From the NCBI RefSeq assembly GCF_002196705.1, contig NZ_NADJ01000010.1, positions 1-45,103 of the forward strand: a stretch of DNA of 45,103 nt, written 5' to 3'. Numbering within the stretch: position 1 is the stretch's first letter; every line of letters begins with the position of its first letter. A program made the translations under genes and the position numbers. The notes under the pieces are model-generated. The model did not search any database. It saw only the letters and a list, made by a program, of their open reading frames with translations, and was not told the DNA's origin. This document shows, one piece after another, positions 1-45,103 of this stretch. The DNA is from Desulfosporosinus sp. FKB. GTDB lineage: Bacteria > Bacillota > Desulfitobacteriia > Desulfitobacteriales > Desulfitobacteriaceae.

Positions 1-206
<206 letters not shown>

Positions 207-404
207 GTTATCTCAACTTCTTTAAAGAAGATGATATCTTGCTCATGATTTCATGATTCTTTTGAAACTCTTGCGAGTTTCTCTCATTGGCTGTCCTTGT
301 TGTTTAGTTTTCAAAGACCACGGATGGTCTGGGTGTCGCGAAGGACATGGACGTCCGGGAGCGACCAAAGACCATGGATAGTCAGCCATCATGGCCGGAG
401 TTAC
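207..404 (-). promoter_or_regulatory. rrn leader with boxA-like element
   Basis: This is the transcribed leader between the promoter array and the 16S 5' end. The minus strand has GGTCTTTGAAAACTAAAC at about 302-319, which resembles the boxA-type antitermination/processing element usually found ahead of Firmicute 16S genes. Close to the 16S start is an AAGAAG/CTTCTT-type self-complementary segment (about 215-232) that could belong to the processing stem. No protein-coding gene is supported here. Confidence 0.55.
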
Positions 405-433
405 ATAATAGCATTTTCAATTCTCATTGTCAA
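405..433 (-). promoter_or_regulatory. rrn promoter P3 (closest to 16S)
   Basis: On the minus strand there is a perfect -35 TTGACA (428-433), a 17-bp spacer, and -10 TATTAT (405-410). It is preceded by an A/T-rich AAAATTAG segment like an UP element. It is the third of three promoters with near-identical layout. Confidence 0.85.
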
Positions 434-499
434 TTGCTAATTTTCAACTCCTTGCGTCCCTTTACCAAATTTCACTCGCTTGGTATTGAACGGAACTTG

Positions 500-528
500 A
501 TGTTAGCATTTTCGACTTATATTGTCAA
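500..528 (-). promoter_or_regulatory. rrn promoter P2
   Basis: On the minus strand there is -35 TTGACA (523-528), a 17-bp spacer, and -10 TAACAT (500-505). The upstream AAAAATTAGTAA context matches that of P3, as does the GAAAATGC spacer end just before the -10, so P2 and P3 look like copies of one module. Confidence 0.85.
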
Positions 529-595
529 TTACTAATTTTTAAATTCTTACATCCAAGTTGCCGAATTCTCTCTCAGCTGTTTTGGCCGGAAACAC

Positions 596-624
596 ATCTT
601 AACATCTTTATCTTATGCTGTCAA
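596..624 (-). promoter_or_regulatory. rrn promoter P1 (distal)
   Basis: On the minus strand there is -35 TTGACA (619-624), a 17-bp spacer, and -10 TAAGAT (596-601), preceded by AAAATTGGTAA. It lies 96 bp upstream of P2. From 625 to 834 no further gene is visible; that stretch must hold the promoter of the divergent kinase gene, for which only a TATAAT at 811-816 without a convincing -35 is visible. Confidence 0.83.
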
Positions 625-834
625 TTACCAATTTTGATCATTGCTCTTCTCTATGATAAGTCCTGATGCCAGATAAATTCGGCATTCGTTAAAAGCAGTA
701 TTAGGAAATTGCAATTAATTTATACAAAAAGTTATTTTATTAGATATTAAAGCTTAATCAAAATAATAATACGACATAACATTCCGACAACATTTTTTCA
801 AAATTAGGAATATAATTTTAACCGTTGACATAAT

Positions 835-3546
835 TTGCAGAAATGGGAAGTGGTTTATTTGTACTACGACTTCTTATCAAATGTACTCAATGTCTTGTTT
901 CTCTGCGCTGCTGTCATATGGATCAACCTATCTTTGAACAAAAAATACTCTCCTTACTTCTTAGGCGTAATGTTTGGACTCATTACTATCCTTACAATGG
1001 ATGGTAAAATCACAGTCGTTCCTGGTCGCTTCTATGATTTCCGACACATTACCATGACCATGGCTGGGTTTGTTGGCGGTCCCGTGACAGCAGCAATAGC
1101 CGCTATCATTAGTTCGCTTTATCGATACAATGTTGGAGGAAGCGGTTCAATGGGCGGTGTAACCAGTATCGCCGTTTTTGCCTGTTTTGGAACTTTCCTA
1201 AGAAAATACATTAAGAGTACCCAAACTGGAAAGAAACTCTTTTTTTGGTGTATCATAGGCATGTTTATGGCATGTATCTTTCTATTTATCATAGGATTCA
1301 TTCCCCCCTGGAAAGGAGATGCTGCAAAAGTCCTTAGAATTGTTACGGCTCCATACTTAATCATTACTCCATTAGCCACGACGATTATTTTTAACTTCTA
1401 TTTCTGGACTTACGATTTTTTGGGTAAAGCCTCCATCCTTAATACAATCTTAGCAAATAGTCCTCTAAACTTAATGGTCTTTAATAACCACGGGCCACTT
1501 TTGCTTAGTAAAAATATAACGGAAAAATGCTCGTTAAAGTCCTTCACTGAAACTCCGAATCTTCTGTTAAACCGTTATAAATCAGTGTTTGATACCACAA
1601 AACAGCTTCAACAGGAAATTTTAACAGAGAATAACCGGTATTTTATCGCCGACTTGGCAAGATTTCAAATGCCTAGTGGTGAAGAAGCATATGTTGCCAT
1701 CATCAACGATATTACTGATCAGAAAAAGGAACAGAAAAAGCTTAGAGGAGCAACAGACCGATTTCGAAAAACGTTTCAGTTGAGTCCCAACATGATGGCT
1801 ATTCTAAAAAAACCCGATTATCGGTATATAGATGTCAACAATCGTTTTCTAGAAGAAAGAGGCTTCTCTCGTGAGGAAGTTATTGGTAAAACCCCTATTG
1901 AAATGGGGGTTCCTGAGCAAGAATTTAAACTAATTACCAAAATTATTAACAGTCAAGGATCAGTGCATAACATAGAAAGTGCACTTATTACAAAATTTGG
2001 TACAATTGGAACATCCATCCTTTCCGCTGAAACAATTACTATGGATGATCAAGAATGTATTTTAATAGCGTGTAATGATGTGACCGAAATGAAACGAATG
2101 CAGCGAGAACGAGTGGATCAACTTACAAAATACCTTTCCTTAGAGGCCGAACTATCCCGAAGTAACCAGCTTATCGCAGATATTATCAATCATATGCCTG
2201 ACGGATTTTACGTCCTTGACCATCAATGGCGTTTTACCTTCATCAATAATAAAGCTGAGGAATTATTGCGCAAATCACGAAATAAACTTTTAGGCAATGT
2301 TCTCTGGAAAGAAATTCCACAAGCACAAGGGACGTTTTTCCACTTGAATTATCAAAAAGCCATCGCCCATCATGAACCTATGACCTTTGAATATCAAAGC
2401 TTTTTAGAGAAAGGCATCTGGTATCAAGTAAAAGTATATCCCTCTGAAAATGGATTATCGGTTTATTATCAAGATATAACTGAGCAAAAAACAACATGTG
2501 AAAATTTAATCAAATCGCAGCAAGAGATAGTCTCAATCCTTGAAAGTATGACTGATTGTTTTCTCGCTGTAGATAGAAACACTCAATTGACGTATATCAA
2601 TCGTGCAGGTGAAATCGCTTTCGGAAGATCTCGTGATGAATTGTTAGGTAAAAAAATGACGGAAGAATGGACCATTATGAACACTGCCCTACTACACTCT
2701 CAAGACGTTCTCAGCGAAAACAAATCTATAACCTTTGAAGTTTTCTCTGAGGTGTTAGGCAACAAATGGTTTGAAGTTAGCACTTACCCTACAGAGACTG
2801 GTCTAAGCTCTTATTTCCGAGACATTACAGACCGAAAGGTTGCTCAAGATGAAATGGCCAGACTAGATCGCCTGAACCTTGTAGGGCAAATGGCTGCTGG
2901 GATTGGGCACGAAATACGGAATCCAATGACGACCGTGCGCGGTTACCTGCAGCTTATGGGGGTGAAACCTGATTATGCTGCCCAAAAATCCACCTTCGAA
3001 CTGATGATTTCAGAACTCGATCGAGCAAACGATATTATTACAGAATTTTTATCCCTCGCTCAAACAAAGCAAACCGAGCTGAAACTTCAAAGTCTCAACG
3101 ACATTCTTACACATCTTTACCCGCTTTTAGAAGCTGACGCGTTTACTCAAAACAAGAGAATTCAGTATATCCCGGAGAAAATCCCAAATCTTGAATTGAA
3201 TAGAAAGGAAATTACTCAACTAATTTTAAATATAGCTCGTAACGGGCTTGAAGCTATGGAAGAAGGCGGTAGTCTAACTCTTAAAACTTATTTGTATAAT
3301 AACCAAGTAGTGCTTGCCATTAAGGATGAGGGTTGCGGTATCCCTCCTGAAAATATGAATAAACTTGGAATCCCATTCTATACGACGAAAGATTATGGAA
3401 CGGGATTAGGGTTAGCAACCAGTTACAAGATTGTAGAATCGCATAACGCCAAAATTAGGGTTGATTCCAATTCTAGCGGAACAACTTTTTACATAGTCTT
3501 TTCGATTCCAAACTTAGGCGAAAAGCGGGAAGGTATGATTGCCTAA
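835..3546 (+). CDS. Membrane sensor histidine kinase, 5TMR-LYT plus three PAS domains (sporulation-kinase type)
   Basis: About 903 residues. The first ~190 residues form five or six hydrophobic segments resembling the 5TM-5TMR-LYT sensor module. Three PAS domains follow (about 300-425, 440-560, 565-685), each ending in a DIT(D/E)-type boundary. The HisKA H-box GIGHEIRNPMTTVRGYLQLM has its phospho-accepting His near residue 692. The HATPase_c domain (about 790-895) shows an N-box (NIARNGLEAM), DEGCGIP and GTGLGLA. The H-box wording is typical of KinA/KinB-like kinases that feed Spo0F, which would make this a candidate sporulation kinase; the ligand is unknown. No partner regulator is adjacent. 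The start is uncertain: the TTG at 835 has no good ribosome binding site, and TTG 859 behind GGGAAGTGG is an alternative. A 3' copy of this gene lies at 8741-9147. Confidence 0.93.
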   Translation: MQKWEVVYLYYDFLSNVLNVLFLCAAVIWINLSLNKKYSPYFLGVMFGLITILTMDGKITVVPGRFYDFRHITMTMAGFVGGPVTAAIAAIISSLYRYNVGGSGSMGGVTSIAVFACFGTFLRKYIKSTQTGKKLFFWCIIGMFMACIFLFIIGFIPPWKGDAAKVLRIVTAPYLIITPLATTIIFNFYFWTYDFLGKASILNTILANSPLNLMVFNNHGPLLLSKNITEKCSLKSFTETPNLLLNRYKSVFDTTKQLQQEILTENNRYFIADLARFQMPSGEEAYVAIINDITDQKKEQKKLRGATDRFRKTFQLSPNMMAILKKPDYRYIDVNNRFLEERGFSREEVIGKTPIEMGVPEQEFKLITKIINSQGSVHNIESALITKFGTIGTSILSAETITMDDQECILIACNDVTEMKRMQRERVDQLTKYLSLEAELSRSNQLIADIINHMPDGFYVLDHQWRFTFINNKAEELLRKSRNKLLGNVLWKEIPQAQGTFFHLNYQKAIAHHEPMTFEYQSFLEKGIWYQVKVYPSENGLSVYYQDITEQKTTCENLIKSQQEIVSILESMTDCFLAVDRNTQLTYINRAGEIAFGRSRDELLGKKMTEEWTIMNTALLHSQDVLSENKSITFEVFSEVLGNKWFEVSTYPTETGLSSYFRDITDRKVAQDEMARLDRLNLVGQMAAGIGHEIRNPMTTVRGYLQLMGVKPDYAAQKSTFELMISELDRANDIITEFLSLAQTKQTELKLQSLNDILTHLYPLLEADAFTQNKRIQYIPEKIPNLELNRKEITQLILNIARNGLEAMEEGGSLTLKTYLYNNQVVLAIKDEGCGIPPENMNKLGIPFYTTKDYGTGLGLATSYKIVESHNAKIRVDSNSSGTTFYIVFSIPNLGEKREGMIA

Positions 3547-3593
3547 GGATACATTTAGCTGCTGTATTTTATTGTTATCTGGTCACGAATTAT

Positions 3594-3618
3594 AAAAGCC
3601 GCTCACAGAGCGGCTTTT
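3594..3618. terminator. Bidirectional rho-independent terminator
   Basis: AAAAGCCGCT and AGCGGCTTTT form a perfect 10-bp stem with a 5-nt loop and A/T tails on both sides. It lies between the convergent kinase gene and MFS permease gene and can serve both. Confidence 0.85.
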
Positions 3619-3729
3619 AATAGTCCTTTATCCATCCTTCACTTATCCATTATCAATAAAGAGAGGCAATCTATCAAAGTATCGGTGGTAATGATATCCA
3701 CACAAAGAATTGTTAAACTTACAGAGAAA

Positions 3730-4989
3730 TCAAGCTGCTGAGGCTTTGCTTTCTTCTTGCACTTTTGAACCCGGAAGCATCGTATAGTAGATAATCGCAC
3801 CAACAAAAGCCAGGATTCCTGCCAGGATCAAAGCGCTATTGAAGGAATGGGTAGCCTGAACGAGTATCCCAGTAATAGTTGGGGCCAGGAAACCGCCGAC
3901 ATTACCGCCGAAGTTTTGGATAGAGGCAACGGAGGCAGCCTGTCCTGCGGGAGCAATTTCCGAAGCAGCGGCCCATGCGGCTCCGTTAGAAAACATAACT
4001 CCAAATTCAGATATAGTCAAAAGGATTAGAGCTGTGAAGGCAGAATTTGCGTAAACCGCAGGAATGATGGTCATCGCCAGAATGAGCCCCAGGCTCATGG
4101 CAATTTTTCTGCCGTTCGGCGTCTTGCGCACCCAGATATCTGAGGTCCTGCCGCCAAGGAAGGCACTAATCGTACCGGCAATAAACGGCATCATCCCATA
4201 AATTCCGGAATGCAGGAGGGTCATATGGCGAGCCTGCACAAGGTAGGTCGGTAGCCAGGTGACAAAGACAAACATGATATAGAGCTGACAAGCGTAGCCG
4301 AGCATCAGACCCCAGGTCGACACTTTCTTAAACAGCTGTATCCAGGGCACGCGGGGCTGTTCCTGCACCGTTGTGATGTCGGCGTCAATTAAAGCGTTTT
4401 CAGCCGCATTGACCCGCTTGTTGTCTTTTCGGTCACGGTAGAGAACAAGCCAGAAAAGGAGCCAGATGAAACCGAGGGAACCGGTAATGATGAAAGACAT
4501 TTGCCAACCAAAAGAACTCACGATCCAAGCAACCAGAGGGAGGGCAATAGCGGAGCCCATGTTTACCCCGGCAGTGAAAAATCCGGTTGCAATTCCTCTC
4601 TGCCGCCGGGGAATCCAGTCAGCAGCTGTCTTTGTCGCTGCCGGAAAAGCAGGCGCTTCGCCAACACCCAAGAGTAAGCGGAAGATGTAGATCGAACCGA
4701 AAGAAGTACCCAAAGCTGTCGCCATCGAGGCGAGAGACCAGATAATGACAGACCAGATATATGTCATCCTGGTTCCGATTTTGTCAATGAAAACACCAAT
4801 TGGCATTTGCAAAAGTGCATACGTTAAAAGAAAAGCTGAAGAAATAGCGCCCATGGCCGCAGGTGTCCAGTTTAACTGTTTGGCAATGACCGGGAGCGCA
4901 ACTGATAGATTAGTTCGGTCGAGATAATTAATCGTCGTTGCGAAGAATAACAGGGTTATTACTTCCCAACGCACTTTTGTAGGTTTCAT
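3730..4989 (-). CDS. MFS permease, anion:cation symporter family
   Basis: 419 residues from the ATG at 4989, which sits behind GGGGGGAT; a longer frame to 5043 lacks a ribosome binding site. There are twelve hydrophobic segments with a polar central loop near residues 190-215. The N-terminal LDRTNLSVALP stretch is typical of the ACS family (glucarate, galactonate, hexuronate, phthalate and related organic anions), as is a loop-2/3 motif of the GxxxDKxGTR type. The substrate cannot be read from sequence. Its promoter carries a tandem repeat suited to a response regulator, and the next genes upstream are a CitA/CitB-type pair, so this is probably the organic-acid transporter they control. Confidence 0.9.
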   Translation of the reverse strand: MKPTKVRWEVITLLFFATTINYLDRTNLSVALPVIAKQLNWTPAAMGAISSAFLLTYALLQMPIGVFIDKIGTRMTYIWSVIIWSLASMATALGTSFGSIYIFRLLLGVGEAPAFPAATKTAADWIPRRQRGIATGFFTAGVNMGSAIALPLVAWIVSSFGWQMSFIITGSLGFIWLLFWLVLYRDRKDNKRVNAAENALIDADITTVQEQPRVPWIQLFKKVSTWGLMLGYACQLYIMFVFVTWLPTYLVQARHMTLLHSGIYGMMPFIAGTISAFLGGRTSDIWVRKTPNGRKIAMSLGLILAMTIIPAVYANSAFTALILLTISEFGVMFSNGAAWAAASEIAPAGQAASVASIQNFGGNVGGFLAPTITGILVQATHSFNSALILAGILAFVGAIIYYTMLPGSKVQEESKASAA

Positions 4990-5150
4990 TAAAGATCCCC
5001 CCAATTCATTCTGTAGTTTAATGTGTAGTTTGAATTGAAACAACGGCTAATCTGTGTTACGAATATGCAGCAATTCATTCCGGAGTCTTTTGTTTCCAGA
5101 ATCTGAAAATTAGAAAACCTCCTTTTTATATAGAAAATAAACGCAACTTC

Positions 5151-5180
5151 ATATTAGCCGAAGAGGAGGACCATTGACAA
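5151..5180 (-). promoter_or_regulatory. Candidate promoter of the MFS permease gene
   Basis: On the minus strand there is TTGTCA (5175-5180), an 18-bp spacer, and TAATAT (5151-5156). The 5' leader would be about 160 nt. A pair of direct repeats ends 7 bp upstream of the -35. Confidence 0.55.
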
Positions 5181-5186
5181 TATTCT

Positions 5187-5218
5187 GTAAATTAAGAGTT
5201 ATTTTTGTAGATTAAGAA
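5187..5218 (-). promoter_or_regulatory. Tandem direct repeat, probable response-regulator site
   Basis: Minus-strand TTCTTAATCTAC and CTCTTAATTTAC are two copies of one 12-bp motif spaced 20 bp apart (+ strand 5187-5198 and 5207-5218), immediately upstream of the permease -35. Two sites on one helix face beside the -35 are the usual layout for activation by a dimeric response regulator. The CitB-family gene at 5369-6052 is the obvious candidate. That link is inferred. Confidence 0.5.
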
Positions 5219-5368
5219 CTTTAAATTCATTTTGCTCCTGCGAACTTTATCACCACAATTGTTCTTGACTTGTTCTTTTCTTCAGGTGCTTTCTTAATTT
5301 GAATGGATGAGTTCTGCAGCCTTCGGTAAGAAGGTATCACTGTGTGCGTTAAAAACGGGCAGTATCTC

Positions 5369-6052
5369 CTAGAAGTCCTTGAGTTTGAATTTATGCTGAG
5401 GCCGGCCGACTTTTCCATACTCGATCAAAAGTTCTAATTTTCCTTCCCGTTCCATGACGTCAAGATATTTGCGAACGGAAACCCGTGCCATCCCTAAAGA
5501 TTCTGCTGCTTCATCTGCGGTGAAATACTCTTCACCGTTCTGGACAATGTGATTCCAAATTCGCTGAAATGTATATTTACTCAAGCCCTTTTCCAAAGGC
5601 TTATCTGTTTCATCCTCCGCTCTTCCGGGCAGAACGTAGCGATCCAAGGCATCCTGTTCTATAAAAATACTGTTTAGCAAGCTGTCGGCCCGCTCTTTAT
5701 ATTGCTGCATAGCATCTTTGAAACGTTCAAAGGTAAAAGGCTTGATCAGATAGTCGACAGCTCCAAAACGAAAGGCTTCCAGTACACTCTCGCTGCGTTT
5801 GTCGGCTGTAATCAAAATAACATCGATGTGAATTTCGTTGCTGCGCAGCCACTTGAGAAAGTCAATGCCGTTTTCTTTAGGGAGAAATAGATCGAGCAGA
5901 ATCAAGTCAATCTTTTCCTTTTGTACATACTCGCGGGCTTCCGCCAAATTTGCGGCCGTTCCCGCCAAATTAAAACCTGGAACTTTCTTGAGAAATTTTG
6001 TGTTCACGTGGCTTACCATGGGATCATCTTCTACGATCAAAACATCAAACAT
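5369..6052 (-). CDS. CitB/DcuR-family response regulator
   Basis: 227 residues. An N-terminal receiver (about 1-120) has acidic residues EDD near position 8, the phospho-acceptor Asp in LILLDLFLP (near 54) and the conserved Lys in LIKPF (near 104). A linker is followed by a winged helix-turn-helix (about 155-220: FTADEAAESLGMARVSVRKY) typical of the CitB/DcuR/MalR family. The gene overlaps the 3' end of the kinase gene by 8 nt, so the two are translationally coupled. It likely activates the neighbouring MFS permease gene in response to an external carboxylate. Confidence 0.93.
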   Translation of the reverse strand: MFDVLIVEDDPMVSHVNTKFLKKVPGFNLAGTAANLAEAREYVQKEKIDLILLDLFLPKENGIDFLKWLRSNEIHIDVILITADKRSESVLEAFRFGAVDYLIKPFTFERFKDAMQQYKERADSLLNSIFIEQDALDRYVLPGRAEDETDKPLEKGLSKYTFQRIWNHIVQNGEEYFTADEAAESLGMARVSVRKYLDVMEREGKLELLIEYGKVGRPQHKFKLKDF

Positions 6053-7628
6053 TCATGTTCCTCCCCTTGATGGGCACTGAGATGTACCATGAGGTCCCCT
6101 TATCAACCTCAAAGCGAATTGTACCCCTAGCGTCATCGATAATTTTCTTCACAATATACATACCGTAACCTCGTTGTCCGGATTTGCTTGACATGCCTAG
6201 GTTGTAGATGTATGGCTGAACAGCTTCAGGAATACCTGAACCATTGTCCGAAACGGTAATATTGAGAAAGTCGTCTTCCTCATCAAGCTTCACATAAATT
6301 TCTCCGCTGCCATCACTCTTAACTGCATCAAATGAGTTCTCAATCAGATTTCCGAGTACGGAACACAGATCATCGGCAGTCATTGCTTGAGGAAGTTCAG
6401 ACAGGTTGGAATTGGGGTCGATTTTCAGCTTTATCCTAGACTCTTCCGCTTTGTTGTATTTGGCAAAGAGCAGCGCTGACACGGAAACATTTTTTATCTT
6501 CCTGGTCAAAATGCCATTAATATTGTTTCTCGCTTTCGCCGTGCTCGAAATATAGTCGACGGCTTCATCGTACTCTTCCATCTGAATCAAGGCAGAGATC
6601 GTGTGCAATTTATTCATGAACTCATGATTCTGCGCCCTCAGCGACCAGGCCATTTTCTTAATGCCTGTAAGCTCTTCAGCCATCTTTTTCACCGCTGTCA
6701 GATCACGAAAATTGATTACGGCACCCATGACTCGGTTTTTTTCGTCCAGGAGAGGACTATATTTGCATACGATCGTAAGTCCTGGTTTTATTCTGATTTC
6801 CACATCCTCCAGCAACTGACCAAGGGACAAAGGACCCTGCTTTTCGTTCCTGAAGATGAATTCAAAGACGTTCTTTCCTTTGTCGCTTTCATTAAGGTCC
6901 AAGATGTTAGCTGCTTCTTTGTTATATAAAGTGATTTTTCCCTTGTCATCGACAGCGACAATTCCTTCTTTTACATTTTCCAAAACAACTTCCCTCTCCT
7001 TGAGTGCTAAAGCAATCTCTTCCGGTTCCATTCCGTAGATTGTGTTCTTAATACTCAACGACAGGAAAGCTGCACCCAATCCTCCGAGAAAAAGGCCAAG
7101 AACTATGAACGGCAAAAAACTCAGCAGGGCTTTGTACACATCTGAGTTAAGTTCTGTCAATAAGATACCGACAGACACGGCACCTATTTGCTGCCCGTTT
7201 TTATAAATTGGGGCAAAGGCACGTAACGATATGCCCAGCGTTCCATGAGCCTCAGAAACATATTCTTGTCCGGATATCAGGACTCTTTTTTCGTCTCCGC
7301 CTTGAAATTTTTCTCCAATTCTTGTTTCTACCGGGTGAGAATAGCGGATTCCTTTCATATTCATGACAACGATGAAGGCAACTCCGGTTTTCGACCGAAT
7401 CGATTCAATCTGCTCATTAAATGCATTCTCTGTTAAAGTGCTCTTCCCACCTAGAAAGTCCTGAACTTCTGAAAAATTAGCCACAGAATTGGCAATATTT
7501 AAGAGACTCTTACTAACCTGGTTTTTTACAAGACTTTTCATTTGATAGACTGATAAAAACACGATGCTTCCAATAGAGACAGATAAGATGATGAGAAAAT
7601 AAATGCTGATTTTACGTTGCAGACGCAT
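6045..7628 (-). CDS. CitA/DcuS-family sensor histidine kinase
   Basis: 527 residues from the ATG at 7628, which follows GGAGGAAACTTA; an upstream in-frame start at 7661 is less likely. Layout: TM helix (about 8-28), extracytoplasmic sCache/PAS sensor (about 35-165), TM helix (about 170-195), cytoplasmic PAS (about 215-315), a SpoOB_a-type helical phospho-acceptor region with the sequence LRAQNHEFMNKLHTI, then HATPase_c with NLIENSFDAV, DNGSGIP and GYGMYIVKKI. This is the architecture of citrate, malate and C4-dicarboxylate sensors. The ligand is not predictable here. It forms an operon with the regulator downstream. Confidence 0.93.
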   Translation of the reverse strand: MRLQRKISIYFLIILSVSIGSIVFLSVYQMKSLVKNQVSKSLLNIANSVANFSEVQDFLGGKSTLTENAFNEQIESIRSKTGVAFIVVMNMKGIRYSHPVETRIGEKFQGGDEKRVLISGQEYVSEAHGTLGISLRAFAPIYKNGQQIGAVSVGILLTELNSDVYKALLSFLPFIVLGLFLGGLGAAFLSLSIKNTIYGMEPEEIALALKEREVVLENVKEGIVAVDDKGKITLYNKEAANILDLNESDKGKNVFEFIFRNEKQGPLSLGQLLEDVEIRIKPGLTIVCKYSPLLDEKNRVMGAVINFRDLTAVKKMAEELTGIKKMAWSLRAQNHEFMNKLHTISALIQMEEYDEAVDYISSTAKARNNINGILTRKIKNVSVSALLFAKYNKAEESRIKLKIDPNSNLSELPQAMTADDLCSVLGNLIENSFDAVKSDGSGEIYVKLDEEDDFLNITVSDNGSGIPEAVQPYIYNLGMSSKSGQRGYGMYIVKKIIDDARGTIRFEVDKGTSWYISVPIKGRNMNV

Positions 7629-7796
7629 TAAGTTTCCTCCGTATGAAATTTCTTTAGCCAAAGAAGTACGCCCCAGAGCAGCCGGTAGGAAGGAGTTTGT
7701 GTCAATTATACCACTTTCCTATCAAAAGTTGACGATTTGACGTAAACCATCTTCAAGCTGTTTGATGTAGTTTTTACGTCCCTACGCTATCCACAT

Positions 7797-7824
7797 GGAA
7801 AGGGCTCTCAACGAGAGCCCTTCC
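7797..7824. repeat. Inverted repeat upstream of the CitA-type kinase gene
   Basis: GGAAAGGGCTCTC and GAGAGCCCTTCC pair with one bulged A around a short loop. There is no T-run on either side, so terminator function is doubtful. The surrounding stretch 7629-8169 is otherwise without a convincing gene; a 27-codon open frame from ATG 8094 (+) is coding-like but unrecognised. Confidence 0.4.
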
Positions 7825-8051
7825 ACGGATACATTTCGCAAAATTGTTTATTGTTTACATACTTGTCTCCGTCTGTGGATTTGATTTGATTTGATTATCC
7901 GTACCATATTCTCCCTCTCCTTCTTTGGTTATTTAAAATAATTTCACCCGACCAGCAAAGGGATGCAGGCCAAGCAGACGGTTTTTCAATGTTCGAAGCA
8001 CACGCACCCTTTGCAACATAGGAAAAATGCTTGCACAACTATAGCATGAAC

Positions 8052-8090
8052 AAACAACTGGCGGGATATAGTATTACCCACCAGTTGTTT
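8052..8090 (-). terminator. Terminator-like hairpin downstream of usp gene
   Basis: On the minus strand AAACAACTGGTGGG pairs fully with CCCGCCAGTTGTTT (one U-G pair), followed by a T-rich GTTTGTTC. It lies 80 bp beyond the stop of the universal stress protein gene. On the plus strand the stem has a C/A mismatch, so minus-strand use is favoured. Confidence 0.6.
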
Positions 8091-8169
8091 ATGGGAATTC
8101 CTGATGCCGAAGTCATCAAGGTGATCTGTAAGGAATTAGTCAAAGGAACGACATGGAATGCTTTCTGTT

Positions 8170-8595
8170 TTATTTAGCGATAAGCACAGAACATTTTGCT
8201 CCGTGGAGAACGAATTGGCTGACACTGCCCAGCATAGAACCGGCAATTGCTCCATAACCATGGCTCCCCATAACAACAAAGTCAATCTTCTCATTATCAA
8301 TTTCATCTAAAATTACTTTCCCCGGTTTGATCCCTACTTTTATCTTTTTGGTCAAATTGATATCACTTAAATCGATTCCTTCAAGTGTTGCTTGCAATAC
8401 AAATTCGCCTTCTTTTTCAACGAGTTCCGGCGGAAATACATAACTTGAAACACGAGAATTATACACATATGGATCGTGCATGACAAATAAAAGTTCTACT
8501 TCCGCGTTAAATTTTCGAGCAAGCTCTAATGCTTGGATTAACGCACGCCGCGAATACTCAGAAGAATCTGTTGGTACCAATATTTTATTCAACAC
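8170..8595 (-). CDS. Universal stress protein, UspA family
   Basis: About 141 residues from GTG 8595, chosen because AAGGGG lies 6-7 nt upstream; a GTG at 8601 would overlap that site. The N-terminus KILVPTDSSEYSRRAL is the conserved first strand and helix of the Usp fold. The C-terminal VMGSHGYGAIAGSMLGSVSQFVLHGA carries the GxxGx9G(S)-type ATP-binding motif, so it is of the ATP-binding class (MJ0577-like). It is a monocistronic cytoplasmic stress protein; its partner is unknown. Confidence 0.94.
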   Translation of the reverse strand: MLNKILVPTDSSEYSRRALIQALELARKFNAEVELLFVMHDPYVYNSRVSSYVFPPELVEKEGEFVLQATLEGIDLSDINLTKKIKVGIKPGKVILDEIDNEKIDFVVMGSHGYGAIAGSMLGSVSQFVLHGAKCSVLIAK

Positions 8596-8675
8596 AATCA
8601 CCCCTTAAAGAATATTAGCCCTTAATATTCTACACACTTCTTTTTATTTCCTTTTATATTTTAAAATTATTATAA

Positions 8676-8737
8676 ACACTTCCTCTGCTCCAGCTGCATT
8701 TTCTTGAGCAACAGACACGATGGATTCAATACCCTCT
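8676..8737 (-). pseudogene. Fragment of a methyl-accepting chemotaxis protein gene
   Basis: The 62 bp match 9878-9939 of the chemoreceptor gene with two mismatches and in the same orientation. The segment encodes part of the conserved signalling tail ([17 protein letters not shown] region). It has no start or stop and stops abruptly where the kinase fragment begins, so it is one half of a chimeric remnant. Confidence 0.85.
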
Positions 8738-8740
8738 CAA

Positions 8741-9147
8741 AGAACTCGATCGAGCAAACGAAATTATTGCAGAATTTTTATCCTTCGATCAAACAAAGCA
8801 AACCGAGCTGAAACTTCAAAGTCTCAACGACATTCTTACACATCTTTACCCGCTTTTAGAAGCTGACACGTTTACTCAAAACAAGAGAATTCAGTATATC
8901 CCGGAGAAAATCCCGAATGTTGAATTGAATAAAAAGGAAATTACTCAACTAATTTTAAATATAGCTTGGAATGGGCTTGAAGCTATGGAAGAAGGCGGTG
9001 GTCTAACTCTTAAAACTTATTTGCATAATAACCAAGTAGTGCTTGCTATCAAGGATGAGGGTTGATTCCAATTCTCGTGGAACAACTTTTTACATAGTAT
9101 TTCTGATTCCAAACTTAGGGAAAAAGCGGGAAGGCATGATTGCCTAA
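8741..9147 (+). pseudogene. Truncated, internally deleted copy of the 835-3546 histidine kinase gene
   Basis: The sequence is nearly identical to 3012-3546 of the upstream kinase gene, from the end of HisKA through the HATPase domain to the same TAA. It lacks 128 bp: the copy jumps from AAGGATG to ATTCCAA through AGGGTTG (9058-9064). AGGGTTG is present at both deletion ends in the parent (3329-3335 and 3457-3463). The deletion removes the G2/F-box ATP-lid region, shifts the frame and gives an immediate TGA. The N-box Asn codon region is kept, but no functional kinase could be made. There is no start codon or promoter. The junction with the chemoreceptor fragment is at 8738-8740. Confidence 0.92.
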
Positions 9148-9324
9148 TATTCGTTATAATTAATATCCAAATCGAACTCCTTAGGGAAATTTATAATATG
9201 TTGTTATCACCTTCTTAGGACAAGTTTCATAGTATGTATTAGAAACAGCCCAATCCAACATCTCCTTTCTCATCTTATCTTGGCTCAATAGCCAAAAATC
9301 AAAAAACGAGAGGAGATAATATTT

Positions 9325-9591
9325 ATGGCCGGTTTAGGATTCCCTCCTTTTGGCGTACCCCCTTTTGGTGCCCCCCCATTTAATGCTATTCTGTTTGACA
9401 CTTTGCCGATAGGAGCCCGTATAGTAATTGGTACTGATTCGAGCACTTGGGTTGGAAATTACGGCGGCGTTATTGACGGTGTGGCATTTGTGACTAACGC
9501 TCGGTTATTCTCAAATATCGGAAACCAAATTGACGGAATTCAATCCGTAGTGAGAATCCCTGTCCGACAAATAACCTATGTAAGCTATTAA
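9325..9591 (+). CDS. Small protein with Pro-Phe repeats and a beta-rich C-terminal domain
   Basis: 88 residues, starting at ATG 9325 behind GAGAGGAGATAATATTT. The N-terminus is a short repeat of the FPPFG/VPPFG/APPFN type (residues 6-19). The rest is hydrophobic and beta-prone, with GNYGGVIDGVAFVTNARLF and a final VRIPVRQITYVSY. The latter half recalls small LSm/SH3-like barrel proteins of spore formers, for example coat-associated ones, but I cannot name the family. It has its own terminator at 9600. The gene is likely real; the function is unknown. Confidence 0.7.
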   Translation: MAGLGFPPFGVPPFGAPPFNAILFDTLPIGARIVIGTDSSTWVGNYGGVIDGVAFVTNARLFSNIGNQIDGIQSVVRIPVRQITYVSY

Positions 9592-9599
9592 AATCAACA

Positions 9600-9625
9600 G
9601 CCCCGGTGAACCGGGGCCCATTTTA
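9600..9625 (+). terminator. Rho-independent terminator after the small Pro-rich gene
   Basis: GCCCCGG, loop TGAA, CCGGGGC, then CCATTTTAC. A compact GC stem lies 9 bp after the stop codon. Confidence 0.75.
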
Positions 9626-9652
9626 CTTAAGATTTTAGTTTATGGGCTAGGC

Positions 9653-9695
9653 GCTTTCGGCGGAAGTGTCCACAGGACACTTCCGTCACCGAAGC
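9653..9695. repeat. Long two-stage hairpin
   Basis: The inner stem CGGAAGTGTCC / GGACACTTCCG is perfect over 11 bp with a 3-nt loop. An outer stem GCTTTCGG / CCGAAGC encloses it. There is no T-run. It may be a remnant or a small structured element between two convergent genes. Confidence 0.7.
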
Positions 9696-9701
9696 CCCGA
9701 T

Positions 9702-9719
9702 GTTCAGCTTTAGCTGAAC
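9702..9719. repeat. Perfect 8-bp hairpin
   Basis: GTTCAGCT-TT-AGCTGAAC is a perfect palindrome with a 2-nt loop, third in a row of hairpins between 9600 and 9762. Confidence 0.6.
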
Positions 9720-9728
9720 GAGTTCACT

Positions 9729-9762
9729 CAAGACAATATTTATATTATAAAGAATTGTCTTG
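9729..9762 (-). terminator. Hairpin downstream of the chemoreceptor gene
   Basis: CAAGACAATATT and AATTGTCTTG form a 9-10-bp stem a few bases beyond the chemoreceptor stop codon at 9765. It probably terminates that transcript, although the following minus-strand T-run is weak. Confidence 0.5.
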
Positions 9763-9764
9763 GC

Positions 9765-11744
9765 TTAAAGCTTAAAAATAGCCACAGCTTTATCCAAGTC
9801 TTCTCCCAACATAACTAAAGTTCTGGCTGCAGCGGCAATTTGCTCTGTTGCGGCACTCAATTCCTCTGTACTTGCGGACACTTCCTCAGCTCCAGCTGCA
9901 TTTTCTTGAGCAACAGACACGATGGATTCAATACTCTCTGAAATGTCACTGACATGGCCGCCAATTTGTTCTGAAGAATGCTTAACGTTTTCCATTTGCT
10001 CACCCATGGACCTTACGATCTCGGAGATTCTTTCAAAGGAATGATTCGTATAATTTACAGCTTGCTCTTGCGCTTCAACTACCGTTTTTGCCTTACTCAT
10101 CTGATCCGATGCTTCTTGAGCACGACTCTGAATGTTGCCAACAATTTTGGCAATTTCTTCAGTTGCTTGTCGAGATCCTTCTGCTAATTTTCTTACCTCA
10201 TCGGCTACAACAGCAAATCCTCGTCCATGTTCCCCAGCACGTGCTGCTTCGATGGCCGCATTGAGAGCAAGCAAATTCGTCTGTTCGGCAATGTTGGAGA
10301 TGGTACTTAAAATGACTCCAACTTCTTGAGATTGTTGGGCTAGATGCTCAATGGTCACAGCAACTTGATGGCTTACTTCTAAGTTTTCCTTCATTTTTAT
10401 AGTTTGGTTTGAAACTGCTTGCATTCCCTCTTCTACGGATGCTTTCGCTAAATTTGCATCGTCAACCGTTTTATTGATCATAGCATTTACATGATCAACT
10501 GCGTGAACGATTTGATTAACCATTTCAACAATTTGTTGTGAGCTCTCAGCTTGATGACTTGCTCCTCCCGCCATTTCTTCTATCGCACGGGCAACCTGTT
10601 CAACGGAAGACGAAGACTCATCAGTGGAAGTACTTAATTCCTGAGCCGAAGCCACTAATTGGCTTGAACTTTGATGCACTTCTGAGACGGTATTTCGCAA
10701 ATTTTCCGTCATAGTTTTTAACGACTGTCCAAGAATACCCAGTTCTCCCATAAAACCGTCACTGATCGTTACGTCTAATTGACCTGTCGCTAAAACGTCA
10801 GTTTGTTCTGCTAAAGTTACAATCGGTTTGGAAATCCGTTTGCTAATAAACCAAGCTAAGATTGCAATAAGTAACGCCACTCCGAAGCCTACTCCTAAAC
10901 TCATGTACAAAAGCTTCGTGGCAAAGCTATAGAATTCACTAACAGGCGCTGTAAGAACCAGATGCCAACCTGTATTGGGAATCGTCGTATAAACCACTTC
11001 TTTGTCAATATTTTCAAAGATATATTCCCCGGTACCTTGTTGATTTTTTAACATATGGGAGCCAATCTGATTAAGGCTTTCAGAATTTGATTTTATAACA
11101 TTGAGTTTTAGAATTTGTGTCTTTTCCGGATGAGCAATAACAAGTCCTGTATTATCAAACAAATATGAATACCCTGTCTGTCCATATTTTGCATTATCAA
11201 CGATTGCTTGAATAGCATCACCTTTAAGACTCATAACAAGTACGGAAGATCCATTGTTACCCTGTAATGGTATAGCTATTGGAAGGATATCATTTTGGGT
11301 ACTCTTGGATACAAGCATCGTGGAAATGACAGGCTTCCCTTTGAGAGCAGATTGAAAATAAGAGCGATCGCTAATCGTTAATGTTTTTCCTGAAGAATTA
11401 ACGGCTTGTCCCTTCTCATCCGCCCAAAGAAGATCCTCCGCGTAAGGAACAGCTTCAGATTCACGTTTTAGATAATCCATAATCTGTGCTTTATCACCTG
11501 TGGCAAACACGGGATTTTTGCCGATGGTATTAAGAACATCCATTTTTTCTTTTAACCAATCGTTTAAAACGTCAGCAGCTAAGGTAACAGTTTGGTTCAT
11601 ATTATGAATGGCGTCCTGAGTCATATTATTTTTACTCGTATAATAATTAAAGGTGCTTAAGCCCAAAAGGGGTATCAGGGAAAGCACAAGAAACCATAGG
11701 ATTAATGTTCCGGCAATTGATTTTAAGAAACTCGTCTTTATCAT
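9765..11744 (-). CDS. Methyl-accepting chemotaxis protein with dCache sensor
   Basis: 659 residues from ATG 11744, which follows GAGAGGG at good spacing; the GTG at 11753 lies within that site. Layout: TM helix (about 10-32), dCache extracytoplasmic sensor (about 38-275), TM helix (about 285-305), HAMP (about 305-360), and a long coiled-coil signalling domain. The hairpin tip (near 490-525) has [20 protein letters not shown], which contacts CheA/CheW. The dCache region has a plausible carboxylate/amine pocket, but the ligand is not predictable. It is monocistronic. A fragment of this gene is present at 8676-8737. Confidence 0.95.
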
Positions 11745-11992
11745 TTTTATCACCCTCTCAGCAATATGTATCCTATAATAGACTCCTAACTATAAGGTTT
11801 ATTTAGTTCTTATTAAGAACCATTCCTTTGTTATTATCTATTTAATAGATACTTGATTTCGACAAATTTCCGAAAATTCCTCTATTAATCTGACTGTAAA
11901 ATGGAGTTTATTTTCACTACCTAGATAAAATACCAAAGACACCTACCCGCTCATCCAAAAAGAGCTGCACGATATTAAGTACTCGATACTTC

Positions 11993-12361
11993 TCACTCAA
12001 ATAAATTAATCTGTTTATGCTCAGAAACCCTGAATATCGCTTTTTCCAGCTTCTCATCGTTTTGAATATTACTATCATCCCGAATTATTTCTTCGAATTC
12101 CAAATACTCATTGCTGCCGATAGCACTGGCTCTAACTTTGAGGATGGAGTTCTGTTTCAGATCGGATAGACAAATCAGTTGAGTGCGATGTTTCTTAGCG
12201 ATTTCAAAAAGCGGGTTGAGTACCGGAATACTGGAATTACCCAAATAGATATTCAATAACTCCCGGTTATACATTAGTTTGGCTATAGACTTTTTGATCT
12301 CTTCTTCACCTTTTTCCTCTAGCATTGACAATGACAAAGCTGTTGAACCAAAAAAAAACAA
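11993..12361 (-). CDS. Hypothetical protein, probably 5'-truncated
   Basis: Up to 122 residues. I do not recognise the family. The sequence is charged and helical with a central hydrophobic strand (RTQLICLSDL) and an acidic C-terminus. The longest frame starts at a TTG inside the arm of the terminator hairpin 12351-12406, so its first residues (MFFFGS) cannot be a true N-terminus. An ATG at 12325 has no ribosome binding site. The likeliest reading is the 3' part of a gene whose beginning has been lost. Confidence 0.4.
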   Translation of the reverse strand: MFFFGSTALSLSMLEEKGEEEIKKSIAKLMYNRELLNIYLGNSSIPVLNPLFEIAKKHRTQLICLSDLKQNSILKVRASAIGSNEYLEFEEIIRDDSNIQNDEKLEKAIFRVSEHKQINLFE

Positions 12362-12406
12362 AGGACTTACCTACTCCTAGAATACAGAAAAGTCCTTTGT
12401 TTTTTT
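12351..12406. terminator. Large bidirectional terminator-like hairpin
   Basis: AAAAAAAACAAAGGACTT and AAGTCCTTTGTTTTTTT form an almost perfect 17-bp stem with a 21-nt loop, with A-run and T-run built into the arms. It would stop transcription on either strand. A 30-codon frame after it (ATG about 12428) is coding-like but weakly supported. Confidence 0.75.
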
Positions 12407-12693
12407 ATCCAGTCAGAAAGGGATTTATGTTTATGAAAAACCCATTTCTCCTGAAGGAGAATGTATGTTGTGTTTTACCAGTTAATAATCCTCGACAAGA
12501 AGCCTCTTTCACTCATTAGTTTTTACTTCGTCTAGAAAATTCCCTCGGTGGATCGTTACAATATATAATATAGCAGCTTTCCGTGACGAACATGTATTCC
12601 TAATATGATTATAACCATTATTTTGCATATTAAACATTTCTTTTAATTTTTAAAGCAAATAGTCAGGATACTTGTCTGGTAAATAAATTCACC

Positions 12694-12722
12694 TTGTCAA
12701 ATTATATATTCTATGCTAAAAT
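12694..12722 (+). promoter_or_regulatory. Promoter of the two-peptide transcript
   Basis: TTGTCA (12694-12699), 17-bp spacer, TAAAAT (12717-12722). Transcription would begin near 12729, just before the ribosome binding site, giving a very short leader. Confidence 0.7.
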
Positions 12723-12748
12723 TAAATTTTGTAAAAGGAGGTGTGCAT

Positions 12749-12853
12749 TTGAGTAAGAAACAGATTACTATGATTCATGAAATTCTCGCTTCAGTTGGGC
12801 TTGAATCTTTAAAAGCTTCTGAGCCAAAGAGAGTCCTCAAAAAAATCTCCTAA
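12749..12853 (+). CDS. 34-residue peptide, first ORF of a small two-ORF transcript
   Basis: TTG start at 12749, 7 nt after an ideal AAAGGAGG (12734-12741). The peptide begins MSKKQITMIHEILASVGLES, continues with mixed charged residues and ends KKIS. It has a basic, amphipathic-helix character, no cysteine, and no obvious signal peptide. Promoter, ribosome binding site, second ORF and terminator follow one another within about 250 bp, which argues for a real expressed unit. I do not recognise the family. It could be a signalling or small regulatory peptide, but nothing in the sequence proves either. Confidence 0.6.
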   Translation: MSKKQITMIHEILASVGLESLKASEPKRVLKKIS

Positions 12854-12864
12854 AAAGGGGCGTG

Positions 12865-12909
12865 ATGAAAATGATGCTAATTTCATATAGCCAAACCTTA
12901 AGTGAGTGA
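12865..12909 (+). CDS. 14-residue peptide, second ORF of the small transcript
   Basis: ATG 12865 follows AAGGGG (12855-12860). The product is MKMMLISYSQTLSE. It starts 11 nt after the first ORF, and its TGA overlaps the first base of the terminator stem, so translation would run into the hairpin. It could be a leader-like peptide, a signalling peptide, or a decayed gene end. The YSQTLSE ending weakly recalls the SQxLD signature of Spo0E-type phosphatases, but the Asp is missing. Confidence 0.4.
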   Translation: MKMMLISYSQTLSE

Positions 12910-12947
12910 AAACGAGTTCCTGATTAAAAATTAGGAACTCGTTTTTT
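12909..12947. terminator. Rho-independent terminator
   Basis: AAAACGAGTTCCT and AGGAACTCGTTTT form a perfect 13-bp stem with an 11-nt loop, followed by TT. It ends the small two-peptide transcript. The minus-strand arm also ends in TTTT, so it could serve the convergent permease gene. Confidence 0.88.
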
Positions 12948-12949
12948 AT

Positions 12950-13024
12950 TTATATCTCTCTTTTCTGCCTTCTTTTCCGCTTTGTTTAATCGCCTCTCTT
13001 CACCGCAATTCTGCTTCTCAACCG
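12950..13024 (-). pseudogene. 3' fragment of Rpn-family nuclease gene (remnant 1)
   Basis: Near-identical over about 40 bp to 15950-15993 of Rpn remnant 2, which encodes EAELRLREAIKLSRKEGR. Here the same frame reads EAELR-stop-REAIKQSGKEGRKER. The homology ends abruptly after AACCG at 13024, four bases before the permease stop codon. The missing 5' half is found on the far side of the permease/LysR pair at 15339-15472, so the gene was split by that pair. Confidence 0.75.
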
Positions 13025-13027
13025 TAA

Positions 13028-14308
13028 CTAACTTCGATATTTAAATGACAAACTGTTTATATTTCTTAGCCTTCTTGTCACCCCGAAACCAACAATAATG
13101 ACCAAAGGGTACAAAATTGCCCAACCGACAAATGGAAATACGGCCGCTGTTGAAAGAAAGGAAAGCCAGCTTATGCGCACTCCCCAATAACTACCTTTTA
13201 GCAACCGGATTCCAGCTGCACAGCCGCCAAGATATGTAAGAATGAAGGTTGCATTTGGTATTTGTATAAGGGTTGTTAAGGATATTGTTCCATTCGCATA
13301 TACATAAAGAACAACAACAAAGCATAGAACAAGAAAGGCAATTCCACCGATTGGCGTACCAAATCGTTTAGACATAACACTCATCCAGCGTGGAGCCTCC
13401 CCCTCTCGGGCCAAGGCGTACGCAAGACGAGAAGCTGCACCCGTATAGGCGATAATAGTCGCAGTACAGATGAACACACCTGTTAATCCAGCAGCCAAAG
13501 CCCCCCATCGCCCGAAAAGCTTACTTATAACCAATACAAGTGAAGCATCTGATCCTGCTGTGTTGTAATTATGGGTCCCAACAGTAGCAAATGCTGTAAG
13601 AAAATACAGTAAGCCAACAATGACAGCAGCAATAGTTACTCCTTTTACCGCCGCACGTTGAGGATCTAAGAATTCTTCGGATAAATGAGAGACCGCCTCC
13701 CACCCAATATAACACCAGAACAAAATAGAAGCAGCCTTGCCAACACTCCACCAACCATGGGGCATGAACGGCCTAAAATTTACATACTCAATATTAGGAA
13801 CAGCTCCGACAATGACGACCATCAGCACAGCAACGATTGCCAGGACAACAGCAATTTGCACTTGACCCGCTACTTTCATGCCGACAACGTTGATAAATAG
13901 CCCAACCGCAAGCATAACTGCTGCCATAGCAACTCGCATACTATTACTCCAGCCCATAGCTGCTGACATATAGCCAGCACCTGTCAAGGCAGCCACTGGG
14001 GCGCCAATAGGTACAGACATGAGAAAAAACCAGCCAACAAGCGATCCAGCTTCCGGCCCAAATGCCTTTGTTACAAAATAGGAAACCCCTCCAGCATTCG
14101 GAAACTTAGATGAAAGCAACCCCATAGACAATGCCAGTGGTAAGATAAGCAAAGTCATAAGCCCCCACGCCAGCAGGGAAGCCGGGCCAGCGATCTCCGC
14201 TGCCAACCCAGGAACAATTAGAACTCCCGATCCTAGTACGGCTCCGATATAGAGAGCTATTGCCTGGGGCAATCCGATAGTACCCTTAAGTCTTCTTTCA
14301 TTACTCAA
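13028..14308 (-). CDS. APC-superfamily amino acid permease/exporter (YjeH-like)
   Basis: About 426 residues from TTG 14308 (behind GGGAG), giving the N-terminus SNERRLKGTIGLPQAIALYI. Longer frames up to 14491 would overlap the divergent LysR gene and its operator. About twelve TM helices are present. The first, GAVLGSGVLIVPG, is the broken helix that binds the amino acid backbone in APC transporters. The closest family I can recall is E. coli YjeH (L-methionine and branched-chain amino acid exporter). The divergent LysR gene probably regulates it through the shared 121-bp intergenic region, which is the usual design of LysR-controlled exporters. Confidence 0.9.
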   Translation of the reverse strand: MSNERRLKGTIGLPQAIALYIGAVLGSGVLIVPGLAAEIAGPASLLAWGLMTLLILPLALSMGLLSSKFPNAGGVSYFVTKAFGPEAGSLVGWFFLMSVPIGAPVAALTGAGYMSAAMGWSNSMRVAMAAVMLAVGLFINVVGMKVAGQVQIAVVLAIVAVLMVVIVGAVPNIEYVNFRPFMPHGWWSVGKAASILFWCYIGWEAVSHLSEEFLDPQRAAVKGVTIAAVIVGLLYFLTAFATVGTHNYNTAGSDASLVLVISKLFGRWGALAAGLTGVFICTATIIAYTGAASRLAYALAREGEAPRWMSVMSKRFGTPIGGIAFLVLCFVVVLYVYANGTISLTTLIQIPNATFILTYLGGCAAGIRLLKGSYWGVRISWLSFLSTAAVFPFVGWAILYPLVIIVGFGVTRRLRNINSLSFKYRS

Positions 14309-14378
14309 TATTCTATCTCCCACTTCACTTGAATTTTCTCTAATAGTACCAGATAATGATATCATCAGGAAAACGGAA

Positions 14379-14403
14379 TATTTCGATGATATGCATCGAA
14401 ATA
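14379..14403. promoter_or_regulatory. Palindromic operator in the permease/LysR divergent region
   Basis: TATTTCGATG and CATCGAAATA form a perfect 10-bp dyad around 5 bp (T-N11-A type core), with an extra CCGATGATA half-site just beyond. It sits between the permease and LysR start codons, as expected for a LysR-family binding site. Confidence 0.75.
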
Positions 14404-14429
14404 ACCGATGATAAAAGGGAGATCTGAAA

Positions 14430-15377
14430 TTGGAAATACGTAATTTATTTACATTTCTCAGTGTAGTCGAAGCTGGTAGTTTTACCCGCACCGCTAATAT
14501 GTTGGGATACGCCCAGTCCAGCGTAACAGCTCAAATTCAAGCACTTGAAGCAGAACTTGAAACGCCTTTATTTGATAGGTTAGGCAAAACCATTGTCCTT
14601 ACCGATGCTGGACAACGACTAATACCTTTCGCCCAAGAAATTACTAAAATGCATGCCTTGGCCAAAGAAGCGGTCCGGTCGGACACTGCTCTTGCCGGTA
14701 CACTGACAATTGGCGCTCCGGAATCGCTGGCAGCCTTTCGCTTGCCCGGTATTATCCGTGAATATAAAAGCAATTATCCAGAAGTTAAAATAACGTTAAA
14801 GCCCGGTGTATGTTGGGAATTACGTGACCTTATCCGTTCAGGAGAACTGGATCTTGCCTTCCTGCTTCAACCGGAGACTGAAGACCGGGAGCTCCACATT
14901 GAAACTCTCGTACACGAAAAAATGGCTCTCATTGCACCACCGGACCATCCCCTTGTCCGTTGTGAGCATGTCGAGCCTGCCAATTTAAAGGACGAAACGA
15001 TACTGCAAACTGAGCAGGGATGTACCTACCGCACATTGTTCGAGCACCATCTTAACAAACACGGAATCTTTCCCAATCCTGACCTTGAGTTCTGGAGCAT
15101 TGAAGCCATTAAAAACTGTGTTATGTCAGGATTAGGCCTATCACTTCTTCCGCTGATCACCGTGCAAAATGAAGTGCGTGAGGGTAAACTCGTTCAGCTT
15201 GCCTGGGATGACAGGGAAGAACGTCTAGCCACCCAGATTGCATATCACAAAAAGAAGTGGCTATCACCAGCATTACATGAATTCTTGCTTCTTGTTGGGC
15301 AGCACGCTGAAAAATGGCGACAGGACTGGGGGTGTAATGCCTTTTCATCTAGTACAAATTTAAACCTAGATAAATAG
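14430..15377 (+). CDS. LysR-family transcriptional regulator
   Basis: 315 residues from TTG 14430, preceded by AAGGGAG at 7-8 nt. The N-terminal winged helix-turn-helix (about 1-60) reads FLSVVEAGSFTRTANMLGYA. The C-terminal periplasmic-binding-like effector domain (about 90-295) is of the CynR/YwfK-like group (LTIGAPESLAAFRLPGII). It is divergent from the permease and probably autoregulated through the dyad at 14379-14403. The last 13 residues (AFSSSTNLNLDK and stop) are encoded by the antisense of an Rpn nuclease remnant, so the C-terminal tail and stop codon were acquired at the insertion junction (15338/15339). Confidence 0.94.
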   Translation: MEIRNLFTFLSVVEAGSFTRTANMLGYAQSSVTAQIQALEAELETPLFDRLGKTIVLTDAGQRLIPFAQEITKMHALAKEAVRSDTALAGTLTIGAPESLAAFRLPGIIREYKSNYPEVKITLKPGVCWELRDLIRSGELDLAFLLQPETEDRELHIETLVHEKMALIAPPDHPLVRCEHVEPANLKDETILQTEQGCTYRTLFEHHLNKHGIFPNPDLEFWSIEAIKNCVMSGLGLSLLPLITVQNEVREGKLVQLAWDDREERLATQIAYHKKKWLSPALHEFLLLVGQHAEKWRQDWGCNAFSSSTNLNLDK

Positions 15378-15472
15378 GCTCCACATATTTTGGGGGCATC
15401 ACTTGATTGCTCCTATTCTTCTATTACTTTATTCATCACTGGGTCTTGCATAGCAATCTCCTCCAAGGTCTT
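15339..15472 (-). pseudogene. 5' fragment of Rpn-family nuclease gene (remnant 1)
   Basis: The minus strand reads LEEIAMQDPVMNKVIEE-stop-EQSSDAPKI, then CGAYLSRFKFVLDEKA. This is the Rpn/PD-(D/E)XK transposase-like family segment just upstream of the part found at 12950-13024. It aligns with 15990-16050 of remnant 2 (DPKIREEYLARRKFVLDEKA). The homology begins exactly at 15339, next to the LysR gene. It contains an in-frame TAG, so it is not functional. Its first 39 bp overlap the 3' end of the LysR gene on the other strand. Confidence 0.75.
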
Positions 15473-15490
15473 AAAAAAAATCAAGGGTCT

Positions 15491-15787
15491 CTAGATGACG
15501 CTGATTTCTTGAACCATCTCACTTTGTTTTTCAGATACCTCTCTATAGATCTCTAACACAGCTTTATTCGTAACTGCTCCAAAGTAAGCCGTGATCATTG
15601 ATCCGATAACTATACCATAGAAACCCATCCGTGTTAAAGAGTAAATACATATCCCTACAACAGAAAATAGAAAACCAAAAGAAAAACCCATCCTAAAGCT
15701 TAATCCAAAGTTATTAAATAAGAAACTTATTCCAAGTTTGAAATTATCTCTTAGGCTTACTCTATCAACAACGTTTGAGTAAAGCAT
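15491..15787 (-). CDS. Small membrane protein, hypothetical
   Basis: 98 residues from ATG 15787, with AGGGGTG about 7 nt upstream. There are two hydrophobic segments (about 35-52 and 55-72) containing many Phe and Gly residues, then a charged C-terminal helix (LEIYREVSEKQSEMVQEI). It lies between two Rpn remnants on the same strand. I do not recognise the family. Confidence 0.55.
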   Translation of the reverse strand: MLYSNVVDRVSLRDNFKLGISFLFNNFGLSFRMGFSFGFLFSVVGICIYSLTRMGFYGIVIGSMITAYFGAVTNKAVLEIYREVSEKQSEMVQEISVI

Positions 15788-15810
15788 CTAAGGCACCCCT
15801 GTCAGGACAT

Positions 15811-16155
15811 TTACTTGAATATCTTGATCTCTTCTTCCGAAAGACCTGATATCAGAAATTGATTTAAACTCCATGCCCTTCTTAAGGAGTTTTTGAGTTA
15901 CTTCCAGCAAACTCTCTACTCTACCTTCTTCTCTACCCTCTTTTCTGCTTAGTTTAATCGCCTCTCTTAACCGCAATTCTGCTTCTTGAACCGCAGCCTT
16001 TTCATCGAGTACAAACTTACGCCGAGCTAAATATTCTTCACGTATTTTGGGGTCATTTTACAAGAAGTTTAGGTAGTCCCATGAAATGGATCTCAAGAGC
16101 ATCGCTAAGTTCAAATCCCTCATTCTCCTTGTTTGCTTGATTAGGCTGTTTATAC
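15811..16155 (-). pseudogene. Rpn-family PD-(D/E)XK nuclease gene remnant 2
   Basis: Reading the minus strand in stitched frames gives ELSDALEIHFMGLPKLLVK, a stop/shift, DPKIREEYLARRKFVLDEKA, QEAELRLREAIKLSRKEGRE, a helical segment, and ISDI. A two-base loss then occurs, after which the other frame gives GLSEEEIKIFK-stop (TAA at 15811-15813). This is the recognisable tail of Rpn-type recombination-promoting nucleases, also annotated as PD-(D/E)XK transposases. The N-terminal catalytic part and about 50 residues in the middle are missing. A 62-residue open frame over 15788-15976 is the longest surviving piece. Confidence 0.8.
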
Positions 16156-16163
16156 CCTTTGCC

Positions 16164-16529
16164 CTAAATTGTTTTTTCAAGCGCAAGTAGGGGGTCAAAG
16201 TCAGTCAGTTTGCAAATCTCTTTGAAATAAACGAGTAAAATGAAGATTTCGCGGGGTTCTTCAAATTCATCGACATGCTCGATATTAATTTTCTTCTCTT
16301 TAAAGAAACTTATCAAGCTTAACTCTTGGCGTTCTTCCTCGTTAAGTAAATTATACTCCTCGACTAGCTTCAGAAGCTTCGCCTGATTTTCTTCGTTAAC
16401 TTCTATATTCGGGAAACGACAGTTGCTTGAGTTTTCTCCGAAGTATACCATCTCTTTGAGGGATGATTCCGGGAATTTCGTAACATCCCCATGCTCCTCG
16501 GAATTCCAGATTACATATTTTTTTTGCAT
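16164..16529 (-). CDS. Hypothetical acidic protein
   Basis: 121 residues from ATG 16529, behind AAAGGAGA at about 11 nt. It is soluble, acidic and helical, with no signal or TM segment. The core reads EENQAKLLKLVEEYNLLNEEE, and the second half is rich in aromatic and acidic residues. I do not recognise the family. It lies directly upstream of Rpn remnant 2 on the same strand and may once have been its operon partner. The gap 16530-16772 holds no gene. Confidence 0.6.
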   Translation of the reverse strand: MQKKYVIWNSEEHGDVTKFPESSLKEMVYFGENSSNCRFPNIEVNEENQAKLLKLVEEYNLLNEEERQELSLISFFKEKKINIEHVDEFEEPREIFILLVYFKEICKLTDFDPLLALEKTI

Positions 16530-16772
16530 ATTTTAAAAAATCTCCTTTAATGAATGTCAAAATTTATTCCCTATAACTTCATAGCTTTTTCATTTCTAAT
16601 TGTTCTTTTTTTACTTTACCACCTTGATCCGAAATATTTCAATAGCAGTATGTCATAATTACATCCCATATGCTGTTTGATTTTTAGGAGTTTTAGCTGC
16701 ATTATGGCCTCCCAAACAAAAATACCGACGCCCTATTTGGCCATCTTGTAACTTTATAATATAATCCACTTC

Positions 16773-17360
16773 TCAACGTAATTCCTGAGCTTTAATAACT
16801 GACCGAATCGCGTCTACAAATCGGTTCCTACATTCTGCATCTTTAACAATTCTGCTTCTCAAAGCATAACTAATTTCTAACTGTACGCCTTTTCCAGTAC
16901 GTCCTCTATTACAAATATTAGTTGCCCGCTCCCCACGATATTTCTGTTCACAGTCTTTAACAATAAAACCTCGATTTTGTAATTCTATCCGTAACAAAGT
17001 TGTAAATTCCGAATCTAACCCGCCAATCATTAGGAATTCTTCGGTTGAGTTTTTAAGGCCATGAATTGTTAACACGATATACGCTTCATGAAGGGCTTGA
17101 AGCAAAGTTGGTTCATCAAAATTGTGGCTCGTAATATGGAGCTTCCTGACTTCTATATCTCTTATTCCCTCAAATAAATACCAGGCAAAATCTTCTTTTG
17201 CTATCCATTGTGCAATTTCAGAAGTATAGGGCTCAATATTTCCTCCATGTGGAGCAACGACTAAAACTTGATGCCAATTTTGGCTAACCTTTATCCGATA
17301 ATCCCGATCCTCTTGTTCATGCAACTGTAACTCCCGGAAATTCGAATAAGTATCTGGCAT
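16773..17360 (-). CDS. Poly-gamma-glutamate hydrolase family protein (DUF867)
   Basis: 195 residues from ATG 17360. The VVAPHGGNIEPYTSEIA motif near residue 35 is the zinc-binding His/Glu signature of phage PghP and Bacillus YmaC/YjqB/YndL poly-gamma-glutamate hydrolases. A second His lies in LTIHGLKN near 98, and a late Glu in GVQLEISYALR is also conserved in the family. Length fits the family. No secretion signal is visible, as in many phage and prophage members. The role would be cleavage of gamma-linked glutamate polymers; the in vivo substrate is inferred. Confidence 0.85.
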   Translation of the reverse strand: MPDTYSNFRELQLHEQEDRDYRIKVSQNWHQVLVVAPHGGNIEPYTSEIAQWIAKEDFAWYLFEGIRDIEVRKLHITSHNFDEPTLLQALHEAYIVLTIHGLKNSTEEFLMIGGLDSEFTTLLRIELQNRGFIVKDCEQKYRGERATNICNRGRTGKGVQLEISYALRSRIVKDAECRNRFVDAIRSVIKAQELR

Positions 17361-17410
17361 TGTTTCCTCCCATGTTTCTCTAGTAATCAGATATGCAGGA
17401 GATAAGATTC

Positions 17411-17584
17411 CTAGATCATCGTAATTAATCTATTGAAAACTTCAAAAAATTCTTTTTCCACGCCAAGAAAATCTCTCAAAGAGAAATCTGGTTCCGTTGC
17501 TTTATCTGGTGGAACATCAAATATCGGAAAATCTATTTGCTTAAGTTCTTCCTCCGATAAGTCACCAAGCCAAACCTTACATAG
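17411..17584 (-). pseudogene. Coding-like 3' remnant of an unidentified gene
   Basis: An open minus-strand frame of 57 codons reads KVWLGDLSEEELKQIDFPIF and later LRDFLGVEKEFFEVFNRL to a TAG at 17411-17413. It begins directly after a stop and has no start codon or ribosome binding site. Composition is protein-like. It is probably the tail of a lost gene. The family is not recognised. Confidence 0.4.
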
Positions 17585-17655
17585 TCAAATATGTTATCAA
17601 TTATACCACTGTACTTAGACAAATTGTTGTTCACGTCTCCCGTTTTTGCCTACAT

Positions 17656-17686
17656 AAGTAAAATCCAGAGCAACACGCCCTGGATT
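17656..17686 (-). terminator. Probable terminator of the DUF92 gene
   Basis: Minus-strand AATCCAG / CTGGATT (7-bp stem, 11-nt loop) is followed by TTTTAC, about 70 bp beyond the DUF92 stop codon. Confidence 0.5.
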
Positions 17687-17754
17687 ACATCCCCGCAAAG
17701 CCGTTTAGATTATTTGGTTTTTAACCCCGCTCTCGCAGGTTTGAAAGAAGTTCA

Positions 17755-18573
17755 TTACAAAAAAGTTATAGCACAATATGCAAGACCTGCAGCCACTAGG
17801 GAGCTTACGAAATTGACCATATCATTACCGAAAAATTCAAAGCCTTTTACCTTCTTGTTTTTCACTCTACCGTCGGCTCTTTTTTCCGTGAGCTTCCCGG
17901 TACTGTCAACATAGGCGGGTTGGAAAAGCAACCCTAAGGCACTGTCTATAGCAGCCCCTGCAAATCCAAATATCGCAATAATTGTACAATTCCTTATCAG
18001 TTCAAGGAAAGGAAAATGTACAAACATAAATATTGTATATATTCCAGCAATAAACAAAGCACCGCAAGCACTTGCAAACAATCCAAGGAATGTCACCCCA
18101 CCAGACATGCCTTTTTGTACAGGCTTTAAATTTATAATGGAAAATGGGGTTGCCTTACTCATAATACCGATTTCCGAAGCCCATGAGTCAGCATTACAGG
18201 CTGCTATTGCTACAAAATATGCTACGTAAAGCTGTTTATCAGGCATCAGGAAATGAGCTGCTGCAATGATAAATGCAGCCCCACCGTTGGCTAAGACCTG
18301 AACATGGTCTCTGTTTCCTCCCTTTTCATACAATGCCTTTTCGAGCTCTTCTTTCTCCTTTGCACGAAATTTTGTAAAAAAGCTGGAGGCTATAAAGAAT
18401 CCTAACAAAGCAGCCAAGAAAGGAATACCACCAGAACTATAAATCCCAACAGTCAGGAAAAGGGCAAAAACAGCCCCCAAAAGTGTGAGTGCCTTCGCTT
18501 TGTATGCCAAAATACAAATTGCTATAATGCTGACAATTACTGAAATATCTATCCAAAGAGTATCAAAAAGCAT
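17755..18573 (-). CDS. DUF92 family integral membrane protein
   Basis: 272 residues from ATG 18573, behind GGAAGAAA. There are about seven TM helices. The conserved family block ACNADSWASEIGIMSK lies near residue 130, followed by LKPVQKGMSGGVTFLG. The DUF92 family (TIGR00297) includes plant VTE6 phytyl-phosphate kinase, so a CTP-dependent lipid-alcohol kinase role is possible. This is family knowledge and not shown for this protein. It is one gene downstream of the small Cys-rich protein gene on the same strand, 27 bp apart. Confidence 0.88.
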   Translation of the reverse strand: MLFDTLWIDISVIVSIIAICILAYKAKALTLLGAVFALFLTVGIYSSGGIPFLAALLGFFIASSFFTKFRAKEKEELEKALYEKGGNRDHVQVLANGGAAFIIAAAHFLMPDKQLYVAYFVAIAACNADSWASEIGIMSKATPFSIINLKPVQKGMSGGVTFLGLFASACGALFIAGIYTIFMFVHFPFLELIRNCTIIAIFGFAGAAIDSALGLLFQPAYVDSTGKLTEKRADGRVKNKKVKGFEFFGNDMVNFVSSLVAAGLAYCAITFL

Positions 18574-18600
18574 TTTCTTCCAGAACCTTTTTAGTTTATT

Positions 18601-18837
18601 CTAGCATAAAGAAAGATATGGGCTGTACACCTCTTTGTCAACTGAAATGAAGTCAGGTCCCAATCCAGGGTTCTTCTCAGCCACACTTCGCCCAATCACC
18701 CGTAATACATTCGGTGCATTCTCCGATATGTAACAGTTTGTTCCGGCACACTGGGCATTGATCATGGCAATTAACCATTCTTCACAGGGTTCCGTACAAT
18801 AGGATTTCCTACTACACTTAGCACAGACATCTCTCAT
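18601..18837 (-). CDS. Small cysteine-rich protein, hypothetical
   Basis: 78 residues from ATG 18837, behind AGAGGCGA. The N-terminal half has Cys at about 5, 8, 14, 18, 30 and 35 (CAKCSRKSYC, TEPCEEW), which suggests a zinc or iron-sulfur site. The C-terminal half has no cysteine until the last residue. I do not recognise the family. It is probably co-transcribed with the DUF92 gene. Confidence 0.6.
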   Translation of the reverse strand: MRDVCAKCSRKSYCTEPCEEWLIAMINAQCAGTNCYISENAPNVLRVIGRSVAEKNPGLGPDFISVDKEVYSPYLSLC

Positions 18838-18940
18838 TTTAATCGCCTCTTAGCACATATACTTGGTATATATAGAACTATTGTTCCTATTACATCCACT
18901 TTCCGTTCGAATATCAATCATTTCTTACGTAAGAGTATAT

Positions 18941-18988
18941 ATCAACCCTCACCGTCAAAAGATGATGAGGGTTGATTACTGTTTTTGA
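18941..18988. terminator. Terminator-like hairpin
   Basis: ATCAACCCTCA and TGAGGGTTGAT form a perfect 11-bp stem with a 14-nt loop, followed by TACTGTTTTT on the plus strand. It lies between two divergent genes, so either it ends an unseen plus-strand transcript or it is a regulatory structure. Confidence 0.55.
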
Positions 18989-19107
18989 AATACATCACCT
19001 ACTTAAAGGCACAAATTCCCTGCATTTAAATTTTCGTATAGGAAATTCTAAAATCATTGAAGTATTAGTTTAGAAAAAGAACGGCGTTTTCTTTACGAAA
19101 GAGGTTA

Positions 19108-19615
19108 ATGATATACGAAAAATTGATAACTCTATGGTAGCTGGATTATTGGGTGGATTAATTGGTGTCATGTGTATGGACATTTCGAATTTCATATTAT
19201 GGCGTAATAAGACAACAGAGGGTCTTTACGGTCATATTGCAGGATCAATGATTATGAAACCATCCAAACTTAATAAGACGAGTAATTTCCTACTTGGGCA
19301 GGTATTTCATATGACAGTTGGATCATGTTTAGGGGTTGGTATGTCTCAAATATTGAAGCGATTTGATAAAGATAATTACATAATTAAAGGGGGTCTTTTT
19401 TCAGTAGTTGTATGGGCGGTTTTCTTTATAATTTCGGACAAAAAATGAATTTCTTTCGAATGAATCCTCGCCTAACAAAAAGTGGTTATGCATCGATTTG
19501 GCACCATCTCATTTATGGACTTGCGACCTCAAAGGCTATAGTTACTCTATCTGCTCCAAATGTTTTTCCTGAAAAAGAACCTATTAATACTCAAGACAAA
19601 AGGCTAGTACACTGA
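19108..19615 (+). pseudogene. Frameshifted membrane protein gene (YagU/DUF1440-like)
   Basis: The central frame (19134-19448) reads VAGLLGGLIGVMCMDISNFI and ends WAVFFIIS. A second frame continues from about 19412 with LYNFGQKMNFFRMNPRLT and IWHHLIYGLATSKAIV. The joined product looks like a four-helix membrane protein with a conserved HH-x-IYGL segment. A good start (ATG 19108 behind GAGG) lies in yet another frame, reading MIYEKLIT and then a stop, so two frameshifts are needed to restore one protein of about 165 residues. This is either a decayed gene or sequencing error at T- and A-runs. Confidence 0.65.
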
Positions 19616-19620
19616 GAGGG

Positions 19621-20463
19621 TTAAGGTAACATACTGTAGCCATACCTTACTTTCCAAAGATAATACTTTTCAAACATTAGTTTGCAAACATCATAAAAGG
19701 GATTTGGTATCACTATGGAAAACTTTCGAGGTTTAAGTAAACTATCTGTTATACTCAGCATTTCTTTGTCACCGGCATCCATTATGCAAATGTCCGGTAT
19801 TTTACTCATCGGCTTCGCCTCTAACTTAGTTTTTCCATTTATTAATCTCACTATATTTTCCGTTGCAGTTTTGGCGGATTCATCTGCTGCATATCCCGTC
19901 TTCGGTACACCAATGGGTACTGGAGTTCTAAATTTAACGGGAAGATCTGCAGCAATGCCAACTCCAAAAATATTTGAGTATTGTGTATGTTGGTACGTAT
20001 TGTGAACAGGTATAAAGGCATCTGTAGTACCTAATTCGATAGAATCTCTGACGACCTTAGCGCCTTTAAACATTGGCATAATCATCGAAAACTTGTAGGG
20101 GATGCTTTGCCCGCTTTTAAGAACTATGTTTTTGCTCGAAACCTCTTGGATTTCCGCGTTCGTGATATAGTTTATCCTAAACATAGGTAACAGTTTTTTA
20201 AGAATGAAGTTACTTCCAGTGATGCCGCCTATGCCCAAGTGCCCTAAGAAGGGCTCAGGGGTAATAAAGGTAATGTTGACTTTCTTTCGTATACCCAAAT
20301 CACGACATCGCTTTTCAAGGTTAAACATGAATTCGTAAGCGGGACCAGTACATTGAGAGCCTTGAGTGACGCCAACCACTACGGGACCCGGGTCTTTAAT
20401 AAATTCTAACCAGCGTTTTCTAGTTTCCAGCGCCGTTTCTGGAGTGACGATAAACGACAACAT
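19621..20463 (-). pseudogene. C-terminal part of a frameshifted sulfide:quinone-reductase-like flavoprotein
   Basis: 280 residues. The sequence continues the flavoprotein begun at 20824. LETRKRWLEFIKDPGPVVVG and the TQGSQCTGPAYEFMFNL motif are typical of sulfide:quinone oxidoreductase/NDH-2-like proteins, with a conserved Cys in the re-face NAD/FAD region. Later segments contain a GVGIAADLP FAD-contact loop and a C-terminal amphipathic tail (FEKYYLWKVRYGYS) suited to membrane attachment. It is in a different frame from the N-terminal part, with which it overlaps by 44 bp, so a single frameshift near 20430-20460 would restore a protein of about 400 residues. Confidence 0.78.
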
Positions 20464-20824
20464 TGCTATTTAAACTTAAACCTGTTATTTGATCAAAGAT
20501 CCATTCAGGGCCAGTTGCAATGATTAAATAATCATACTCAAAGTCTTTGTCGCCACATCGGATAAACCTATCTTTCGCTAATATTTCAGTGATTTCACTA
20601 CATATGAATTGAACCCTTGCTTTCGCCGCTAAAGGTTTTAAAGGTACCGTAATATCCTTGAGTTGCCTCTTCCCAAAGGGGAGCCATATGAGCGAAGGAA
20701 CAAACAAGAAATTGGGTGATTTAGAAAACATGATAATCTCATGTCCATGACCTAATTTTCGTCTGAGTTCTAATGCACTTGTGAGACCCGCGAAGTTACC
20801 ACCTATCACGATAATCCTAGCCAC
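20420..20824 (-). pseudogene. N-terminal part of the same frameshifted flavoprotein
   Basis: 134 residues starting MARIIVIGGNFAGLTSALEL, the Rossmann dinucleotide-binding motif for FAD. An ATG-type motif (LIIATGPEW) lies near residue 105. The natural sequence should pass from FDQITGLSLN into the LETRKRW frame, but here it runs on as YRHSRNGAGN to a stop. On family knowledge the intact enzyme would pass electrons from sulfide or NADH to quinone at the membrane surface. Whether the frameshift is real must be checked in reads. Confidence 0.78.
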
Positions 20825-21130
20825 AGTTTTTCCACCTTAGTTTCGAAGCGACTATGCCTTTCATTATTTTTGTTGGTATCCGGCATCTATACTTCGTCAA
20901 TCAATGTTGAATCTGATAATAACATTGATTTTAGTATGTGAATTATAAAAGATAAAATTCAGTTCTGCTACAATTACCAATAAGATTATTGTTTTGAGAG
21001 AAACTTCCAAAAGGTAACCCTACCAGTTCAATTTCTCGTCAAAATTGATACGCATTGTACATGAAAATTCAGGTGTACTTGAAGGATCCAAAGGTTCCTC
21101 GCTCGGTCCGATACAAGATTGTGTTTAACA

Positions 21131-21391
21131 CTAGGTGTGTATATCCGCTTTTGTCACCATTTTATGTATTTTATTGTAGTCCTCACCTATATACTGTGGT
21201 AAAAGCGAGACCAAAAGCACTTTTAGCTCCGTTAGATTATTGGCTCTACATTTTTCACGCTGTTGTAACTCGTTCAACTCGTCATCAATATCAACCAATT
21301 CGGTTCTATATTTTGCACGATTTTCATTTTTGTGGTTTAAATTTCTTACTAATTCTACCCATCGTATTAATAGAATTTCTGAACGAGTCAT
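21131..21391 (-). CDS. Small coiled-coil protein, hypothetical
   Basis: 86 residues from ATG 21391 behind GAAAGGAAGGA, a strong site that favours this strand over the overlapping plus-strand frame. It is highly charged and helical (ENRAKYRTELVDIDDELNEL), so probably a short coiled coil. There is no recognisable family. The gaps 20825-21130 and 21392-21544 hold no convincing gene. Confidence 0.6.
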   Translation of the reverse strand: MTRSEILLIRWVELVRNLNHKNENRAKYRTELVDIDDELNELQQREKCRANNLTELKVLLVSLLPQYIGEDYNKIHKMVTKADIHT

Positions 21392-21544
21392 TTAGATCCT
21401 TCCTTTCTATTTAACTTAAGCAGCATAATCAAGAATTGTATTTAAAGAAGAGATTAAATTTTCGAATTCTAATCTTTCTGCCATTCAATTTACGACACGA
21501 AAAAATCCAAACATGTGATATTTGAATTACTTAGCTTTCATAAT

Positions 21545-21590
21545 AAAGAAAAGTATCTTGGACATTGCGTTCGTAGATACTTTTCTTCTT
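21545..21590 (-). terminator. Terminator of the decarboxylase operon
   Basis: Minus strand: AAGAAAAGTATCT pairs with AGATACTTTTCTT over 13 bp, followed by TATTATG, immediately after the UbiX-type stop codon at 21597. Confidence 0.8.
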
Positions 21591-21596
21591 TACGAA

Positions 21597-22181
21597 TTAC
21601 GGCAACAATGTTGTGACATGTCCCTCGCCGGCCCAAGGCTTAAAACCACTGTGTTCAAGCCCAAACTGCCTTAATATCTTGCCGGTTATATGATTTATCT
21701 GATCGTGGATAGTCTGGGGATAATTGTAGAACGTCAAGACCGGTGGAATAATTGTACATCCCAAATCAGCTGCTGCAAGGAGGTTTTTTAAATGAATTCT
21801 GTTAAAAGGAGCTTCTCTTGGGACGAGAACAATACGACGGTTCTCCTTAAGGCATACATCGGCCGCCCTGACAAGTAAATTATCTGCATACCCTTGGACA
21901 ACAGCGGACAGGGTCTTCATGCTGCAAGGAATAATAATCATGCCGTCAGTCGTAAAGGAACCACTGGCAATTGATGCTGCCATGTTTTTAACGTCATAAT
22001 AATAATCGGCCATTGCTATTAACTCTTCCATTTTCAAATCAGTTTCAAGGCTTAACGTCTTCTGAGCTCCGTCCGATATTACCAAATGAGTCTCACACTC
22101 GGGTTGAGACTGAAGTGCCCTTAATAATTCAACACCCAGTATAGCCCCGCTGGCTCCAGATAGCCCAACGATTATCTTCAT
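21597..22181 (-). CDS. UbiX/Pad1-family flavin prenyltransferase (decarboxylase subunit B)
   Basis: 194 residues from ATG 22181, behind AGAAGGGAGG at 8 nt; the frame upstream to 22241 is not needed. The N-terminal KIIVGLSGASGAILGVELL is the FMN-binding signature. A mid-protein IIIPCSMKTLSAVVQGYADN and the later VPREAPFNRIHLKNL match the prenyl-phosphate/FMN pocket of UbiX. The enzyme makes prenylated FMN, the cofactor of the UbiD-type partner encoded two genes upstream. In Bacillus and Clostridia this protein is called subunit B of hydroxyarylic acid decarboxylase. Confidence 0.93.
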   Translation of the reverse strand: MKIIVGLSGASGAILGVELLRALQSQPECETHLVISDGAQKTLSLETDLKMEELIAMADYYYDVKNMAASIASGSFTTDGMIIIPCSMKTLSAVVQGYADNLLVRAADVCLKENRRIVLVPREAPFNRIHLKNLLAAADLGCTIIPPVLTFYNYPQTIHDQINHITGKILRQFGLEHSGFKPWAGEGHVTTLLP

Positions 22182-22303
22182 TATAATTACCTCCCTTCTC
22201 GGTTGATCAGGTTCCATAAGAAATATATCTATTTTAACCATCTTGCTTAGTAGTGGGGATACTCTTCAACATTAACTAATAATGCTTCAAACAAACTATC
22301 AAG

Positions 22304-22528
22304 CTACTTCTTAAGGTTTGGGATGGGGGGTATTATTTCAAGTGACGGTATTTCCTCAGGTTTAATTTTAAATCTCTTATCATACTTAACAGGGTCTGTT
22401 ATGTCCTCACTTTCGGTCGATCTCCAGGAGAAGTTACATGTATTGCAGAAATAAACTTCCCATACATTGCCAACCGGAGATTGGACCATTAAGTCGACCG
22501 TGTCCGAATCACATCTTGGACAAATCAT
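22304..22528 (-). CDS. Non-oxidative hydroxyarylic acid decarboxylase subunit D
   Basis: 74 residues. There are two CxxC pairs (CPRCDSDTV and CNTCNFSW) separated by a QSPVGNVWEVYF stretch, followed by RSTESE and a Pro-rich tail. This matches the small VdcD/BsdD/ShdD subunit that accompanies UbiD-type phenolic acid decarboxylases in Gram-positive bacteria. It starts 4 bp after the UbiD stop, so it is in the same operon. The paired cysteines suggest a zinc ribbon. Confidence 0.9.
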   Translation of the reverse strand: MICPRCDSDTVDLMVQSPVGNVWEVYFCNTCNFSWRSTESEDITDPVKYDKRFKIKPEEIPSLEIIPPIPNLKK

Positions 22529-22532
22529 GTCA

Positions 22533-23954
22533 TTACCGCCCTCCCATATTTCTTACAGTGTTTTTCAGATAGTTGGTCCAATAGTCAGTTTTTACGGGCA
22601 CATCCAAAAGTTCGGTTTCTCTTCCTACATCCGGGGCAACCGGGGTAGTGGCATCTATTATAAGCTTGGTGTGCATCCCGGCCGGTTCTGATGATGGATC
22701 CAGCGGCATGCCAGGTGCCCATGGTATGAGGATCACGTCTTTCGAAGGCCGAACTCTGGTAGTTAAGGCCCACATGACCTGCGGCAGGTTAAATGGGTCA
22801 ACAAATTCATCCACAATGATGACTATTTTGGAATAGGGCATACCGTGAGGCGTTGACAAAAGCCTCATAGCCACTGCCTTGCCATATCCGCCTAACCGTG
22901 ATTTGGTGGAGACAATTACCCCTATTCCATGAGTGTACATGGCATTAACAGCTACCACTTCGGGAAAATCCCTTTTGAGCTGTCTGAATAGAGGAATACT
23001 GGTGTTTAAGGCCATTAGATAATCAATCTCCGTCCAGGGCATGCCCAGATAGAGGTTTTCAAATATGGGGTTTGCTCTATGGGTAATGGTGTGAATTTTT
23101 ATTTCTGGCTGGAGTCTGGCTCCGGAATAACTGCCCGGAAACTCACCAAAAGGTCCCTCAATATGTCGTTCTCTGGGTATGATGTACCCTTCCAGAATTA
23201 TTTCGCTGCGGGCAGGAATATCAAGACCAGCCACTTCACTTTTGGTAAGCTCGATTGGTTCTCCTTTCAGTGCTCCAGCAAAGGCATATTCCGATTGAAC
23301 GTATTCAATTGGAGTACTGGCCATAAAGCTGAGAACGGGATCATTGCCCAGGCAAATAGCAATAGGCAGCGGTTGATTCAGTTCTTCCGCCTTCCTTAAA
23401 TGAATTGCGATGTCATGGAAAGGCAACGGTTGAATACTCAGCCGGTCTTTTCCTTGGACTTGAATTCTGTATATTCCTACATTTTCTTTATCAACGTTGT
23501 CAGGCTCATCCAGATCTTTGCTGACGACTAAGGCTTTGGATAGATAGAACCCGCCATCAAATTTGTTAATACGAAACAGGGGAAGCAATTCAAAAAGGTT
23601 GATCCCCTCCGTGATTTTGATTTCTTTGCATGGAGCATCCTTAACCCATACGGGTTTTACCGGATAGTCAGACCATAATTTATCGAGAGTAAAAAATTGA
23701 TCCTGTATCGAGGTATCCTTAGGCAAGCCGAGCATGAGTGCATGGTTCTGCCACGAACCATGCACATTTAAAACCACACTGTTTTTATATCCAGTTACCT
23801 TTTCCACCAGCACAGCTGGGCCGTTATCCAAATTGGGAGCAGCCCTTCCTATGGCGCTTAAATCAGGTTCCGGCATAAGCTCTTCTTCTATTCTTACTAA
23901 CTGGTTTTCTTGCTCCAAGAGGGCTAAAAATTCACGTAAATCTTTATAAGCCAC
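22533..23954 (-). CDS. UbiD-family decarboxylase (hydroxyarylic acid decarboxylase subunit C)
   Basis: 473 residues from GTG 23954 (protein start AYKDLREFLALLEQENQLVR), where such proteins normally begin; the longer frame to 24005 is not conserved-looking. The ERHIEGPFGEFPGSYSG block near residue 270 is the UbiD signature holding catalytic Glu residues. The C-terminal VDPFNLPQVMWALTTRVRP and a late PVKTDYW are also typical. With subunits D and B it should reversibly decarboxylate hydroxybenzoate-type acids or vanillate using prenylated FMN. Gene order here is C-D-B, not the Bacillus order B-C-D. Confidence 0.94.
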   Translation of the reverse strand: MAYKDLREFLALLEQENQLVRIEEELMPEPDLSAIGRAAPNLDNGPAVLVEKVTGYKNSVVLNVHGSWQNHALMLGLPKDTSIQDQFFTLDKLWSDYPVKPVWVKDAPCKEIKITEGINLFELLPLFRINKFDGGFYLSKALVVSKDLDEPDNVDKENVGIYRIQVQGKDRLSIQPLPFHDIAIHLRKAEELNQPLPIAICLGNDPVLSFMASTPIEYVQSEYAFAGALKGEPIELTKSEVAGLDIPARSEIILEGYIIPRERHIEGPFGEFPGSYSGARLQPEIKIHTITHRANPIFENLYLGMPWTEIDYLMALNTSIPLFRQLKRDFPEVVAVNAMYTHGIGVIVSTKSRLGGYGKAVAMRLLSTPHGMPYSKIVIIVDEFVDPFNLPQVMWALTTRVRPSKDVILIPWAPGMPLDPSSEPAGMHTKLIIDATTPVAPDVGRETELLDVPVKTDYWTNYLKNTVRNMGGR

Positions 23955-24031
23955 AATATCACTTCTTTCAAGATCGATTATGAAATCAGTTTTCCCAAGA
24001 AACAAATCTTGAATATTAATTCATAAATGCC

Positions 24032-24057
24032 GGGCAACGGGTTTCTACCCATTGCCC
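24032..24057 (-). repeat. Hairpin between permease and UbiD genes
   Basis: Minus-strand GGGCAATGGG and CCCGTTGCCC form a 10-bp stem (one U-G pair) with a 6-nt loop. There is no T-run. It could attenuate or end transcription after the acetate permease gene, or act as a leader structure for the decarboxylase genes. The 252-bp gap shows no clear promoter. Confidence 0.5.
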
Positions 24058-24206
24058 CAAGCATAAGGGGGATTAAGGTTTTTGAGTTCGAACATTATAC
24101 CGTGCGCATTAAAACAAACCTTTCTTATCACACATGTATTATTTACTCTGCGATCTGGGGAGGTACCCATTACCTTCCCGGTAACATCTTTAAGGGAACA
24201 AAGAAA

Positions 24207-24851
24207 TTATGCTCTCGGGACTCCAGTATTCCCTCTTGGCGTATGACCACTCAGAATTGGACCTGGATTAGGTATCACTTCCCTTTCAAAAGCCCAGTTT
24301 ATACAAATGACACCAGACCACCAGAGGCCTAAACAACCGGCTATAAGAGACAGCCAGGCGGCAATAGGGGCACAAATAGCTGGAGAAACCCAATCTAATT
24401 TCATTAGAGTAATGAAAATCGATGAGGTAATCATAGCCATCATAATCAGATTCAAGTATAAAGGAGTGCGTTTGAAAAACGCCGGCGACCATAGTATTTG
24501 AGCAAGGGTCAGGCCAATCCATCCCCAGCCTTCAATTGTACCGTCAAATTTTAAACCAGCATGCCCGCCGAAATATTCCATCAGCATGGCAAGACCCGTT
24601 GCCAACATAAAATAGCCACTAAACCAGGTAAACAGGTTCCCTCCCAAAATATTATTAATGCGCAATTCAATGATTCCTACCACTATCTGAATAACAAAAC
24701 CACCCAACAGCCACATAGCAAATATTGGCAGGCAGGTTGGTGCCACTCTTCCAGAAAGAAGGGCAAAAAACATGATTAAAGTTGTTCCTAACGCGACTAA
24801 ACCGGCTGGACTAGGGTTGGCAAATGCTGAATCTTGGTGTTCGCCTGACAT
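24207..24851 (-). CDS. Acetate/succinate permease, GPR1/FUN34/YaaH (SatP) family
   Basis: 214 residues from ATG 24851, directly behind GGGAGGAGAGATTTT; the open frame continuing to 25004 has no matching site. The N-terminal ANPSPAGLVALGTT is the family NPxPxGL-type signature, and about six TM helices follow. The C-terminal ending is hydrophilic. Known members move acetate and related small monocarboxylates by proton symport. Its position between the beta-oxidation genes and the UbiD set suggests uptake or release of a small acid handled by these enzymes. Confidence 0.87.
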   Translation of the reverse strand: MSGEHQDSAFANPSPAGLVALGTTLIMFFALLSGRVAPTCLPIFAMWLLGGFVIQIVVGIIELRINNILGGNLFTWFSGYFMLATGLAMLMEYFGGHAGLKFDGTIEGWGWIGLTLAQILWSPAFFKRTPLYLNLIMMAMITSSIFITLMKLDWVSPAICAPIAAWLSLIAGCLGLWWSGVICINWAFEREVIPNPGPILSGHTPRGNTGVPRA

Positions 24852-25048
24852 AAAATCTCTCCTCCCAATAATAACGTTTGGCCTATAATTAACTAGTAGT
24901 CGTCTGAGGGCATCTCTTGACTCTTTTCCCTCTAAGCGCTGCTTATTTTTTAAGGCAGTACCACTCAATCCCCCAAGATATGCCAGTTGTTGCGAGCAAT
25001 CCACCTTTATCCAGCCAAGTTTAGATAAGACATCGCTTCAATCCCCTA

Positions 25049-26803
25049 TTAAACTACATACTTACCCGCTTCCGAAACAGCCGAAGCAATCTCTTGTCTC
25101 AGCGCTATAATATTCCGAGGAATATAGCGGTGTAACTTCGAAAGATTATCCAGATCGTTTGCTAGTTCTTGACCATCAGTCAATGCTGACAATACTTCTT
25201 TTGCAGACTTAACCAACATCTCTATGTTGGAATAAATATAGACTGTGGCCATAATCCGTTTTAGTCTGGCGCCGGCTTCACCATCCGCAGCTATAGCTTT
25301 TTGGGCTCGCAGCCAGGCGCTTTCCATGGCAAACGTATACATGGCGATATCAGCTAAGCGGCCAATAATTTCTTGGTGCTTCAGTATTCCTGCCTCATAT
25401 TTTTCAATACCCGCTCCCAGGGTAAATAGCAGAATATCCTTGGCAGCCTGAATCATCTGCTCTTCGTCTTTCCGAATTAAAACTCCACTGGCAACAAGCT
25501 CCTTAACCTTTTCTATGGCAGGCTGTAAGAGAATATCGCCTTTCAGGCCCCGACGAACCAAGGTATTTATGGTCACAGTTCGGTTAACTTCATTGGTGCC
25601 CTCGAAAATGCGGTAAATACGACAGTCCCGGTAAAGCCTTTCAATCGGATATTCTGAAGTAAAACCGTATCCTCCGTGGATTTGGACCCCTTCATCCATC
25701 ACAAAGCCTTGAATTTCAGTAGCTAGAACCTTATTTATAGAACATTCCATGGCATACTCTTCGATGCCTTTGGCCGCAACCTGCCCCCCGTTCGGACCAG
25801 AAAGATCCAAGCTATGAAGGATATTGCTCAACAGACCCCCGGTACGATAAACCATGCTTTCCACGACATAAGTTCTAATGTTCATTTCCGCCAATTTTTC
25901 TTTAATCATTCCCATTTCGGCAATAGGTTTGTTAAACTGCCGGCGATCATTGGCGTAAGTGGCGGAAAGTTCCAGGGCATATTTATTATTACCCACCACA
26001 TTAGCAGCCGTTTTATAACGGCCCATGTTGAGGATATTAAACGCAATGACATGCCCTTTCCCGATTTCATAGAGTACATTTTCAACCGGAACCTTTACGT
26101 CCTCCAATATCAGGCTGCTGGTATTTGAACTCTTAATGCCCATCTTGTGTTCTTCAGGTCCCGTTGACAGGCCTTCCGAATCCCTTTCGACAATAAAACA
26201 AGTGAATTTTTCCCGGTCAATCTTGGCAAAAACCATGAATAAGTCGGCAATGGGTGCGTTGGTGATGAACTGTTTCGTGCCGTTCAGGATATAATGTTTG
26301 CCATCAGGACTTAATACAGCCCAAGTCTTGGCCGCCAGGGCATCTGATCCTGCGCCAGGCTCGGTCAAGGCATAGGCCGAGACCGTTTCACCGGCTGCAA
26401 TGCCTGGCAGATACTTCATCTTTTGTTCCTGAGTGCCAAAGAAGACAATTGGCAGACTGCCAATGCCCGTTTGAGCTCCATGAGTCATGGCAAAACCGCC
26501 AGACCAACCCATACACTCGGCTACAACGCTGGTACTGATTTTATCCATCTCAAATCCGCCGTACTCTTCAGGAATATCGATTCCCAGCAACCCTAACCCA
26601 CCCGCTTCCAAAAGCAGCTGCTTGTTTAAACCTTCCTTTTTTGCTTCCATATCTTCGATAGTTGTCAGAATTCTATCTTTAACGAATCCTAGGGCGGTTC
26701 GAAAAATCATTTTATGCTCTTCAGCAAAATCCTCAGGAGTGAAAATATCGTTAGGGTCTGTTGGGCCTAGGAGATAGCTTCCTCCTTTAGGCAGCTCCGA
26801 CAT
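25049..26803 (-). CDS. Acyl-CoA dehydrogenase (FadE-like, long form)
   Basis: 584 residues from ATG 26803 behind GAGGTGGAGA. The first ~400 residues have the acyl-CoA dehydrogenase fold: YALTEPGAGSDA near residue 150, FITNAPIADLFMVFAKID, and IHGGYGFTSEYPIERLYRDC near 375, followed by IFEGTNEVNRTV. A helical C-terminal extension of about 190 residues is as in Bacillus FadE and human VLCAD-type enzymes. Activity would be FAD-dependent alpha,beta-dehydrogenation of an acyl-CoA, with electrons passed to ETF, which is not encoded here. It is the fifth gene of the thiolase-to-dehydrogenase operon. Confidence 0.94.
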   Translation of the reverse strand: MSELPKGGSYLLGPTDPNDIFTPEDFAEEHKMIFRTALGFVKDRILTTIEDMEAKKEGLNKQLLLEAGGLGLLGIDIPEEYGGFEMDKISTSVVAECMGWSGGFAMTHGAQTGIGSLPIVFFGTQEQKMKYLPGIAAGETVSAYALTEPGAGSDALAAKTWAVLSPDGKHYILNGTKQFITNAPIADLFMVFAKIDREKFTCFIVERDSEGLSTGPEEHKMGIKSSNTSSLILEDVKVPVENVLYEIGKGHVIAFNILNMGRYKTAANVVGNNKYALELSATYANDRRQFNKPIAEMGMIKEKLAEMNIRTYVVESMVYRTGGLLSNILHSLDLSGPNGGQVAAKGIEEYAMECSINKVLATEIQGFVMDEGVQIHGGYGFTSEYPIERLYRDCRIYRIFEGTNEVNRTVTINTLVRRGLKGDILLQPAIEKVKELVASGVLIRKDEEQMIQAAKDILLFTLGAGIEKYEAGILKHQEIIGRLADIAMYTFAMESAWLRAQKAIAADGEAGARLKRIMATVYIYSNIEMLVKSAKEVLSALTDGQELANDLDNLSKLHRYIPRNIIALRQEIASAVSEAGKYVV

Positions 26804-26832
26804 AAATCTCCACCTCATTTTCCTTGAACTTT

Positions 26833-27612
26833 CTATTTGCCCGTATAGTTTGGCTTGCGTTTTTCCAAAAATGCTCCCAGGCCTTCTTTGGCATCTTCAC
26901 TAGCAAATGCAGTGATGAAGCACTGATTTTCATAATTTAAGGCCGAGCTGCTATCCAGATTAACCCCTGCTTGGATGGATTCCTTGGCCATCTTCATAGC
27001 GACAGAAGGTCTTGCGGCCAATTTGGCGGCATAGTTCTGTGCCTCGTCCATTAAAGCATCCACAGCGACTACTTTAGTAACAATGCCGAGTTTTTCTGCA
27101 GTCGCCGCATCAATCATCTCGCCTCCATAAATCAGTTCCTTAGCCCTACTAACGCCGATTAGCCTCGGAAGACGTACGGTACCGCCGCCGCCCGGTATGA
27201 TCCCCAAACCCGTCTCGGGAAAAGCGATCTTTACGTTTTCAGCCGCAAAACGGAAGTCGCAAGCCAGTGCCAGCTCACATCCACCGCCAAAGGTTACCCC
27301 TGCAATTGCAGCTATGACCGGTTTTCCCAGGTTCTCAATTTTATCAAAAGTCTTTCTGGAGCCCATATTAAAGTTATAGACTTCCACCGGACTCAGATAG
27401 GCCATTTCTGAAACATCAGCACCAGCCGCAAAGGCCTTGGAGCCCGATCCGGTGATAATAAGGACTTTTATAGAATCGTCTTCCGCAATTTCGTCCACAG
27501 CATGACCTAGTTCCTTGAAAAGTTGACTATTTAAAGGATTCATGGGCGGGCGGTTCAAAGTGATGGCAGCTACTCCATTTTCCTTAGCAAGCAGAATGGT
27601 CTCATAAGTCAT
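26833..27612 (-). CDS. Enoyl-CoA hydratase/isomerase family protein
   Basis: 259 residues from ATG 27612 behind AAAGGGGAAAG; an upstream start at 27651 is less well placed. The crotonase core is intact: AFAAGADVSEM (oxyanion hole), GVTFGGGCELALACDFRFA, and a downstream FPETGLGIIPGGGGTVRL with the catalytic Glu. It probably hydrates a short 2-enoyl-CoA such as crotonyl-CoA. The gene lies between the hydroxyacyl-CoA dehydrogenase and acyl-CoA dehydrogenase genes in the operon. Confidence 0.95.
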   Translation of the reverse strand: MTYETILLAKENGVAAITLNRPPMNPLNSQLFKELGHAVDEIAEDDSIKVLIITGSGSKAFAAGADVSEMAYLSPVEVYNFNMGSRKTFDKIENLGKPVIAAIAGVTFGGGCELALACDFRFAAENVKIAFPETGLGIIPGGGGTVRLPRLIGVSRAKELIYGGEMIDAATAEKLGIVTKVVAVDALMDEAQNYAAKLAARPSVAMKMAKESIQAGVNLDSSSALNYENQCFITAFASEDAKEGLGAFLEKRKPNYTGK

Positions 27613-27661
27613 GGATCTTTCCCCTTTCAAATGGTGAGTTTCTCCAGCCATTACGACCAGA

Positions 27662-28525
27662 TTATTTCTTTACTCTATCCGTATACCAGCCAGCGCCGGT
27701 TTTGTCTCCCAGACGACCGGCTCTTATCATACTCTTCAAAGCATGGGGAGCTTTCCATAGTTCTCTCCCTGTTTCAGCGTAGAAATAGTCCGTAACAAAG
27801 GCTGCAATATCAATTCCCGTCAAATCCATGAGTTCGAAGGGACCCATGGGATAATTCAGACCCATTTTCACTGCGGTATCAATGTCTTGGGGTGTCGCAA
27901 CGCCTTCATCCACTAAACGAATAGCCTCCAGGAACTGGGGCATCATACACCGATTTACGATAAAACCAGGTGTGTCTTTCTTGACTTCAACTGAGGTTTT
28001 GCCTAAAGCCGACGCGAGATCAGCTGCTGTTTGCATCGTTTCATCACTAGTCATGGCTCCCCGGATAAGTTCACAAAGGCGCATTACCTGAGCCGGATTA
28101 AAGAAATGTGTTCCCAGGAATTTGTCAGGACGGCTGGTGGAAGACGCCAGAGCAGTAATCGACATCGATGATGTATTTGATCCCATAATGACTTCTGGTC
28201 TCAGAACCTTGTCTACTTTGGCCAGGGCTGTTTTTTTGATATCTAGGTCTTCAATGATTGCTTCAATAAAGAAATCAACCTCAGCAAAGTCCTCCAGATT
28301 CGTAGTTTTAGTAATCCTGGCTAATATGGTCTCTTTATCTTCAGCTGTGATTTTTCCTTTCGTAATACTTTTGTCCATGAGTTTTGTCATTTTGGCAACC
28401 CCAGCTTCAACAAATTTCATGTCTACATCACACAAGACCACTTCAAATCCCTTTTGAGCGGCCAGATGGGCTATTCCCCCTCCCATTGCTCCTGCACCTA
28501 ATACTCCAATTTTCTTTATAGTCAT
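27662..28525 (-). CDS. 3-hydroxyacyl-CoA (3-hydroxybutyryl-CoA) dehydrogenase
   Basis: 287 residues from ATG 28525, behind AAGGAGG. The N-terminal IGVLGAGAMGGGIAHLAAQK is the NAD-binding motif. A Ser-Asn-Thr-Ser segment (MGSNTSSMSIT) and GTHFFNPAQVMRL carry the catalytic His/Glu environment, and the C-terminal domain has PMGPFELMDLTGID. Length and sequence fit the single-domain Hbd type. It oxidises 3-hydroxyacyl-CoA with NAD(P), or runs in reverse. Confidence 0.96.
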   Translation of the reverse strand: MTIKKIGVLGAGAMGGGIAHLAAQKGFEVVLCDVDMKFVEAGVAKMTKLMDKSITKGKITAEDKETILARITKTTNLEDFAEVDFFIEAIIEDLDIKKTALAKVDKVLRPEVIMGSNTSSMSITALASSTSRPDKFLGTHFFNPAQVMRLCELIRGAMTSDETMQTAADLASALGKTSVEVKKDTPGFIVNRCMMPQFLEAIRLVDEGVATPQDIDTAVKMGLNYPMGPFELMDLTGIDIAAFVTDYFYAETGRELWKAPHALKSMIRAGRLGDKTGAGWYTDRVKK

Positions 28526-28585
28526 TTTTAATTACCTCCTTATTTAAGCCGTTGCTCCATTTTCAATGTTTAACGTTTTATAACG

Positions 28586-29902
28586 TTAAACCACGATGCC
28601 CTTTTCTTTTAAAACTGCAAGTTCACTATCGTTAAGACCGGCCAAAGATTTTAAGATGACGTCACTATCTTGTCCTATACTAGGGCCTCCCCTCCAGATC
28701 TTCTGCGGAGTACCGCCCATTTTAGGAGCAAACCCAAAGCCAGTTACTTCTTTACCCAAAGTTTCATCAACATAATTGACAAAATTGCCTCGAGCTTGGT
28801 AGTGTGCGCTATTTGCAAGATCCTGTACAGTCCTTGGAATAGCACAGGCCACATTGAACTTACGTAAATGCTGGAATCCTTCTTCGGCTGTTCGCGCACC
28901 TACCCAATCCTCGATATATTTTTTAAATTCCTGTCCCTTAGGAGACTCAACTGCTTCCCGGGTGGCAGCGCAGACATGGTAAGGAAATCTCTTGGTATCA
29001 GTATCAATCGCTTGAACAAATTTATTGTAGGCAGGTTCTCCATAGCTGCCGATATAGAGATAATTGTCTTTTGCCTTATACAAGTCTCCAGGCTGGAATA
29101 TGCCGGTTGCATTGCCGCGCCGCCCTCTGATCATTCCCAATAAGAAGTAATTTACGAAGGTGTCATTCAGCCCTTTACTCATAGCTTCGATTTGAGCGAC
29201 GTCAATAACCTGACCTTTGCCAGTTGCTTTTGCACTGATATAGGCCATTAAAATTCCATAAGTTGCCTGATAGGCGGTTATATAATCATTGATAAAGACA
29301 GAACCGTAGATCGGCGGTCCATCGGGGAATCCGTTTAAATTCATCCAACCGCCTTCCAACTGGCCAATGGGATCATAAGAACGCCGTGTGCTCCAGCCTT
29401 CGGCTTCACCAAATTCCTTACGTCCAAAGCCGCTTATATGGCAAATAACCAGCGATGGATTGACTTTAAGCAATTCTTCATCGTTTATTCCTAACTTTTC
29501 GGTCCAAACAATATTCTCCAAATAGACATCAACTTGCTTAATCAAAGCAAGGAATGCTTCTTTCGCCTCTGAAACTCTCAAGTCCCAATTAAACGTTAAG
29601 CTTAGCTTGTTTCTCCCCTCTTGAATCCAGCCTGTGCTTATTTTTTTATCTAAAGGTACTTCCGAGTCAGCAACTGCGATTTTATCCTCTTTCAGCGTAA
29701 CCACCGGTGATTGGAGGCGGTAAGGATCTCCACCGGGACGTTCTACATGAATAACTTCTGCTCCATTCTCTGCCAATAACGTCGCAGCAAACGGTGCAGC
29801 GACTATTGTTCCAGTCATTAAAACACGCATCCCCGACAGTGCGCCAAACTTTGGAATAAAGGCCGGTGCTGGAATTCTCTCCATAGTCTCCCATTTGGCC
29901 AT
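28586..29902 (-). CDS. Family III CoA-transferase, CaiB-like
   Basis: 438 residues from ATG 29902 behind GGGGAGG. Family III signatures are present: FGALSGMRVLMTGTIVAAPF, ENGAEVIHVERPGGDPYR, SGFGRKEFGE and a likely catalytic Asp in RRSYDPIGQ. The C-terminal PKMGGTPQKIWRGGPSIGQ closely resembles the end of E. coli CaiB (crotonobetaine/carnitine CoA-transferase). It likely activates an incoming acid by moving CoA from a product acyl-CoA, avoiding ATP use. The true acid is unknown; carnitine-like or short unsaturated acids are candidates. Confidence 0.9.
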   Translation of the reverse strand: MAKWETMERIPAPAFIPKFGALSGMRVLMTGTIVAAPFAATLLAENGAEVIHVERPGGDPYRLQSPVVTLKEDKIAVADSEVPLDKKISTGWIQEGRNKLSLTFNWDLRVSEAKEAFLALIKQVDVYLENIVWTEKLGINDEELLKVNPSLVICHISGFGRKEFGEAEGWSTRRSYDPIGQLEGGWMNLNGFPDGPPIYGSVFINDYITAYQATYGILMAYISAKATGKGQVIDVAQIEAMSKGLNDTFVNYFLLGMIRGRRGNATGIFQPGDLYKAKDNYLYIGSYGEPAYNKFVQAIDTDTKRFPYHVCAATREAVESPKGQEFKKYIEDWVGARTAEEGFQHLRKFNVACAIPRTVQDLANSAHYQARGNFVNYVDETLGKEVTGFGFAPKMGGTPQKIWRGGPSIGQDSDVILKSLAGLNDSELAVLKEKGIVV

Positions 29903-29963
29903 TTTTATAATCCTCCCCACAACGTATTTCGCATCAACTCGCCTGGAGCTGCCTAAGCTATAT

Positions 29964-31166
29964 TTAGTTCACTTTCACTACCAGCGAAGCCCCTATATCA
30001 CCTGCAGCACATCCGGTAAATGCGCCATAACCGCCCCCCTGAACAGCTAGAGCTTCAATAAGTTCTATAACCGCTCTGCCTGCGGTTGGTCCCTGAGGAT
30101 GTCCATAAATCATGGAAGATCCATAGTTATTAACAATTTTCTGGTTTACCCCAAGTTTCTTAGATAGGTTAACATCATTGACCACAAATGGGTTATGAGT
30201 CTTAATCTGAGATAGGTCAGCTGCTTTGAGTCCAGCATCGTTTAAGGCTACTTCCAAAGCAGGGACCGGAGCAGCTGCCATACGACCTGCTCCTACCCTC
30301 GTTATTGCATAGGATAGGATCTGCACCGTTATATTCGGATCTTTACTTATTTCTTGGGCCCTTTCTTTAGTTGTTACAATCGTGCCGCAGTTTCCGTCGG
30401 CGGGATGAGTTTGACTGCCGAAAGTAAGTACCCCATTAGGCGTTACCGGTTTAAGCTTGGCCAGCCCCTCTTTGGTGCTGGGCGTTACTCCCTCGTCTTC
30501 AGCAATTATTTGAATTTTTTTCTTGTTAAGGTGAGCTTCCAGGGGAAACATATAACGTTTCTGAAAGGCTCGGTCATTGGCCAGTGCATCCAGGTATTGT
30601 TCATATCTTAAAACTGCTATTTCATCACATTCTTCTCTAGTTATGCCTGCTTCTTTAGCGACTGCTTCGGCTGTTTGGAACATTGCCAATCCAGCACCTG
30701 GTGATGGATCACGTTCAAAATTATCCAGAACAATGTTTTCTGTAGACACCGCACCGGTGAGAGGATCAGGGCAAACTAATAAGGGGGTGCTTGAAGTGCG
30801 GTCAACCGAAAGAGCAAAAACTTCTCCATGTGAGTCAGTCTCGATATCCTTGGCTGCCAACCCCAACGTCGTACATGAGGTCGCGCATACTTGATTTATT
30901 TGCAAAGCCGGTATGTCTTTGCCCTGACGATCAAGAATAACTGCAGCTGAATAGGCATGTCCATAAAAAGACAAAGGCTGAGCTGTCGTTATACCATAAT
31001 AGAGAAAATCTAATCCATTGGGGTCAATCTGTTTTTCGACAAACCAGCGCCTGGCGGTCGAAGCCCCTAAAATAACGGAATTATCACCTTTTAACGAACC
31101 GTTCCAACGAACAAATGGTGAAGAAAAGTATCCTCCATAAGGAATGTAAGCTTTCGTAAATTTCAA
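29964..31166 (-). CDS. Thiolase family protein (acetyl-CoA acetyltransferase)
   Basis: 400 residues from TTG 31166, chosen for the strong AAAGGAGG 8 nt upstream; the frame runs open to 31253 without one. The nucleophilic Cys is in LQINQVCATSCTTLG (near residue 90), the active-site His in IYGHPQGPTAGR, and the second Cys in GAFTGCAAGDIG. The family's usual GGGMG ending is altered to GCAAGDIG, so the substrate may differ from acetoacetyl-CoA. First gene of the operon, behind the sigma-54 promoter with a leader of about 150 nt. Confidence 0.9.
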   Translation of the reverse strand: MKFTKAYIPYGGYFSSPFVRWNGSLKGDNSVILGASTARRWFVEKQIDPNGLDFLYYGITTAQPLSFYGHAYSAAVILDRQGKDIPALQINQVCATSCTTLGLAAKDIETDSHGEVFALSVDRTSSTPLLVCPDPLTGAVSTENIVLDNFERDPSPGAGLAMFQTAEAVAKEAGITREECDEIAVLRYEQYLDALANDRAFQKRYMFPLEAHLNKKKIQIIAEDEGVTPSTKEGLAKLKPVTPNGVLTFGSQTHPADGNCGTIVTTKERAQEISKDPNITVQILSYAITRVGAGRMAAAPVPALEVALNDAGLKAADLSQIKTHNPFVVNDVNLSKKLGVNQKIVNNYGSSMIYGHPQGPTAGRAVIELIEALAVQGGGYGAFTGCAAGDIGASLVVKVN

Positions 31167-31320
31167 TTTGATAACCTCCTTTGTTTCATACTTTGTAAAC
31201 ACGATGTTGAATTTAGCCTCCTTCCATAGCAGACTAGTCCCAAGCTTCCACACTCAGCTGCTTACCGTAGTTCATGAAATCAATCGGAACCCAAATATAA
31301 TTAGGTTAATTAAGTATTTA

Positions 31321-31337
31321 TGCAACAAATATGCCAA
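31321..31337 (-). promoter_or_regulatory. Sigma-54 (-24/-12) promoter of the beta-oxidation operon
   Basis: Minus strand TTGGCAT-ATTTG-TTGCA matches TTGGCAC-N5-TTGCA with the invariant GG and GC at correct spacing. It lies downstream of the sigma-54 activator gene and its terminator and upstream of the thiolase gene. A tandem or inverted activator site could not be assigned with confidence in 31338-31390. Confidence 0.85.
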
Positions 31338-31390
31338 CTCTAAATATTGTAATTTTTAAATAATTTTCTCCCCATATCAGCTTGTCTCAA

Positions 31391-31432
31391 TAAAAAATGA
31401 GGAAGAAATGACAAGAGCCATTCCTTCCTCAT
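31391..31432 (-). terminator. Terminator of the sigma-54 activator gene
   Basis: Minus strand ATGAGGAAG, 18-nt loop, CTTCCTCAT, then TTTTTTATT. It cleanly separates the activator gene from the thiolase operon. A second hairpin, AATTGGTGA/TCACCAATT, lies nearer the gene at 31527-31551. Confidence 0.85.
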
Positions 31433-31567
31433 GGTGCCGAAAATCACCATTATAGTTTTCTTTCTTAATAAATTAACGACCAAATTACTTACAGACAGCC
31501 CATCTCACTCACGGTTCCATTTAGAACCAATTGGTGAAAACCATCACCAATTTTCTATCTTTTCAGA

Positions 31568-33670
31568 TTATTTATTTAAATTCTGTTTTGATATTCCATA
31601 CTTTGCAGCTTTTTTAACAATGGTAGAATGATCAACTTGAAGCAATTTTGCCATCTGCCTGGTTGTAAGATTTTCGCTATACGCTTTCTGTAGAAGCTGT
31701 TTCTCTAAACTTTCTATGGCAGCCTGCAACGGAACAATTCCTGAAACAAGGACACCTGATGGTTTTACTGAAGTTTGGTTAAAATAAGAAGGTAAATCTT
31801 TCCTATTAATTAAATATCCAGTACTAGTCACCATCAGTCTCTCAATCAGGTTCTCTAATTCTCGAACATTTCCCAGCCAGTCATAATCTATTAATCTATC
31901 TATTACTTCCGAGGACATTTTTTTATTTTGGTCGTACTTTTTATTAAATAAGTTGATGAAATGATTTATCAGAATCGGTATATCTTCCTTCCTTTCCCTT
32001 AAGGGAGGAACATGTATTGGCACTACATTTAGGCGATAATACAAATCTTCTCGAAATTCCTTTTTTCCCACTAAGTCCAAAAGGTTGCGATTGGTCCCTG
32101 CAATAAAGCGAACATCTATGGGAATAGATTTTTCACTGCCAACACGAGTAATTTCCTTATTCTGTATGACGCGCAGGAGTTTGACCTGCATATTAAAAGG
32201 CAAATCTCCTATTTCATCAAGGAAAATAGTCCCTCCATTAGCCAATTGAAACTGGCCTGCCTTTCCCTGTTTTTTAGCACCGGTAAACGCTCCGTAGTCA
32301 TAACCAAATAATTCCGATTCCAACAGGTTCTCTGGTATAGCGCCACAATTCACTTTAATATAGGGCTCATTACAGCGGCTGCTGTTATTATGGATAGTCT
32401 CAGCAATTAGTTCTTTCCCCGTACCAGTCTCCCCTGTGATCAGAATAGTAGAATCGTAATGTGCAAGTTTTACCACCATACCAAGAAGACTCTTCATCTT
32501 TTCTGATTTAAAGATAATTTTATCAGAACCGCTATACTGCAAGCGTAATGCGCGCAACTCACTCTCATAGTGTTGACTTAGGCCCTTAATTTCTTCAATT
32601 CTCCGTCGCAAGTCATTTAATTCGGTTATATCCCGGACATTACATACTACTCGATAAACATTCCCATGATCGCCAAAGCATAAATTAGCTGTTGTTAGAT
32701 GAAGTCTGCCACTTTTATTGGTTTGGTGGGATATGGTAACGGATTCTTTCCTCTCCAGCGCAAGCTTAACTGCAGATTCCGAGACCAACCCTTCTTTCTC
32801 AAAATCAATCATGCTTCGTCCGAGTATGTCCTCTCTCTTAACGCCAGTAACTTTCTCGAAGGCTTCATTTGTTCGAAGCACTATTCCATTGCCATCAGCA
32901 ACTAGAATTCCATCAAAGGAAGAGTTTATAATCATATCCAGCTCATTATTTAGGCTTTTATAGTGTTCTAATTCTTCAGCTATGTTATCCAATTCTGTAA
33001 TATCCTGCAGAACCGCAACCGCCCCTATTATCTTACCATCTTTTTTAATGGGGAAACGATTCGTTAAAAACCAACGATTGAAAACCATAATCTTTTGGGC
33101 AAGTTCCGCTTTGCCCGATTTAACTACCTCTTCTAAACCGCTTTCGGGAGCAATATTTTTAACATGAATTCTCTTTAACTCTTCAGCCGTCATACCCAGA
33201 AATCTTTGAAATGCGTCGTTTGTAACTTCAACAAAGCCGTTTCGATCCACGGCTATTATTAAATTGTGAATGGAATTAATAATTGCTTCAAGTTCACAGA
33301 AGATTTTCGTATAAGACCTAAAAAATTTGTTGCCAAGATCCTTATGAGTGATTATACCCATGATTTTCTTTTCATCCACAACCAATAAATATTCTAAAGA
33401 GGGATTTAGATAATCTTCAATCTTATCATCTGGATGCCCAATTACAACCCGATTGCTCATTATATCAGTTATCGAAGTAGATAAATTGCCTTTTTGGCTT
33501 ACTAAATTTAAGATGTGCCTAGTTGTTAAAAGACCTTCAATATTGCCTTTTTCATCGATTACCGGTGCGCAGTCCACATTTTTTTGTAACAATATGGCTG
33601 CCGCTTCTTGTACTGTAAGGTTGGTTTGTAATATTGCAGGATCATGCATTTTTATTTCCCTAAGCTTCAT
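31568..33670 (-). CDS. Sigma-54-dependent transcriptional activator with CBS and PAS domains
   Basis: About 700 residues from ATG 33670; the GTG at 33682 lies too near GAGGTA. Layout: paired CBS domains (about 5-115), PAS (about 120-225), a second PAS (about 235-350), and an AAA+ domain (about 380-610) with GETGTGKE (Walker A), GAFTGAKKQG (sigma-54 contact) and GGTIFLDEIGDLP (Walker B). A C-terminal Fis-type helix-turn-helix reads TTRQMAKLLQVDHSTIVKKA. CBS pairs often sense adenine nucleotides, so energy state may be an input. It lies just upstream of the operon with the -24/-12 promoter and is its natural activator. Confidence 0.94.
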   Translation of the reverse strand: MKLREIKMHDPAILQTNLTVQEAAAILLQKNVDCAPVIDEKGNIEGLLTTRHILNLVSQKGNLSTSITDIMSNRVVIGHPDDKIEDYLNPSLEYLLVVDEKKIMGIITHKDLGNKFFRSYTKIFCELEAIINSIHNLIIAVDRNGFVEVTNDAFQRFLGMTAEELKRIHVKNIAPESGLEEVVKSGKAELAQKIMVFNRWFLTNRFPIKKDGKIIGAVAVLQDITELDNIAEELEHYKSLNNELDMIINSSFDGILVADGNGIVLRTNEAFEKVTGVKREDILGRSMIDFEKEGLVSESAVKLALERKESVTISHQTNKSGRLHLTTANLCFGDHGNVYRVVCNVRDITELNDLRRRIEEIKGLSQHYESELRALRLQYSGSDKIIFKSEKMKSLLGMVVKLAHYDSTILITGETGTGKELIAETIHNNSSRCNEPYIKVNCGAIPENLLESELFGYDYGAFTGAKKQGKAGQFQLANGGTIFLDEIGDLPFNMQVKLLRVIQNKEITRVGSEKSIPIDVRFIAGTNRNLLDLVGKKEFREDLYYRLNVVPIHVPPLRERKEDIPILINHFINLFNKKYDQNKKMSSEVIDRLIDYDWLGNVRELENLIERLMVTSTGYLINRKDLPSYFNQTSVKPSGVLVSGIVPLQAAIESLEKQLLQKAYSENLTTRQMAKLLQVDHSTIVKKAAKYGISKQNLNK

Positions 33671-33865
33671 AACACTACACACTACCTCACATTTAAATTC
33701 AGATATACTACTGCAAATTGGCTAAATCTTTTCTAATCTGATAAACTATATGTTTTTTGAATCTTATATGAATATTTTACACTAGTATCTTTGTATTAGG
33801 TATAGGAACTACTATATCAAGACCTCTTATTGCCTATTGGCGTATCCCTATGCCTCTCTTTCTTT

Positions 33866-34189
33866 TTAGATAAACGCTCTCACTTCCTTTAGGCGTCTAA
33901 TTATAAATGCTTTGATTTGTTCGATTGTGGCCCTTTCTATGTCAACATCACCGAATAATGTCATCTGAGACGATTCTTTATCTATTTCTTGTTCCCACAT
34001 TGTTGTCCCTAATACTTGATTAAGTTTAACTCTATGGGATTCTGGTATATTTCCATGTCTTGGCAATACTCTGTTCACAGCAGATAATGGAAAGAGATAC
34101 CATACATCAAATGCTTTTGTTTTTGCTATTGAAGTCAAAGAATCCCAATTTAAATTCATAGCATATGGGTCAAGAAATATTACTCCGCG
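33866..34189 (-). pseudogene. C-terminal fragment of a three-Cys-motif partner (TcmP-like) protein
   Basis: In-frame coding starts right after a TAG at 34190-34192 and reads RGVIFLDPYAMNLNWDSL, then KTKAFDVWYLFPLSAVNRVL. This is the recognisable FLDPYGM...DxWYLFP segment of TcmP proteins, which are found in phage-defence and conflict loci. A nominal ATG at 34159 falls inside the conserved block, has no ribosome binding site, and is not a true start. About the first 150-200 residues are missing, and the upstream gene fragment is joined directly at 34172-34192. Confidence 0.65.
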
Positions 34190-34865
34190 CTATCTTACTT
34201 AATTCAGGCTTGTTATAACAGGTTCGATGGGTACAACGATAATTTCCATGAACACGCTTCATAGTCCAGCCACAGTAGGGGCAAATGGCAAATTGATCAT
34301 ACGGATGAGGAACTTCTTCATACAACATCATGATAAGGTTAAATAACTCCTGGTCCTCAAATGAAGAGGCGAAATCATATACCTCTTCGGAGGGAAGTAT
34401 TGCATTTTTGGGCATTGAAATAAATCCGCGTATGGTCCGATAGAACCCATCGTATTTTTTCTGTATCTCCTCTGTACCTGCGGACATTTTTTCACGACAA
34501 TATATGAGGATTTGGCGCATAACTTTTTGCTCCGACTCTTCAACTGATCTATGATCTTCCAAAAAATCTTCCGCTTCCTCTGTTAATCCTGAGTATTTTG
34601 TTAACAGCGAGCAATCCGGATCGAAAATATCTAAATAGGAATTTATTCCCCATTCATTCAATGGCTTTTGAAGGAATACAAGAAGATCATAGATATTTCC
34701 GGGTGGGGCAACCCCGTTTTCTAACGCAAGCCGAATCAAGATAGAATATCCTGTGATTAAGTCTTTAGGAATAGTTTTGCAGTTTTTGTTCCATTCTTTT
34801 AACCCCTTAATGAGATAAATGAGCGAATTTTCTGGCTTGTGATATTGCTGCTTCTTCCAAATCAT
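34170..34865 (-). CDS. Truncated pPIWI-RE-associated/restriction-endonuclease-related protein (tentative)
   Basis: 231 residues from ATG 34865, with GGAGGA abutting the start. The N-terminal ~170 residues are helical (KGLKEWNKNCKTI, YDLLVFLQKPLNEW). A C-terminal zinc ribbon reads ICPYCGWTMKR, then YRCTHRTC. The layout resembles the N-terminal region plus zinc ribbon of the endonuclease-related protein in three-gene pPIWI-RE islands, whose nuclease domain would follow the ribbon; here it is absent. The last residues (RSNIS) come from TcmP-derived DNA read in another frame. No PIWI or helicase gene is nearby. The assignment is by recall of the family. Confidence 0.45.
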   Translation of the reverse strand: MIWKKQQYHKPENSLIYLIKGLKEWNKNCKTIPKDLITGYSILIRLALENGVAPPGNIYDLLVFLQKPLNEWGINSYLDIFDPDCSLLTKYSGLTEEAEDFLEDHRSVEESEQKVMRQILIYCREKMSAGTEEIQKKYDGFYRTIRGFISMPKNAILPSEEVYDFASSFEDQELFNLIMMLYEEVPHPYDQFAICPYCGWTMKRVHGNYRCTHRTCYNKPELSKIARSNIS

Positions 34866-35011
34866 TCCTCCTCAACTAATTGCTTACATTAACAGCATAT
34901 CATAGCAGGCAGACAAAAAAGTGAATAAAAAATGCGAGTACTTATTTAAGCATCGCATAAACGAACAACAATTTAATGCCATATGTAATTTCTACAAGTA
35001 GTCTTAATAGC

Positions 35012-35218
35012 TTAATATTCTGCACGTACTTTGGTCCGTCGTTCCATATCATGTTTATTTGCTAGCCAAATTTCGATACTTACTTGGACTCCTTCAGCGT
35101 CACTGCACGGGATATCCATAACAGATTTCTTATCTTCTTTATATTCCTTATTAATTTCAAGACTCAATAATGTAACCGGTGTAATCTGATTGTCCTGCGG
35201 GAGTTTATAAGGAAGCAT
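35012..35218 (-). CDS. Hypothetical small protein
   Basis: 68 residues with protein-like composition (TLLSLEINKEYKEDKKSVMD) but no ribosome binding site at ATG 35218. It could be a fragment of a larger protein. No family recognised. The stretch 35219-35576 holds no gene, only the long hairpin at 35468-35511. Confidence 0.4.
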   Translation of the reverse strand: MLPYKLPQDNQITPVTLLSLEINKEYKEDKKSVMDIPCSDAEGVQVSIEIWLANKHDMERRTKVRAEY

Positions 35219-35467
35219 TTAAAAGACTATAAGAATTGTCTCATTACCCGCGTCTTTTACTATAACCATATAGTATTCTGACAGCAATCAACAGCGAATC
35301 TTAGTGATTATTCTAATGTAGACACTGTAAAAACAACATCTAGTATTTGACATTTACGTATTAAAGGAAAAAAGCTTGCGCAGTATTTCCTCTGAAACAT
35401 GTTACCACTTTAGATAACATTTTGCTCTTATGCCTTTTTAGAAACCACTTCGAAGGCAAAATCAAAC

Positions 35468-35511
35468 GGCAAGTCGCAAATTTGAATGCACTTTCGAATT
35501 TGCGACTTGCC
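35468..35511. repeat. Perfect 15-bp stem hairpin
   Basis: GGCAAGTCGCAAATT and AATTTGCGACTTGCC are perfect inverse complements around a 14-nt loop. There is no T-run on either strand. It sits alone in a 358-bp gap. It may be a miniature mobile-element scar, a recombination site, or a structured RNA. Confidence 0.7.
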
Positions 35512-35576
35512 TGTCTGAAAAGACCTTAACGGAGATTCTATTATCTCAGAGCGACCATCTACAAAAGCTTCATCAC

Positions 35577-35789
35577 TCAGCGGTAAGGTTTCTTTTCTTC
35601 TGTAAGCCCGACCAAATAATCAATGCTGGTTACATAAAACTGGGCGAGTTTAATCATGATGTTCAGTGGAACATCACGCTCCCCGCGCTCATATTTGGAA
35701 TATAATGATTGATCGCAGAGAAGGTATTGTGCAACTTGCTGTTGAGTCAAGTCATGATCTTCTCTAACATCACGTATTCTTAATTGCAT
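35577..35789 (-). CDS. XRE-family helix-turn-helix regulator
   Basis: 70 residues from ATG 35789, behind AGGTGAT. The five-helix Cro/C1 fold is clear: RIRDVREDHDLTQQQVAQYL, then QSLYSKYERGERDVPLNI, then KLAQFYVTSIDYLVGLTE. It is divergent from the receiver-domain gene at 35894. Two GGAC-N5-GTCC operators in the shared promoter region suggest that it represses both itself and that gene. Confidence 0.93.
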   Translation of the reverse strand: MQLRIRDVREDHDLTQQQVAQYLLCDQSLYSKYERGERDVPLNIMIKLAQFYVTSIDYLVGLTEEKKPYR

Positions 35790-35816
35790 AATTATCACCT
35801 AGGCAATTATATCTTA

Positions 35817-35829
35817 GGACATTTAGTCC
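35817..35829. promoter_or_regulatory. Operator 1 (XRE side)
   Basis: GGACATTTAGTCC is a GGAC-N5-GTCC dyad. It lies just upstream of a minus-strand -10 TATAAT (35807-35812), placing it in the XRE promoter spacer. Confidence 0.7.
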
Positions 35830-35831
35830 TA

Positions 35832-35860
35832 TTGACATTTTGGACTATTTGTCCTAAAAT
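35832..35860 (+). promoter_or_regulatory. Promoter of the receiver-domain gene, with operator 2 in its spacer
   Basis: TTGACA (35832-35837), 17-bp spacer, TAAAAT (35855-35860). Operator 2, GGACTATTTGTCC (35842-35854), a GGAC-N5-GTCC dyad like operator 1, fills the spacer, so bound regulator would block RNA polymerase. Confidence 0.8.
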
Positions 35861-35893
35861 TACTCAACAACGCTTGATGTTGGAGGAGATGTT

Positions 35894-36301
35894 TTGTTTA
35901 CGATCGGCATTTGCGATGACAGAACCTTGTGTCGCCGCTTACTAGAGGCACTGATTAATCAGTATAAAGAAGAAAGGAACGTTTTATTTAATATTTACGA
36001 ATTCAGCAGCGGCGAAGAACTTCTCGAAGGAATTCAAAAGCAGGGCTTGGTTTTTGACCTCCTATTTCTTGATAACAAGATGAAAAAGCTGACTGGTCTT
36101 GAAACCGCCAGACAAATACGGCAATCCAAATCCACATCAGCGTGCAACATAATATTTGTGACGTCAGCGGATGATCATGCTCAATTCATTCAGGTCAATC
36201 CTTTACAAGTTGTATGCAAGCCCTGTACTCAGGGGTATATTGAAACTATCCTAGACAAGGTTCTGATCAAGCCCACAGATAAATCTATGCATTATTTATA
36301 A
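35894..36301 (+). CDS. Stand-alone response-regulator receiver (AgrA/LytTR type) lacking output domain
   Basis: 135 residues from TTG 35894, 6-7 nt after GGAGGAGAT. The receiver is complete: acidic ICDDR (near 8), phospho-acceptor Asp in LLFLDNKMKK (near 60), VTSADDH, and Lys in VVCKPC. Its sequence style (FSSGEELL, GLETARQIR) is that of LytTR-family regulators, but the LytTR DNA-binding domain that should follow is missing and the frame ends cleanly. No kinase is nearby. It could be a phosphate sink, an antagonist, or a truncated regulator. Expression appears controlled by the divergent XRE protein. Confidence 0.88.
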   Translation: MFTIGICDDRTLCRRLLEALINQYKEERNVLFNIYEFSSGEELLEGIQKQGLVFDLLFLDNKMKKLTGLETARQIRQSKSTSACNIIFVTSADDHAQFIQVNPLQVVCKPCTQGYIETILDKVLIKPTDKSMHYL

Positions 36302-36367
36302 AGGGCAAGCAGAAAGTACAAATTCATAAAGTATTTCAGATCAATCCTCAATTTTATTGCCATCATG

Positions 36368-36595
36368 TTATACTGCACAGGAATCAGCTTTTACCAAGTT
36401 TAAACCATCTATCAGACCAGACAACATATTTTCCATTCGTAATTCACGGTCATGATGTCCCCAAAAGTTGCCATCAAAGTAAACCTTCCATTCAGGTATC
36501 TTCGATTTGATAGGAGCCCACTCCTTCCGTATATTTGCTTCCGTATATTTGATGATCTGTAGTATAAAAAGATAAGGCTTATATAAAGCCCCCAT
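36368..36595 (-). CDS. Hypothetical small protein
   Basis: 75 residues from ATG 36595, with AAGG about 7 nt upstream. It is aromatic-rich (KIPEWKVYFDGNFWGHHDRE). It lies 51 bp downstream of the condensation-domain gene on the same strand and may be its operon partner or a fragment. No family recognised. Confidence 0.45.
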   Translation of the reverse strand: MGALYKPYLFILQIIKYTEANIRKEWAPIKSKIPEWKVYFDGNFWGHHDRELRMENMLSGLIDGLNLVKADSCAV

Positions 36596-36646
36596 GTTTC
36601 AGCCTTAATACGAAGCTGGATTGGAATATCTCAATGAAGAATCGAA

Positions 36647-37915
36647 TCACATAACATTTTGTAATACTTGAACAAGTTGATCCAAAAAGATCGATATTTT
36701 ATTTCTGTCAGATTGTGATCCGTATAAATTAACACTAAGTGTTGCCCGATCATCAAATGTTGAAAGAGCTAGTTGAAAATAGGGATTATATTTAATTGAA
36801 CCTGTCATATAAGCTTCAGTAATTTCAACTTTTCCAAAATCAAGTTGCTTTTTATCAAGTATTCCGATATTTGTGAATGCAATCTGAGGATTGGAAAAGC
36901 TCTTTTCAACAATGCTTCTTGCCAATTTATAAGGAAGAAAATCAAAAACCTTTTCCAATATAACGAGACTTTTAACGCAGGCAATGTCTGATTTTTCCCT
37001 ATCCATTGCTTGTTTTACTTTATTGAGGGTTTGCTCAAATGCCGCGCCAATCTCTAAACCTATATTACAGTTAAGATTGGTGACCAGATTGCAGATACCG
37101 TCTACCCTGCGTTTTGGAAGATATTTTCTCAGGTCCACCGCACAGGGTATGATGATAGTACGGCCAAATAGTTGATAAAGGACACGCATGTAAGCCGTAA
37201 GAATGACATCGTTCACAGTGGCATCATGTTCTTTAGCGTAGGTCTTAAGAAGACAAAAAACCTCCTGCGAAATCGTCCGCATCTCAATAAAAGGATTGTT
37301 AAGATCCCCTTCAAATTTGAACTTGGCCGGATCGTGCGTAGACATATCATTTTTACTAAACATTATTTTTATCTTGTCGCGAATTGAAAATGCCCTAAGT
37401 AATTGCCTGATCTTTCTATTACCCATTGCCGCCGATTGGCAATTTGGTTTTTCCAACATATTTAAATAAATATCACTCAACATATAAAGATAATTTTTAA
37501 ATCCAGCAGCATCGCACAACATATGATTCATTGAAACACAGAGAGTATCATTTTTATCGTTTCGAATCACTTTCAGTCTCAGTTGTGGACCATTAAATGC
37601 ATTCACTTCTTTATTGATAAATTGGGCAACACTTTCATCCATATTATGGGTTTCTGAAAATTCCAGCATATCTTCTGTTGTATAGCCTTTATCTTCCCAG
37701 TAAGGCTGACCTTCAGTTTCATTAAACCTGCTTCTTATCAGCGGAAAGGCATCTGCTGATAAGTTAACTGCCTGCCTAAAGCGGTCTAAATCCAGCTTTC
37801 CTGAAAACGTTGCAACAAAATGCAGAGTATGGTCATTAATATTTTTCACTTTAAATAGATGTTGAAGAATATCCCATGCTTCAACTTTATATCTAGTAAA
37901 ACGATTATCCGGCAT
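36647..37915 (-). CDS. Condensation-domain/acyltransferase family protein
   Basis: 422 residues from ATG 37915 behind AGAAGGGTG. The catalytic HxxxD motif is in SMNHMLCDAAGFKNYL (near residue 130), and a DLRKYLP-type solvent-channel motif appears near 265-270. Length is that of a single stand-alone condensation domain, as in PapA-like acyltransferases, alcohol acetyltransferases and NRPS condensation proteins. No carrier protein or adenylation domain is adjacent, so an acyl transfer from CoA to an alcohol or amine is more likely than peptide synthesis. Confidence 0.85.
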   Translation of the reverse strand: MPDNRFTRYKVEAWDILQHLFKVKNINDHTLHFVATFSGKLDLDRFRQAVNLSADAFPLIRSRFNETEGQPYWEDKGYTTEDMLEFSETHNMDESVAQFINKEVNAFNGPQLRLKVIRNDKNDTLCVSMNHMLCDAAGFKNYLYMLSDIYLNMLEKPNCQSAAMGNRKIRQLLRAFSIRDKIKIMFSKNDMSTHDPAKFKFEGDLNNPFIEMRTISQEVFCLLKTYAKEHDATVNDVILTAYMRVLYQLFGRTIIIPCAVDLRKYLPKRRVDGICNLVTNLNCNIGLEIGAAFEQTLNKVKQAMDREKSDIACVKSLVILEKVFDFLPYKLARSIVEKSFSNPQIAFTNIGILDKKQLDFGKVEITEAYMTGSIKYNPYFQLALSTFDDRATLSVNLYGSQSDRNKISIFLDQLVQVLQNVM

Positions 37916-38085
37916 TTTGTTGCACCCTTCTCATCTGATTATAGACAGTTTGCTATAGTTTCCTTATCTTTCTTAAATTACCTTATATCACTATATTACT
38001 TTAGTTGGCTTAACTTTTCATTATTAGCTCTATGAAAATATGGATAATGTGCAGCTTATAATATCAAATCAACTGCCCAGTATGC

Positions 38086-38877
38086 TCATAATTTACGCTG
38101 AATAGTGTTACATAAAATTTTATAAAATTGTTCTTTGGCAAATTTTTCATTAAATGGTGAGTGCCCGCATTTGGGTAAAATATGAGTTTCAAAAGTAACT
38201 TTTTGTTCCCTCAAAGGCTTAACGACACCTTCTACAGGATGCGAATCAAATTCACCTTGAATAACAATGACAGGACATTTAAGCCCTTTTAGAGAGTTAA
38301 ACAATTCACCACTGCTCCTCAATTCATCAGCTTGCGTCCATAGTGAAGCATACATTTCTCCGTCTGTATCAAAGCAGTCTTCTGTATCCTCTTGGTCGAT
38401 TATATTATAATTATCTGCTTTTTTTGCTAATTGGCCTAAAACACTTAATGCTTTATCCTTTTCAATAAACGTTTTATCATTGAGTTGTTCTAGCGCTTTA
38501 ATAAATAACTTGCCCTCTTTTTCGGACAGATTTTTTAATCGGCGTTCCATAATCCTTTTGACATATTCTTTTTTGAATGGGCCACTACCAACTAAAACAA
38601 GTTGTTTGACCATATCAGGATAATCTTTTGCAAATAATACAATAAGCCATGCGCCCCAAGAATGTCCGATTAATGTTATCGGATTTTTTGTATAAGCGTT
38701 AATCTGTTCGCAAAGCTCTGTTAATAATTCAGAGATAGTATATTTACTCTGTATTGGCTCAATAACTCCAAATGTTTTTGATAATTCCTTGGCAATACAT
38801 GCTACAGAACCAAAAGCTCCCGGACCTCCATGTATGACCGCAGCTTCAAAGGGTTCGTTTCCGTATTTTCTTATCAT
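38086..38877 (-). CDS. Alpha/beta hydrolase
   Basis: 263 residues from ATG 38877 behind GAAGGGGGA. The oxyanion-loop HGGPG lies near residue 17. The nucleophile elbow GHSWGAWL is near 68, a candidate acid in QGEFDSHP is near 210, and the catalytic His in CGHSPFNEKF is near 242. The HGGPG motif recalls proline iminopeptidases, but the substrate is unknown. It lies upstream of the condensation-domain gene on the same strand with a 170-bp gap. Confidence 0.92.
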   Translation of the reverse strand: MIRKYGNEPFEAAVIHGGPGAFGSVACIAKELSKTFGVIEPIQSKYTISELLTELCEQINAYTKNPITLIGHSWGAWLIVLFAKDYPDMVKQLVLVGSGPFKKEYVKRIMERRLKNLSEKEGKLFIKALEQLNDKTFIEKDKALSVLGQLAKKADNYNIIDQEDTEDCFDTDGEMYASLWTQADELRSSGELFNSLKGLKCPVIVIQGEFDSHPVEGVVKPLREQKVTFETHILPKCGHSPFNEKFAKEQFYKILCNTIQRKL

Positions 38878-39054
38878 GGACTACTTCCCCCTTCACCTAA
38901 TATAAATAATCCACAGTCTAAGCTTCGTGACTAATTGGAATTTGCTTTAATAATTCTTCCTCAAATTACTTAAAGCATTTTGATAATTCATGCGACGTGA
39001 TCAATATCTTCTGTGTGCTTGTATTCACTATCTGTTCTAACCTTTACTATCGGG

Positions 39055-39483
39055 TCAAAATATTTCCATAGATTCGAATATTTGCCCATCTATGCTGATT
39101 ATTTCATCAATGGGGATCGCTGTGCCATCGGTCATAACGACAACCCGTTCATATTCGTCTATCTTTTTAGCCGTACTGATAGCAGTAACATAGGCGCCGC
39201 CATTCTTCTTTGCATCCGGTTGAAAGTAAGTAATTGCGATTTCAGGATACTCTTTAATCCGATCTGCTATGATTTGCAGCCTATTACTCAAAGCGTCCTT
39301 CATATATTCGTCCAATTTTACTCTCTCGTCAGTCAGTCTTGCGGTCTCTTTGATGGCGGCATCATAGCCGGTCAGTGCGGCGAAAGGGGAAAACTGAGCT
39401 GCCCGGTCAATAGCAGTCATATGAGGGCGTGTCGTAGAGACATGGTGAGGTAGATTAATGATATCGTCATATGCCTTCGTCAT
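39055..39483 (-). CDS. YolD-like family protein
   Basis: 142 residues. It overlaps the upstream polymerase gene by 4 bp (ATGA type), so the two are translationally coupled. The segment MTAIDRAAQFSPFAALTGYD near residue 22 and the TISIDGQIF-like C-terminal strand are typical of the YolD-like proteins that accompany Y-family polymerases on clostridial plasmids, phages and conjugative elements. The role is probably polymerase accessory, as UmuD-like modulators are. Confidence 0.85.
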   Translation of the reverse strand: MTKAYDDIINLPHHVSTTRPHMTAIDRAAQFSPFAALTGYDAAIKETARLTDERVKLDEYMKDALSNRLQIIADRIKEYPEIAITYFQPDAKKNGGAYVTAISTAKKIDEYERVVVMTDGTAIPIDEIISIDGQIFESMEIF

Positions 39484-41003
39484 GCCTTATGCCCTCCAAT
39501 CTGCTTGTTCCGGTCTATTGTGGTAGCGCCTTCCTCCAGATTCATACCCTTTAGAATGGCGTTCTTTCCGTGTTTCTTTTTTATCTCCAGCATTGCTTGC
39601 TGCATCTTTTTTTCTCGTGCAAGCTCAACTTCTTCATCTTCTTTTTTCGCCTGCGCAGCCGCGTAATCCATAAAGAGATCAAGCTGTTCAAAGTTGCCCG
39701 CATTTTGAGCAGTTGCCTCATCAACGACATGATTCGCTGTAATGTTGACTCTTCTGATCAGAAGATTTTTGTCAACGATGCGTTCAAACAGATCCGTGAC
39801 GGCATCCATGATGAGCTTTGTAGAGGAGGTCTGTCTGCCAAGATTTACTGAACCATGCGCGGATTTCGGAACGGTGCGTCCGTAGCGGTCAGTGGTGATG
39901 GCCCCGCGATATGATCTCTTTATCTCTGGATTTGTTAGATTATCGATATCATATCCGACCGTCAAAACAAGCTGGTCGCTCATAAGTCTTTTATCTACCA
40001 GATCAAGTACCAGCAGATCAGTCATTTCCCGCACGATCAGCTTCGCTTTATCAAAAGTATAGGCATAGTGCAGCACCTGCCCCGATCCAATACTGTTTGT
40101 GCTTGGCTTATACGCTTTAATATCGGAAATTGTGCATGGCTCCCACCCCCACGCATGGTCGATCAGCAGCTCAGCGTTGATGCCGAACAGCTTATACAGT
40201 AAGTCTTCGTTGCAGTAATCGGTAGGTTTACCGAGAGAGCATCTTGCAATATCTCCCATTGTATAGAGACCTTTTTCCTCCAGCTTGTTAGCATATCCTT
40301 TTCCAACGCGCCAAAAGTCTGTTAGAGGCCGATGCGACCACAGGGAGCGACGGTAGCTCATTTCGTCCAGCTCGGCGATCCGCATACCGTTGTTATCAGC
40401 AGGGATGTGCTTCGCCTGAATATCCATAGCGATCTTGCTTAGATACAGGTTTGTGCCAATTCCCGCCGTTGCTGTAATGCCCGTTGTTTTGAGTACATCC
40501 AGAATCATTTTCGTGGCAAGCTCACGGGCTGAAAAATTGTAGGTGTTCAGATAATCGGTGACGTCAAGGAATACCTCGTCAATGGAATAGACATGAATAT
40601 CTTCGGGCGCGATGTACTTCAAATAGATATTGTAAATCTGCGTGCTGTACTCTATATAATACGCCATCCTCGGTAGAGCAACAATGTAGTCCAACGAGAG
40701 ACCCGGTGAGGATTTCAATTCAGTATCGTTGCAGGAAACGCCGGAAAAGGCTCGTCCTGGGGCTTTGAGCAGCCGTGCTGCATTTGCTTCCTTGACCTTC
40801 TGTACGACTTCAAACAGCCTCGCCCTACCGGGAATGCCGTATGCTTTGAGGGAGGGAGAGACGGCGAGACAGATGGTTTTTTCTGTGCGGCTTGCGTCTG
40901 CGACAACAAGGTTGGTGGTCAGCGGATCAAGCCCTCGTTCCACACATTCGACCGAAGCGTAGAAGGATTTTAAATCAATTGTGATATAGGTTCTGTTCTT
41001 CAT
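39480..41003 (-). CDS. Y-family DNA polymerase (UvrX/UmuC/DinB type)
   Basis: 507 residues from ATG 41003. The N-terminal TYITIDLKSFYASVECVERG holds the first catalytic Asp, and VYSIDEVFLDVT near residue 140 holds the SIDE motif with the remaining acidic residues. A thumb region follows (TDFWRVGKGYANKLEEKGLY, helix-hairpin-helix) and then a little-finger domain. The C-terminus has a charged helix (KKEDEEVELAREKKMQQA) and could bind the clamp. It is an error-prone, damage-tolerant polymerase of the type found on mobile elements. Its GC content appears higher than that of neighbouring genes. No SOS box was recognised upstream. Confidence 0.94.
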   Translation of the reverse strand: MKNRTYITIDLKSFYASVECVERGLDPLTTNLVVADASRTEKTICLAVSPSLKAYGIPGRARLFEVVQKVKEANAARLLKAPGRAFSGVSCNDTELKSSPGLSLDYIVALPRMAYYIEYSTQIYNIYLKYIAPEDIHVYSIDEVFLDVTDYLNTYNFSARELATKMILDVLKTTGITATAGIGTNLYLSKIAMDIQAKHIPADNNGMRIAELDEMSYRRSLWSHRPLTDFWRVGKGYANKLEEKGLYTMGDIARCSLGKPTDYCNEDLLYKLFGINAELLIDHAWGWEPCTISDIKAYKPSTNSIGSGQVLHYAYTFDKAKLIVREMTDLLVLDLVDKRLMSDQLVLTVGYDIDNLTNPEIKRSYRGAITTDRYGRTVPKSAHGSVNLGRQTSSTKLIMDAVTDLFERIVDKNLLIRRVNITANHVVDEATAQNAGNFEQLDLFMDYAAAQAKKEDEEVELAREKKMQQAMLEIKKKHGKNAILKGMNLEEGATTIDRNKQIGGHKA

Positions 41004-41135
41004 GCTTATTCTCCGGTTGCCTACTTAAATACAAATTATCTGCTCGACAAATTTCTGTTTATCTGTGCGTTATATAATTAAAAGAAATTCACTTTAATCG
41101 TTCATATACCCATTATTAGCCTTATGATTCTCATA

Positions 41136-41453
41136 TTATAAAAAGGGATTTTCCGCACCGGCCACTTCTTGCAAAATCACAATCGGATCTGATATGAGGC
41201 CAAATTGCACGTCATCCGGGTAAGTTACGGCTATTGTCGGTTTATTACCTGCATATGCAATCACACTAGCCATTGTATCCCATTTTGTACATAAAAAGAA
41301 ATGTGCATATTCCCCTTGTTCAACTATCTTCAAATATGCCCCCATGTTTCCTTTTATTATCGTTGTATCTCTTATCCCTGTTTCATATTCATATTTTTCA
41401 AACGCATCCTTCATATGAATAGGTACAATACCATGCCATGTTCTTGATATCAT
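41136..41453 (-). CDS. Antibiotic biosynthesis monooxygenase (ABM)-like ferredoxin-fold protein
   Basis: 105 residues from ATG 41453. ISRTWHGIVPIHMKDAFEKY at the start, YAHFFLCTKWDTMASVIAYA in the middle and TYPDDVQF near the end fit the dimeric alpha/beta barrel family of small ABM-like proteins. The catalytic role is unknown; many family members are uncharacterised. The ribosome binding site is weak (AAGGT). Confidence 0.75.
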   Translation of the reverse strand: MISRTWHGIVPIHMKDAFEKYEYETGIRDTTIIKGNMGAYLKIVEQGEYAHFFLCTKWDTMASVIAYAGNKPTIAVTYPDDVQFGLISDPIVILQEVAGAENPFL

Positions 41454-41537
41454 CTTATTTTCATTACCTTCTTTGTGTTAATTAATGTGCTCATTATTAG
41501 GCTAATTATAACTTACGCAAGTTCCTTCTAATTTCTG

Positions 41538-41819
41538 GTGCATGTAGAAACACACGCTTTGGGGTTACCTATCTATGAATTAACTGCACTAGTTTTAAAA
41601 TACGGAAAAGATTACTTTCCAAAACCAGTCAGCGAAAAGATAATCTATTATTCTGACCGCCTATTGTACTGGCAAGAAAATACAGATAAACTTGGATTTG
41701 ATTGGGCTGACTTCTTATTGGATGACACCAAACCTAATAAGGAAAGATTATTAAGCGAAAAAAAAGTTAAAACAATGAGCTTAATCTTCATTTCGCATTT
41801 TTCTTATATTGTTTCGTAG
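41538..41819 (+). CDS. Hypothetical protein, probable fragment
   Basis: 93 residues from a GTG at 41538 with no ribosome binding site; the frame opens right after a TAA at 41529. Composition is protein-like (LPIYELTALVLKYGKDYFPK). It is probably the 3' end of a lost gene. No family recognised. Confidence 0.35.
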   Translation: MHVETHALGLPIYELTALVLKYGKDYFPKPVSEKIIYYSDRLLYWQENTDKLGFDWADFLLDDTKPNKERLLSEKKVKTMSLIFISHFSYIVS

Positions 41820-41902
41820 TGTAGAAAGATGTGTCTTATAAGCAATATAGTGTAGTTAATATTATAGTATATTGATGGTGGTGTAATTCTTACTTACGGT
41901 AA

Positions 41903-42372
41903 AGCGATTTTTCATCGTCCAATTTGGATGTCTTTGCTCGCCTGACGGAAACGCAGCTGCGCAACCGGTTGGAGCCGGAGATGGGCATCTTTATTGCGGA
42001 GAGTACCAAGGTAATTGGACTTGCCCTCGACGCTGGATGCGAGCCTATTTCACTTTTGATGGAGCGCAAATACATTGCAGGGCAAGCGCACGGTATAATC
42101 ACCCGCTGCGGAGATGTCCCCGTCTATACTGCCGATAGCAACCTGCTAGCAGGGCTGACTGGCTTTCAGCTGACCCGCGGTGTGCTGTGTGCCATGCGGC
42201 GTCCTCATCTACCCAGCGTTGAGGAGGCGTGTGCCGGTGCAAGTCGAGTGGCTGTGCTTGAAGGTATCGCGGACTCTACCAACGTCGGTGCCATTTTTCG
42301 CTCGGCTGCGGCGCTAGGCATCGATACCGTGTTGCTTACCCCCTCATGCTGTGACCCACTGTGCCGGCGTGC
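41903..42372 (+). pseudogene. 5' part of an interrupted SpoU/TrmH-family RNA methyltransferase gene
   Basis: In-frame coding starts after a TAA at 41900-41902 and reads SDFSSSNLDVFARLTETQLR. A TTG at 41924 is the only nominal start. The N-terminal substrate-binding domain is followed by the first SpoU motif, STNVGAIFRSAAALG, and by PSCCDPLCRRA. The frame then leaves the family sequence (LMLLY-stop). The next residues of the family, VRVSMGTIFQVPW, are found in frame at 44915. The gene is also short by a few codons at its 5' end. Its base composition is clearly more GC-rich than the flanking DNA, which suggests transfer. Known family role: 2'-O-methylation of rRNA or tRNA. Confidence 0.88.
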
Positions 42373-42554
42373 ATTGATGTTACTTTATTGATACTTTGTA
42401 TAATGATCCATATGCCTTGAGTAGACAAAAATAATGTCAGCAGGACCTGGTTATTCCTTGGCGGCAAGGCTTCTTCCTGAAAACACTCCCCAGAGTTCTT
42501 ATACTTAAAGAATTTCGCTCAAGTAATTGAACAAACATATCCGCAATTATATTC

Positions 42555-43181
42555 TTATTGTATTGAATTCATTAACGCATAAAAGTATTCAGATTCGTGA
42601 GTCTCATAGAGCTTATACCAGGCATCTATTGTCTTTGGCGAAAACACATCCAAAGCTTTCAAGACATGTACAGCAAATTCCAATGGAGCTACCCCCGAAG
42701 CAGTGATTAATTTTCCATCTGTAACAGCAGGCTCATTCTTGTAATACTTTTCACCTTTATAATCGGAACACACCATTTTGAGGTATCCCAAATCATTGCT
42801 TGTATGCCATCTTGAATCCAGCAAGCCATTCTGAGCAAGCCCTATTGTAGCGCCACATATCGCCGCTACAACAATGTTCTCCTTTATACACTGCTCTGCT
42901 TTATTTATTATAGGTTCATGGATTATTTCCATCCATGTATTTCCACCCGGTAAAATCAAAGCGTCTGTGTTTTTAATGCCGCACTCCTCTAGTTTAATAT
43001 CAGGTAATATTTTCAAACCTCCCATTGTAGTAACAGGAGTCTTTTCAACTCCCAAGGTAACTATTTTTGATGGGGATAGCCCCTTCTTATAATATCTTCC
43101 TGAGTTTAGTTCAGCAGTTAAATAACCTATCTCCCAATCTGCCATCGTATCAAATACATAAAGATATACAGTGCTGTTCAT
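42555..43181 (-). CDS. DJ-1/PfpI family protein
   Basis: 208 residues from ATG 43181 behind GGAGG. A central DALILPGGNTWMEI is followed by the nucleophile elbow VVAAICGATIGLAQNG, with Cys near residue 110 and a His shortly after (SRWHTSNDLG). This fits the class I glutamine-amidotransferase-like DJ-1/PfpI superfamily, the YdeA/ThiJ subgroup. The function may be glyoxalase, protease or chaperone-like. It lies downstream of the WYL regulator gene, which may control it. Confidence 0.92.
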   Translation of the reverse strand: MNSTVYLYVFDTMADWEIGYLTAELNSGRYYKKGLSPSKIVTLGVEKTPVTTMGGLKILPDIKLEECGIKNTDALILPGGNTWMEIIHEPIINKAEQCIKENIVVAAICGATIGLAQNGLLDSRWHTSNDLGYLKMVCSDYKGEKYYKNEPAVTDGKLITASGVAPLEFAVHVLKALDVFSPKTIDAWYKLYETHESEYFYALMNSIQ

Positions 43182-43256
43182 TCTAAATTCCTCCTTTTAC
43201 ATCTAAAAATCGCTAAACAAAATTCGTTGATGATTAATGTCTATCACCATAATAGT

Positions 43257-43291
43257 ACAGCTTCACTGACATCTACTGTCAGTGAAGCTGT
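43257..43291. terminator. Perfect 15-bp hairpin between WYL and DJ-1 genes
   Basis: ACAGCTTCACTGACA and TGTCAGTGAAGCTGT form a perfect stem with a 5-nt loop, touching the WYL stop codon. There is no T-run, so it may be an attenuating or mRNA-stabilising stem, or an operator for the downstream gene, instead of a classical terminator. Confidence 0.55.
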
Positions 43292-44253
43292 TATATTTGA
43301 TAATATTCCATTAACTCCGATGCTACAGAAACAAGTTTTTGCTTACAGCTCTGCGGTTCGATTACTTGAATAGCTTTTCCGTAAGAAAGAAGAAAATTAG
43401 GTACATATGCATGAATTGCTTTTTCATCAACTAAAAAGACTGCTTGGTTTGAAGTCCTCTCTTTTAAATGATGACCTAAAAACCAATGAATGCATAAGTC
43501 ATCCAAAGCCTCTGCCCTGCCCTTGATGATTAATGGAATCATGCCATTCCCATTGTCCGGATTAGGCAAAAGATTTTGTAAAAAATATTCCTTGGCAGAG
43601 AAGGCTTCAGGTCGTTCAAACATCATTTTCGTTTGCTTTATCTGTACAATCCGTTCAACCCGAAAGCTGCGAATTTCATCCCGCAAATGGCAAAATCCAA
43701 TAGTATACCATTTATTGTTCCAATATATTATTCCATATGGGTCAATCACTCTTGGACGGGACTGTTCTTCATTTTTTGAGCGGTATTCAATTTCTACAGA
43801 GTATTCGTTTGCTACAGATTGCTCTAATTCCTCCAACACCACCTTCACAGCAGGGGCAATATCTCGGTTTATCACTTCAAAACCGACTAAATGGCGATTG
43901 AGAATACTTTCCTGTTCTTGATTTGAATACAATTTCAGTTTTTCAGTTGCTCTGCTTAAAGCCTCGCTAAAGGGATATCCTGCCTCTTTTGCAAATACAG
44001 CAGCATGAAGAAGTGCTTTTTGTTCTTCTATATCAAAAAACAAAGGTGCTTGGATAAAATTGTTCATCAAACAATATCCACCGTTTTGACCTGAGTCCGA
44101 TATAATCGGTACTCCACTGGCGCACAAAGAATCAATATAACGATAAACGGTCCGTATATTTATCTCTAATTTTTCCGCTATTTGCTTCGCAGTTATTTTT
44201 GCTCCTAAATTAAGCATCCATAAAATCGCCAGCATATTATCGTTTTTTGCCAT
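43291..44253 (-). CDS. HTH/WYL-domain transcriptional regulator (YafY type)
   Basis: 320 residues from ATG 44253, with GAGGG at about 8 nt; the longer frame to 44301 is less likely. An N-terminal HTH_11 domain reads AKQIAEKLEINIRTVYRYID, then GVPIISDSGQNGGYCL. A WYL domain follows (about 135-215) in which YGIIYWNNKWYTIGFCHLRD carries the WYL-type ligand signature. A WCX-like C-terminal extension follows. Such proteins sense nucleotides or other small ligands. It likely regulates itself and the DJ-1 gene. Confidence 0.93.
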   Translation of the reverse strand: MAKNDNMLAILWMLNLGAKITAKQIAEKLEINIRTVYRYIDSLCASGVPIISDSGQNGGYCLMNNFIQAPLFFDIEEQKALLHAAVFAKEAGYPFSEALSRATEKLKLYSNQEQESILNRHLVGFEVINRDIAPAVKVVLEELEQSVANEYSVEIEYRSKNEEQSRPRVIDPYGIIYWNNKWYTIGFCHLRDEIRSFRVERIVQIKQTKMMFERPEAFSAKEYFLQNLLPNPDNGNGMIPLIIKGRAEALDDLCIHWFLGHHLKERTSNQAVFLVDEKAIHAYVPNFLLSYGKAIQVIEPQSCKQKLVSVASELMEYYQI

Positions 44254-44513
44254 TAGTATGCCCTCAGCTCCTACCTTTCTTACTTCCTGTATCATCTTCA
44301 AAATGCTCCCAAAAATCAGAGAAATACAAATACCTTTACAGCATGTTTAATAGTACAGTTCTTCATGTGATATTATCAGTTTATCATTGCTCCCAGACAT
44401 TTTTTTGATTTTAGTTCAGTAGTGCCATATCTTTCCTTCACCTTAATCCAATGATAGCACCAGATTATACCTAATTCCACAACTTTCAGGGATTTTCTAG
44501 ATCTACTCATAAT

Positions 44514-44545
44514 TAAAAAGCACCCGCTTTCATTCAGCAGGTGCT
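44514..44545 (-). terminator. Rho-independent terminator of the ywbE-like gene
   Basis: Minus strand AGCACCTGCT and AGCGGGTGCT pair over about 10 bp with one mismatch, followed by TTTTTAATT, directly after the stop codon at 44555. Confidence 0.85.
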
Positions 44546-44554
44546 CCAATGATT

Positions 44555-44755
44555 TCAAACTGTCTTTATAATTTCTTGAACTCTTCCAATTTGCCCATCC
44601 TCAAGTCTTACTTTAATTCCCCTCGGATGTTTCTGGGAGTTTGTTAAGATATCTTTGACAATACCACGCGTTCTTTTTCCTGTCCTTTGGTTTTCTTTTA
44701 AAACAATATCTACTGTGATTCCAGCATGAATATTACTTCTTACTTGACCATCCAA
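44555..44755 (-). CDS. ywbE: YwbE family protein
   Basis: 66 residues from a TTG near 44755, with AAGGAGGACTAAG upstream. The whole length matches the YwbE/DUF2196 family: RSNIHAGITVDIVLKENQRT, then GKRTRGIVKDILTNSQKHPR, then GIKVRLEDGQIGRVQ. It is a small beta-rich protein of unknown function, widespread in Firmicutes. It is the last gene before the right edge of the insertion. Confidence 0.93.
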   Translation of the reverse strand: MDGQVRSNIHAGITVDIVLKENQRTGKRTRGIVKDILTNSQKHPRGIKVRLEDGQIGRVQEIIKTV

Positions 44756-44914
44756 TCTTCTTAGTCCTCCTTCTATGATTTAAGCGACTTTAATTTATTC
44801 CTTATCTATATTCCCCCCCATGCACTCAGTCACTATAAGAGGACAACCACACCCTCAAACAGGCTTATACCAAGGCTTTCACTTACTTCCGATATAGCAC
44901 TACCACGGTCTCAA

Positions 44915-45103
44915 CGTGCGGTGAGGGTGAGCATGGGTACCATCTTCCAAGTGCCATGGGCCCGTATTGGCAGCGAGCCCTCGCAGTGGCCGCAGCAGGG
45001 CATGAAGAGTCTGCGCAAGCTGGGCTTTAAGACCGTTGCCATGGCTTTAAATGATAACGCTGTCAGCATAGATGATCCGCAGCTCATGGCAGAGGAAAAG
45101 CTT
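44915..45103 (+). pseudogene. 3' part of the interrupted SpoU/TrmH-family methyltransferase gene (runs off window)
   Basis: The frame opens with RAVRVSMGTIFQVPWARIGS, the second SpoU motif, and continues with LRKLGFKTVAMALND to the window end. It joins in frame with residue R149 of the 5' part. Base composition is GC-rich like the 5' part and unlike the insert. The AdoMet-knot segment with the third motif should lie beyond 45103. Confidence 0.88.

Follow-up and report, generated by a model that had tools for sequence, protein, structure and literature searches.

Within the 45,103-nucleotide stretch of Desulfosporosinus sp. FKB DNA analysed here (the window), about 250 bp hold a promoter, two very short open reading frames and a terminator, which raises the question of what so small a unit encodes and what, if anything, it serves. 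The initial annotation had described it as a compact free-standing transcript for two tiny peptides, possibly with signalling or regulatory functions, and on direct reading the promoter, the ribosome site, the 34-codon ORF1, the 14-codon ORF2 and the strong terminator all lie where they had been placed. The elements of the unit are as follows.

12694 to 12722, plus strand: sigma-A-type promoter, TTGTCA-N17-TAAAAT with TG ahead of the -10, read from the sequence
12734 to 12741, plus strand: Shine-Dalgarno sequence (SD) of ORF1, AAAGGAGG, read from the sequence
12749 to 12853, plus strand: ORF1, small-protein family member, TTG start, 34 codons plus stop, MSKKQITMIHEILASVGLESLKASEPKRVLKKIS; coding part 12749-12850 and stop codon 12851-12853, read from the sequence
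12852 to 12864, plus strand: SD-like AAAAAGGGG (12852-12860, overlapping the ORF1 stop) and the spacer to ORF2
12865 to 12909, plus strand: ORF2, ATG start, 14 codons plus stop (TGA, 12907-12909), MKMMLISYSQTLSE
12908 to 12946, plus strand: intrinsic terminator, from folding, its stem overlapping the ORF2 stop
12670 to 12956, plus strand: cassette, the approximate extent common to unrelated sites (about 265-305 bp in most pairs)

The promoter is one of the two top-scoring among 13 promoter-like sites between 11500 and 14500, where shuffling leads one to expect 8.1, and by itself it is therefore not remarkable; a reverse-strand promoter-like site lies at 12735-12708. The terminator hairpin has a folding energy of -22.4 kcal/mol (z -8.2), equalled by none of 200 shuffles, and its overlap with the last stop codon stands as described. 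The next gene after the unit is an amino-acid permease gene on the minus strand (13028-14491), with a LysR gene also to the right, and a chemotaxis receptor gene (9765-11753, minus strand) lies to the left. Because the permease gene is convergent, the unit serves no visible gene, in agreement with the earlier statement that no same-strand gene follows, and the description of a compact free-standing transcription unit is supported. At gathering score Rfam gave no match inside the unit; the Rfam and tRNA searches of the window returned only a partial 16S rRNA, which is the 5' part of a 16S rRNA gene at 1-205 on the minus strand, cut by the window edge.

The surroundings contain several further features of their own. 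On the minus strand at 11993-12361 a 122-residue frame is related to a 1486-residue protein with no Pfam match, whose gene (L026:1244-5701) lies close to this cassette in D. acididurans; the frame looks like a remnant of that gene. At 12352-12406 a perfect inverted repeat of 17 bp is flanked by A and T runs on its two sides and probably acts as a terminator in both directions where this remnant ends. Farther left, the stretch 8680-9060 duplicates a portion of the chemotaxis receptor gene (about 9880-9935) and continues into what appears by eye to be a broken histidine-kinase end. At 9325-9591 there is a frame of 88 residues that begins rich in Pro, Phe and Gly and precedes, also by eye, a G+C-rich inverted repeat.

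The nature of ORF1 emerges from its relatives. The family has the core IxxILx[SD][VI]GLEx[LI] followed by a variable polar tail; the window ORF1 fits IxxILxx[VI]GLE near its N-terminus, and the wider member pattern is xxxIxxILxx[VI]GLEx[LI], in which L13, G17, L18 and E19 are invariant in alignments of both 36 and 29 members. A nine-sequence ORF1 profile matched in 48 of 73 genomes of the order (E<=0.1), with up to five family matches per genome, and a 36-member profile in 48 of 82 genomes of the class set (E<=0.01). Across the phylum the 36-member profile matched in 35 of 398 genomes and a 29-member profile that included phylum sequences in 45 of 398 (both at E<=0.001). Members are free-standing frames of about 25-60 residues with their own SD. 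The 20 phylum loci that were read out are all short open frames, 26-70 codons from stop to stop, and by eye each is preceded by a purine-rich stretch; one of them (L141) has no well-spaced start codon. Where family matches fell in frames of more than 100 residues, those inspected either encoded ABC-transporter ATPases (G034, G033) or were open sequence ahead of a small ORF; the nine-sequence profile also matched a 262-residue frame in G011 (E 0.01).

Three groups can be told apart within the order: a syntenic group A, a group B that is scattered and has a single ORF, and a group C, which is the cassette. Group A is found in Desulfosporosinus and its relatives, mostly between an M18 aminopeptidase/GNAT pair and genes for FMN-reductase, DegV, phosphoglucomutase, DnaJ and ClpB. 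The neighbours of the other members vary; nine related frames (cluster c0) lie near several scattered members, and among the neighbours identified no partner gene conserved across the family was recognised. The window genome itself has four family matches, namely the window copy (C2), a group A member (C32) and two on C27.

ORF1 is a real gene under purifying, protein-level selection. The initial annotation had left selection to be checked, and among 17 syntenic group A copies pN/pS over codons 2-22 is 0.11, as extreme as in none of 100 column shuffles, with off-frame values of 0.90 and 5.57; among nine group C copies it is 0.48, a value reached by 13 of 200 shuffles. AlphaFold predicts a single helix over residues 3-15 with high confidence and an uncertain tail (mean pLDDT 81.5, pTM 0.43). 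Searches of Pfam, NCBIfam, PHROGs and PADLOC gave no convincing match, with best E-values of 0.053, 0.18 and 0.038 for the first three and nothing up to 1 for PADLOC. Two PDB matches, to the retron Eco8 reverse transcriptase (16 residues, E 0.032) and to spore A-ENA (13 residues, E 0.19), were taken as chance. No match was found in phages or plasmids by DNA or by one peptide each, a profile search of viral contigs revealed no relative, and searches of the open-licence literature turned up no paper on the family. The family thus has no name in the libraries searched, and is widespread in the phylum and free-standing.

A search for the two-ORF layout in related genomes had been recommended, and the layout does recur there. 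A 301-base query gave some match in 15 of 100 genomes, the source genome included (E<=0.01). Ten near-complete copies occur in nine genomes of two bacterial families (G000, G003, G008 with two, G014, G046, G048, G050, G053 and G063), and besides these there are a 3' fragment in G053, a diverged relative in G034 and otherwise short matches. The ten copies occupy six sites: one shared by G000, G008 and G014, where the G000 and G008 flanks align over about 2 kb and G014 has only the upstream flank in common; one shared by G046, G048 and G063; and four single-genome sites, one each in G053, G050, G003 and the second copy of G008. Between sites, homology ends sharply at about 265-305 bp in most pairs, with unrelated flanks. 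From SD to terminator the per-stretch identity among the ten copies is about 0.87-1.00 (0.90 for the SD-to-start stretch of ORF1), against 0.33 and 0.35 outside the unit. The promoter elements have identities of 0.85 (-35) and 0.71 (-10), with TTGTCA in seven copies and a TAnnAT -10 in nine; the site-1 copy of G008 has a poor -35. The unit is therefore conserved beyond chance among these copies.

This conservation crosses a family boundary, as G046-G063 belong to another family of the same order. Comparing all 36 pairs of the nine genomes, we found that ORF1 DNA of G003 is 97.1% identical to that of G046/G048, whereas ClpB DNA of the same genomes is 67.4% identical and differs at 71% of four-fold sites. 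An ORF1 identity reaching 97% alongside a ClpB identity of 67% makes horizontal spread of the cassette probable. Strong nucleotide constraint could partially mimic this signal, a reservation countered by the promoter spacer and the stretch ahead of ORF1, which are likewise alike in several copies. In the aligned copies neither inverted ends nor a convincing target duplication was seen by eye, and a 10-base direct repeat flanking the G003 copy, at unequal distances, was taken as chance. Some copies have neighbours that deserve mention. An ORF1-less cassette remnant in G053 (L018 1497-1599, minus strand) carries a shortened terminator stem that differs from those of the other copies and, by eye, still pairs. 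A DUF3102-cluster gene, its Pfam match coming from the G063 gene, adjoins this remnant and, in the other orientation, the intact G048 and G063 copies. A match to rifampin ADP-ribosyltransferase (Arr-ms) lies beside the G046 cassette (L025 10122-10553, minus strand), with a related frame in the same place in G048.

ORF2 presents a different picture, in which position is kept and the peptide is not. Its 14-codon length is peculiar to the window: relative to the nine other cassette copies, the window lacks one base right after the ATG, and in those copies the same frame is a 12-codon ORF from an internal ATG ATG, MMLISYSQTLSE or near. The second site and the 14-codon frame proposed earlier are thus present in the window, while that length is not retained elsewhere. 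Behind ORF1, group A copies have an ORF of 6-22 codons with an SD ahead of it; this ORF reads M(T/S)(Q/R)ILIL(N/K)CNL... in most Desulfosporosinus-type copies and MSVTQQTM.NLD.FCA.R in three g5 genomes, with unrelated short peptides elsewhere. We rejected ORF2 as a conserved peptide across genera, as these peptides are not alignable by eye. The claim of two tiny peptides accordingly holds for ORF1 and fails for ORF2 as an equal second peptide, whose sequence differs between genera while its position is kept.

The stop of ORF2 keeps its place relative to the terminator. When candidate ORFs are ranked by SD, the first ends 1-4 nt ahead of the first G-C pair of the stem at 24 of 26 non-cassette loci, the exceptions being L079 and L092. 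The cassette is less clear, as among nine copies the stem-abutting frame ranks first only in the window; in the eight other distinct copies a frame of 8-13 codons with an equal SD score and a closer-spaced ATG is ranked ahead of it, ending 7-22 nt before the stem. With such a competitor present, ORF2 of the cassette is less cleanly defined. We also applied a position test that called for an ORF of at least 5 codons with an SD score of at least 4.5 and a stop 1-5 nt before a stem located at least 40 nt behind the gene. It was passed by 34 of 38 family loci, many of them close relatives, against 6 of 193 other open frames (at least 150 codons between stops in the fetched loci, rather than annotated genes), one of these six adjoining the G053 remnant. 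The 38 are those of 54 family loci with a stem called at least 40 nt behind ORF1, leaving out eight with no called stem (including L050, L054 and L071 of group A) and eight with a near stem. Of the four failures, L079 and L092 look by eye like mis-called stems and L090 and L091 have no ORF of this kind. In dinucleotide shuffles of the spacer the arrangement arose 14-61 times in 2000 for eight genus-level examples, which were picked from loci that show it and whose independence is not guaranteed because the loci share ancestry.

Loci with a single ORF tend towards a similar arrangement. The ORF1 stop itself lies -2 to 4 nt from the stem in 13 of 20 one-ORF phylum loci (stem called in 16) and -1 to 2 nt from it in 7 of 13 group B loci (stem called in 8; L090-L092 left out). 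The background consisted of 304 open frames of 200 codons or longer between stops, as opposed to annotated genes; a stem was called for 146 of these, and in 14 of the 146 the stop falls -2 to 6 nt from it. Taken together with the two-ORF loci, these counts indicate that the final stop codon in most cases abuts the terminator; where ORF1 ends early, that stop is seemingly provided by ORF2. Codon-level support is weak: pN/pS of ORF2 is 0.13 in group C, where 68 of 500 shuffles reach a value as extreme and the off-frames give 1.62 and no synonymous change, and 0.55 in group A, where 50 of 300 shuffles do so and the off-frames give 2.81 and 0.79, so that translation of ORF2 is putative. Length differences among group A ORF2s are in whole codons (21 and 22 codons), which fits translation, and we consider it quite probable that ORF2 is translated. 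According to the review PMC7858274, a stop codon near the terminator is general in B. subtilis and is taken there as a sign of uncoupled transcription; on that basis the position of ORF2 may need no special role.

Several other explanations draw on parts of these observations. A dual-function RNA, in which the ORF1 mRNA would also pair with other mRNAs through its 3' half, for example via UCUCCU at the ORF1 stop, would account for the invariance of UCUCCU in the ten full copies, for the higher cassette identity over the last 15 nt of ORF1 (1.00) and the ORF2 region (0.94-0.95) than over the rest of ORF1 (0.85-0.93), and for the low synonymous divergence of the group A ORF2 region (pS 0.20 versus 0.60 in ORF1). 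The ORF1-less G053 remnant likewise keeps most of the 3' half, if not UCUCCU. However, double-sided base-pair changes number 0 of 15 predicted pairs in group A and 0 of 32 in the cassette, among copies that vary little, and folding of the stretch between the two ORFs is no more stable than that of shuffled sequence (z -1.1). A covariance model of the 3' part, run over 73 genomes at E<=0.05, recovered the ten copies and the G053 remnant, and beyond these nothing more than weak matches at the G034 and G012 family loci, the latter about 90 bp behind the G012 ORF1. We consider this dual role unlikely, and a conserved RNA structure is not supported, as neither covariation nor excess folding energy outside the terminator was seen. 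An attenuator in which translation of ORF2 would control termination ahead of a downstream gene can appeal to the ORF2 stop at the stem foot, which would allow a ribosome to block the 5' arm, and to the same-strand genes that follow in group A. That the next frame of at least 70 residues is convergent at nine of ten cassette copies, the window included and G053 being the exception, makes this reading hardly credible.

The mobility of the cassette could instead reflect a small selfish element, MITE-like or addiction-like, with ORF1 serving its upkeep, as six unrelated sites, horizontal spread and sharp homology limits would suggest. Such an element sits poorly with only one or two copies per genome, with aligned copies showing by eye neither terminal inverted repeats nor convincing target duplications, with searches that gave no phage, plasmid or PADLOC match, and with a wider family that is syntenic in Desulfosporosinus and relatives; we regard it as quite unlikely. 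A type I toxin-antitoxin system finds no support, as ORF1 reads as charged and amphipathic rather than as a hydrophobic membrane-spanning toxin. The suggestion in the initial annotation of signalling peptides, here taken as secreted signalling or antimicrobial peptides, gains from the small size, the free-standing unit and the several paralogues per genome with variable tails. Against it, neither ORF1 nor ORF2 reads as having a signal sequence or an AgrD-type Cys core, no recurrent receptor, protease or exporter gene was recognised beside the family among the neighbours identified, and the part conserved across bacterial families is the core, not the tail or a releasable end. A secreted product is for these reasons very unlikely, and specific assignments as a Phr/RRNPP or AgrD peptide find no support, as neither the signal sequence or Cys core nor, among the neighbours identified, the receptor or AgrB that would mark them was seen.

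The explanation we lean towards takes the unit in the window as a genomic copy of a small-protein gene from a family found across the phylum. On this view the gene sits in a self-contained unit, about 270-300 bp long, that has spread horizontally and has one role in trans and another in cis. ORF1 would be expressed from a housekeeping promoter and give a microprotein of the cytoplasm. Its amphipathic helix (IxxILxSVGLE) could dock on a larger partner protein and modulate it in trans, while the variable tail may tune or mark each copy. That ORF1 works as such a docking cytoplasmic microprotein is a tenable possibility, with docking itself a guess from the short predicted amphipathic helix. By translating ORF2, ribosomes would move on past the ORF1 stop as far as the terminator foot, where they might protect the 3' end of the mRNA or modulate the terminator in cis. 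If ORF2 acts in cis by being translated, its peptide is free to change; that it matters in this way rather than through its product is a tentative proposal. The most specific form of this account, in which ORF2 is a cistron selected for translation up to the foot of an intrinsic terminator, with SD, start and stop position kept across genera and a drifting peptide, travelling with a docking-microprotein family that is spread over the phylum and passed from one bacterial family to another as a unit of about 270-300 bp, is doubtful when taken as a whole.

Short proteins that dock on one larger partner are familiar from B. subtilis, where Sda, MciZ and DegQ are modulators of this kind. For ORF1 the comparison would concern only the way of working, with no sequence relationship shown. 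Free-standing small-protein genes as such are already known, for example from PMC11188072, and like the Enterobacteriaceae intergenic microproteins (smORF families) described there, ORF1 is short, intergenic, under purifying selection and simple in predicted structure. Unlike those families, the ORF1 family belongs to another phylum, has a defined invariant core and is accompanied in one order by a position-conserved second ORF. Our analysis adds a small-protein family that has no name in the libraries searched and is found across the sampled families of the phylum. The unusual part is the second ORF, which is conserved in position and not in sequence, and which seems to be retained for the point at which its translation stops and not for its coding content. 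In having its last stop codon a few nucleotides from the stem, the unit resembles the terminators right behind stop codons that PMC7858274 describes for bacteria with runaway transcription. What sets it apart from them is that, where ORF1 stops well short of the stem, the intervening stretch is taken up by a further short ORF that has an SD of its own.
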